Assembly: GCA_013298165.1 (NCBI GenBank)
Contig: JAAFJU010000029.1
Span: 1-41,618 of the forward strand
DNA length: 41,618 bases
Reading direction: 5' to 3'
DNA from: Synechococcales cyanobacterium bin31.maxbin.ball.101
Lineage (GTDB): Bacteria; Cyanobacteriota; Cyanobacteriia; Leptolyngbyales; Leptolyngbyaceae
Positions 1 through 41,618 of this stretch are shown one piece after another. The position numbers and the translations under genes are program-made. The notes beneath the pieces are model-generated. The model was not told the DNA's origin, did not search any database, and saw only the letters and a program-made list of their open reading frames with translations. Positions within the stretch are counted from its first letter, which is position 1, and the number at the start of each line of letters is the position of its first letter.

Positions 1-123
1 CCAAACAATAGGTGAATGGTTCTGATGTCAACAGCCGGATTGTTGAGGAGCCGTGTGCCGGGAAACTAGCAAGCACGGTTTTGAATGGGAGGGTGACAAG
101 GTGACTTGTCACTCGACCCTAAC
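1..123 (+). mobile_element. Group II intron, 3' end (domains V and VI)
   Basis: The window opens inside a group II intron; only its 3' end is present. Domain V is complete at 48-81 (34 nt): the lower stem GAGCCGTG (48-55) pairs with CACGGTTT (74-81), the upper stem is closed by a GAAA tetraloop, and there is a two-base AG bulge on the 3' side. This is the catalytic-core architecture of the family. Domain VI follows: GTGACAAG (93-100) pairs with CTTGTCAC (105-112), the GGGAGG at 87-92 pairs with the bases around 113-119, and A116 is left unpaired as the likely branch point. The intron probably ends at 123 in the usual AY dinucleotide (AC), seven nucleotides after the bulged A. Any intron-encoded reverse transcriptase would lie upstream, outside the window. 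The 3' boundary could be wrong by one or two bases. Confidence 0.88.
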
Positions 124-482
124 GCAGAGGTGTCGTGCAGCGCGAAGCCATCAAAGAACTCCTCGCCCTTCCTCCAACGCATCCCTACCGTCAAGAATCC
201 CTCCAACATCTAACAGTGTTGCAAGTTCGACTCAAAGCATTGCACAATAAAACAAGAGACATCAAAGAGGTCGTCATGAACTTATCTCCTGTCTATGAAG
301 AATGGCTACAAAAGACCATGAATGAAGGCCGAGATCAAGGTCGAGTTGAAGGTCGGGTTGAAGAGCGTCGATCGCTAGCGCTTAAAATGCTGCAAGGTGA
401 GTTTGACCTGAATGTTATTTCTCAACTTACAGAACTCTCAATGGAACAACTTCAGACACTTCAACAGCAGCATCAAAGCTGA
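124..482 (+). pseudogene. 3' exon of an Rpn/PD-(D/E)XK-family gene interrupted by the intron
   Basis: After the intron boundary an open frame runs to the stop at 480-482. The frame is closed by a TAA just before the boundary (120-122), so this segment must be the tail of a longer gene whose 5' exon is outside the window. A GTG at 135 could only start a fragment. The C-terminal part carries the charged EGRDQGRVEGRVEERR run followed by a hydrophobic helix and an LTELSMEQLQTL ending. This is the tail typical of Rpn/YhgA-like putative transposase nucleases, and it resembles the end of the homologous gene at 19799-20620. If the intron splices, a full protein may still be made; if it does not, the gene is broken. 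The end overlaps convergent cobK by 10 bp. Confidence 0.6.
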
Positions 483-1216
483 CGCTGGACCCACTGTACC
501 ACCGCCGAAATCTCCGACACCACCTCACTCTCTGGCAACAGCGGACGGGGAATCATCACGATCGGAATTCCCAATGTTCTAGCGGCAATAATCTTGGCAT
601 AAGCTGCATTGCCGCCACTGTTCTTACTGACGATCGCTCCAATGGCGTAATCTTGTAAAATTTTTGTTTCTTTAACCAGATCAAATGGGCCTTGATCCAA
701 CAAAACGTCTCCCGTCGGCAGCTCAGCTAAATCCGGTGGCGTAATCATTCGCATTAAAAACCAGCAATCTGCAACCCGTGCAAACGCACCTAACTCCTGT
801 CGCCCGATCGTCAAAAACACCCGATCGGCCAGCCCCGGAAATAACGCCGCCGCCGCATCCAAATCCGCCGCCATGATCCACCGATCGCCCTCTACCTGCT
901 CCCAAGCTGGACGACAAAATAATAAACGAGGAATCCCCGCCTCCTGCGCTGCGATCGACGCATTGCGAGTAATCTGTGCCGCAAAGGGATGGCTCATATC
1001 GATCAACAGATCAATCTTTTCAGTTTTTAAATAGTTGACCAATCCTTCAACACCGCCAAACCCACCCATGCGAACTTGACCCACTGATGGAATATTGGGT
1101 TTCGGGGTGCGGCCTGCTAGGGAGGCGATCGTCTCCACATTGGGCAACGCCGACAGTTGAGGAATCAACCGCGCCGAATCCCCCGTCCCACCCAAAATCA
1201 AAATGCGCGTCTTCAC
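473..1216 (-). CDS. cobK: Precorrin-6A (cobalt-precorrin-6A) reductase
   Basis: This 247-residue protein matches CobK/CbiJ, which reduces the macrocycle of (cobalt-)precorrin-6A with NADPH during corrin-ring synthesis of cobalamin in the cytoplasm. The N-terminus has the nucleotide-binding loop GGTGDSARL (residues 9-17), the conserved DMSHPFA (73-79) and the SKNSGG motif (197-202) typical of the family; the length is normal. The start overlaps the stop of the upstream two-TM gene by 4 bp (ATGA), so the two are probably co-translated. Other cobalamin genes (cobL, cobG, cbiC, cobI) lie near the opposite end of the window, so this pathway gene is separated from them by about 36 kb. No cobalamin riboswitch is visible in front of this gene or its partner. 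Confidence 0.93.
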   Translation of the reverse strand: MKTRILILGGTGDSARLIPQLSALPNVETIASLAGRTPKPNIPSVGQVRMGGFGGVEGLVNYLKTEKIDLLIDMSHPFAAQITRNASIAAQEAGIPRLLFCRPAWEQVEGDRWIMAADLDAAAALFPGLADRVFLTIGRQELGAFARVADCWFLMRMITPPDLAELPTGDVLLDQGPFDLVKETKILQDYAIGAIVSKNSGGNAAYAKIIAARTLGIPIVMIPRPLLPESEVVSEISAVVQWVQRQL

Positions 1217-1809
1217 TCGTCCGCATCCATTCGAGCTTGCAAGGGTTCTGGATTATGGCGTGGCGGACGCTTAAGGGCAGGGGTTAAGGCTAACGACAAG
1301 CCAATGCCCCCCAGACAGAGCGCTCCTAAAAACTCTAACAATGACTTTCGTTCAATTTGGGCGATCGTTTGTTTCGTTGGCGAAGCCCCCAGACTCATGA
1401 TTTCCTTGAATGCACCCCAAATGATGCCCATCATTAACACCCAAGTCAAAACCAAAATAATCACCGGACGCCAACCCACGGGATATTGCAAGCGGTGAAT
1501 GATGCGTTTAAAAATATTTTTGCGTTTGGGTGGCAACTCGGGTTCGACAACAGCACGATCGGACATCAGACCACTGAGCAAAACCTCTTCGGGTTGCGCT
1601 GTCTTTTGAGAACTAGACGTTTGGATGACGAGTTTTTTGGCCTTGGATTTTTGCGATCGGAGCGGTTTTGACTCGGAGGCCGAATCGGACGGACGACTGA
1701 CCACCGTGGACTTGACCACTGCGACGATCGCACTGCCTGCCTGAGTCTGAATCAACCGATCGATCGGTGAAATTCGAGAGCGTCTTCGTTTATCTTGGCG
1801 CGATCGCAT
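1213..1809 (-). CDS. Hypothetical protein with two transmembrane segments
   Basis: I do not recognise this family. The protein has a long, very basic N-terminal half (RSRQDKRRRSR at the start, many Lys/Arg/Ser), then two hydrophobic segments: one beginning near VIILVLTWVLMMGIIWG and another near LLEFLGALCLGGIGLSLAL. A short polar loop separates them, and the C-terminal tail is basic then acidic. It is likely an inner-membrane protein with a large cytoplasmic N-terminus. I chose the ATG at 1809 because AAAGGGGG sits about 5 nt before it; a further in-frame ATG at 1827 would add six residues and lies upstream of that site. The gene overlaps cobK by 4 bp, which suggests a two-gene unit, but no functional link to cobalamin synthesis can be read from the sequence. 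Confidence 0.6.
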   Translation of the reverse strand: MRSRQDKRRRSRISPIDRLIQTQAGSAIVAVVKSTVVSRPSDSASESKPLRSQKSKAKKLVIQTSSSQKTAQPEEVLLSGLMSDRAVVEPELPPKRKNIFKRIIHRLQYPVGWRPVIILVLTWVLMMGIIWGAFKEIMSLGASPTKQTIAQIERKSLLEFLGALCLGGIGLSLALTPALKRPPRHNPEPLQARMDADE

Positions 1810-1984
1810 AGAAACCCCCTTTTTCACCCATAGCTATCTGTAATAGTAATGAAAGATAGCCGAGATGGAAAAATAGAATTAGAGATTCTTTGCAATTAAT
1901 CGCAAACCCACTGGATTCAACCGCAATTAAGCGCTGTTTTGCCTGAAAATCTATCCCAAGATAGTTTCGAGATAATTTGGAACA

Positions 1985-2785
1985 TCATAGAGCGCGAGTC
2001 ACAGCACTTCCGGCTCCTTGGAACATCAGCCAAGACAAGAAAAAATTTGAGATAAAAATGGCCAGTAATGACGTCACCACCGCCGTGGTGGTCGATTCCC
2101 CCACCCCCTTCGCTCCACCCGTCGTCGTCAAGCCCCAACTCGTCCCAATAATCGCAATCAAAAAGCCAAAGACGATCGCCTTTAACGGCGCACTAAACAA
2201 ATCCCACAGCGTCAAAAACTTCCGCGCCGAATCCAAAAACACCATGTTTGGGATGTCATAGATCAGCTTCGCCATCGCCATCCCACCCAAAATCCCCGTC
2301 CCCAACCCCAGCATCGTCAACAGCGGCAACATCAAGCAGCAAGCCAACACCCGGGGCGTCACCAGATAGTCGATCGGGTCCGTCCGCAACATATAGAGCG
2401 CATCGATTTGCTCCGTCACCTGCATCGTCCCCAACTCCGCCGCAAAGGCCGAACCCACCCGTCCTGCGATCGTCACAGCCGTCAACACCGGAGCCAGTTC
2501 TCGCGCCAGCGACAGTGCCAACACGCCGCCCACCGCCGCCCCCGCCCCAAAATTCAAAAACTCCCGCGCCACCTGAATCGTAAATACCATGCCCACAAAG
2601 GTCGAAGTCAACAGCGCGATCATCAAGGACTCAGGACCCACGATCGTCATTTGCTCTAGGGTATTACGCCGATTGATCTTGCCCTTCAACAAGTGCAGCA
2701 CGACTTGACCCATCAACAGCAACGCCGACACCATGCGGCTGAACCATAGTGAAAACGGCGATTTTCCAGGAGAGGGTGAACTCAT
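1985..2785 (-). CDS. mlaE: MlaE/TGD1-type ABC transporter permease
   Basis: This 266-residue protein belongs to the MlaE family (plant homologue TGD1), the permease of ABC systems that move phospholipid between the inner membrane and the outer envelope. The hallmarks are visible: the STFVGMVFTIQVA segment, the ALSLARELAPVLTAV stretch, the GRVGSAFAAELGTMQVTEQIDAL signature and the LMLPLL and GLTTTGGAKGVGESTT regions, with about five to six hydrophobic segments. Length is typical. The matching ATPase (MlaF) and MCE-domain protein (MlaD) are not next to it, which is common in cyanobacteria. The gene is read on the minus strand, about 150 bp upstream of the two-TM gene. No terminator with a T-run is obvious between them. 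Confidence 0.9.
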   Translation of the reverse strand: MSSPSPGKSPFSLWFSRMVSALLLMGQVVLHLLKGKINRRNTLEQMTIVGPESLMIALLTSTFVGMVFTIQVAREFLNFGAGAAVGGVLALSLARELAPVLTAVTIAGRVGSAFAAELGTMQVTEQIDALYMLRTDPIDYLVTPRVLACCLMLPLLTMLGLGTGILGGMAMAKLIYDIPNMVFLDSARKFLTLWDLFSAPLKAIVFGFLIAIIGTSWGLTTTGGAKGVGESTTTAVVTSLLAIFISNFFLSWLMFQGAGSAVTRAL

Positions 2786-3252
2786 AAACGCAAGTCAGAA
2801 ACCATTAAAAGATTGGGGGGCAGATCACGGCTAAAAATCACAAGATTTCCACGATCGCCTTCCTGAGAGTACCGCGTTTAGGACCCGCACAACCCCTCAA
2901 AACCCCGCCAACGCCCATCGCAAACCCAAATCACCCCTCCAACCCAACTATCTAGCTTTCATGACATAAGCGATCCCCATACTCACATTGACGTGATCCC
3001 CAAATCGCTAAATGTCAATAAATCCTGACATAACGATCCCCGTAACCCTGAAAACTCGTGAGATCTCTATAAATTGGCAGAGCCGATCGGTTGATCTAAT
3101 AAGGCTTCTACCCCACTATGGGATCAAGAAATAAGTGAGCCGCTGCAAGTGACCTAACGGGCAGCCAACGCTTGATCCCCACTCAGGTCTGATCGCCAAA
3201 ATTGCTCGGCGTGTGAGCAAGATAAGTTTCTATCCCCGGAGGTTCATCCCAA
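2786..3252. other. 467-bp intergenic region with divergent promoters
   Basis: This stretch separates the divergent mlaE and DUF4912 genes and must hold both promoters. I see no credible short ORF. Its one clear structure is the inverted repeat at 3120-3179, described separately. The sequence around 2880-2960 is C/A-rich without a recognisable motif. Confidence 0.6.
3120..3179 (+). promoter_or_regulatory. Long stem-loop in the DUF4912 gene leader
   Basis: GGGATCAAG (3120-3128) is perfectly complementary to CTTGATCCC (3171-3179). Inside it GCTGC can pair with GCAGC, giving a nested stem. The structure lies about 75-135 nt before the start codon at 3253, so it could be a 5'-UTR element or a small RNA. 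I do not recognise a known cyanobacterial riboswitch in it. Confidence 0.4.
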
Positions 3253-4461
3253 ATGACAAATCCAGTGCCTTTAGAAGATATGACCCTCCGTCAGTTACGC
3301 CGTGTCGCAAGTGCTGTAGGGGTTTCGCGCTATAGCCGGATGCGGAAAGATCAGTTGTTGTCGTCCATTCTTGATAAACAAGGCCCAGAACAAACCATGA
3401 TTGAAGCGTCGAAGTACGGATTGCAAGCAGTGTCTACAGTGGATTTGTCCTTGGCAGATGTCGATGAGACCTTTACGGAATTACCCAGTGGGTATGGCGA
3501 AAGTCGGATTGTGATTTTGCCTCGCGATCCCCAGTGGGCCTACGCCTATTGGGATATCACCAACGAGCATAAGGATGAGCTGCGTCGTCAAGGTGGTCAG
3601 CAGCTCGCGCTTCGGTTGTTCGATGTGACGGATATTGACATCAACTCTCAAGCGCCCCACAGCGTTCAAGAGTATGGCTGTGATGAGATGGCCCGCGAGT
3701 GGTATTTGCCGATCCCCGTCAGCGATCGGGAATATCTCTTAGAAATTGGCTACCGCACTTGGGATGGTCGTTGGTTGACCTTGGCCCGATCGGCGGCGAT
3801 GCGCGTGCCTCCGGTTTATCCGTCTGACTGGGTTGAAGATCATTTCGTCACCGTGGATTGGGATGACATGTTGGAAGGCAAGACCGTCTTGACCTTGGTG
3901 CCTCCTAGCCAGAAAGCGGCAGAGTACACCAGCTACCAGTCCCAGACAGAACTGCACAATCACATCTTTGGAATGGCAGGTGCTGTGGAATCGCAACGGA
4001 TTGCGGGTTCGCTTTACGGCTCCATGCAGCATTCTTCCGGTCCTGGCGCACAGATTGATAGCCTCAGTTCCTACGTGTTCCCGTCCGGTGCTGGACTCTG
4101 GGCATTGCCGACCTTCTCGGGCATCAATATGTCGGGTGTTGGACTGTCTTCGGGTGATTTGGTTAGAAAGCCTCAGCCTCGGAAGTTCTGGTTGGTTGCG
4201 GATGCTGAGTTGATTGTCTATGGTGCGACGGAACCGGATGCGACGGTCTATGTCGATGGTGAGCCGATCGTGCTCAACTCCGATGGTACCTTCCGCTTCC
4301 AGATGTCCTTCCAAGATGGTCAACTGAAGTTCCCGATCGTCGCCGTCGCGGCTGATGGTGAACAAAACCGATCGGTCCGCATGGACTTCGAGCGCACGAC
4401 TAGCGATCGTCGCACCAACACCAAGGCCGAAGCGGTCGAAGAGTGGTTTGCGATTCCTTAA
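3253..4461 (+). CDS. DUF4912 protein with Rho-N/SAP-like N-terminus
   Basis: The 402-residue product begins with a Rho-N/SAP-like helical motif (about residues 8-45, LRQLRRVASAVGVSRYSRMR...), a fold that often contacts nucleic acid. It is followed by a DUF4912 domain (about 75-200), recognisable by ILPRDPQWAYAYWDI and the YLLEIGYRTWDGRWLTLARS segment. A linker of low complexity (about 230-305) precedes a beta-rich, Ig-like module (about 312-385) containing ATVYVDGEPIVLNSDGTF. There is no signal peptide, so it is probably cytoplasmic. DUF4912 proteins are conserved in cyanobacteria, but their function is not established to my knowledge. The start is supported by GGAGG at 3238-3242. A strong intrinsic terminator follows, so it is likely monocistronic. 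Confidence 0.85.
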   Translation: MTNPVPLEDMTLRQLRRVASAVGVSRYSRMRKDQLLSSILDKQGPEQTMIEASKYGLQAVSTVDLSLADVDETFTELPSGYGESRIVILPRDPQWAYAYWDITNEHKDELRRQGGQQLALRLFDVTDIDINSQAPHSVQEYGCDEMAREWYLPIPVSDREYLLEIGYRTWDGRWLTLARSAAMRVPPVYPSDWVEDHFVTVDWDDMLEGKTVLTLVPPSQKAAEYTSYQSQTELHNHIFGMAGAVESQRIAGSLYGSMQHSSGPGAQIDSLSSYVFPSGAGLWALPTFSGINMSGVGLSSGDLVRKPQPRKFWLVADAELIVYGATEPDATVYVDGEPIVLNSDGTFRFQMSFQDGQLKFPIVAVAADGEQNRSVRMDFERTTSDRRTNTKAEAVEEWFAIP

Positions 4462-4572
4462 AACTCTTGAGAGAAATTTCAAGTTTTTTACGGAATTGGG
4501 CTACAAAGCTTGTATAACTCAACATGAATGCTTAAATCTCGTTCATGTGTCAAGTTATTGATTCTCCCTTCC

Positions 4573-4619
4573 AATCCCTTTAGCGGCACACTCTACGGAG
4601 CCGCTGAGGGATTTTTTTT
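4573..4619 (+). terminator. Intrinsic terminator of the DUF4912 gene
   Basis: The inner stem AGCGGC/GCCGCT is extended outward by AATCCCTT pairing with GAGGGATT, and the hairpin is followed by a run of eight Ts (4612-4619). It lies about 110 bp after the stop codon. Confidence 0.9.
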
Positions 4620-4634
4620 GATCTCTAAACCTCG

Positions 4635-4716
4635 GACGAACCGCCCCCTAGCCCCCAATTCTGGGGGAACATGAGTTTCCGAAGCCCCCAGAATTGGGGG
4701 TTGGGGGCGGGTCGTC
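4635..4716. repeat. Foldback repeat built on CCCCCAATTCTGGGGG
   Basis: The left arm (4635-4667) and right arm (4685-4716) are near-perfect inverted copies: GACGAACCGCCCCC at the outer left matches the complement of the outer right end with one change. CCCCCAATTCTGGGGG (4652-4667) faces CCCCCAGAATTGGGGG (4685-4700). A third copy of the 16-mer occurs at 25384-25399. It resembles dispersed palindromic intergenic repeats. Confidence 0.75.
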
Positions 4717-4742
4717 AGGACGTTTATTTTGATGCCGATCCC

Positions 4743-4967
4743 TTAAATCTTTTCCATCTGAGCAACGTAGATTTCTTTCAAAACCTCTTGCAGTTCTGGC
4801 TCTGGGGTTCGTTCTAGCACTTTATAAAAGACTTCCAACAGTTTTATCGCACTGTCCCCCATCATCGGACTCAAGCCCCACACATCTTCCACCCAATCCT
4901 GCGGATCAGTTTCGTCAAAGATCAATCGATCGAACAGCAGTTTGACTTCAGCTTTGTCTAGAGCCAT
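4743..4967 (-). CDS. Small acidic hypothetical protein
   Basis: I do not recognise this 74-residue protein. It is acidic (many Asp/Glu), has no signal peptide or membrane segment, and looks mostly helical: LDKAEVKLLFDRLIF, then an aromatic patch DPQDWVEDVWGL, then a long amphipathic helix ending in EVLKEIYVAQMEKI. A helical cytoplasmic adaptor would fit this look but is only a guess. The ATG at 4967 follows a purine-rich AGGGTTTCC stretch that is only a modest ribosome site. It lies downstream of the M23 peptidase, separated by that gene's terminator, so it probably has its own promoter. Confidence 0.6.
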   Translation of the reverse strand: MALDKAEVKLLFDRLIFDETDPQDWVEDVWGLSPMMGDSAIKLLEVFYKVLERTPEPELQEVLKEIYVAQMEKI

Positions 4968-5030
4968 GGCGGAAACCCTCGAAAATCAGCTCCCCAACTC
5001 TACCGCACCCAACCCAAAAACGATCGCCAC

Positions 5031-5070
5031 AAAAAACGATCGGCCCGGTTTTTAACCCCAGGCCGATCGT
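5031..5070 (-). terminator. Intrinsic terminator of the M23 peptidase gene
   Basis: ACGATCGGCC (5036-5045) pairs with GGCCGATCGT (5061-5070), a perfect 10-bp stem that includes the CGATCG octamer core. Read on the minus strand, the stem is followed by a T-run (A-run at 5031-5036). It lies 24 bp after the peptidase stop. Confidence 0.85.
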
Positions 5071-5094
5071 CCAAAATCCAAAATCCAAAATCGA

Positions 5095-5751
5095 CTATCT
5101 TGCCGAAATCTGACCTCGGTTCTGTTCGGCATACATCGCCCGTAGCACCAACGCCGGATCAACCCATTGGCTAGCGTACTTCAAGCCCCAATGCAAATGC
5201 GGTCCAGTGGTGCGTCCCGTCATTCCAACGCGACCAATGCGGGTTCCGGCCTGAATGGTTTGGCCATCGTAGATCTTCGTGCCGCCTTCGCGATCGATGA
5301 TGTAAGTTCCTTGAGCATCCTTCCCAGCAAAGCCGATCATGTGGCAATAGACATGTTCCCACTGACCGGACTCAATTACCACCGACGTTCCACAGGCGGA
5401 GTTGTCCGAGACTTCCACCACCTTACCCGTCCACCAGCTTCGGATGTAGCTCCCTTCCGGTGCAGCCATATCTAAGCCTCGATGGAACTGAGTACTACTG
5501 CCTGTCCCATCCGGAGACGATCGGTAGCCAAAGGGAGAGGTGTAGGTCTGAAAGTTTTCCACTGGAAAGGAGGCTCCGAGCCAGCTTCCACCCATCGCCG
5601 ATTGATTTTGGTCAAAGGCTTGGACGACGGTATTAGAGGAAAGAATAATCCCTAAGGTCACAAGTAGGCCACCGATCGCCAACCCCATTCCCTTTGGAAA
5701 TGACCTGAGCAACGATCGGAGATAGGAGGACGAGAAAATAGAATGCTTCAT
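5095..5751 (-). CDS. Exported M23-family (LytM-type) peptidase
   Basis: This 218-residue protein is an M23 zinc metallopeptidase, a class that cuts or regulates cutting of peptidoglycan cross-bridges. An N-terminal basic stretch and a hydrophobic segment (about residues 21-45, ending TVVQAF) act as signal peptide or anchor, so it works in the periplasm. The catalytic domain has HRGLDMAAP (His90, Asp94) and GPHLHWGL (His185, His187), the HxxxD and HxH zinc motifs, plus HVYCH (133-137). All ligands are intact. No coiled coil or LysM domain is present, so it is a minimal version. A direct repeat lies immediately upstream of the start (5757-5792), and a terminator follows. Confidence 0.9.
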   Translation of the reverse strand: MKHSIFSSSYLRSLLRSFPKGMGLAIGGLLVTLGIILSSNTVVQAFDQNQSAMGGSWLGASFPVENFQTYTSPFGYRSSPDGTGSSTQFHRGLDMAAPEGSYIRSWWTGKVVEVSDNSACGTSVVIESGQWEHVYCHMIGFAGKDAQGTYIIDREGGTKIYDGQTIQAGTRIGRVGMTGRTTGPHLHWGLKYASQWVDPALVLRAMYAEQNRGQISAR

Positions 5752-5756
5752 GCTGC

Positions 5757-5792
5757 TTTAAGTAACGCTCAACAATTTAAGTAACGGTCAAC
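5757..5792 (-). repeat. Tandem 17-bp direct repeat at the M23 gene start
   Basis: TTTAAGTAACGCTCAAC (5757-5773) and TTTAAGTAACGGTCAAC (5776-5792) differ at one base and are spaced 19 bp start to start, nearly two helical turns. On the minus strand the repeat ends only 5 nt before the ATG at 5751. It could be a tandem binding site for a response regulator or a leader-RNA feature. Confidence 0.6.
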
Positions 5793-6140
5793 CGGGTCTA
5801 GAAAATAGCCCCAAACCAGGTATCAATCGAGACTAGTCAAGTGATGGTCCATTTAAACATAAGAATAGAACTCAAAACTAAGTTCTGTATTCCCTAGGAG
5901 AGATGTCAATCCGGTAGTTTTACCTAAATTTCACGAGACGATCGGGATTCATAGCCAAAATCCCAATTTTAACGATCGTAACTAAACGGTTCAGAACCCA
6001 GTGTTTCAAAACCGTCCTCTATAAATACCCGAAGCTCAGACGAATTAATCACTTTTCTAAAAAAAAAGTCTACGGAACGTTGTACTGCCATCCGCCATTA
6101 CTCGTAACCCGTCCAGTGATTTTGCCGAAATCCCAGTTCT
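5793..6140. other. Intergenic region without a visible gene
   Basis: Between the M23 peptidase repeat and the sfsA stop codon I see AT-rich sequence with a few CGATCG sites, no RNA gene and no hairpin with a convincing T-run. The M23 promoter is presumably here. Confidence 0.5.
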
Positions 6141-6860
6141 TTAATCCAAAATCAACTCTGCTAGACCCAGATACGAGATCCCTTCCGGCGTCACCTCAAA
6201 GCGACAGGGCAAAACTTCTAACCCTGATTTGATGGCCTCTCGCAGCAGTTGACCATACTTCGGATCCCGATCGTCCCCCGGCGAAAACCGATCGCAGTCC
6301 CCTCGATTGATGAAGTAGAGCATGACCGCACGGGCTTCGGGAATAATGCTGGCTAGTTCGCGGATATGTTTTTGGCCTCGGGTGGTGACGGTGTCGGGGA
6401 AAAGGGCGCGAGTTCCGTCGGTCCAGGTGGTGTTTTTGACTTCGATGTAGATCGGTTTGTCGGTGGTTTCTAGGACCAAATCAATGCGGCTTTTTTCCTG
6501 ACCGTAGGGCACTTCCGATCGCAAACTCACATAGTCCCTCAATTCTGCAATCACCTTTTGTTCGATCGCCGCTTTTGTCACTTTATTTGGCAAGCCTGTG
6601 TTGACCCCGCACCAGACGGGCCGATCGTTGTCGTTCACTTCAATCAACTCCCAGGTGTAGGCGAGTTTTCTCGTTTTGCTGTCACTTTTGGAGACCATGA
6701 CGCGATTGCCGATGAGACAAACGCCCGTCATGGGACCTGTGTTGGGACAGTGAGCGGTGATCAGTTCGCCTGTGGTAAGTTCGATGTCAGCGAAAAATCG
6801 CTTGTAGCGACTGACCAATTTACCTTCAAGCAGCGGGGGATATTGGTAAACAAGGGACAT
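6141..6860 (-). CDS. sfsA: SfsA family DNA-binding/nuclease-like protein
   Basis: This 239-residue protein is full-length SfsA (sugar fermentation stimulation protein A). The family has an N-terminal OB-like part (VSRYKRFFADIEL, then HCPNTGPMTGVC) and a C-terminal PD-(D/E)XK-like core, seen here as SRIDLVLE followed by IYIEVKNTTW. The segment FPDTVTTRGQKHIREL and the late FSPGDDRDPKYGQLLREA are also characteristic. In E. coli it was named for an effect on maltose metabolism and binds DNA; its role in cyanobacteria is not known. The start ATG at 6860 is followed 28 bp away by the stop of the upstream minus-strand ImmA-like gene, so the two genes could share a transcript. Confidence 0.92.
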   Translation of the reverse strand: MSLVYQYPPLLEGKLVSRYKRFFADIELTTGELITAHCPNTGPMTGVCLIGNRVMVSKSDSKTRKLAYTWELIEVNDNDRPVWCGVNTGLPNKVTKAAIEQKVIAELRDYVSLRSEVPYGQEKSRIDLVLETTDKPIYIEVKNTTWTDGTRALFPDTVTTRGQKHIRELASIIPEARAVMLYFINRGDCDRFSPGDDRDPKYGQLLREAIKSGLEVLPCRFEVTPEGISYLGLAELILD

Positions 6861-6887
6861 GATGGTGGGTGCTCTTAAGGGAAGCGT

Positions 6888-7748
6888 TTAAAGACGCAAG
6901 AGTGACAATAACCCAAATCCGATTCCTAAGGTCTCCGATCGCACCGATCGCGTTCCCGATCGTAATGGCAACGACACCTGGGACGGCTGAATGGTTTGCA
7001 ATCGCTTCGGCAAGTCCCAATCCATCACCTGTAATCCCCGCGTCAATAACCCTTCACTCCAAGCCTCACTCACCACCGACCAGTCCAACTGCCATCCGGA
7101 TTGCTCCTGAGCTTCAATCGGTTTCCACAGGCCGATCGCCGCTTCATGCTTCGTCAACTCCACCATCCGAATCAAGGTTGCAATCAATGAGGTGTTGTAG
7201 AGCCGCGACAGCGATCGGGCGGTCCCCATGGACGTTCCCAGATGCTCAAGGTGCGATCGAAACAGCGTCTTCGGCATCAGCAACTCCGCCGCCCCCGCAT
7301 CACAGAGTTTTTCCTTCCGCGCTTCATCCCAACCGCTCAAATTCAACTCTGCCGCCACATCCGCCTGGGCATCGAACAGCAGTTCCATCAACTCATGGCC
7401 TTCTGTAAATCGCTGCCGAACGATCGGATCCCCTTCCCGAATCAAGATCGTCCCCGTCGCACTATTGAGCAAAATCCCCTGCTGATCCTCCAGCGGCACC
7501 CGCAACGGAATCGGCATCCCGAACGCCGCGTAAATCTTTTCCAAATCCATGGGAAGCCGATCGCCTAGTTTCCCGCTCTCTCGCAAAAAATCAACGTAAT
7601 GAAAGACATCGGCCTCGGTTTGGAGTGATCCGTAGCGATGGAGAAAGGCGTAGCCGGGATGTTGGTAGCGGCGATGGGGCGGTGGGTTTGGGGTTTGGCT
7701 GATCTGGTTAGCTTGGTTGGTCTGGTTGATTGGAGACGATCGGCCCAT
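6888..7748 (-). CDS. ImmA/IrrE-like protein with altered zinc motif
   Basis: The protein resembles the ImmA/IrrE (DUF955) peptidases, which cut phage or stress repressors. A variable Asn/Gln/Thr-rich N-terminus (about 35 residues) precedes the domain. The core motif reads FTEGHELMELLF, so the expected HExxH is HELME: the second histidine is a glutamate. The third ligand region, EKLCDAGAAELLMP, is conserved. Whether it still binds zinc is unclear. I chose the ATG at 7748, which has GGGGGAG 3 nt upstream; the longer frame would start at GTG 7760. No adjacent XRE-type repressor partner is present, unlike many ImmA systems. Loss of one ligand could mean a non-catalytic or differently liganded enzyme. 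Confidence 0.75.
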   Translation of the reverse strand: MGRSSPINQTNQANQISQTPNPPPHRRYQHPGYAFLHRYGSLQTEADVFHYVDFLRESGKLGDRLPMDLEKIYAAFGMPIPLRVPLEDQQGILLNSATGTILIREGDPIVRQRFTEGHELMELLFDAQADVAAELNLSGWDEARKEKLCDAGAAELLMPKTLFRSHLEHLGTSMGTARSLSRLYNTSLIATLIRMVELTKHEAAIGLWKPIEAQEQSGWQLDWSVVSEAWSEGLLTRGLQVMDWDLPKRLQTIQPSQVSLPLRSGTRSVRSETLGIGFGLLSLLRL

Positions 7749-7879
7749 AGACTCCCCCACAACAAACCCTCACCTAAAAATCTTCTAACAACAAGTCTTC
7801 TAACAACGCCAAAATTAGACGTATCATTAACTCTAATTATAAGCCGAATCCCTCGCCATCTCTGCCTTGCCTTTACCGG

Positions 7880-8839
7880 ATGAATCTTTTTAAAACGATC
7901 GTTCTCTCCTTCAGCCTCTGGTGTCTTGTGAACGCCACCACCTGGGCTGCCGAACCCACGCGCTCAGATTCAACTCAGTCTTCAACTTTAACTCAGTCTT
8001 CAACTCCGGCGCAGGCCAGTCCCTCTCAAGTCACCGAGTCCATCACGACTCCCCAAGGAAAAATCCTTAAGCGAGATCTCTTGTTTGAGACACTCTCCAA
8101 ACAGCAAATTATTTATCTCGGCGAAACTCACGACAGCGCCAAAGATCACCAGCTTCAACTCGAAATCATTCAAGAACTCCACAAGCGTCGCCCCAATCTG
8201 ACGATCGCCTTTGAACAATTTCAGCGCCCCTTTCAAAGCGTCCTAGATGATTACCTGCAAGGCAAAATCACCGAATCTCAACTCGTCGAAAATAGTGAAT
8301 ACGAAAAACGCTGGGGCTTCCCTTGGACGCTCTATGCCCCGATCGTCCAATTTGCCAAACAACAGCAGTTTCCCCTGATCGCCCTCAATACCCCCAACGA
8401 AGTCACCCGCAAGGTCAGCCGTCAGGGACTCGAAAGCTTGACGCTTTCCGATCGTAGATTCATTCCCCCGATCGGCTCGATTATCGTCGGCCCTGATGTC
8501 TACCGCGATCGGCTGCAAACCATCTACCGCGAAATGCATCAAGGGAAAGGCAATAGCAAAGGCTTCGATCGTTTCTTTGAAGCGCAGGTGCTATGGGACG
8601 AAACCATGGCCGATCGCCTTGCCCAAGCCGTCCAACAAACCCCCGATCGGCTCATCATCGTTCTCGTCGGCCAAGGCCATCTGATCTACCACGACGGTAT
8701 CCCCAACCGTGTCAAACGGAGATTGGCTTCCAAACCTCTCCAACAAACCACAATCCTCCTCAACCCCGATCCCAGTTGGGCAACGATCGAAGCCACCACC
8801 CAACAACCAATCGCCGATATCCTCTGGTCAACCCCGTAA
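7880..8839 (+). CDS. ChaN-family (DUF399) exported protein
   Basis: This 319-residue protein belongs to the ChaN/TIKI-like family, whose Campylobacter member ChaN binds haem. The N-terminus is a signal peptide (hydrophobic residues about 5-22, then TTWAAEP), followed by a Ser/Thr/Gln-rich linker with a repeated STLTQSSTPAQ-like unit. The domain begins with IIYLGETHDSAKDHQLQLEII, contains IAFEQFQRPFQSVLDDY, and ends with LIIVLVGQGHLIYHDGIPNRV; the two GETH and GQGH histidine sites are the family hallmarks. There is no lipobox cysteine in the signal peptide, so it is probably soluble in the periplasm. A role in iron or haem handling is an inference. It converges with pgsA with 5 bp between stops. 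Confidence 0.83.
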   Translation: MNLFKTIVLSFSLWCLVNATTWAAEPTRSDSTQSSTLTQSSTPAQASPSQVTESITTPQGKILKRDLLFETLSKQQIIYLGETHDSAKDHQLQLEIIQELHKRRPNLTIAFEQFQRPFQSVLDDYLQGKITESQLVENSEYEKRWGFPWTLYAPIVQFAKQQQFPLIALNTPNEVTRKVSRQGLESLTLSDRRFIPPIGSIIVGPDVYRDRLQTIYREMHQGKGNSKGFDRFFEAQVLWDETMADRLAQAVQQTPDRLIIVLVGQGHLIYHDGIPNRVKRRLASKPLQQTTILLNPDPSWATIEATTQQPIADILWSTP

Positions 8840-8844
8840 CGCTA

Positions 8845-9378
8845 TCACCCCTCCCGCCGCTGCGGTAACAAATACATCGCCCCCGACCACCAAGTCGCCA
8901 CCACCGACAACCAAAACATCCCAATCCCCCACCGAGCATCTGACAACGGCGCAATCAAAAGCGCGATCGCCGCAATCTGCACCACCGTCTTAATCTTGCC
9001 TGCCAGATTGGCTCCCGGCACCGCACCGCTCTGCATCGACGGACTCACCCGCCAGCCCGCGATCGTCAACTCCCTCGCCAAAATTAAAAACACTCCCCAA
9101 GCCGGAATCTGCCCCAACTCCACTAACGACATCAACGGGGCCAGCACCATCAGCTTATCTACCAACGGATCCAAAAACTTCCCCAGCTCCGTCACCTGGT
9201 TCAACCGACGAGCCAAATATCCATCCAACCAGTCCGTCCCCGCCACTACGAGAAAGACTGCCACGAGGATCCATCGGGTTGCGATCGTGGGACTCTGCAA
9301 TCCATAGAGCATGATCGGCACTCCCAGCAATCGGGAAATCGTAATCCAGGTAGGTAGGTTAATAGCCGATCGATTCAT
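8845..9378 (-). CDS. pgsA: CDP-diacylglycerol-glycerol-3-phosphate 3-phosphatidyltransferase
   Basis: PgsA transfers the phosphatidyl group from CDP-diacylglycerol to glycerol-3-phosphate, the committed step of phosphatidylglycerol synthesis; this lipid is essential for cyanobacterial photosystems. The 177-residue protein has the CDP-alcohol phosphotransferase signature DGx2ARx8Gx3Dx3D, here DWLDGYLARRLNQVTELGKF followed by LDPLVDK, and four or more membrane segments. NLPTWITISRL at the N-terminus is typical of PgsA. Length is normal. It is read on the minus strand downstream of a sugar transferase, but a strong hairpin at 9423-9457 separates them, so it likely has its own promoter. Confidence 0.93.
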   Translation of the reverse strand: MNRSAINLPTWITISRLLGVPIMLYGLQSPTIATRWILVAVFLVVAGTDWLDGYLARRLNQVTELGKFLDPLVDKLMVLAPLMSLVELGQIPAWGVFLILARELTIAGWRVSPSMQSGAVPGANLAGKIKTVVQIAAIALLIAPLSDARWGIGMFWLSVVATWWSGAMYLLPQRREG

Positions 9379-9422
9379 GATGAGTCCTTAGAAGCGGGGT
9401 GGATCATCGCCATTCTCTCAAG

Positions 9423-9457
9423 AATGCAGCCCCCAATGCAAAAAAGGGGGCTGCATT
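9423..9457 (-). terminator. Strong hairpin after the sugar transferase gene
   Basis: AATGCAGCCCCC (9423-9434) pairs perfectly with GGGGGCTGCATT (9446-9457), a 12-bp stem with an A-rich loop. It lies between the sugar transferase stop (9532) and the pgsA start (9378). There is no strong T-run after the stem on either strand, so termination is inferred from stem strength. Confidence 0.6.
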
Positions 9458-9531
9458 AGCCCCCTTCTCCAAGTCATCAACCGATATTCATCTCGAAACA
9501 CACTAATCAACCAGGATTGCTTAGCCTATTT

Positions 9532-10308
9532 TTAGCAAGCGCCTTTCTTAGCAAACACAACCCAAACGGTTTTGACAAGCAACTGTAAGTCATATAGGAC
9601 AGACCATTTCGACTGATAGTCCAAGTCCATTTGGACAATATCTTCGAAATCAGTCACGCTAGAGCGGCCATTGGCTTGCCATTCGCCCGTGATTCCAGGC
9701 TTCACGGCTAGACGTTGCCAGTGATGACGATCGTAGTTGGCCACTTCATCAAGGCTAGGAGGACGGGTTCCCACAAGGCTCATTTCACCAAAGAGAACAT
9801 TCAAGAACTGCGGGAATTCATCCAGGCTGGTCTTGCGGAGAATCCGACCAACACGGGTAATCCGAGGGTCATCCTTGATTTTGAAGATGTGGCCCGACGC
9901 TTGGTTCTGGGAAGCCAGGTTTTTCTTCAGAGCATCTGCATTGTTGACCATCGATCGGAACTTCCAAATCCGGAAGGTCTGCCCCTGAACACCGCAACGA
10001 ATTTGGCTGTAGAGGATGGGACCGGGATTATCAAGCTGAATGGCGATCGCAATGGGAACAAATAAAACCGCTGTAATCGCTAACCCCACCAAAGCGCCAA
10101 CGATGTCCAGTAAGCGCTTTCCTGAGCTGCTGACGGAAACATGTTGTGGATAGGCAGTGGCGTAAGCTCTATTGTAAAGCGACTGTTCAACGGGATTAGA
10201 AATCATTGCAGGTGAGGGCTGAATGGCCAGCGATCCTTCAACAGTTCGAAGAACCGTTTTTTGGGCTGGCTTGAGAAGAGAAGATTGCTTGGAAGAATGA
10301 GTAATCAC
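9532..10308 (-). CDS. Polyprenyl-phosphate sugar-1-phosphate transferase (WcaJ/RfbP type)
   Basis: This 258-residue protein is a bacterial sugar transferase (PF02397 type) that loads the first sugar phosphate onto undecaprenyl phosphate to start exopolysaccharide or lipopolysaccharide chains. After a polar 60-residue N-terminus comes [20 protein letters not shown], a membrane re-entrant helix typical of these enzymes, then [20 protein letters not shown], the FRSM motif, the acidic [40 protein letters not shown], and [13 protein letters not shown]. It lacks the four-TM N-terminal domain of long members, so it is the short monotopic form. The neighbours do not include glycosyltransferases, so the polymer cannot be named. 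Confidence 0.9.
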
Positions 10309-10541
10309 GGGTGGGTACAGAGTTGAGATGGATTCGAATTGACCTATGTGCCCATAGTATGCGGGCCGACCTTTAAAACCCAGTTAAGATCGGCGTTTTT
10401 GCGTAAACTTTAGATGCCCTCACGCTTTTGTGAAGTTCAGGTGGTTTGGTGATGGGTGATGGCGATTAAATACACCTTGACAATTGAAAAATATCTATCG
10501 TCAGGCTCAGGTTATCCCACAATAAAAACGGCTATGGCCCG
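10309..10541. other. Intergenic region upstream of the sugar transferase
   Basis: This holds the promoter of the minus-strand sugar transferase. I see no ORF with family resemblance and no RNA gene. The terminator of the coiled-coil gene begins at 10542. Confidence 0.5.
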
Positions 10542-10582
10542 AAAAAAAACTTCTGCTCAACCGTTGCAGGTTGAGCAGAAGT
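10542..10582 (-). terminator. Intrinsic terminator of the coiled-coil protein gene
   Basis: ACTTCTGCTCAACC (10549-10562) pairs perfectly with GGTTGAGCAGAAGT (10569-10582) around a 6-nt loop. On the minus strand it is followed by eight Ts (10542-10549). It sits 28 bp after the stop at 10610. Confidence 0.93.
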
Positions 10583-10609
10583 CCAGGTTATATCAGGTTT
10601 TGAGGCGTA

Positions 10610-11746
10610 TTAGAGGGATGGCACATCCGCAAATAAGTCATCCATCTCGGCCAAGGTCATCTCCGGTTCAACGGATGGCTCGACAGAGGGTTCCAAGGTG
10701 GTAAACAGACCTTCAATTGTGAGGTCATCATGATCCATCGGCTGATTTTGGGCAGTATCTGCAACCGCTACCTCTGAAGATATAGAGTTACTAATTGCGT
10801 CAACTTGCGGAGGTCTGATATTTAAGCTTGACGATTGTTGATTTTGATGAGACTTAGCGGGTTCATCGAAGTCAGCAAAGAAGAAATCGATCGATTGATT
10901 CATCGAGTCATTCATCGAGTCATTCATCGAGTCACTCGGGGCTGCCTCGGTTCGATCGGTCCATGAATGCGTCGCCGTCTGGGCCGTCTGGGCCGAGGTC
11001 TCCTCTAGAGACTGCGGGGCTGGGTTCATGGATCGCTCTGGTAGGGCGCTGGCCATATCTCGTCCCACTTGCTGAGCCAGACGGTTGACTAAGGTGGAGA
11101 ACAAGACTTCACCTTGATAGCCCAAGTGATGCATTCGATCGAGTCCATTGTGAAGCGTGCTCTGATAGACTTCGACATTTTTTTGCATGGATCCAAAGGC
11201 AAGCTGAAGGCTACTGTCCATGCTGGTCAACAGAAAATCAGTCCGATCGCGCAGAGCTTGGAGGCGGGCGATGTCAGATTCATCGAGGGCTGGGGGCTGG
11301 GGTGTTGCTTTTTGTGCGGTCGGAATGGTTTGGGTCAAGTTGAGTCGAGCGGTTTCACAGTCGGCTAGAAGTTGCGCTTTCTGGAACATGAGGGCCTGGA
11401 TCTCTTCTTGCAGGGCGGCGCGCTGGTTGCCGAGGGCGGCCACATCCGATCGAAGGGGGTGCATGACCTCCTGTCGTAAGCGCTGTAATTCTAGGGTTAT
11501 GTTCGCTTCCGCGATACCTACGGCGGTTGGGTTAGTTGCCGGAATGAGTTGCAGCGCCGTCTTAGCTGAGGTCGTGGCCGGGTTGGGGCGCTGTTGCATG
11601 ACCAAAAAATTGCGGCACCGTTCTAGGGCTTGGCGTTGAAGCGTATGATTTGTGAAAATCGTCCAAAATTTGCGACTTCTCGTCTGTCGTAAGACACGAT
11701 CGACTTCGCTAATCATGGACTGAATTTGGTCAATTTGGTAGGTCAC
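10610..11746 (-). CDS. Coiled-coil hypothetical protein with acidic tail
   Basis: I do not recognise a named family for this 378-residue protein. The N-terminus (MTYQIDQIQSMISEVDRVLR) is helical and basic further on. A coiled coil is likely at about 85-150 (LELQRLRQEVMHPLRS, then LQEEIQALMFQKAQLLADCE). A second helical region (about 160-245) contains DFLLTSMDSSLQLAFGSMQK and LDRMHHLGYQGEVLFSTLVN. The C-terminal third is acidic and disordered, with short tandem repeats SMNDSMNDSMNQS and EPSVEPSVEPE, and ends in hydrophobic-acidic patches such as LAEMDDLFADV, which look like docking motifs. There is no signal peptide. A scaffold-like cytoplasmic role is a guess. It has its own terminator. Confidence 0.7.
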   Translation of the reverse strand: MTYQIDQIQSMISEVDRVLRQTRSRKFWTIFTNHTLQRQALERCRNFLVMQQRPNPATTSAKTALQLIPATNPTAVGIAEANITLELQRLRQEVMHPLRSDVAALGNQRAALQEEIQALMFQKAQLLADCETARLNLTQTIPTAQKATPQPPALDESDIARLQALRDRTDFLLTSMDSSLQLAFGSMQKNVEVYQSTLHNGLDRMHHLGYQGEVLFSTLVNRLAQQVGRDMASALPERSMNPAPQSLEETSAQTAQTATHSWTDRTEAAPSDSMNDSMNDSMNQSIDFFFADFDEPAKSHQNQQSSSLNIRPPQVDAISNSISSEVAVADTAQNQPMDHDDLTIEGLFTTLEPSVEPSVEPEMTLAEMDDLFADVPSL

Positions 11747-12016
11747 GGTCCGTTCCTCAGCAGTATCGGGGGATTCTGATGCAACGGTTCTAGAGTGCCC
11801 GCTTTTAGGCAGAAGTTACGGTCTGATCTCCTGAGAAAGCCTGAATGGGGTCTGGGCATTAAGATTGGAACTGAATATTATGTATTTGAAGCAATTAATC
11901 TAAGCTATAAGGGGAAGGTGAGCCAAAGCGGCAATCTAGTTTTGTGAAAGAGAGTCCCTCTTTCCTGGTTTAGGTGAGACGATCGGGCTACAATTTCAGG
12001 GGCTATTGAGGGCGGT

Positions 12017-12709
12017 ATGGACGATTTTCATTCACGGGACGAGCAGCAGGTGATTCGATCGGCTCCTTTTTTTGAGGGGTTGCCGGGGGATGCTGTGGAT
12101 CGTGCGATTAATCATGTGGTCCTGAGAACCCATCCTGCTAACCAAGTCATGCTGCTGGAAAATGACTGGGGAAATTCGGTGTATTTTATCTTGAGTGGAT
12201 GGGTCAAGATCCGCACCTATAATTTAGATGGGAAAGAGGTCACGCTGAATATTGTCGGCAAGGGTGAGCTATTTGGGGAGATGGCGGCCTTGGATGAGGT
12301 GCCCCGATCGACGGATGTGATTACGTTGACGACGACGTTGATTGGTAACATGCCGTCTCAAGATTTTGTGCATTTGCTGAGTGCGGAACCTAAAGCTGGA
12401 ATTCGTTTAGCAAAGCTGATGGGCCGACGATTACGTCAGGTGAACCGTCGATTGCGGTTGCGGGAGTCGGACAGTATGTCCCGTGTGGCGGATGTGATTT
12501 TGTTTTTGGCGGAGGGCCAGGGCATTAAGGTTGAGGGGGGCATTGAGGTGCCGAATCTGCCGCATCGTGAGTTGAGCAGCTTAAGTGGACTGGCTCGGGA
12601 GACGGTGACGCGGGTGTTGAGTAAGTTGGAAAAGAAGGAGTTGATTGTTCGCGATCGCGATCTTCTTCGCATTCCAGACTTGCAAGCGTTGGAGAAGATG
12701 ATGCTTTAG
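12017..12709 (+). CDS. Crp/Fnr-family transcription regulator
   Basis: This 230-residue regulator has an N-terminal cyclic-nucleotide-binding beta-roll (about 15-130) and a C-terminal winged helix (about 160-225). The phosphate-binding cassette reads GELFGEMAALDEVPRSTDV, which keeps the Gly-Glu and the Arg-Ser pair expected for cAMP binding, so it may be a SyCRP1-like cAMP receptor; this needs a test. The recognition region is RELSSLSGLARETVTRVLSK, with the RETVTR motif of the family. No N-terminal cysteine cluster is present, so it is not an Fnr-type iron-sulphur sensor. It is convergent with ppx, 12 bp apart. A small hairpin (GAAAGAG/CTCTTTC, 11946-11964) lies about 50 bp before the start. 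Confidence 0.88.
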   Translation: MDDFHSRDEQQVIRSAPFFEGLPGDAVDRAINHVVLRTHPANQVMLLENDWGNSVYFILSGWVKIRTYNLDGKEVTLNIVGKGELFGEMAALDEVPRSTDVITLTTTLIGNMPSQDFVHLLSAEPKAGIRLAKLMGRRLRQVNRRLRLRESDSMSRVADVILFLAEGQGIKVEGGIEVPNLPHRELSSLSGLARETVTRVLSKLEKKELIVRDRDLLRIPDLQALEKMML

Positions 12710-12721
12710 GGAATTCAGAAT

Positions 12722-14350
12722 CTAGCTCTGAATGATTTGAATCATGAGCTGGGTGGCGAAGGTGGTCTCGAAGGCTTTCTTTTTGTCTTCAAGGCTCCAG
12801 AGTTCGAGGGCGCAGTCGTCTTTGAGGTCTTTGGGGTAAATGAAGAGTTGCGGAAGGGTTTGGGGAGATGCGGCTGGGGTGATTTGGATACGATCGATCG
12901 CTGAGATTTTGCGACGATCGAGGGCGACGGCGAGGCGGAGTAGCGGACTGAGTTGGTCGATGACTTTGCGGTGGCGTTTGCTGATGACGCTGCGGTAGCT
13001 GTCATGTTTCTTTTTGGGTGTGCTTTTGCGATGGTAGCGGGCGAGATTAGCGATCGCTTGGATTTCGGCTTCGGTGAAACCCAGCAGTTCGGCATTGCGG
13101 ACGAGATAGTAGGAATGTTTGTGGTGTTCGGCGTGGTTGATGTGGTGGCCGCAATTGTGCAGGATGGCGGCGGACCAGAGGAGTTCTCGCTCTTCTTCGC
13201 CCCAGTAATGAAGCCAGGTCCGGGTCTGGTCGAAGAGTTGAAGCGCAAATTCTGCGACTTTTTCACTGTGGACTAGGTTGACGTTGAATTTTTGGGCGGT
13301 TTTGTAGACGCTGCGGCGACGGACGGAGGCTTGATAGCGCAGGCGATCTTCGATTAGGCCATGGGTCAGCATCCAATCGACGACGACGCCTTCTCGGAGC
13401 GATCGTTCGCAGATTTGGATTTTAGGGATTTTCAATTGGACCATGACTTCTAATAGGATCATGGCTCCGGCTAGGAGGATTTCGGCGCGACGATCGGACA
13501 TGCCGGGGATGAGGAGCCGATCGGTGTATTTTAATTGTCGCAGTCGCAGAACCCAGTCTTTGAGATTTTGTTGGGTGAATTGGTAGCCATGGAGTGGGGA
13601 GGGGATGGTGCCAAGGCTTTGGCGGGCTTGGAGGATGGCGATCGCTTCGATGGTGCCGGAGGTGCCGACCATGCGCAGCGGTTCGCCCGGTTTGAGTTCG
13701 GCGCGGATTTGTTCGATGGGGCGTTCTAACATGCCGCGAATGTAGGACGTGAGAGCGATGAATTCGGCGGGGGTGATGGGATCCGTTTTGATGTATTCGT
13801 GGGTGAGGCGGACGGCTCCGATTTTGGTGCTGCTGAGCGATCGGGCTTCGTGACCATCGCCGAGAATGAGTTCGGTGGAGCCGCCGCCGATGTCCATAAT
13901 TAGATGAGGCTGATCATTTAAGCTCATGCCTGAGAGGACGCCGAGATAGATTCTGCGGGCTTCTTCAGGTCCTGAAATGAGATTGACCCAAAGCCCTAGT
14001 TTTTGTTCCACTTCTTTGAGAAAGTCTGCGCCATTAGGGGCTTCGCGGACGGCACTGGTGGCGACGGCAATAATGTCTTCAGCTTGTAAACTTTTGGCGA
14101 CCTCTTGGCAGCGGGCGAGGGCGATCATGGCGCGCTGAATGGCGGCAGGGGTCAGATTTCCGGTGGCTTGGTCTCGATCGCCGAGGCGGACGGTGGATTT
14201 TTCGCGGGCGATGATGGTGAAGGCGGGGATGGCGGGTTGGATTTTGGCGATGACCATGTGGATGGAGTTGGTGCCAATGTCGATCGCGGCCAGGATGGAG
14301 TCCCGGTCTTTGAGAGAAGCTTTAGGGGGGATGGATTCAGCGTCGGTCAT
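12722..14350 (-). CDS. ppx: Ppx/GppA phosphatase (exopolyphosphatase) with HD-like C-terminus
   Basis: This 542-residue protein is a Ppx/GppA enzyme, which hydrolyses polyphosphate ends or pppGpp. The actin-like ATPase fold is shown by AAIDIGTNSIHMVIA near residue 21, a second phosphate loop MDIGGGSTELI, and SREGVVVDWML-type SLREGVVVDW. The C-terminal part carries an HD-like domain: LLWSAAILHNCGHHINHAEH, then SYYLVRN and IANLARYHRKSTPKKKH. This two-domain arrangement is that of E. coli Ppx, and length is normal. Polyphosphate versus guanosine pentaphosphate preference cannot be read from the sequence. It diverges from the UbiA-type gene with 151 bp between the starts. Confidence 0.92.
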   Translation of the reverse strand: MTDAESIPPKASLKDRDSILAAIDIGTNSIHMVIAKIQPAIPAFTIIAREKSTVRLGDRDQATGNLTPAAIQRAMIALARCQEVAKSLQAEDIIAVATSAVREAPNGADFLKEVEQKLGLWVNLISGPEEARRIYLGVLSGMSLNDQPHLIMDIGGGSTELILGDGHEARSLSSTKIGAVRLTHEYIKTDPITPAEFIALTSYIRGMLERPIEQIRAELKPGEPLRMVGTSGTIEAIAILQARQSLGTIPSPLHGYQFTQQNLKDWVLRLRQLKYTDRLLIPGMSDRRAEILLAGAMILLEVMVQLKIPKIQICERSLREGVVVDWMLTHGLIEDRLRYQASVRRRSVYKTAQKFNVNLVHSEKVAEFALQLFDQTRTWLHYWGEEERELLWSAAILHNCGHHINHAEHHKHSYYLVRNAELLGFTEAEIQAIANLARYHRKSTPKKKHDSYRSVISKRHRKVIDQLSPLLRLAVALDRRKISAIDRIQITPAASPQTLPQLFIYPKDLKDDCALELWSLEDKKKAFETTFATQLMIQIIQS

Positions 14351-14501
14351 TGGGTATCGGGCCTCCAGGGAACAGAACAGGGGAGCGCTAGGGCGTTTTG
14401 TTCTTGTAGGTATAGTACTGGATTCAAAGGGCTTTTGCGGATCACCAATAAAGCTGATAAAGTTCGATTGGCTACCGCTTCTATTACTTAAAAAGAATTT
14501 T

Positions 14502-15398
14502 ATGTCAGGTTCAGAGTCTACCTTCGGTGCGATCGTTCGGCTTTTGCGTTGGGATAAGCCCGAGGGTCGGTTGATTTTGATGTTGCCTGCGCTGTGGGCC
14601 TTGTTTTTGGCGGCGCGAGGCTATCCGGCGATGGGGCTGGTGTTGATTGTGGTGGTGGGTTCCATTGTAACGAGTGCGGCGGGTTGTGTGGTGAATGATC
14701 TGTGGGATCGAGATATTGATCCGAAGGTGGCGCGCACTAAAAATCGTCCGTTGGCGTCTCGTCGTCTGTCGGTGAAGGTCGGTGTTGTGGTGATGCTGGT
14801 GGGGTTTCTCTGCGCGTATGGGTTGACGTTGTTTTTAAATGCTCAGACCTTTTGGCTTTGTGTTGCAGCCGTGCCTGTGATTGTGTTGTACCCAGCGATG
14901 AAGCGGGTGTTCCCGATTCCGCAGTTGGTGTTGGCGATCGCTTGGGGGTTTGCGGTGTTGATTTCTTGGAGTATGGTGAGCTGTGGGGCTTTACCAGCGG
15001 CGACGGTTTGTTTGGGTTCTGAGAATTGGATCTTGTGTGCGGCGACGGTGTTTTGGACGTTGGGGTTTGATACGGTGTATGCGATGTCCGATCGTGAGGA
15101 CGATCGGAAGTTGGGCATTTACTCCAGTGCGTTGTTTTTTGGGAAGCGGGCACCGCAGGCGATCGCTGTGTTTTACTTTCTGACGTCTCTATTGTTGGCG
15201 AAGTTGGGTCAGGTGATGGGGTTGGGATGGATGTTTTGGGCTTGTTGGATGGTGGCGTCGGGGCTGTGGGCGTTGCAGTCAGTGCGATTGATGGATCGAA
15301 GGGTGCCCCATTGGTTTTATGCGGCAAGTTTTCGGCAGAATGTGGCGATCGGCTTTATTTTGTTGGCGGGGATGATCGCGGGAGTTTGGCAGATTTAG
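14502..15398 (+). CDS. UbiA-type 4-hydroxybenzoate polyprenyltransferase
   Basis: This integral membrane enzyme attaches a polyprenyl chain to 4-hydroxybenzoate; the cyanobacterial member is involved in plastoquinone synthesis. From ATG 14502 the product is 298 residues with about eight membrane segments. Both Asp-rich Mg-pyrophosphate motifs are present: NDLWDRDIDPKVARTKNRPL (motif 1) and YAMSDREDDRKLGI (motif 2). The frame is open further upstream to 14139, but that stretch lies inside the divergent ppx gene; the start at MSGSEST gives the usual family length and is preceded by AAAAGAA. Its stop lies 2 bp before the 15401 foldback element, which may serve as its transcript end. Confidence 0.9.
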   Translation: MSGSESTFGAIVRLLRWDKPEGRLILMLPALWALFLAARGYPAMGLVLIVVVGSIVTSAAGCVVNDLWDRDIDPKVARTKNRPLASRRLSVKVGVVVMLVGFLCAYGLTLFLNAQTFWLCVAAVPVIVLYPAMKRVFPIPQLVLAIAWGFAVLISWSMVSCGALPAATVCLGSENWILCAATVFWTLGFDTVYAMSDREDDRKLGIYSSALFFGKRAPQAIAVFYFLTSLLLAKLGQVMGLGWMFWACWMVASGLWALQSVRLMDRRVPHWFYAASFRQNVAIGFILLAGMIAGVWQI

Positions 15399-15400
15399 TA

Positions 15401-15567
15401 CCAAATTAGTTAGTTATTGCTACAGACCCGATCCCCCTAACCCCCTTGAAAAGGGGGAATCAGAAAAAGAGGGTATTCATTCAAAATCTTGACTATTTTC
15501 TTCAAAGTCCCCCTTTTTAAGGGGGATTTAGGGGGATCGGGTCTGTAGCAATGACCTCTTGATTTGG
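15401..15567. mobile_element. MITE-like foldback element between convergent genes
   Basis: The two ends are inverted copies: CCAAAT at 15401-15406 matches ATTTGG at 15562-15567 at the same spacing from the longer arm ATTGCTACAGACCCGATCCC (15416-) and its complement ending at 15552. The right arm contains the 40-bp block 15502-15541 that is repeated exactly at 40103-40142. No ORF is inside. It lies between the UbiA-type gene and the solute-binding-protein gene, where the RNA hairpin could terminate both transcripts. No clear target-site duplication is visible. Confidence 0.8.
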
Positions 15568-15587
15568 CACGAGACTAATGGTAGCTT

Positions 15588-17198
15588 CTACCGTCGCCGC
15601 AGCCGCCCGAACGAAACCTTTTGCGTGGCCTCAAGTGTCGCGCCCTCAATGCGTTCTTGGGCAAACAAATAATCTTTGCTTTGCCACAATGGAATAAATG
15701 GCACCTCCTGAGCCACGATCGCCTGCAATTCTCCATACACTGACTTCCGTTCCTGAAGATTAGTCGCTTTACGACTTTGGGCAATCAACGCATTCACCCG
15801 ATCGCTAAAATAAAACGAACCCTGCTGTGCCGAAGCGCCCTCTTTGCAGCCCTCTTTAGCATTCCCCTTGGCACAATCTACAAACGGCTGAATATAACTA
15901 TCCGCATCCAAATAGTCCGGCGACCAATCTAACAAAAACATCGGATAAGCACCTTTATCCAAATTCTTATAAGCCGTTGCCGAATCCACACCATTCAATT
16001 CAATTTTCAACAAATCGGGAATCGTCTTTTTCACTACCCCTTTAATGGTGATTGCGGCTAATTGATCATTGGTCAAGTTCGATCGGTACCAAAGTTCAAG
16101 CTTCAACGGATTTTGTTTAGAATAGCCCGCCTTCGTCAACAGCTCCTTTGCTTTCTCAACATTAACCCCAGCCCCATAACTGGTTTGAAAACTGGGGGTT
16201 TGTTCACTCAGGGTATTGGGGAGCAAACTATAAAGCGGCACCACCTGCTGATTAAATACGCGATCTTGTAGCACCGATCGGTCCATAATTGCCGCCACCG
16301 CCTGCCGCACTTCAACCCGATCGAGCGGAGCGGAATTCACATTCAAACTCAAATAGTCCATTCCACTCCCGGCTTGCTCAATGACTTGCCAGCGAGTCGA
16401 TTTAGCCTGATCTTTCAACACTTTAATATGTTCGATCGCCAGCCCTTGCAATGCCATATCGACGGAACCTGTGCGAAAGGCATTAAATAAGTTTGAGGCT
16501 CCCGAGAAGATTTGCAGATCAACGCCTGTATTATTTGCTTTTTCGCCCCAATACTTGTCAAAGGGTTCCAACCGAATCCGATCGACCCCAAAGGACACCA
16601 ATTTGTAAGGACCCGTTCCGACAAACTCTTTAGGTTTGAAAGAACCCGCTTTAATCTCATAAGTCTTAGGTGAAATGGGACAGGCTCCCGAAAAGGCTAA
16701 CAGGGCTGGAAATGCGGTAAAGGGCTTTTTGAGTTTGATCGTTAATTCATACTCGCTTGTTGCGGTGATTTTATCGATCGCATCTGACAGTAAAAACGAC
16801 GGTGCCCCACCATTGGTAATAAATCGCTCCAACGAAAACGCCATCGCCTTCGCATCAAATTTCTCACCATCATGAAAGACCACGCCCTGCCGTAATCCGA
16901 TCACATAGGTCAAGCCATCACTGCTGACCTTTGGCATTGCGGTGGCAAGCTGAGGTACGAGTTCTGTTGTCCCCGGTTTGTAGGCATACAAACGATCGCC
17001 CAAATTATGCAGCAAGATTCCTGCAATGCTGCTGTAGGCATCGGCAGGATCTATTGTACTCACACTTGCCGTCGTGCCAAAGGTGAGCCGTTCCGACGGT
17101 TGAGTGGGCGGGGATGAGGGACAGCCGCTGAGGGTGAAGGCCAAGAGTGCGATCGTCCAGGCGAATGCCTTATGTTTTACTTGCTTTACGATCGTCAT
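15588..17198 (-). CDS. ABC transporter substrate-binding lipoprotein, family 5
   Basis: This is a peptide/nickel-type (SBP family 5) solute-binding protein that captures a ligand in the periplasm for an ABC importer. The signal peptide ends in the lipobox LSGC, so it is a lipoprotein. The family pattern is clear: TIDPADAYSSIAGILLHNLG near the N-terminus, YVIGLRQGVVFHDGEKFDAK, FVGTGPYKLVSF and WSPDYLDADSYIQPF. I chose ATG 17198 (536 residues); the longer frame begins with TTG at 17216. No permease or ATPase genes are adjacent, so its partners lie elsewhere. It diverges from the TetR regulator with 165 bp between starts, so the shared region could link their control. Confidence 0.9.
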   Translation of the reverse strand: MTIVKQVKHKAFAWTIALLAFTLSGCPSSPPTQPSERLTFGTTASVSTIDPADAYSSIAGILLHNLGDRLYAYKPGTTELVPQLATAMPKVSSDGLTYVIGLRQGVVFHDGEKFDAKAMAFSLERFITNGGAPSFLLSDAIDKITATSEYELTIKLKKPFTAFPALLAFSGACPISPKTYEIKAGSFKPKEFVGTGPYKLVSFGVDRIRLEPFDKYWGEKANNTGVDLQIFSGASNLFNAFRTGSVDMALQGLAIEHIKVLKDQAKSTRWQVIEQAGSGMDYLSLNVNSAPLDRVEVRQAVAAIMDRSVLQDRVFNQQVVPLYSLLPNTLSEQTPSFQTSYGAGVNVEKAKELLTKAGYSKQNPLKLELWYRSNLTNDQLAAITIKGVVKKTIPDLLKIELNGVDSATAYKNLDKGAYPMFLLDWSPDYLDADSYIQPFVDCAKGNAKEGCKEGASAQQGSFYFSDRVNALIAQSRKATNLQERKSVYGELQAIVAQEVPFIPLWQSKDYLFAQERIEGATLEATQKVSFGRLRRR

Positions 17199-17300
17199 AC
17201 CGCCCAACGGCCCCAAGCCGGATGAATGCTGTACGATCGATTAAACCATGGATTCAGCGTTGCGTTCAGGAAGAGCGGCTGCACTGAAAAATTTCATGAC

Positions 17301-17329
17301 TTGACAGCTCAAGACGACTGGTCTATTCT
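17301..17329 (+). promoter_or_regulatory. Sigma70-type promoter with operator, tetR
   Basis: TTGACA (17301-17306) and TATTCT (17324-17329) are separated by exactly 17 bp. The partly palindromic GACTGGTC (17316-17323) lies directly against the -10 hexamer. The same arrangement occurs before the SDR gene (18030-18043). The promoter lies inside the longest possible tetR frame, which argues for the later GTG start at 17364. Confidence 0.7.
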
Positions 17330-17363
17330 TGACTCATCCACTGAATCAAGTAGCCAATTAACT

Positions 17364-17966
17364 GTGAGTACGAGTCAGAAAAATGTAGTAAAGGAGGACA
17401 CGAGGCTTGCCTTAATTCGAGCAGGTCGAACGATCATCGTGGAGAAAGGGTACAACCACGCTGGAATTCAAGAAATCTTACAGGCTGTGGGCGTTCCGAA
17501 AGGCTCCTTCTATCACTTCTTCAGCAATAAGGAAGAGTTTGGTTTGGCCATCATTGATTATGATTCGCAGATGCACGATCGCATCGTCGAACAGTATTTG
17601 AAGGATGCGAGCTTAAGCCCTCTGAATAGACTGAAGCGCTACTTCGTCTTTAAAGTGGAAGAGTTTGAGACCTTGCAATATCGAGAAGGCTGTTTGTTTG
17701 GCAATCTTTCCCAAGAGATGGCGGATCAAAATGAACGGTTTCGATTGAAGTTGCAGGAGGCGACCGATCGTTGGCGCGATCAGTTTGCAGAATGCATTCA
17801 AGCCGCGCAGTCGATGGGCGAAATTTCAACCGAGTATGAAGCAAAAATGCTCTCGGAATTTTGCCTCAACAGTTGGGAAGGCGCACTGTTGAAGATGAAA
17901 GTCAGCAAAAGCGACGCTCCACTCAAGACCTATCTACAGTTCATGTTTGGGGTCATTCTCAAGTAG
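17364..17966 (+). CDS. TetR/AcrR-family transcription regulator
   Basis: From GTG 17364 the protein has 200 residues, the normal TetR size. The N-terminal helix-turn-helix domain reads TRLALIRAGRTIIVEKGYNH, then IQEILQAVGVPKGSFYHFFS (recognition helix) and NKEEFGLAII. The C-terminal ligand domain has a single cysteine-glycine YREGCLFGNLSQEMAD stretch typical of the AcuR/NemR-like subgroup, which often senses electrophiles or thiol stress; that function is inferred. The frame is open back to an ATG at 17226, but a perfect promoter and operator-like site lie at 17301-17329, so those codons are probably leader. The gene likely represses itself and the downstream SDR gene. Confidence 0.85.
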   Translation: MSTSQKNVVKEDTRLALIRAGRTIIVEKGYNHAGIQEILQAVGVPKGSFYHFFSNKEEFGLAIIDYDSQMHDRIVEQYLKDASLSPLNRLKRYFVFKVEEFETLQYREGCLFGNLSQEMADQNERFRLKLQEATDRWRDQFAECIQAAQSMGEISTEYEAKMLSEFCLNSWEGALLKMKVSKSDAPLKTYLQFMFGVILK

Positions 17967-17985
17967 TTCTAACGTTGTTCTGATG

Positions 17986-18011
17986 ACGCTATTTTCCAAG
18001 GTAGCGTTTTT
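17986..18011 (+). terminator. Intrinsic terminator of tetR
   Basis: ACGCTA (17986-17991) pairs with TAGCGT (18002-18007), followed by TTTTA. It is 20 bp after the tetR stop and just before the SDR promoter, so the two genes are separate transcripts. Confidence 0.7.
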
Positions 18012-18027
18012 ATGGACTCATTTTGAA

Positions 18028-18043
18028 TAGACTGGTCTATTTT
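18028..18043 (+). promoter_or_regulatory. Operator-like palindrome overlapping the SDR promoter
   Basis: TAGACTGGTCTA (18028-18039) is a near-perfect palindrome (TAGAC-2-GTCTA). It shares GACTGGTCTATT with the tetR promoter site. A TATTTT (18038-18043) in the position of the -10 follows GACTGGTC exactly as in the tetR promoter; the -35 is weak. Confidence 0.65.
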
Positions 18044-18068
18044 AATCATTCACTCAAAGGAGAACCTC

Positions 18069-18863
18069 ATGGATCTGCACATCAACGGTAAATTAGCACT
18101 CGTGACAGGCTCGACCTTGGGCATCGGCAAGGCCATTGCGACCAAACTTCTACAAGAAGGCGCGCATGTGATCATTAATGGCCGTTCTCAGGAGCGCGTT
18201 GATGCGGTCATTCAAGAATTGCAGGCGATCGGAACCCTGTATGGCATCGCCGCAGATATCGCAACAGCGGCGGGAGCGGAACAGTTAGCGATTGCGTCTC
18301 AGGCGATCGGTCCTGTCGATATTCTCATTAACAACGTCGGCTTTTTCGAGTTCAAACCCTTTTTTCAAGTGACCGATGCTGAATGGTTAAACTTATTTGA
18401 TCTAAATGTCATGAGTGGTGTGTGGTTAACTCGTTCCCTCATGCCCAAAATGCTGGAACGTAATTGGGGTCGAATTATCTTCATTGCTAGCGAAGCGGGC
18501 GTAAAACCCAATCCCGAAATGCTTCACTACTCCGTCACCAAAACCACTCAAATTGCATTAGCTCGCGGCTTGGCAGAAATGACGAAAGGAACTGGAGTCA
18601 CGGTTAATTCAGCATTGGTTGCGCCGACCTGGACTGAAGGAGTGGAAGTGTTTTTAGACAAAATTGCTCAATCTTCTGGAACAACTGTTGAAGCAATGAA
18701 AACGGATTACTTCAAAGCCGATGGGGTGACATCTTTGCTACAGCGATTTGCAACCGTTGATGAAATTGCCGATCTAGTCGTCTTTCTCTGCTCTGAGAAT
18801 GCTTCTGCCATTAATGGTGCCGCTCAACGGGTTGATGGTGGCATTATTCGATCGATTCTGTAG
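18069..18863 (+). CDS. Short-chain dehydrogenase/reductase (SDR)
   Basis: This 264-residue SDR is an NAD(P)-dependent oxidoreductase of unknown substrate. The Rossmann loop TGSTLGIG is at 13-20, the NNVG motif at 88-91, and the catalytic Ser-Tyr-Lys set at Ser141 (IIFIAS), Tyr154 and Lys158 (YSVTK). The Arg in NGRSQER after the second strand suggests NADP(H) preference. The C-terminal INGAAQRVDGG is the usual ending. AAAGGAG lies 7 nt before the ATG. It sits directly behind an operator matching that of tetR, so it is probably induced when the TetR protein releases DNA; the co-located DJ-1 protein suggests detoxification of reactive carbonyls, an inference. Confidence 0.9.
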   Translation: MDLHINGKLALVTGSTLGIGKAIATKLLQEGAHVIINGRSQERVDAVIQELQAIGTLYGIAADIATAAGAEQLAIASQAIGPVDILINNVGFFEFKPFFQVTDAEWLNLFDLNVMSGVWLTRSLMPKMLERNWGRIIFIASEAGVKPNPEMLHYSVTKTTQIALARGLAEMTKGTGVTVNSALVAPTWTEGVEVFLDKIAQSSGTTVEAMKTDYFKADGVTSLLQRFATVDEIADLVVFLCSENASAINGAAQRVDGGIIRSIL

Positions 18864-18906
18864 CCATTCTTTAACCACTGTTCAATCTATCCACTGAGAA
18901 TTCAAT

Positions 18907-19782
18907 ATGAAAAAGCGATTTCTTGCGTTTCCATGCTCTTTATTAGTAGCTGTTTTAGTTGCCGCTCCTGCTTCAACCCAAACAGCTATAAAAGGCAATG
19001 TTCTAGTTGTTGTTTCTAGTGAAGAGACGATCGAGCTTCAAGACGGTAAGACCTACAAAACAGGCTACTTTCTCAACGAGTTGGCTGTGCCCGTCAAACG
19101 ATTGCAGGAAGAGGGTTATGCAATCACATTTGCGAACCCAAAGGGGAATAAACCTACAATGGACATTCATTCTGACTCGGTTGATTTTTTTGGTAAAGAT
19201 TACAGTCAATATCGAGCCATTAAAACGTTTCATGATGGCTTAGTGAATCTGAAATCTCCGCGTAAGCTGGCGGACGTTGTTCAGGACGGTTTGGATCGGT
19301 ATGATGCGGTCTTTTTTCCGGGAGGACATGCCCCGATGCAGGATCTAATTCGTGACCCAAGCGTAAGACAAATCTTGACGCATTTTCATCAAACTGGAAA
19401 ACCGACAGCCCTGATTTGCCACGCCCCGATCGCACTCATTGCTGCAATGCCTCAAGCGGATGAGTTTGCTCAAGCCATGAGACAAGGTCATTCCAGGCAA
19501 GCGGCAGAACTTGCCAAAGACTGGCCGTACAAGAACTACAAAATGACGATTTTCTCCACAGCAGAGGAGAAAATAGCAGAATCAACGCAGCTTCAAGGCA
19601 AGATGCTGTTTTACCCGCAAGAGGCCCTCAAGTCTGCGGGCGGCGATGTCAAAATTGTCAAACCCTGGAATAGTCAAGTGGTGCGAGATCGAGAGTTGAT
19701 CACAGGACAAAATCCTTTTTCTGATGAGGCTCTAGCAGAAACGCTCCTGAGGGCGATCGTCCAAAAGAACCCAACAAAATAG
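18907..19782 (+). CDS. Exported DJ-1/PfpI-family protein
   Basis: This 291-residue protein is a class I glutamine-amidotransferase-like DJ-1/PfpI protein of the larger Hsp31/YdeA-like subgroup. It has a signal peptide (about 1-24, ending PASTQT), which is unusual because most family members are cytoplasmic. The nucleophile elbow is ALICHAPIAL (Cys171-His172), preceded by FFPGGHAPMQDL, and a conserved Glu sits in FLNELAVPV (Glu58). Family members act as chaperones, glyoxalases or isonitrile hydratase-like enzymes; none can be assigned here. The gene is 43 bp after the SDR stop on the same strand, with no terminator between, so they form an operon. Confidence 0.85.
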   Translation: MKKRFLAFPCSLLVAVLVAAPASTQTAIKGNVLVVVSSEETIELQDGKTYKTGYFLNELAVPVKRLQEEGYAITFANPKGNKPTMDIHSDSVDFFGKDYSQYRAIKTFHDGLVNLKSPRKLADVVQDGLDRYDAVFFPGGHAPMQDLIRDPSVRQILTHFHQTGKPTALICHAPIALIAAMPQADEFAQAMRQGHSRQAAELAKDWPYKNYKMTIFSTAEEKIAESTQLQGKMLFYPQEALKSAGGDVKIVKPWNSQVVRDRELITGQNPFSDEALAETLLRAIVQKNPTK

Positions 19783-19798
19783 CAAACGAGGGATGAAA

Positions 19799-20620
19799 CT
19801 ATAGGGTTTGCCCCGCTTGAATTTGGTGAATCTGTTCCACAGAAAACTCCGTCAGGCGGGCAATGGTTTCGATCGGCAGCCCCTCATCCAACAGCCCAAC
19901 CACGACTCGTTGCAAATCATTCAGCCGCTTTGCTTCACCTCTGGCTTCACCTCTGGCTTCACCTCTGGCTTCACCTCTGGCTTCGCCTTCTTGTAAAATT
20001 TCTTGATAAATCACGGATTCTCGCATAATGCCCTCTCGGAAAACACGACGGATTTTGTCTTTATCGTACTTCAAACCTGCCATGAGCTGCACATAGGAAG
20101 AGACTTGTCTCTTTTCGGCGATCGGCTGAATCTCTTCGACTTTCTGAGCGACTTGGGTGAGTAAAGTGTCTGGTTTTCCCAACTGGGTCAAGGTGGCAAA
20201 GGGAAGCAGCACTGGGTCTTGCAGAAATAGATTCACATCCTGCTCCCACATTTTAATCACGGTAAATTCGTGATTGGTTCCTTCAAATTGAAACCTGGGT
20301 TCGATAATGCTCTCGTCGGTAGGTGGGAGCAACACGACGACAATTTGAGTGATAGGAAGTCGGTAAAGTCGGTAGAGTCGCACCCAGTAATCAAGCATCC
20401 TGAGGGGCATCGGGGGTTCGGATTGCCAGAGGGTTTGGAACTCGATGTGAAGGATTCGGCCTTCGGCTTTTAAAAAGGTGACAGAATCGGCGCGAATCGG
20501 TTCGATGCTGAGTTCGGGTTTGAGAATGGTGACTTCATCGGGCCTGTGTCCCACTAGCCATTGGGTGAAGGTTTTTGGGTTCTTTTCGGCAAGGAGCTTG
20601 CAAAGATTATCGAAGGACAT
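19799..20620 (-). CDS. Rpn-family putative PD-(D/E)XK nuclease/transposase
   Basis: The protein (273 residues from ATG 20620) is a member of the Rpn/YhgA-like family of recombination-promoting nucleases. The PD-(D/E)XK core is visible as RADSVTFLKAEGRILHIEFQ, with D-x-E and E-F-Q positions. The C-terminal region contains GEARGEARGEARGEARGEAK, coded by a 12-bp tandem repeat, and ends in a helix pair with ETIARLTEFSVEQIHQIQAG. The longest frame would begin with TTG at 20680, but that codon lies inside the hairpin terminator of prs, so ATG 20620 is preferred. The tail resembles the intron-interrupted gene at the left end of the window. These genes are typically mobile or host many copies. Confidence 0.85.
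   Translation of the reverse strand: MSFDNLCKLLAEKNPKTFTQWLVGHRPDEVTILKPELSIEPIRADSVTFLKAEGRILHIEFQTLWQSEPPMPLRMLDYWVRLYRLYRLPITQIVVVLLPPTDESIIEPRFQFEGTNHEFTVIKMWEQDVNLFLQDPVLLPFATLTQLGKPDTLLTQVAQKVEEIQPIAEKRQVSSYVQLMAGLKYDKDKIRRVFREGIMRESVIYQEILQEGEARGEARGEARGEARGEAKRLNDLQRVVVGLLDEGLPIETIARLTEFSVEQIHQIQAGQTL
19936..19990 (-). repeat. 12-bp tandem repeat encoding GEAR units
   Basis: CTCTGGCTTCAC repeats in tandem four to five times on the plus strand; on the coding strand each unit gives Gly-Glu-Ala-Arg. Copy number could vary by slippage and would change the protein by four residues per unit without a frameshift. Confidence 0.85.
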
Positions 20621-20667
20621 AGCGAGAATCCAGCGGTGACGAGGGTGACGGGTGAATGAAACAAAAT

Positions 20668-20696
20668 CGGACTTTTCCAACGCTTGGAAAAGTCCG
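20668..20696 (-). terminator. Intrinsic terminator of prs
   Basis: CGGACTTTTCCAA (20668-20680) pairs perfectly with TTGGAAAAGTCCG (20684-20696) around a 3-nt loop. On the minus strand it is followed by ATTTTGTTT. It lies 48 bp after the prs stop. Confidence 0.8.
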
Positions 20697-20743
20697 ATCG
20701 CCCAAGGTCTTAGACTCTCGGCTGACGATTAGGCATAAACCGC

Positions 20744-21739
20744 TTAACTACGGAACATGCTGCTCACCGAGCATTCGTCATGCACCCGCGAAATTGTCTC
20801 CCCGATTAGCCCCGCCACCGACAACACCCGCAATTGAGGAAAACGCTGATCTTCAGGAATCGGGATCGTATTGGTGACGATCACTTCCTCTAGACAGCCA
20901 TTGGACAACCGCTGAATCGCAGGCGGAGAGAAGACCGCATGGGTCGCACAGGCGTAGACCTGCCTCGCACCTTGCTCTCGAAGAACGCGAGCGCCTTCTG
21001 TGATGGTCCCAGCGGTATCGATCATGTCGTCCACTAGGACCGCCGTTTTCCCGCGCACATCCCCGACCACGTTCATGACTTCAGCCACATTGTGCGCTTG
21101 CCGACGCTTATCGATGATCGCCAACGGCGCATCCCCTAAGCGACTCGCAAAGGCTCTCGCCCGAGCCACCCCGCCGACATCTGGCGATACCACAACCAAA
21201 TCCGAAAGATTTTTGCTCTTGATGTACTCAACGATCGTCGGCGACCCATAGACATGATCGACCGGAATATCGAAGTAGCCTTGAATTTGCGATGAATGCA
21301 GATCCATGGCAATGACGCGGTTGGCACCTGCTTTGGTCAATAGGTTTGCCGCGAGTTTTGCGGTAATCGATTCGCGACCTGCGGTTTTCCGATCGGCGCG
21401 GGCATAGCCGTAGTACGGCAAGACCGCCGTGATTTGGCGCGCTGAGGCCCGCTTGCAGGCATCGATCATAATCATCAGCTCCATCAGGTGATCGTTTACC
21501 GGACGGCAGGTTGGCTGCATGATGTAAACGTCGTACCCTCGAATCGATTCTAGAATCTGGACATAAATTTCTCCATCAGCAAAACTTTTCCGGATCATGG
21601 GCGTCAGTTCAATTCCCAGATAACGGGCCACCTCGTTGGCCAGCATTGGATTTGAAGTTCCAGCCAGAAGACAGAGTCGGTTATTGTCGGCGGACATTAC
21701 CGGAGCAGTCGGGAAAGTCAGAGTTGCAGAACGAATCAC
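20744..21739 (-). CDS. prs: Ribose-phosphate pyrophosphokinase
   Basis: Prs makes PRPP from ribose-5-phosphate and ATP for nucleotide, histidine and tryptophan synthesis. The 331-residue product is full length and contains FADGEIYVQI, the catalytic-loop region YYGYARADRKTAGRES, the MDLHSSQIQGYFDIPVDHVY segment, and the PRPP-binding VLVDDMIDTAGTI. The C-terminal end VSSMFR is conserved in cyanobacterial Prs. The start is GTG at 21739; a second possible start is ATG at 21697 (MSADNN), which is about the length of shorter homologues. It is followed by a perfect intrinsic terminator and so is probably monocistronic. Confidence 0.96.
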   Translation of the reverse strand: MIRSATLTFPTAPVMSADNNRLCLLAGTSNPMLANEVARYLGIELTPMIRKSFADGEIYVQILESIRGYDVYIMQPTCRPVNDHLMELMIMIDACKRASARQITAVLPYYGYARADRKTAGRESITAKLAANLLTKAGANRVIAMDLHSSQIQGYFDIPVDHVYGSPTIVEYIKSKNLSDLVVVSPDVGGVARARAFASRLGDAPLAIIDKRRQAHNVAEVMNVVGDVRGKTAVLVDDMIDTAGTITEGARVLREQGARQVYACATHAVFSPPAIQRLSNGCLEEVIVTNTIPIPEDQRFPQLRVLSVAGLIGETISRVHDECSVSSMFRS

Positions 21740-22129
21740 ATCAAGCCCTCAAACGCTTTGAACGCAAAGTTAACAAGGAAGACTAAGCAAAAAATGCCCA
21801 AGTCAAGACCTAAATGAATGTCGCAATGGATAAAAACCACCTGCATGACAAAAAATTAAGAAAAAGACATATTAAAAAGGAGCTTGATTCTAGCGTGAAA
21901 GCGTCGATCAAGTTCACGATTCAATCGACTTAAATTCTCCAATACAATCTCCCGACGGAATCAGAATTAAACATAAATCCTGAAAACATGAAAATTTGGA
22001 TGATGCACTGTCAGAATTCTTGGCGCTTCGTATTGTGACAAACTTCGCGATCGTCTGCCAAGTGCATTGCTCTAAAAATATTAGAGTAGTAAGAGAGATG
22101 ACCTTAATATTTTTAATCACGAGAAAAAC
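21740..22129. other. 390-bp AT-rich intergenic region
   Basis: This separates the divergent prs and yqeY genes and carries their promoters. A 39-codon frame (21814-21933) is open but has no good ribosome site. I found no RNA gene or strong hairpin here. Confidence 0.5.
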
Positions 22130-22585
22130 ATGCCACTCATCGATCGCATCACCGACGACATCAAGACCGCTATGAAGGCCAAGGATAAGGTCCGATTAGA
22201 AACATTTCGCAGCATTAAAAAAGTGCTTCTGGAGAAAGAGGTGAGTCTTCGGCCTAGTGGTCAGACGGCGTTGACGCCTGAACAGGATATGGAGGTGCTG
22301 GTCCAGCTTGCTAAGCAGCGCCGAGATTCGATCGCCCAGTACACCCAGGCGAATCGTCTGGACTTAGCTGACGCTGAAGCGCAAGAGCTGGCAATCATTG
22401 AAGAATTCTTACCCCAGCAGCTTTCGGATGACGAAATCATGGCTGTGATCGATGCCTTGATTGAAAAAACAGGAGCCACCTCCGCGAAGGACATGGGCAA
22501 AGTCATGGGACCTGCAATGCAGCAACTCAAGGGAAAAGCCGATGGAAAGAAAGTCCAAGATGCGGTGAAAGCCCGCTTGGGGTAG
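22130..22585 (+). CDS. yqeY: GatB/YqeY domain protein
   Basis: The 151-residue protein is a stand-alone YqeY domain, related to the C-terminal tRNA-binding tail of the GatB amidotransferase subunit. Characteristic stretches are MKAKDKVRLETFRSIKKVLL near the N-terminus, the LAKQRRDSIAQYTQANRLDL segment, EELAIIEEFLPQQLSDDEIM-type region, and the GKVMGPAMQQLKGKADGKKV ending. Its biological role is not settled; binding to tRNA or tRNA-like structures is inferred from the family. GAGAAAAAC lies before the ATG, a weak ribosome site. A long hairpin follows at 22618-22667. Confidence 0.92.
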   Translation: MPLIDRITDDIKTAMKAKDKVRLETFRSIKKVLLEKEVSLRPSGQTALTPEQDMEVLVQLAKQRRDSIAQYTQANRLDLADAEAQELAIIEEFLPQQLSDDEIMAVIDALIEKTGATSAKDMGKVMGPAMQQLKGKADGKKVQDAVKARLG

Positions 22586-22617
22586 CGATCGTCACACTTT
22601 CCCAGGATATAAAACAA

Positions 22618-22667
22618 GTTTGGAACAGGTTTTGCAAGGGATCTCCAGCACAAAACCCGTTCCAAAC
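22618..22667 (+). terminator. Long hairpin between yqeY and the kinase gene
   Basis: GTTTGGAACAGGTTTTG (22618-22634) pairs with CAAAACCCGTTCCAAAC (22651-22667), 17 bp with one mismatch and a 16-nt loop. There is no T-run immediately after, so it may be a processing or attenuating hairpin in the leader of the kinase gene as well as a terminator. Confidence 0.55.
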
Positions 22668-22729
22668 CTAGATCCAAGCGGTAAACTTGGAGAGATTTCT
22701 ATGCCGTTTAAACCGACGTTTTAGCATCT

Positions 22730-24601
22730 ATGCAACCACCGATTCCTACAGGCACTGTCCTCCAAAACCGCTATCGCTTAATCAATCTGCTGGGCCAGGG
22801 CGGCTTTGGTCGAACGTACCTAGTGGAGGATCAGGGACGTTTTAATGAACTCTGCGCACTCAAAGAGTTGACGCCGCCCCAGACTGGGTACGCCCTAGAC
22901 AAGTCTAAGGAACTGTTTCAACGGGAAGCTCAGATTCTGTATCAGATTGAGCATCCTCAGATTCCCAAGTTTCGGGCGATGTTTGAAGAAGATCAGCGGC
23001 TCTTTTTGGCCCAAGACTTTGTGGAAGGGAAGACCTATCGAGATCTGCTAGACGAACGAAAAAGCCGTGGATTCGTCTTTTCAGAGCAGGAAGTCCTGCA
23101 ACTGATGCAGCAGGTTCTGCCTGTGCTGTCCTATCTCCACGGCAAAGGAATTATTCATCGCGACATTGCGCCAGACAATATGATTCTGCGCGATCGGGAT
23201 AAGCTGCCCGTGCTGATCGATTTTGGCGTTGTAAAAGAAATTGCCACGCGCCTGCAACAAGATGTGGGCAAACATGCCACGACGGTCGGCAAGCTGGGCT
23301 ATGCGCCGATCGAGCAAATGCAAACCGGAAATGCCTACCCCAACAGCGATCTCTACGCGCTGGCCGTCTCAGCGGTGGTGCTATTGACCGGGCGCGAACC
23401 CCAAGAAGTCCTCGATGACAACACCATGACCTGGAATTGGCAGCGCTGGTGTCAGGTGTCACCCGCCTTTGCCCAAGTGATCAACCGAATGCTGAGCGTC
23501 ACGCCCAACCAACGCTATGCCTCGGCGACCCAAGTGCAGCAAGCCTTGCAATCCCCCATTGCCACGAGTCCTGAGGCAGGCGTTCCTCAGACCGTTGCAC
23601 CCAGGGAAGCACCTGCTCAAAACGCTGTGCCTTCTTCCATGGCGACGATCGCCGTAGGTCGGGACTTCGACGACGATCGATCGGCCCTAGAACCTCGCAG
23701 CAGTGGCAAACGATCGCCCAATGCCATCCCTGAGCGCACGACCCTGTGGGATGACCCTTGGGCTGTGGCCTTGATTGGATTGGGACTAGCGGCGTTGGCG
23801 GGAATCGGATTCTTTGCGGTGTCTTCCGCGATGAAGCCCAAGCCGATCGCTGATGAGCCGTTGCCCATCACGACGCCGACTGCTAGCGCCACACCGACGC
23901 CGACCGCTAGCGTCAAGCCGTCACCCACCCCCGAAGTCCCGAAGTCCTTTAGTCAAAAGCTAGAACTGACGGCTGGTAAGCCTGTTAGCCGATCGGGTAG
24001 CCTCACCGCCAACCAGATCTTCACCTTTAATATCTCCGCAAAGCAAGCTCAAACTCTATCTGCTGCTCTTGGGGGTGAAGGGGTGTTGATGACCGTGCTG
24101 GGTCCCGATGGAAAGCCTGTGAGCGATCGGGCCAAACGCACGACTTACTGGGAAGGGGAATTACCATTCACAGGAGAGTATGGGGTTCAACTGACGCCCA
24201 CCAAAGGATTATCGAAGGCCGATTTCAACTTGGATTTAAAACTGACCGATCCTGTCGTTCCAAGCCCAAGCCCTAGTGTGACGCCAACTGTGACTCCTTC
24301 CCCGTCGAACGATAAGGTCGGGCGAGTGACCTTTGACCCGGGTAAGACGATCGCGACGATCTTGGGTAAAACCGATGGCAAGCAAGGTCAACGCTATCTG
24401 GTGGATGCGAAAGCCTCTCAACAGATGACCCTCTCAATTCAAGGCGCGAAGATGAATATTCTGGATCCGGCGGGTAATCCAATCCCGGATGCCAAAGGTT
24501 TGACGGCTTGGAATGCACAGTTGGCGGTGGGTGGCGATTATCAAATCGAAATCGTGACCAGCGGTCCCGCAGACTACACCCTATCAGTGGAAGTTCGTTA
24601 A
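22730..24601 (+). CDS. Membrane Ser/Thr protein kinase with extracytoplasmic sensor region
   Basis: The 623-residue protein starts with a Hanks-type kinase domain (about 14-275): glycine loop GQGGFGRTY (22-30), Lys45 in CALKEL, catalytic HRDIAPDN (143-150), DFG (164-166) and GYAPIEQ (190-196), so it should be active. A flexible linker leads to one membrane segment (about 345-365). After it come Pro/Thr/Ser-rich linkers (TPTASATPTPTAS and VPSPSPSVTPTVTPSPS) that separate two beta-rich modules resembling PPC-type domains, each with a GPDGKPVS/DPAGNPIPD turn. This layout suggests an external or periplasmic sensor on an inner-membrane kinase; the ligand is unknown. bioD follows 48 bp later on the same strand. 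Confidence 0.92.
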   Translation: MQPPIPTGTVLQNRYRLINLLGQGGFGRTYLVEDQGRFNELCALKELTPPQTGYALDKSKELFQREAQILYQIEHPQIPKFRAMFEEDQRLFLAQDFVEGKTYRDLLDERKSRGFVFSEQEVLQLMQQVLPVLSYLHGKGIIHRDIAPDNMILRDRDKLPVLIDFGVVKEIATRLQQDVGKHATTVGKLGYAPIEQMQTGNAYPNSDLYALAVSAVVLLTGREPQEVLDDNTMTWNWQRWCQVSPAFAQVINRMLSVTPNQRYASATQVQQALQSPIATSPEAGVPQTVAPREAPAQNAVPSSMATIAVGRDFDDDRSALEPRSSGKRSPNAIPERTTLWDDPWAVALIGLGLAALAGIGFFAVSSAMKPKPIADEPLPITTPTASATPTPTASVKPSPTPEVPKSFSQKLELTAGKPVSRSGSLTANQIFTFNISAKQAQTLSAALGGEGVLMTVLGPDGKPVSDRAKRTTYWEGELPFTGEYGVQLTPTKGLSKADFNLDLKLTDPVVPSPSPSVTPTVTPSPSNDKVGRVTFDPGKTIATILGKTDGKQGQRYLVDAKASQQMTLSIQGAKMNILDPAGNPIPDAKGLTAWNAQLAVGGDYQIEIVTSGPADYTLSVEVR

Positions 24602-24649
24602 TTCCGCATCAGCAAGCAAACTCGGCACCCAAACTCAGGCTTCAACACT

Positions 24650-25354
24650 ATGGCTTCACTTTTGATGGTCGGAACCGATACGGATGCGGGGAAGACGGTT
24701 CTGGTTTCAGCGCTCTATGCTTACCTGGCAAAATACCAATCCAATCGCACGATCGCTATCCTGAAGCCCTTTCAGTCTGGCGAGGGCGATCGGGAGCTAT
24801 ATCAGCGGGTATTTAACCTGAATCAAACAGCGGAAGAACTCAATCCCGTCTATTTTTCAGCCCCTCTCGCACCGCCGATCGCGGCGGCCTATGAAGGCAA
24901 AGCCGTGCCGTTCGAATCTGCTTGGAAGATCTACCAGGATCTGACTCGTCGCTATGACTGGGTTTTGGTCGAAGGGGTGGGCGGTTTAGGATCTCCGGTG
25001 ACGGGACAGACGACGGTGGCCGATTTGGCCTCGGATTGGCGGTTGCCCGTGGTGTTGGTGGTTCCGGTGAAACTGGGGGCGATCGGTCAGGTGGTGGCGA
25101 ATGTTGCCCTGGCTGAGCGATCGAACCTTCGGATCCAAGGTATTGTGCGTAGTTGCGTGACGCCTTGCAGCGATGAGGATTTGGAAAACTGGGCCAGCCA
25201 GGACTTGATCGAAACTTTGACGGGACTTCAGGTATTAGGGACGTTGCCTTATTTGGAGGATCCGGAGAATGTTGAGGCGTTAGTGAAGGTGGCTTCTGAG
25301 TTGGATCTAGAGTTGTTGTTGCCAAAGCCGTTGGCGATCGGCGTAAAATCCTAA
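24650..25354 (+). CDS. bioD: Dethiobiotin synthetase
   Basis: BioD closes the ureido ring of dethiobiotin from 7,8-diaminopelargonic acid, CO2 and ATP, the penultimate step of biotin synthesis. The 234-residue protein has the P-loop GTDTDAGKTV (8-17), the KPFQSG motif, and EGVGGLGSPV (here the third motif, VEGVGG). Length is usual. No other biotin gene is nearby; it lies behind the Ser/Thr kinase, and whether both are co-transcribed is uncertain. A hairpin pair and repeats in 25370-25500 end the transcript. Confidence 0.93.
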   Translation: MASLLMVGTDTDAGKTVLVSALYAYLAKYQSNRTIAILKPFQSGEGDRELYQRVFNLNQTAEELNPVYFSAPLAPPIAAAYEGKAVPFESAWKIYQDLTRRYDWVLVEGVGGLGSPVTGQTTVADLASDWRLPVVLVVPVKLGAIGQVVANVALAERSNLRIQGIVRSCVTPCSDEDLENWASQDLIETLTGLQVLGTLPYLEDPENVEALVKVASELDLELLLPKPLAIGVKS

Positions 25355-25383
25355 GTTTGATCAAACCCTCGGATGGCCCCCAG

Positions 25384-25399
25384 CCCCCAATTCTGGGGG
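25384..25399. repeat. CCCCCAATTCTGGGGG palindrome, third copy
   Basis: The same 16-mer occurs twice as inverted halves at 4652-4667 and 4685-4700. Here it stands as a single short hairpin after bioD. Confidence 0.6.
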
Positions 25400-25410
25400 T
25401 TCTGAAAGCA

Positions 25411-25449
25411 AAACCCCTGCATAACCTATTTGGTTATACAGGGGTTTAA
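25411..25449 (-). terminator. Bidirectional hairpin terminator between bioD and crtB
   Basis: AAACCCCTG (25411-25419) pairs with CAGGGGTTT (25439-25447), and the inner ATAACC pairs with GGTTAT. On the minus strand the stem runs into TTTT; on the plus strand into TTTAAAATT. It probably ends crtB and perhaps bioD. Confidence 0.75.
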
Positions 25450-25459
25450 AATTCTGGCT

Positions 25460-25494
25460 CCCTCTCCCAAACTTGGGAGAGGGTTGGGGTGAGG
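25460..25494. repeat. REP-like palindrome CCCTCTCCCA...TGGGAGAGGG
   Basis: A perfect 10-bp stem (25460-25469 and 25474-25483) followed by TTGGGGTGAGGG. Sequences of this form are widely dispersed intergenic repeats in many bacteria. Confidence 0.6.
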
Positions 25495-25506
25495 GCCAGT
25501 CCGAAT

Positions 25507-26439
25507 TTAAAGAACTTTTGCGCGAATCAAAGCCACAGGCAGCGCCAGCAGCTTCCGCCTCGTTGAAACATAGGCTCGCTGACTAAAGACATCATAGCCA
25601 TTGCGCTCGATCGAACCCAAAATCCAGCTATAGGTCATAGAAGCCGCCCATACAGGCCACCGAGCGTCTTCACTTAAGAACGAAATCCCCCGATCGGCCT
25701 CGACAAACACCTGCCGTGCCCGATCGATTTGGAACTTCATCAAAGCCCGCCAGCGATCGTCCACAACCCCATTCATCAAATCCTTTTCGGTGTAGTTAAA
25801 TCGAGCAAGATCTTCCATCGGCAAATAAATTCGCCCTCTGGCCCGATCTTCGCCAACATCCCGCAAAATATTCGTCAATTGATTTGCAATTCCCAGCGCC
25901 ACCGCTTCCTTTTCAGGTAGATAGGGCGATCGGTTCCGGTTCCAAGGCGCGCCCTGGTTTGACTCGTCGATGCCCATGATGGTCGTAGACATCAAACCCA
26001 CTGTCCCCGCAACTCGGTAACAATAGAGTTCCAGTTCTTCGTAGGTCTCGTATCGATTGCGATAGAGATCCATTCGCTGTCCCTCGATCATGTCAAGGAA
26101 TGGCTGAACCTCTAGGTTATAACGCTCGATCGTATCCACTAAAGCGACATCAAAATCATCTTGAGGCTTGCCTGCGAAGAGCTGATGAAGTCGATCGCCC
26201 CATTCATCGAGGGTCGCATTCGTCGTATTGGCCGCCTCAACCCCGTCTACTAGCTCATCCGTCCGGCGACACCAGACGTAGATCGCCCAGATAGCACGGC
26301 GCTTTTCAGCGGACATGAGCATGGTAGAGAGGTAAAAACTCTTGGCAAAGTCTGCGGTGACCTGACGGCAGGATTCGTAAGCGGTCTCGACAGACGCTAA
26401 GGATTTTTTCACACGCGGGGATTCAGGCAATTGCAGCAT
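25507..26439 (-). CDS. crtB: Phytoene synthase
   Basis: CrtB condenses two geranylgeranyl diphosphates into phytoene, the first committed step of carotenoid synthesis, which photosynthesis depends on. The 310-residue protein has both Asp-rich substrate-Mg motifs, DELVDG (61-66) and DVGEDRARGRIYLP (194-207), plus YCYRVAGTVGLM (139-150). Length is normal. Phytoene desaturase (crtP), usually the upstream neighbour, is not in the 5' flank; that flank instead holds repeats and tRNA-His, so the operon is broken up here. The gene ends at the 25411-25449 hairpin. Confidence 0.96.
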   Translation of the reverse strand: MLQLPESPRVKKSLASVETAYESCRQVTADFAKSFYLSTMLMSAEKRRAIWAIYVWCRRTDELVDGVEAANTTNATLDEWGDRLHQLFAGKPQDDFDVALVDTIERYNLEVQPFLDMIEGQRMDLYRNRYETYEELELYCYRVAGTVGLMSTTIMGIDESNQGAPWNRNRSPYLPEKEAVALGIANQLTNILRDVGEDRARGRIYLPMEDLARFNYTEKDLMNGVVDDRWRALMKFQIDRARQVFVEADRGISFLSEDARWPVWAASMTYSWILGSIERNGYDVFSQRAYVSTRRKLLALPVALIRAKVL

Positions 26440-26760
26440 TCCAATCCAGTGGGGAAAGTTAGCAAAAAAGGCTAGTCCATCATCTCATGGATTCTATGAG
26501 GAAGGCCGTGAGATGCGCATTAAGACCATGAAGTTAGGTAAAAATATTTAATAAAAGGCGTCTTTTATCGCCAAAACCGCTGAGTCCTTCCCTCGCAGGA
26601 GAGAGTTCAGCTTGTTCATAGTATACGTTACAAGTTGTTACAGGCTAGACGATCGATCAAAATAATCACGGGTCATCCCTGGCACATGGGTCATTCCTGG
26701 CGCATGGGCCATCCTGGGCACACGGCCTGAATAAAAAAGCTAGATCGAAGAAGGCTGAAC
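26440..26760. other. Intergenic region upstream of crtB
   Basis: This stretch carries the minus-strand crtB promoter. It contains no ORF that I recognise, but it includes a three-unit 18-bp tandem repeat (26670-26723). Confidence 0.5.
26670..26723. repeat. Three-unit 18-bp tandem repeat
   Basis: GGGTCATCCCTGGCACAT (26670-26687), GGGTCATTCCTGGCGCAT (26688-26705) and GGGCCATCCTGGGCACAC (26706-26723) are tandem copies with a few changes. They lie between crtB and the tRNA-His terminator. Confidence 0.75.
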
Positions 26761-26795
26761 AAAAAGGGAACTAGGCCGAAACCTAGCTCCCTTTT
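26761..26795 (-). terminator. Intrinsic terminator after tRNA-His
   Basis: AAAAGGGA-A-CTAGG pairs with CCTAG-C-TCCCTTTT; on the minus strand it ends in a T-run. It lies 27 bp after the tRNA 3' end. Confidence 0.85.
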
Positions 26796-26821
26796 CGTAG
26801 AGGTATTACGTATCTTTAAAG

Positions 26822-26895
26822 GGCGAACGAGGGGACTTGAACCCCCGAATGGCGGTACCACAAACCGCTGCCTTAACCACTTGGCGACGCCCGCC
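26822..26895 (-). tRNA. tRNA-His (anticodon GTG)
   Basis: The minus strand folds as a complete cloverleaf. The acceptor stem GCGGGCG pairs with CGTTCGC (two G-U pairs), the D-arm is GCC...GGC, the anticodon stem is GCGGT/ACCGC with loop TTGTGGT-like sequence placing GTG as anticodon, and the T-arm loop is TTCAAGT. A G at -1 pairs with C73, the identity element of bacterial tRNA-His. CCA is not encoded. Upstream on the same strand, TATATT (26910-26915) and TTGGAA complement (26933-26938) give a plausible promoter with a 17-bp spacer. Confidence 0.95.
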
Positions 26896-27038
26896 GTGAC
26901 ACTGTGATCAATATAGCGCAATGCTTGGACTTTTGGAATGGTCTATTAAAGTTTTTTGTGGGTTCACGCCAAAGTTTTTGCTGATACCCTTAAAGTCATG
27001 TGCAGTCATGTGCCAAAACGCGCGACAGGATTTGACCT

Positions 27039-27443
27039 ATGAAAGGATGTCTTTGGGGGCTGGGGTTGACGATCGGCTTGGGTGCATTAGGGGCACTCAT
27101 GGCCTCGACGAATCCCGGTCCCGATGAATTTGAAACCTATGCGTTGGGACAAATGAAGACGGAGCTTTGTGCGCGGGTGCCCATGGGCTTTGGGAAAGAC
27201 TGTCCTCGGTTTTTGGATGAAAACCAGGGTTCAGTTAAGGAAATGATTCGCAAAAACACCCAGCGCAAGGATTATTTTTTCTTTAGTCGTTATCAGACGC
27301 AGCTCTCGTTGCGATCGGTTTTGCCAGAAGGTGCGATGCCCTTGTTGTCTTTAGTGCCAATCCCCACGGGCTATGACTTGGAAACGGTGGGCGTATTTGG
27401 TAACTTCTATATTTACCAGGCGCAGTCGAAACAGGCCCCCTAG
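27039..27443 (+). CDS. DUF4359-like exported/anchored protein
   Basis: The 134-residue product starts with a hydrophobic segment (LWGLGLTIGLGALGALMAS), which acts as a signal or membrane anchor. The part after it begins with TNPGPDEFETYA and ends with VGVFGNFYIYQ, which fits the DUF4359 family of cyanobacterial small proteins. Two cysteines are in ELCARVPMGFGKDCPRFL. The segment YFFFSRYQTQLSL is the aromatic core. No function is known for the family. It diverges from the tRNA-His gene and lies 71 bp before trpD on the same strand; the short gap includes GGCCCCCTAGCCCCCTTTC, a half-arm of the foldback repeats seen elsewhere, so co-transcription with trpD is uncertain. Confidence 0.7.
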   Translation: MKGCLWGLGLTIGLGALGALMASTNPGPDEFETYALGQMKTELCARVPMGFGKDCPRFLDENQGSVKEMIRKNTQRKDYFFFSRYQTQLSLRSVLPEGAMPLLSLVPIPTGYDLETVGVFGNFYIYQAQSKQAP

Positions 27444-27514
27444 CCCCCTTTCTTAGATGCCCGCAAGGGCTATATTCTGGCGGGACATGAAGTTTTTGAA
27501 GGAGATTTTTTAGA

Positions 27515-28585
27515 ATGGAATCCGTGATGCCCCAAACGTTGCTATCAAGCGCTGCCCTTGCTCAGCAGGATTGGACCGTTTTGCTCCGGCAGATTGTGGC
27601 GGGGGAATCGCTGCAAGTTGAGCAGGCGAGTCTGCTGATGCAGGGTTGGCTGGCGGAGTCGATCGATCCGTTACTATCGGGGGCGATTTTGGTCGCGCTG
27701 AATGGGAAAGGCTTCTCTGGGGTTGAGCTTGCCGGAATGGCGCAGGTGCTGAAGTCGCTGTCTTCTGGAACGAAGCAGGTGCATACTCAGCCGTTAGTGG
27801 ATACCTGTGGAACGGGTGGCGATGGGGCGGATACCTTTAATATTTCAACAGCAGTGGCTTTTGTCGTGGCGGCGGCGGGGGTAAAAGTGGCCAAACATGG
27901 AGGCCGATCGTCATCGAGTCGGGTCGGGTCGGCGGATGTCCTGGAGTCCATGGGGGTTAATTTTGGGGCAGATCCTGCACGAATCCGATCGGCGGTCCAA
28001 GACGTGGGCGTGACGTTTCTGTTCGCACCGGGTTGGCATCCGGCGATGAAGGCGGTGGCGGGAATGCGGAAGGCCCTCAAAATTCGCACGGTGTTCAATC
28101 TGCTGGGTCCTTTGGTCAATCCCATGAATCCGACGGGTCAGGTCATCGGAGTATCGGATCCGAAATTGCTGAAACCGATCGCCGAGGCGTTAAATCTTTT
28201 GGGAACCGATCGGGCGATCGTCGTCTATGGCCGAGAGGGATTAGATGAGGCTTGTCTGGGGGATGTGAATGAGTTTGCGGTGTTGCGATCGGGTCAAGTC
28301 ACCTTAGAACAGCAGGATCCACGCGGGACGGGTTTGGCCTCTGCGACGGTGGCGGATCTGAAGGGCGGGGATGTGGAGGAGAATGTGGCGATTTTGCGAT
28401 CGGTGCTGCAAGGGAAGGGAACAGCGGCGCAAATGGATGCGGTGGCATTGAATGCGGCCTTGGTGTTGACGGTGGGTGAGCGAGTGACGGAGGTTTCCGA
28501 GGGTGTGGCGGTGGCGCGATCGGTGCTTCAAAGCGGTGCGGCTTGGGAGAAGCTGGAGGCGTTGGTAGCCTACTTGAAAGCTTGA
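27515..28585 (+). CDS. trpD: Anthranilate phosphoribosyltransferase
   Basis: TrpD joins anthranilate to PRPP in tryptophan synthesis. The 356-residue protein has the PRPP-binding [17 protein letters not shown] (96-112) and [18 protein letters not shown] (127-144), then [18 protein letters not shown] and [16 protein letters not shown]. The Gly-Thr-Gly-Gly-Asp loop and the Ser/Asp-rich loop are intact. The start is supported by AAGGAGA about 10 nt upstream. No other trp genes are adjacent, as is usual in cyanobacteria, where trp genes are dispersed. Confidence 0.96.
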
Positions 28586-28651
28586 CCGCTAAAATTGTAT
28601 TTATTTAGTGCTTGGCCAAAACTTTTATAATTTCAATCGGTAATCTAAACG

Positions 28652-28891
28652 ATGTTAACTACCAAACAATCTCTGCTAGATGCGATCGAAACGGCTCCTG
28701 ATGATGTTCTTGAAGATCTCCTAGGGCTACTCAAAAGCCGACTACAGCAGCACAACCCCAATTCTCTGCGGCGCAAATCTTTTGATGAACTCCAAAAAAT
28801 TTGCCAAGAAGAAAATTACAGTCTTGAAATAAGTGATCGGAACGATCGGTCTAATCCTTTCGTAGATGGGGTTGAGCATGTTTCTCTGTGA
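28652..28891 (+). CDS. Putative antitoxin of a vapBC-like pair
   Basis: This 79-residue protein is short, acidic and helical at its N-terminus (LLDAIETAPDDVLEDLLGLL), with a tail rich in polar residues. Its last 14 bp overlap the start of a PIN-domain toxin. That order (small antitoxin first, overlap) and the size are typical of type II toxin-antitoxin modules. I cannot place it in a known DNA-binding antitoxin fold, so its identity rests mainly on the neighbour. It may bind the toxin active site and repress its own promoter; the promoter is not clear. The AT content of the pair is higher than that of the flanking trpD gene, in line with mobility. Confidence 0.7.
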   Translation: MLTTKQSLLDAIETAPDDVLEDLLGLLKSRLQQHNPNSLRRKSFDELQKICQEENYSLEISDRNDRSNPFVDGVEHVSL

Positions 28892-29285
28892 TACGAATAT
28901 CATCAGTGAGTTAGCTCGACCCCATCCTAATGCTGACGTGATCAACTGGATATCCAATCTTGAAACAATTTTTATTAGTGTTGTTACGCTTGAAGAAATT
29001 CAGTTCGGAATCGCGAGTCGCCCCAACGATCGGATACGGACTTGGTTTAACCAATTTCTCCAAACAGATTGTATTGTTTTGCCTGTCACCGACTCGATTG
29101 CCCTTCGATCGGGTCAACTACGGGGTCGCTTTCGTCAAATCGGTCAACAGCGGAGTCAAGCGGATATTCTCATTGCATCTACTGCGATTCATCATGAACT
29201 AGCAATAGCCACTCGGAACATGAAAGATTTTGAGAACTGTGACGGTCTTGTGCTGTTCAATCCCTTTGCTCAAAATGAATCATAG
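28878..29285 (+). CDS. PIN-domain ribonuclease toxin (VapC/FitB-like)
   Basis: From ATG 28878 the product is 135 residues, the usual VapC length; the ORF could begin at 28866, but the family typically begins with Met then the first Asp at position 4-6. The acidic PIN catalytic residues are in place: Asp5 in LCDTN, Glu40 in LEEIQFG, Asp96 in QADILIAS, and Asp117 in NMKDFE. The ISELARP segment matches FitB-like toxins. It likely cleaves tRNA or other RNA when the antitoxin is lost. It overlaps the antitoxin by 14 bp, which supports translational coupling. A Uma2 gene follows 32 bp later. Confidence 0.88.
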   Translation: MFLCDTNIISELARPHPNADVINWISNLETIFISVVTLEEIQFGIASRPNDRIRTWFNQFLQTDCIVLPVTDSIALRSGQLRGRFRQIGQQRSQADILIASTAIHHELAIATRNMKDFENCDGLVLFNPFAQNES

Positions 29286-29317
29286 GTGCTGGGAAAAAAT
29301 AAGGAGGACTAAAACCT

Positions 29318-29941
29318 ATGACAGTCGTAACCGAAAGCCCGCCCGCCCAACCCATAACCCGTCTCACTCCCTCAGACGATCGTCTCATCACCATCAATGG
29401 GGATTGGGCGCACTTTAAGTTGATTCAACAGGGCTGTGAGCAAAACTCGGGGACGAAGCTGTTTTACTTTGATGGGACGATCGAAATTCTCATGCCTGGA
29501 AGACCTCACGAAATTTTTTCCCACGTCATTGGGTACTTACTGAGTTGTTTCCTAGCCCATCAAGGGATTCTCTTCTCGGCCCTTGGCTCTGCGAATCAGG
29601 GGGTAGAAGGGACGGCGGCTTCCCAACCGGATCAGTCCTACTGCATTGGCAAACTCAAACCGATTCCTGATCTTTCGATTGAAGTGGTTTTCACCAGCGG
29701 CGGAGTGGATAAACTTCAGCGCTACAGGGCGATCGGCGTTCCAGAAGTTTGGATTTGGGAAGATTGGACGCTGGCGCTATATCACCTGCGTGACCATGGG
29801 TACGATCGGATTGAGCAAAGTGAACTTGAGGGCCTTAAAACGCTGGATATCACTATTTTGAAGCGTCATACTATGATGGCCGAAACGAGTCAAGGAGAAG
29901 CTATTCTTTCATTTACTAAGTACGCTTCGATGAGAATCTAG
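29318..29941 (+). CDS. Uma2-family (DUF820) endonuclease-like protein
   Basis: This 207-residue protein belongs to the Uma2/DUF820 family, cyanobacterial proteins with a PD-(D/E)XK nuclease fold of unknown role. The core is visible: EILMPGRPHEIFSHVIGYLL, then IPDLSIEVVFTSGGVDKLQR, YRAIGVPEVWIWED, and DITILKRH. The D and E of PDLSIEVV and the E of PEVWIWED are family positions. It is a close paralogue of the gene at 35092-35718 on the other strand. The start is ATG 29318; AAGGAGG lies about 10 nt upstream. It converges with tsaD with 15 bp between stops. Confidence 0.88.
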   Translation: MTVVTESPPAQPITRLTPSDDRLITINGDWAHFKLIQQGCEQNSGTKLFYFDGTIEILMPGRPHEIFSHVIGYLLSCFLAHQGILFSALGSANQGVEGTAASQPDQSYCIGKLKPIPDLSIEVVFTSGGVDKLQRYRAIGVPEVWIWEDWTLALYHLRDHGYDRIEQSELEGLKTLDITILKRHTMMAETSQGEAILSFTKYASMRI

Positions 29942-29956
29942 AAATGGAATCATGAT

Positions 29957-30997
29957 CTAAACGTATAGCTCCATCACCTGAGAAACAGGCATTCTCGATC
30001 GCGCCCCCAGCCCCATATCCGATCGATGACCCCGATCGAAATGTTCCGCTGCCGCACAGGCAATCATGGCTGCATTGTCCGTGCAGTACTTCATCGGCGG
30101 AAAAATCACCCGAATCCCATGGGGTTCAGCCGCCGCCTGTAACGCGCTCCTCAAACCACTGTTCGCCGCCACACCCCCTCCGATGGCGATCGTTTTTAAA
30201 CCCTCATTCAATGCACATTTAATCGATCGCTTCGTCAACGCCTTCGCCACCGTAAACTGAAAACTCGCCGCAATATCTGCCGTGGGCAACGGCTCACCTG
30301 TCGCTTCCAGGGTCTGAGTCAAGCGCAAAACGGAGGTTTTCAGACCGCTAAAACTGGCATCGTAGGGATGAAACCCACCTTCCGGCAAGGACACCCGCCC
30401 TTCCGGTAATGGAAACGCCTTAGGATTACCGATACGCGAGAGGCGATCGATTTCGGGACCCCCGGGATAGCCCAGCTTCAGTAGGCGCGCCACCTTATCA
30501 AACGCTTCCCCTGCCGCATCATCCCGCGTCTGCCCCAAAATCTCATAGTCCCCACAGTCCCGCACCGCAATCCAACTCGTATGCCCCCCCGACACCAAGA
30601 GACAGAGAAACGGCGGCTGTAGCTTCGGTTCACTCAGATAGGACGCATAGATATGGCCCTCTAGATGATGCACTCCAATAAACGGCTTCTGATGGACCAT
30701 GGCCAAGGTTTTCGCCGCCATCAGACCCACCAGCAACGCACCGACGAGTCCCGGCGCACAGGTCGCTGCGATCGCATCGATCTCGCTCCAATCCAAACCC
30801 GACTGGGCCAGGGCTTGGTCGATCGCCAGATTCACGCCTTCCAGGTGCTGACGAGAGGCCACCTCAGGAACGACGCCTCCGTAAATTCGGTGAATGTCGA
30901 TTTGGGTGGCCACAATATCGCTGAGAACTTGACGGTTCTTAACGATCGACACCCCTGTTTCGTCACAACTTGTTTCAATCGCGAGTACGGTTGCCAT
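29957..30997 (-). CDS. tsaD: tRNA N6-adenosine threonylcarbamoyltransferase
   Basis: TsaD transfers the threonylcarbamoyl group to A37 of ANN-decoding tRNAs (t6A), working with TsaB, TsaC and TsaE. The 346-residue product has [14 protein letters not shown] near the start, the metal-binding [12 protein letters not shown], the LVSGGHTSW loop, and the [11 protein letters not shown] nucleotide site. Length is normal. It diverges from psaF (118 bp between starts); a tsaD-psaF-psaJ neighbourhood is known from other cyanobacteria. Confidence 0.96.
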
Positions 30998-31115
30998 TTG
31001 CTGGTAACTTTTGGATGGGAATTTCTGGATTCATCTTAGCGTAATCCCTTACGGGACAAGCAAGATACCTGATGCTCCCAACCTTTTTCAATTGCGATAA
31101 GAGGGAAAGAAATCC

Positions 31116-31604
31116 ATGCAACGTTTGTTTGCGATCGTTCTAGCAGTGCTCTTGTGGTTTGGTTTCGTTGAAACGGCTCCAGCCCAAGCAGCGTATGACA
31201 ATTTAACGCCCTGCGGTCAATCCCAGGCATTTGCGACTCGGATGAAGGAATCTACGAGTCCTACGGCGGCACGCCGCTACGAGCAGTACTCCAAAGCGGG
31301 TCTCTTGTGCGGTGATGACGGACTGCCTCACTTGATTGTGGATAACCCTGCTCACGCAGGCGATTTCATTATCCCTGGCCTCATGTTCCTATACATTGCG
31401 GGTTGGATTGGTTGGGCAGGCCGTAGCTATCTCCAAGCGATTCAGAAAGGCGCTAACCCTGAAGCGAAAGAAATCACGATCGACGTGCCCTTGGCGATCA
31501 AATTCATGATTGGTGGATTTGCTTGGCCCTTGGCTGCCTTTGGTGAAATTTCCACAGGTAAGATGTTTGCTAAAGAGAACGAAATCACGGTTTCGCCTCG
31601 CTAG
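31116..31604 (+). CDS. psaF: Photosystem I subunit III
   Basis: PsaF is a thylakoid membrane subunit of photosystem I that lies beside PsaJ and near the plastocyanin or cytochrome c6 docking side. The 162-residue precursor has a cleavable signal (about 1-25, ending AQAAYDN), a lumenal N-terminal domain with conserved cysteines in TPCGQSQAF and GLLCGDDGLPHLIVD, and a membrane segment in IPGLMFLYIAGWIGWAGRS. The C-terminal IKFMIGGFAWPLAAFGEI segment is typical. It lies on the plus strand with psaJ 42 bp behind, forming the classic psaFJ operon. Confidence 0.97.
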   Translation: MQRLFAIVLAVLLWFGFVETAPAQAAYDNLTPCGQSQAFATRMKESTSPTAARRYEQYSKAGLLCGDDGLPHLIVDNPAHAGDFIIPGLMFLYIAGWIGWAGRSYLQAIQKGANPEAKEITIDVPLAIKFMIGGFAWPLAAFGEISTGKMFAKENEITVSPR

Positions 31605-31646
31605 TCATCTTGGCTCATTGTTCTTTCTTGGATTTGGAGGCTTGTT

Positions 31647-31763
31647 ATGACCCGTTATCTTTCTAGCGCTCCCGTGCTGCTCATGCTGTTGCTGACCGTC
31701 ACGGCAGGGATTTTGATTGAGTTTAATCGGTTCTTCCCGGACTTGTTGGCTCACCCGCTTTAA
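31647..31763 (+). CDS. psaJ: Photosystem I subunit IX (38 residues)
   Basis: The gene is short enough to be missed by ORF length filters. It encodes a 38-residue hydrophobic protein starting [14 protein letters not shown] and continuing through one membrane helix to [14 protein letters not shown]. This is the conserved PsaJ pattern: a short cytoplasmic N-terminus, one helix and the INRFFPD-type ending. PsaJ sits at the photosystem I edge and interacts with PsaF. It is 42 bp after psaF with GGAGG 7-8 nt before its ATG, and an intrinsic terminator follows, closing the operon. Confidence 0.95.
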
Positions 31764-31822
31764 GATTTAGATGATCTATTTTTTATAGAAATCTAATTTT
31801 TACAGCAATGTCATTATTAAAA

Positions 31823-31866
31823 ATGCCGATCGGCTCTGATTTGTTTGGAGTCGATCGGTATTTTTT
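31823..31866 (+). terminator. Intrinsic terminator of psaF-psaJ
   Basis: ATGCCGATCGGCTC (31823-31836) pairs with GAGTCGATCGGTAT (31848-31861), a 14-bp stem with two G-U pairs, followed by TTTTT. It lies 59 bp after the psaJ stop and just before the convergent TPR gene stop. Confidence 0.93.
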
Positions 31867-31877
31867 ATGGTTGGGTT

Positions 31878-33200
31878 TTACTGCGGTTGAGTGATGGGGA
31901 TGCCGTGGGTGTGGCGGAGGGCGATGTGACGACGGCTGGCGGCATCGATGAAGTCGGGGTTGATTTCTAGGGCTTTGTCGTAGTTGCCGATGGCTTCTAG
32001 GTGGAGTCCCATGCGACTAAAGGTGATGCCGCGACGATACCAGGCGCGGGCGAACTTGGGATTGTTTTCGAGGGCGCGATCGTAGGAGGCGATGGCTTCT
32101 TCGGACTGGTTGAGGCGATCGATCACCTTGCCCCGATCGTACCAGAGCTGCGGGTCGTTGGGATGGATTTTGACGGCCCGATTGTAGGTATTCAGGGCCT
32201 CGGAATATTTGCCCAACTGATAGAGGACGGAACCTTTGGCAGAAAGGGCTGGAATAGATGTGCAGCGCAGGGCTAGAGCTTGATTAAGACTATAGAGGGC
32301 ATCTTCTAGAAGACGGTTTTCTTTTTGAACCAGGCCCAGAACGATCCAGCCTTCGATCCAATGGGGGGAGAGGCTGAGCGATCGTTGGTAGCTTTCGATC
32401 GCTTCATTGATTTGATAGAGCGCTTCTAAGACTTTGCCGCGCTGGTACCAAGCTTCGGACATGAGCGGGGCGATGCGGATGGCTTTGTTATAGCTGGCGA
32501 GGGCTTCGTCATTTTGGCCGAGTCTGCGCAGAACGCTGCCCCGTCGTAGCCAGACTTGGGCGACGTTGGGCTTGATTTCTAGGACTCGGTTGTACTTGGC
32601 GAGGGCTTCGCTGTATTTTCCGACTTTGTAGAGAAGATTCGCTTGATTATGGTGGGCACTGGAGAAATGGGGACGGGAAGCCAGGGCTTGTTCGTAGCTG
32701 TCGATCGCCTCCCCATAGCGTTTTAAATAGGTCAGCGAGAGGGCACGGTTGTACCAGCCCGGGGCGTAGTCAGGTCGGAGCTTGAGTCCGGATTCATAGC
32801 TGGTGATGGCTTCTTCGTAGGCGTTTAGCTTCATCAGGGCATTGCCTCGGTTATACCAGGTCTTATGGCCGTGACGGTTAAGCTTGAGGGCACGATCGTA
32901 GCTGTTGATGGCTTCTTCGTAATGTTCGATGGCCGCGAATGCCATGCCGAGGTTGTTCCAGGCGGGGGAGTAGTCTTCGCGAATGGCAATGACTTCTTTA
33001 AATGACGTGATCGCCTCATTGACTTGATTGATCTGCATCAGCGCTTTGCCGCGTTCGTACCACACGACGTACCAGTCGGGCTGATGGTCGATCGCGTGAT
33101 TAAATGCGGCTACAGCCTCGGAAAAGGACCCGGACTGAGCCAGTTTTCTCCCTTTCTCAAAAAACGTTTCTGCCCCGATCTGCTGAACCATACACTCCAT
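31878..33200 (-). CDS. TPR repeat protein (12 tandem repeats)
   Basis: The 440-residue protein is almost entirely a tetratricopeptide array: twelve consecutive 34-residue units, from AETFFEKGRKLAQSGSF to ARAWYRRGITFSRMGLH, with the usual W-x2-R-G-x2-L-x4-Y-x2-AI-x-Y-x2-A pattern. There is no signal peptide or membrane segment, and no other domain, so it is likely a cytoplasmic or peripheral scaffold; a partner cannot be assigned. A regular array of this length forms an extended superhelix. TPR proteins are common in cyanobacteria and often assist photosystem assembly, but the adjacency to psaFJ is convergent and not evidence of that role. Confidence 0.93.
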   Translation of the reverse strand: MECMVQQIGAETFFEKGRKLAQSGSFSEAVAAFNHAIDHQPDWYVVWYERGKALMQINQVNEAITSFKEVIAIREDYSPAWNNLGMAFAAIEHYEEAINSYDRALKLNRHGHKTWYNRGNALMKLNAYEEAITSYESGLKLRPDYAPGWYNRALSLTYLKRYGEAIDSYEQALASRPHFSSAHHNQANLLYKVGKYSEALAKYNRVLEIKPNVAQVWLRRGSVLRRLGQNDEALASYNKAIRIAPLMSEAWYQRGKVLEALYQINEAIESYQRSLSLSPHWIEGWIVLGLVQKENRLLEDALYSLNQALALRCTSIPALSAKGSVLYQLGKYSEALNTYNRAVKIHPNDPQLWYDRGKVIDRLNQSEEAIASYDRALENNPKFARAWYRRGITFSRMGLHLEAIGNYDKALEINPDFIDAASRRHIALRHTHGIPITQPQ

Positions 33201-33543
33201 AAATGCGATCTCGCATGACGTAAGAAGACCACCTTGTCCTCTCCATTCCCTTGTATTCTGACCTGACCGGATAACGTTCTAATAAGGAAAAAGGTGGTTT
33301 CTGACCATTTCTCTCTCTATTCTAAACATTGACTGAAATTATTTGGCTCCTGAGTGAGTTGTATGAGATAGATTTTATATTTTGGTCTGATTCCGTGGAA
33401 TATTCTTCACAGTTCTCCATTTTTCTCTGAATGATGTGATTTTGAGTCTCTGCGGGGCTGATCGGCGATGAAGCTTGATGTCTGGTACGATCGAAACCCG
33501 ACATTATTCGTTAAACCACTCATCAAATCACCAAGCATTCACT
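33201..33543. other. Intergenic region between TPR and aroC genes
   Basis: AT-rich DNA holding the divergent promoters. ACCACCTT (33228-33235) and AAGGTGGT (33291-33298) are complementary but far apart. The aroC frame is open back to 33475, but that part is not conserved-looking, so the gene starts at 33544. Confidence 0.5.
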
Positions 33544-34650
33544 ATGGGCAGCACCTTTGGACAGGCATTTCGGATTACGACCTTTGGGGAATCCCATGGG
33601 GGCGGGGTGGGAGTGGTGATCGATGGCTGTCCGCCGAAGGTGGAGATTTCCCGTGAGGCGATTCAGCTTGAACTCGATCGTCGTCGCCCTGGCCAAAGCA
33701 AAATCACGACGCCGCGTAATGAAGCGGACCAATGTGAAATCCTTTCGGGAATGATAGATGGTGTCACCTTGGGCACGCCGATCGCCATTATGGTTCGCAA
33801 CAAGGATCAGCGATCCCAGGACTACGGCGACATGGAGAAAAAATATCGGCCCTCCCATGCGGATGCGACCTACGATGCGAAGTATGGCATTCGGGCTGTG
33901 GCAGGTGGAGGCCGATCGTCGGCACGGGAAACCATCGGACGAGTGGCAGCGGGGGCGATCGCCAAGCAAATCTTGACGGATTTTGCGAATACTGAGGTGA
34001 TTGCCTATGTGAAACGGATTAAGGACTTGGAGGGGACGGTGGACCCGGCGACGGTGACGATGGCGCAGGTGGAGAGCAATATTGTGCGCTGTCCCGATGG
34101 TGAGGCAGCAGAACGGATGGTGGAGCTAATTCAGCAAATGTCGAAGGAAGGGGACTCGATCGGTGGGGTGATTGAGTGCGTGGTGCGGAACTGCCCGGTG
34201 GGCTTAGGGGAGCCTGTGTTTGATAAGTTGGAGGCGGATTTGGCGAAGGCGGTGATGTCGTTACCTGCGACGAAGGGCTTTGAGATTGGGTCTGGGTTTG
34301 CGGGGACGTTGATGCGGGGGAGTGAGCATAATGATGCGTTTTATATGGAGGGTGATCGGGTCCGAACAGTGACGAACCGATCGGGCGGGATTCAGGGCGG
34401 GATTTCCAATGGGGAATTTATTACGCTGCGAATTGCGTTTAAGCCGACGGCGACGATTCGTAAAGAGCAGGATACGGTGACGAATGAGGGCGAAACCGTG
34501 ACGTTGGCGGCGAAGGGGCGACATGATCCCTGTGTGTTGCCCCGTGCGGTGCCGATGGTGGAGGCGATGGTGGCCTTGGTGCTGTGCGATCATTTGTTGC
34601 GGCAGCGGGCACAGTGTGGCGATGGCTTCTTGGGAGCAAGCCATGAGTGA
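33544..34650 (+). CDS. aroC: Chorismate synthase
   Basis: AroC makes chorismate from EPSP with reduced FMN, the last shikimate step. The protein from ATG 33544 has 368 residues, the family length; the frame is open to 33475 but the extra residues are not part of the family. Signatures are [20 protein letters not shown] at the N-terminus, [34 protein letters not shown], and the C-terminal [17 protein letters not shown]. Chorismate feeds aromatic amino acids, quinones and more. The gene overlaps narM by 8 bp, so narM is probably translated by coupling. Confidence 0.95.
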
Positions 34651-35095
34651 GTTTTTTGAGTTTGAGCAGGATTTTGTGGCGTCGCTGCGGTGCATTCCGA
34701 TGCAGGTGCGGTTTAAGTTGGATACCTGTGGGGTGAAGCTGAAGCTACATCAGTGGAATGTTTTGAACCAGGACGATCGGCTGCAATTGGTCGATCGTCC
34801 TTGCGATAGTTTGGCTGAGGTTGCGGCGTATCGGGTGTTTTTACAAGCGTTGATTTTGGAGCGATCGGGGGAAGTGGCGAGTTTGCTAGCGATCGACGCT
34901 GATCCCGATTGGTTAAATGTGGCGCAAATTCCCGCTTCTGTTTTGGAAAAGGCGACATCAGTTGGGGAAACGATCGGGATCAAACAGTGGGCTGAGTTGA
35001 AACCCCTTCAACGGTTTGCCTTGATTAAGTTGAGCCGATCGGGTCATGAAAATAGTAATTTTCGACCTGCGTTGGAAGAGTTTGGATTGATTTAA
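34643..35095 (+). CDS. narM: Nitrate reductase-associated protein NarM
   Basis: NarM is a cyanobacterial protein required for active nitrate reductase (NarB) in Synechococcus elongatus. The 150-residue product from ATG 34643 has the family core: [20 protein letters not shown] followed by [18 protein letters not shown], then ERQQL-type [20 protein letters not shown] and the C-terminal [14 protein letters not shown]. The conserved cysteines (RCIPM, DTCGV) are present. Neither narB nor nitrate transport genes are in the window. The start lies within the last codons of aroC, a different frame, and the overlap decides the start. Its last 4 bp overlap a convergent Uma2 gene. Confidence 0.9.
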
Positions 35096-35718
35096 CTGTT
35101 TTGTAAAATGTAGGTGGTGAACGATCGGACTGCTTCTCCAAGGTCTGTTTCTGCCATCATAATGTGGCGTTTGAAAACTGCTAAGTCTAGATTTTTTAAG
35201 CCCTCTAATTGGCTCTGTTCGATGCGATCGTAGCCATTTTCTTGCAGGTGATAAAGCGTCAAGGTACCATCTTCCCAGAACCAAACTTCAGGAACTCTGA
35301 GGGCCTTGTATCGCTGAAGTTTGGAAGTTCCGCCGCTGGTGAAGACGACTTCAATGGAGAGATCGGGAATGGGTTTGAGTTTACCGATGCAGTAGCTTTG
35401 GTCCGGTTGGGCGGCGGCGATACCGTCTTGTTCTTGATCAGCGGTGCCGAGGGCAAAAAATGAAATACCTTGATAGGCCAGAAAAAAGGTCAGCAGTTGA
35501 CCGATGATGTGGGAGAAAATTTCGTGCGATCGGGCGGGCATGAGAATTTCGATCGTTCCATTAAAGTAAGACAACCGGACATTTGAACTCTGCCCGCAGC
35601 CCTGTTGAATCAACTTAAATTGCGCCCAATCACCTTGGATCGTAATCAGTTGATCCAAGGCTCTTTCAACCGATCGGTGCTCTTGGTCGGGACGGAAGGT
35701 TTCGGTAGCGACGGTCAT
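35092..35718 (-). CDS. Uma2-family (DUF820) protein, paralogue of 29318-29941
   Basis: This 208-residue protein is nearly the same as the Uma2 gene at 29318 over its whole length: ITIQGDWAQFKLIQQGCGQS, EILMPARSHEIFSHIIGQLL, QPDQSYCIGKLKPIPDLSIE and EVVFTSGGTSKLQRYKALRV. The PD-(D/E)XK-like core is intact. The N-terminus MTVATETFRPDQEHRSV differs more. It is on the opposite strand, so the duplication was not a simple tandem copy. It overlaps narM by 4 bp and shares no obvious operon with it. Family function is not known. Confidence 0.87.
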   Translation of the reverse strand: MTVATETFRPDQEHRSVERALDQLITIQGDWAQFKLIQQGCGQSSNVRLSYFNGTIEILMPARSHEIFSHIIGQLLTFFLAYQGISFFALGTADQEQDGIAAAQPDQSYCIGKLKPIPDLSIEVVFTSGGTSKLQRYKALRVPEVWFWEDGTLTLYHLQENGYDRIEQSQLEGLKNLDLAVFKRHIMMAETDLGEAVRSFTTYILQNS

Positions 35719-35782
35719 GGGGTTCGCTCCTGATGGAATTGCTTTAGTTTAGCAGTTGGGGATCGTTAATCAGCTTGAGCAA

Positions 35783-36409
35783 CTACCAAATTCGGTCCAT
35801 ACTCAAAACAAAACCGGGCATTACCTCGCTACAATCGATTGAATTTGGAGCGTCCAATACCAGCGCACTCTGTCCAACACGATACACTTCGGCTTGTTTA
35901 TTTTTTGGATTGATTAGCAACCCTAATCTCACCCCTAGCCGTTGATATTCTTCCATCTTCTCCTGCAATGGCTTTAAACTATCGGTCGCTGACCTCAACT
36001 CAATGACAAAATCCGGCACGATCGGAATAAACCCAACAATCCTAACGCCCACTAGCCGCGATTTCTCAATCCAGGAGACATCGGGCGACATCTTCCCGCC
36101 ACCGATCGCCACAAAGTCATAGCCCGTCGATGAGTCAAATGCTTCACCCAGGTCCGTTTGGCGGTTCCAGTACCATACCTCTCCAAATAAGTTTCCATTT
36201 CGTTTCCCACTTTCACCACCCGTTGGAGGCATAACAATCAGTTCTCCATCTTTTGTTAACTCAAGGCGTAAATCTGGATTCTGAATGCAAAGCCGATCGA
36301 AGTGTTCTGAACTCACCTTCAACTTGACATTACTGACATCCAATGGCCAAGGCTCAAGGGCAATCAACTCTGTAGCAGCAGTGGCAGGAGCGGCAGGAGC
36401 AACAGTCAT
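35783..36409 (-). CDS. Uma2-family (DUF820) protein, second subtype
   Basis: This 208-residue protein is also Uma2 but of a different subfamily: VSSEHFDRLCIQNPDLRLEL, then ELIVMPPTGGESGKRNGNLF, MSPDVSWIEKSR and IVPDFVIELRSATDSLKPLQ, then MEEYQRLGVRLGLLINPKNK. D of SPDVSW, E of VIELRS and the K/E positions form the nuclease-like core. An Ala/Thr-rich N-terminus is present. It is 64 bp upstream of the other Uma2 gene on the same strand, so the pair may be one transcription unit. Several such genes in one window is common in cyanobacteria. Confidence 0.87.
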   Translation of the reverse strand: MTVAPAAPATAATELIALEPWPLDVSNVKLKVSSEHFDRLCIQNPDLRLELTKDGELIVMPPTGGESGKRNGNLFGEVWYWNRQTDLGEAFDSSTGYDFVAIGGGKMSPDVSWIEKSRLVGVRIVGFIPIVPDFVIELRSATDSLKPLQEKMEEYQRLGVRLGLLINPKNKQAEVYRVGQSALVLDAPNSIDCSEVMPGFVLSMDRIW

Positions 36410-36516
36410 AAAACCTCCAACGATCGGCGGGAGCTACATCATAGGCTGATGCTGATTCTATCATTTCCTAAAACCAGGCTCGGCGGGGAGTTCCGGAAGG
36501 CACTGATTGGAAGCTG

Positions 36517-36993
36517 TTATTCGGCTTGGGCGTTGAGGCGGTAGTTGCCACGGGAGCCGGATTCCATGGAGCCGACCCAGATTTTGTAGGTGCCTGCGCT
36601 CCAGTTGGTGCCGGAGTAGCTGGCGTCTTTTTTGCTTCCGGTGTCGTCGCCGCAGCGCAGTTCGTCCCCTGGGCCTTGGATGACGATCGTGGTGTCCCGT
36701 CCGCCGCTGTTGACTTTGAGGCTGAGTTTGCTGACGGCTTGGGTGAGCGTCATGATGTGGTCGGGGTTGCTGTCGCCGAAGCCAAGGCATTTGTTGCCAT
36801 TGCGATCGCTGCCTGCGGTGATGCTGGGAATAGAGGTGCTACCGCCCGTGGAGCCGCCGACGGAGGCTGTCTTTTTGTCACCAATTTTAAAGGCTTCAAA
36901 GTTGGCTTGGGCTTGGACGAGCGGGGCGATCGCGAGACCTGTGGTGAGCAAGATGCCTGCGGTGATTGCGAGGGAACGAATGAGGGATGTCAT
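36517..36993 (-). CDS. Secreted small beta-rich hypothetical protein
   Basis: This 158-residue protein has a signal peptide (about 1-29, ending VQAQA). The rest is Gly/Ser-rich at first (ASVGGSTGGSTS), then a likely beta-domain with KCLGFGDSNPDHIMTLTQAV, VNSGGRDTTIVIQGPGDELR, and ending in GTYKIWVGSMESGSRGNYRL. The GTYKIWVGS-type strand and the paired cysteines (KCLGF, LRCGDD) suggest a small PPC-like domain similar to the modules after the kinase membrane segment. I do not recognise a specific family. It is likely periplasmic or outside the cell. Confidence 0.72.
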   Translation of the reverse strand: MTSLIRSLAITAGILLTTGLAIAPLVQAQANFEAFKIGDKKTASVGGSTGGSTSIPSITAGSDRNGNKCLGFGDSNPDHIMTLTQAVSKLSLKVNSGGRDTTIVIQGPGDELRCGDDTGSKKDASYSGTNWSAGTYKIWVGSMESGSRGNYRLNAQAE

Positions 36994-37169
36994 GATTGTG
37001 TCTCGTAGGGTTATGTCTATTATTTCTTATGGATCCGTCGTATTACTTATCTCTCAGGACAGATTTCCGATCGACACAGACTCATTTCTCGATCGGGTTT
37101 AACGACTTGTGACTTTTATTGATTGTGGTTCTGATTACTTATGCATTTTGTATTTTTAAGTTTGTATTT

Positions 37170-38432
37170 TTAAGGATGAGTGGGTTTGGTGACGATCCAC
37201 TGGGTGATGGGGGAGAGGGATTTCCAGCCGAGGAAGCTGCCGATCGGTTCTGCGCGTTGGATTTGAATGCGGGTGAGACTGCCTCCGTACTGTTGTTGAA
37301 GTTGAAAGAGTTTCATTTCGGTTTCTAGGGTGACGCCGTTGCTGACGAGCTTGCCGCCTGGTTTGAGCGTGTCCCAGCAGGCTTCAAAGACGCCCGATCG
37401 GGTGATGCCGCCGCCGATGAAAATGGTGTCGGGGTTTGGTTCTAGGGTTTGGCCTAACGTTTGATCTGGCGTTTGTAGAATCTCTGGGGCTTGGCCTTGG
37501 AGGGTTTTGAGATTGGGGACGCCGAGGGTTTTGGCGTTGTGGTGGATGGTGGCGATGCGATCGCTGCGGGATTCGACGGCGAGGGCGGTGCAGCGGGGAT
37601 GGGTGCGCATCCATTCGATGGCGATGGAGCCGGAGCCGGAGCCGATGTCCCAGAGGTGCTGGCCGGGGAAGGGGGCGAGGGCGTTGAGGGTGAGGGTGCG
37701 GATTTCTTGTTTGGTGAGTTGGCCGTCGTGCTGATAGAAACTATCAGGAATTGAGAATTGAGAGTTGAGAATGGGGAATTGAGCCGTTTGGAGGGTTTGA
37801 ATATCCGGGCATTGGAGGGCGATCGTGTTTAGGTCGGCGATGGGTGTTTGGAATCCGGTTTTGGCGATCGTGGTGTGGTGGTTTTCTTTGGGACCTCCGA
37901 GGTGTTCGAGGAGATGGACGATCGTTTCGCCGTAGCCGTAGTCGGTGAGGTGCTGACAGACCAGGTTTGGGGTGGTTTTGTCGCTGCTGAGGATGAGGAG
38001 TTTGGCGTTGGGGTAGAGTTTGGGGCGGAGGAGGTGGATGTCGCGTCCGCAGAGGCTGAGCTTTTCGGTGTCTGCGGTGGACCAGCCGAGGCGGGTGGCG
38101 GCGAGGGTGGCGGCGGAGAGGTGCGGGAGGAGTTGCAGTTCTGCCAGTGGAATGTGGCGCAGTAGGGTGTTGCCGATGCCGTAGCAGAGGGGATCGCCGC
38201 TGGCGAGGACGCAGACGGGTTTGTTTCTGTGTTTGAGGAGTTCGGTGATGGAGTCTTGAATGGGCGATCGCCAGCGGTGGGTTTGGGCTTTGATCTCGGA
38301 TGGCAGCAAGGCGAGGTGACGATCGCCGCCGTAGATGATTTGGGCGCTTTGGAGGGCGGTTTTGGCGATCGGACTGAGGACATCAAATCCATCTTCGCCG
38401 ATGCCAATGACGGTGAGCCAGGGGGTTTGCAT
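37170..38432 (-). CDS. cobL: Bifunctional (cobalt-)precorrin C5/C15 methyltransferase and decarboxylase (CbiE-CbiT)
   Basis: This 420-residue fusion carries out two methylations and one decarboxylation of the corrin precursor with SAM. The N-terminal CbiE half has WLTVIGIGEDGFDVLSP and the SAM/substrate loop ASGDPLCYGIG (77-87). The C-terminal CbiT half has a class I SAM site, HLWDIGSGSGSIAIEWMR, and ends around TLETEMKLFQLQQQYGGSLT. CobL fusions are the usual form in cyanobacteria. It diverges from the cobG operon, with the cobalamin riboswitch in the 202-bp gap on the other strand. No separate switch is seen before cobL. Confidence 0.94.
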   Translation of the reverse strand: MQTPWLTVIGIGEDGFDVLSPIAKTALQSAQIIYGGDRHLALLPSEIKAQTHRWRSPIQDSITELLKHRNKPVCVLASGDPLCYGIGNTLLRHIPLAELQLLPHLSAATLAATRLGWSTADTEKLSLCGRDIHLLRPKLYPNAKLLILSSDKTTPNLVCQHLTDYGYGETIVHLLEHLGGPKENHHTTIAKTGFQTPIADLNTIALQCPDIQTLQTAQFPILNSQFSIPDSFYQHDGQLTKQEIRTLTLNALAPFPGQHLWDIGSGSGSIAIEWMRTHPRCTALAVESRSDRIATIHHNAKTLGVPNLKTLQGQAPEILQTPDQTLGQTLEPNPDTIFIGGGITRSGVFEACWDTLKPGGKLVSNGVTLETEMKLFQLQQQYGGSLTRIQIQRAEPIGSFLGWKSLSPITQWIVTKPTHP

Positions 38433-38474
38433 GGGGGCGATCTGTTCTGAGGTTACGCGGTCTATGGTACGCTT

Positions 38475-38627
38475 CTGAGGCTGAAAATGTGGGAAAGTTC
38501 GGTGAGATTCCGGGGCTGTGCCGCAACTGTAATGTGAGATTTGCTAATTTTTTAGGTGAAATCTTACGAGTCAGAATGCCTGTTTTTAGCATTGTAGGGT
38601 TTGCCATTTCCTGCGTTGCACGGGGGC
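38475..38627 (+). ncRNA. Cobalamin riboswitch controlling cobG
   Basis: The conserved core is read directly: GGGAA (38491-38495), GGTGAGATTCC (38501-), CTGTGCCGCAACTGTAA and GAGTCAGAATGCC (38568-38580). The closing stem GCTGAAAA (38480-38487) pairs with TTTTTAGC (38583-38590). The peripheral arm after the core is short (GTGAGATTT/GAAATCTTAC), which fits the compact Cbl-II type. GCAAC (38523-38527) in the first loop is complementary to GTTGC (38615-38619) in a downstream hairpin that contains GGGGG (38622-38626), the cobG ribosome site 8 nt before ATG 38635. This suggests translational control. It is an inference from sequence. Confidence 0.9.
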
Positions 38628-38634
38628 TACTGTC

Positions 38635-39996
38635 ATGATTTCTCAAAGTGTTGTTGATGTTGCTCGTTCTGAGGCTGTAGCTTTTGAGCCTGTAAGCTGT
38701 CCAGGTTTGTTTTGTCCCACGATCGCATCTGATGGCGTTTTGACTCGGATTCGGATTCCGGGTGGGCAGGTTTCAATTCAGCAATTGTCGGTTTTGACTC
38801 AGGTAATGCGTCGATTGGACTGTTTAGAACTATTAATTACCAATCGCGCCAATGTGCAGTTGCGATCGGCTGAGAATTTGAGTCCTGATGATTTGAATGC
38901 GTTGCAAGATGCGGGACTAGCGGCGAAGAATCCGGCGATCGACCATTTGCGAAATATTATGGCGAGTCCAATGGCGGGTTTGGAGCCTGATGCGTTTGAT
39001 GTGATGCCTGCGCTGTTGGATTTGGAACGGTATATTTGTGAGACGCCGGATTTAGCGCGGTTGAGTGCGAAGTTTAGTATTGGGCTGGATGGCGGGGAAC
39101 GAGTTTCGGTGCGCGACCGGGCTAACGATATTTGGTTGATTGCGAATGGTTTTGAGAATTCTGGCGGATATGAATTGGTTTTGAATTTGGGGCATGGGGA
39201 ATGGCGATCGGGCTTGGTGGGAGATGCGGTGAGTTTGGTTAGAAAGGTGGTCGATCGGTATTTGATTTGTTTGGATCAATATTCCAATCAATTTGCAGAT
39301 CCGATCCAAAAGCATCGGCGAAGTCGGAAGCCGAGATTGAGAGATATTATTGAGCGGGTTGGGAAGGCGGGATTCCTGGAAGAGGGCGCGGGAAGCGCTG
39401 CCCGTACGGAAGAGCAAGAGGGAGAGAGATTTCAAAAAATGGGGGCAGGATTTGAGGGAATAGCTGAAAATAGCTTGCTGCATTTGCAATCGGAGGCCAA
39501 TCGAATTGCGATCGAAATCATCTGCCCGTTAGGAAAAATCAGCTTGGATCAAATCCGGGGTTTGATCCGAGTCTTGCAGCAATTTAATCTCAGCCAAATT
39601 CGCTTAACGCCTTGGCAAACCTTCATCATTCCAAATGTGCTGCGATCGGATCTTCCCCATTTAAAAACAGCCCTTGATCAAATCTCGATCAATCCTAATG
39701 CAAACCATCCCGCCCGTGGAATCGTCGCCTGTAGCGGGAAAGCAGGCTGTCAGTCTGCTGCAACTCATGCCCAAAAACATGCCCAGCAATTGATTGAAAA
39801 ATTAGCTTGCTTTGACGATCGGCCCTTCCCCACCATTCAAATCAGCGGCTGTGAAAAACTCTGTGCAATGCCGCGTGGGAGTGACATTACATTGATTGGC
39901 TGCGAGATTGACGGTGAAGAGCGCTACGGCGATTGGTTGCCGGAGGAGGCGATCGATCGGGTGGTTCAACAAATTCAACTGTTAAATAGCGGATAA
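38635..39996 (+). CDS. cobG: Precorrin-3B synthase (CobG), nitrite/sulfite reductase-like
   Basis: CobG is an Fe4S4/non-haem iron mono-oxygenase-like enzyme of the oxygen-dependent cobalamin pathway that makes precorrin-3B. The 453-residue protein has the duplicated ferredoxin-like repeats of nitrite/sulfite reductases. The iron-sulphur ligands are at Cys366 and Cys372 (CSGKAGC) and Cys406 and Cys410 (GCEKLC), the C-x5-C...C-x3-C pattern. IRIPGGQVSIQQLSVLTQVM, and LTPWQTFIIPN are typical. A charged, low-complexity insert (EEGAGSAARTEEQEGERF) sits between the two halves. The gene follows the cobalamin riboswitch and starts the plus-strand cob operon. A sirohaem nitrite reductase relative is excluded by its short length and context. 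Confidence 0.88.
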   Translation: MISQSVVDVARSEAVAFEPVSCPGLFCPTIASDGVLTRIRIPGGQVSIQQLSVLTQVMRRLDCLELLITNRANVQLRSAENLSPDDLNALQDAGLAAKNPAIDHLRNIMASPMAGLEPDAFDVMPALLDLERYICETPDLARLSAKFSIGLDGGERVSVRDRANDIWLIANGFENSGGYELVLNLGHGEWRSGLVGDAVSLVRKVVDRYLICLDQYSNQFADPIQKHRRSRKPRLRDIIERVGKAGFLEEGAGSAARTEEQEGERFQKMGAGFEGIAENSLLHLQSEANRIAIEIICPLGKISLDQIRGLIRVLQQFNLSQIRLTPWQTFIIPNVLRSDLPHLKTALDQISINPNANHPARGIVACSGKAGCQSAATHAQKHAQQLIEKLACFDDRPFPTIQISGCEKLCAMPRGSDITLIGCEIDGEERYGDWLPEEAIDRVVQQIQLLNSG

Positions 39997-40020
39997 TAGA
40001 GTGTTTCGTCTTCGTTGTAA

Positions 40021-40144
40021 GTCCCGATCCCCCTAGCCCCCTTAAAAAGGGGGGACATGAGTGGGAAAAGAAAAAAGGAGATTAATAAGATGCATACCCT
40101 GCTCAAAGTCCCCCTTTTTAAGGGGGATTTAGGGGGATCGGGAC
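40021..40144. mobile_element. Second MITE-like foldback element
   Basis: GTCCCGATCCCCCTAGCCCC at the left end (40021-) is complementary to the right end (to 40144). The 40-bp block 40103-40142 is identical to 15502-15541. No gene is inside. It splits the cob operon between cobG and cbiC, so the downstream genes are either read through a hairpin or need their own promoter. Confidence 0.8.
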
Positions 40145-40202
40145 TCTCATCGCAGACCATTCAAAGTCAATATATCCTATTCATTTATTTCCCTGCAATT
40201 CA

Positions 40203-40829
40203 ATGCTTGATTACATTCGTGATGGCGCGGCTATCTATGACAAATCATTTGCCATGATTCGATCGGAGTCTGACCTATCCCAAGTTCCAGACGACCTCGA
40301 AAAACTCGTGGTGCGGTTGATCCATTCCTGTGGCATTCCAGAAATTGTTGCTGACATCGAAGCCTCGCCCTATGCCGGGACCATTGGCCGATCGGCCCTG
40401 TCCAAAGGTGCCCCCATTCTCTGCGATGCCCATATGGTCGCCCATGGTGTCACCCGCAGTCGCTTAAGTGCCAACAATGAGGTGATCTGTACGTTGCGGG
40501 ATGAACGCACACCGGAACTTGCCAAACAATTGGACAACACCCGATCGGCAGCAGCAATGGAGCTTTGGTTGCCCTATTTAGAAGGGGCTGTGGTGGCGAT
40601 CGGCAATGCACCCACAGCCTTGTTCCGACTCTTGGAAATGCTCGACGATGGCGCACCTAAACCTGCATTGATTCTCGGCTTTCCCGTCGGCTTTGTCGGA
40701 GCCGCAGAATCTAAAATAGAACTCGCCTTAAACTCTCGTGGGGTGCCCTTTGTGACGCTCCATGGACGCAAAGGGGGAAGCGCGATCGCGGCCGCTGCGG
40801 TGAATGCTTTAGCACAGGAAAAGGAATAG
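40203..40829 (+). CDS. cobH/cbiC: Precorrin-8X methylmutase
   Basis: CobH/CbiC shifts a methyl group from C11 to C12 in (cobalt-)precorrin-8 to form (cobalt-)hydrogenobyrinate. The 208-residue protein has the family pattern: RDGAAIYDKSFAMIRSES near the N-terminus, the conserved catalytic His in LIHSCGIPEI (His41), GAPILCDAHMVAHGVTRSRL and FPVGFVGAAESKIEL, with GRKGGSAIAAAAVNAL at the end. Full length. It is 5 bp before cobI, so they are co-transcribed. It follows the foldback element, not cobG directly. Confidence 0.95.
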   Translation: MLDYIRDGAAIYDKSFAMIRSESDLSQVPDDLEKLVVRLIHSCGIPEIVADIEASPYAGTIGRSALSKGAPILCDAHMVAHGVTRSRLSANNEVICTLRDERTPELAKQLDNTRSAAAMELWLPYLEGAVVAIGNAPTALFRLLEMLDDGAPKPALILGFPVGFVGAAESKIELALNSRGVPFVTLHGRKGGSAIAAAAVNALAQEKE

Positions 40830-40834
40830 CAACT

Positions 40835-41566
40835 ATGACCGATTCAATCAGTCCAGCAAACAAACTTGGCACAATCTACGGCATTGGCTTAGGTCCTGGC
40901 GATCCGGAATTGTTGACCTTAAAAGGCTACCGAATTTTACGATCGGTCCCCATCATCGTCTATCCCAAATCCCCCGACGGACGCTGCATTTCGCGTTCGA
41001 TCGTCGCCGAATACCTCCAGTCCCACCAACTCGAAATTCCCATGATCCTCCCGTTCAAACCAGGAGAATCTTCGCAACCGGGCTATCAAAAAGTGGCCGA
41101 TGAGTTGGCGATTCATTTAGCGAATGGTCAAGATGTTGCGGTGCTGTGCGAAGGCGATCCGTTTTTCTTTGGGACATTTATGTACTTGTACAATCGTCTC
41201 AGCGATCGATTTCCTGCCGAAGTTATTCCCGGTGTGTCGTCCATCATGGCTAGCGCCGATATGTTAGGCATTCCATTAACCTATCGAAACGACGTATTCA
41301 TGGCTATTACAGGAACCTTGGACGCTGAAGTGATTCGCGATCGACTTGCTCTAGCCGATGCCGCTGTCATCATGAAATTGGGTCGAAATTTTGTTAAAGT
41401 ATATGGTGTTTTGGAGGAATTGGGATTGCTCGATCGGGCCAAATACATTGAACGATCGACCATGAAAGATCAAAAAATCATTCCGATTCGGGAGGTCGAT
41501 CCGACGCAGGTGCCCTACTTTGCCATGATCGTGATTCCCAGTCAATGGAAATGGCGCGAAGGGTAA
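40835..41566 (+). CDS. cobI: Precorrin-2 C20-methyltransferase
   Basis: CobI (CbiL) methylates C20 of precorrin-2 with SAM, making precorrin-3A, the substrate of CobG. The 243-residue protein has the tetrapyrrole methylase motifs: GIGLGPGDPELLTLKG near the N-terminus, CEGDPFFFGTFMYL, VIPGVSSIMASADMLGIPLT, and the C-terminal KYIERSTMKDQKI. Full length. It starts 5 bp after the cbiC stop, in the same operon. Confidence 0.95.
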   Translation: MTDSISPANKLGTIYGIGLGPGDPELLTLKGYRILRSVPIIVYPKSPDGRCISRSIVAEYLQSHQLEIPMILPFKPGESSQPGYQKVADELAIHLANGQDVAVLCEGDPFFFGTFMYLYNRLSDRFPAEVIPGVSSIMASADMLGIPLTYRNDVFMAITGTLDAEVIRDRLALADAAVIMKLGRNFVKVYGVLEELGLLDRAKYIERSTMKDQKIIPIREVDPTQVPYFAMIVIPSQWKWREG

Positions 41567-41610
41567 AGCCTGCAAAACTGGATTTGAGTTAAAATTAAAG
41601 GGACGATCGA

Positions 41611-41618
41611 ATGTCCTG
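41611..41618 (+). CDS. Possible start of a further operon gene
   Basis: The last bases include an ATG at 41611 preceded by AAAGGGA (41597-41603) with 7 nt spacing. Only two to three codons are inside the window, so the product cannot be identified; the next cobalamin enzyme (cobJ) would be a guess. Confidence 0.3.

Follow-up and report, generated by a model that had tools for sequence, protein, structure and literature searches.

A TetR-family repressor gene and the two genes that follow it, encoding an SDR oxidoreductase and a predicted exported DJ-1/PfpI protein, very probably belong to an already known class of stress regulon, with the twist that the two switches are differently spaced. 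We analyzed a window of 41,618 nucleotides, positions 1 to 41,618 of contig JAAFJU010000029.1 of a Synechococcales cyanobacterium, in which the two operators have two geometries built on a common core, with half-sites 5 bp apart (N5) before tetR and 2 bp apart (N2) before the SDR gene, and are not one shared sequence. The same switches lie beside related repressors in distant bacteria, and hence the self-regulating regulon is very probably real.

The exact 12-mer GACTGGTCTATT was found at 17316-17327, before tetR, and at 18030-18041, before the SDR gene, with no further copy in the window, as an earlier sequence-only reading of this DNA had described. Operator 1 (17311-17325, forward strand) is AAGAC-GACTG-GTCTA, an N5 dyad with one mismatch, which fills the spacer between the -35 element TTGACA (17301-17306) and the -10 hexamer TATTCT (17324-17329); the 17 bp separation given by that reading was reproduced, and the last TA of the operator starts the -10. 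In the N2 register the same site reads ACGACTGGTCTA and has two mismatches, and it is the N5 reading that is kept in relatives. Operator 2 (18026-18041, forward strand) is AATAGACTGGTCTATT, with the N2 core TAGAC-TG-GTCTA at 18028-18039. In this stretch, TAGACTGGTCTA, all ten outer bases are matched around an asymmetric TG center, and the longer palindrome reads AATAGAC-TG-GTCTATT; the site was thus correctly described as a near-perfect palindrome with the -10-like hexamer TATTTT (18038-18043) abutting it. The idea of a shared operator survived in part: the core GACTGGTCTA, whose final two bases (TA) open the -10 hexamer, is common to both sites, but the geometry differs (TAGAC-N2-GTCTA versus AAGAC-N5-GTCTA). 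The -35 candidate of the SDR promoter is weak (TGGACT, 18013-18018, 19 bp spacer), which counts against the model proposed below.

Placing the operator between the -35 and -10 elements is a conserved arrangement and no local accident, since 39 of 81 sites have, at 17-18 bp from the operator TA, a -35 element that matches at least five of the six bases of TTGACA, compared with a mean of 2.5 and a maximum of 7 for random positions. In many relatives (L037-L039, L043-L058), a short distance separates the operator end from the tetR start, which suggests that the tetR transcripts there are leaderless or near-leaderless, as reported for acuR. Tandem N5 operators 29-31 bp apart (a distance of approximately three turns of the helix), located for the most part on the distal side of a divergent promoter region, occur in L024, L025, L027, L053, L056-L058, and L061, where cooperative binding is possible. 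In the closest relative, L035, a second N2-like site (269-280) immediately precedes the tetR start; the window bases that align with it, 17346-17362, no longer form a dyad, and a corresponding site may have decayed.

The regulator gene (17364-17966, forward strand) encodes an AcuR/NemR-like repressor of 200 amino acids. Its start is most likely the GTG at 17364, because homology to close relatives supports this choice and the promoter then stays outside the coding region; the long open reading frame from 17226 would overrun the promoter. Membership of the TetR family is documented by Pfam matches to TetR_N (40.9, cut-off 24), TetR_C_13 (71.1, cut-off 27), and the LmrA/YxaF-like TetR_C_13_2 (53.2, cut-off 27). 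The nearest NCBIfam profile is AcuR (NF051457), with 183.3 bits against an equivalog cut-off of 247, and the protein is therefore AcuR-like, not AcuR. Among solved structures 3bru was the best match, and NemR (4yze) was among the others with 75 bits. Cys110 and Lys179 align with Cys106 and Lys175 of the NemR-type thiol sensor, and both residues are invariant in 42 of 42 proteins (the window protein and 41 homologues). The firm evidence for the match to NemR of Escherichia coli is the PDB alignment. The AcuR profile and the retained NemR sensor residues together support the earlier assignment of the protein as AcuR/NemR-like. NemR requires Cys106 to respond to hypochlorite; for electrophiles, a role of other cysteines has been suggested (PMC3739934; PMC5297802). 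A sulfenamide bond to Lys175 was also proposed, but a NemR-based sensor did not show it (PMC8748444). Given this literature, the conserved Cys110/Lys179 pair is compatible with thiol sensing but is no proof of its chemistry.

The target genes are those named in the sequence-only reading. The first (18069-18863, forward strand) encodes a classical SDR oxidoreductase of 264 amino acids, as indicated by an adh_short match, the TGxxxGxG and YxxxK motifs (here TGSTLGIG and YSVTK), and 3t4x as the closest solved relative. The second (18907-19782, forward strand) encodes an HchA-like DJ-1/PfpI protein of 291 amino acids, with a Pfam DJ-1_PfpI match that places it in the superfamily, and with Glu58, Cys171, and His172 aligning with Glu77, Cys185, and His186 of HchA, whose catalytic roles have been described (PMC5297802). 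Its score against the HchA (glyoxalase III) equivalog NF003168 was 97.8 bits, short of the cut-off of 365. The N-terminus carries positive charge at its start and then a hydrophobic stretch, as is typical of Sec signals, and hydropathy predicts a signal segment, MKKRFLAFPCSLLVAVLVAAPASTQ, at 18907-18981 (forward strand, end approximate); a similar segment is present in the L035 orthologue. With a gap of 43 bp between them, the two genes probably share a transcript. At E 1e-40, the DJ-1 protein was detected in none of 143 other relatives, and the pair of SDR and predicted exported DJ-1 is common only to this DNA and one close relative, L035. That relative has the same gene order plus an extra gene for a cytosolic DJ-1 protein (1003-1698) between tetR and SDR, preceded by an N2 operator. 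The extra gene is absent from the window, and the N2 operator fronts whichever gene stands first. Downstream, a 293-amino-acid open reading frame (19799-20680, reverse strand) gave no Pfam match at E 0.001; a tandem repeat of the 12-base unit GGCTTCACCTCT at 19930-19990 encodes GEAR repeats near its C-terminus.

Conservation of the operators was assessed in TetR homologues gathered from 194 relatives and a genome collection, with the flanks of 42 tetR genes from Cyanobacteria, Melainabacteria, Geobacter-type bacteria, and others scanned for dyads without bias, i.e., for every 5-mer at spacings of 0-12. A second genome search yielded two loci that are apparently on the same contigs as L038/L039, and these were counted once. 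TAGAC-N5 (21 loci) and TAGAC-N6 (13 loci) were the top two dyads, and TAGAC-N2 (8 loci) was within the top four; a further dyad, AGACC-N4 (9 loci), is part of the N6 form, and dyads unrelated to the motif reached 3 loci at most. All operator forms in the site alignment carry a GAYYRGTCTA-type core. All 12 genomes whose TetR is at least 43% identical contained the exact N5 14-mer, compared with 2 of 182 others (Fisher 2e-17, phylogeny not corrected), and the distant homologues L032-L034 (33-39% identity) had no TAGAC dyads. Dyads are thus kept at related tetR loci, and are not a feature of this cluster that its homologues lack.

Within the 5.39 Mb genome, a pattern search found AGACGACYRGTCTA with at most one mismatch in one place, the tetR promoter, and TAGACYRGTCTA with no mismatch in one place, the SDR promoter, so that these sites are not common at random positions. 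The genome scan for TAGAC-2-GTCTA that the sequence-only reading had proposed would miss the tetR site, which is of the N5 form, and with one mismatch allowed the N2 set was at background level (25 places versus 31 for the reversed control). In the genomes of the 194 relatives, the N2 motif was found in 14, no more than its reversed control. As this motif thus shows no genome-wide enrichment in relatives, its support is positional: N2 dyads lie between tetR and its neighbor in many cyanobacterial loci with differing neighbor genes. Several further candidates were rejected as regulon members, namely the four remaining exact TAGACNNGTCTA occurrences in the genome, all within long open reading frames; an N2 site with one mismatch next to a tRNA-like sequence (L070), judged to be chance; and same-family SDR homologues (~55% identity), which lack sites.

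When the spacing at the tetR promoter was compared with that at the other promoter of the same locus, it was longer in 21 cases, equal in 6, and shorter in none; many of these loci are related, so that the independent events are fewer. Cyanobacteria often have N5 at tetR and N2 at the target, the order also seen in the window, and Geobacter-type bacteria and Melainabacteria have N6 and N5. The half-site centers are 11 bp apart in N6, 10 bp in N5, and 7 bp in N2. Judged by how TetR-family proteins generally bind, spacings of the N6 and N5 type would suit one TetR dimer contacting successive major grooves, and the N2 spacing would not. Sites of the N2 type might therefore engage two dimers, or be recognized through the core plus its flanks. 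We tentatively propose, while holding it at somewhat below an even chance, that a single repressor lineage uses three geometries, with TAGAC half-sites 2, 5, and 6 bp apart on a GAYYRGTCTA core, in a fixed order, and that spacing is an evolved dial that sets self-control apart from the control of targets, N2 being read otherwise, e.g., by two dimers. In the searchable papers, mostly without subscription journals, no report of the N2 or N5 forms or of an ordered spacing was found, which is weak evidence of novelty. Searches with the exact operator sequence returned unrelated papers only, and in the accessible portions of the TetR literature TAGAC/GTCTA led to AcuR and otherwise to papers on other regulators.

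The genes beside the TetR gene vary between relatives. They encode YqhD-like Fe-ADH, NemA/NamA-like old yellow enzymes (OYE), cytosolic DJ-1, GST, SDR, YhdH/AcuI-family reductase, FMN reductase, and HchA-like and glyoxalase-type proteins, and in some relatives non-detoxification proteins, i.e., an HlyD-family efflux protein and an MRJP-like lipoprotein. As judged from these families, the neighbor set is mainly aldehyde/electrophile-handling. In L116 (G119:C134), an unlinked N5 site at 1501, found by pattern alone, lies ~100 bp before a NamA-like OYE gene, with the TetR gene elsewhere in the genome; this OYE gene is a motif-predicted member of the regulon in trans.

The closest described system is AcuR of Rhodobacter sphaeroides (acuR-acuI-dddL, PMC3017554), likewise a TetR-family protein that is autoregulated, as is predicted here, through a TAGAC...GTCTA inverted repeat over its promoter. 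The AcuR operator, TAATAGAC/n6/GTCTATTA, lies over its own promoter and was shown by mutation, and acrylate relieves repression (PMC3017554). The sites described here are AcuR-type inverted repeats overlapping promoters, with spacers of 5 and 2 bp instead of 6; unlike the AcuR system, acuI and dddL are absent, the neighbors being SDR and DJ-1, and the target genes have a separate promoter with an N2 operator. The association of an AcuR equivalog with acuI and/or a DMSP lyase gene in its operon does not hold here. NemR of E. coli (nemRA-gloA) resembles the window protein in its TetR family and the Cys106/Lys175 pair, and NemA-like OYE and glyoxalase-type genes occur in relatives, but the sequence similarity is distant, and nemA and gloA are absent from the window; the comparison with NemR covers the protein. 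AltR of Pantoea ananatis, an autorepressor related to NemR, has a cysteine sensor and an inverted repeat that overlaps the -10; it differs in its half-sites (CAATCTAC N6 GTAGATTG) and its specificity for thiosulfinates (PMC13178969). LmrA/YxaF (QdoR) of Bacillus subtilis shares the TetR_C_13_2 domain and differs in being flavonoid-responsive; QdoR is autoregulated, and the strength of its operators differs between regulator and target promoters (PMC8481877).

We consider it likely, from conserved sites, sensor residues, and the mostly detoxifying neighbors in relatives, that tetR and the SDR-DJ-1 pair form an autorepressed, AcuR/NemR-like regulon relieved by electrophiles or aldehydes, in line with the earlier interpretation of autorepression plus control of a detoxification-type pair. 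Besides the weak -35 of the SDR gene, points that weigh against it are the varied neighbors in relatives, some of them outside detoxification, the sharing of the SDR and exported DJ-1 pair with a single close relative, and the N2 motif's background frequency in the relatives' genomes. The model joins operators, promoter overlap, conservation, cysteine, and gene pair, all read from sequence, to inferred binding, repression, inducer, and enzyme substrates. The repressor would act on its own promoter via the N5 operator and on the SDR-DJ-1 promoter via the N2 operator. As the operators occupy the -35/-10 spacer and end inside the -10, a bound dimer would exclude RNA polymerase from both promoters. 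A reactive electrophile or aldehyde may modify Cys110, with Lys179 as its partner, or a small ligand may bind nearby; the repressor would then leave the DNA, and tetR, SDR, and the exported HchA-like DJ-1 protein would be induced. The SDR may reduce or oxidize a carbonyl compound, and the DJ-1 protein may have oxoaldehydes or glycated material beyond the cytoplasm as its substrates.

Sensing might instead follow AcuR, with an intact small molecule (acrylate, another unsaturated acid, or a phenolic) bound, the cysteine unmodified, and SDR and DJ-1 serving catabolism, not detoxification. AcuR is the best NCBIfam profile, at 183 bits; a YhdH/AcuI-family reductase gene adjoins the TetR gene in Geobacter-type relatives; and AcuR itself is relieved by acrylate (PMC3017554). 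The conserved cysteine also occurs in AcuR-like proteins, and therefore does not decide between ligand and thiol sensing. The unmet 247-bit cut-off, the missing acuI and DMSP lyase genes, and the general aldehyde/electrophile reductases beside the gene in most relatives make ligand sensing of this kind unlikely, though still the most serious rival.

It is clearly less probable that the TetR protein controls only itself, with the N2 site belonging to another regulator or arising by coincidence. Such a view would suit the background frequency of the N2 motif alone and the 7 bp distance that one dimer should not accommodate, but N2 dyads recur between tetR and varied neighbors in many cyanobacterial loci, and the N2 site has the 10-base core of N5 and equal placement against the -10. 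An origin of the repeated 12-mer from likeness between promoter hexamers plus chance is hardly credible: the TATTnT part belongs to any -10, a 12-mer can repeat at random within 41 kb, and the two-mismatch count in the window is mildly above expectation, but the dyad is deeply conserved at homologous positions in distant bacteria and unique genome-wide. We judged a chance origin to be refuted by these comparative data.

The electrophile- or aldehyde-relieved regulon favored here offers a testable operator code for the widespread, little-studied AcuR/NemR-like repressors of cyanobacteria and their relatives, whose targets likely handle reactive aldehydes. The ordered half-site spacing between self- and target promoters raises the question of how a TetR dimer can accommodate half-sites whose centers lie 7, 10, and 11 bp apart. 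If the predicted binding is true, small matched sets of promoters of differing strength would become usable for cyanobacterial biosensors.
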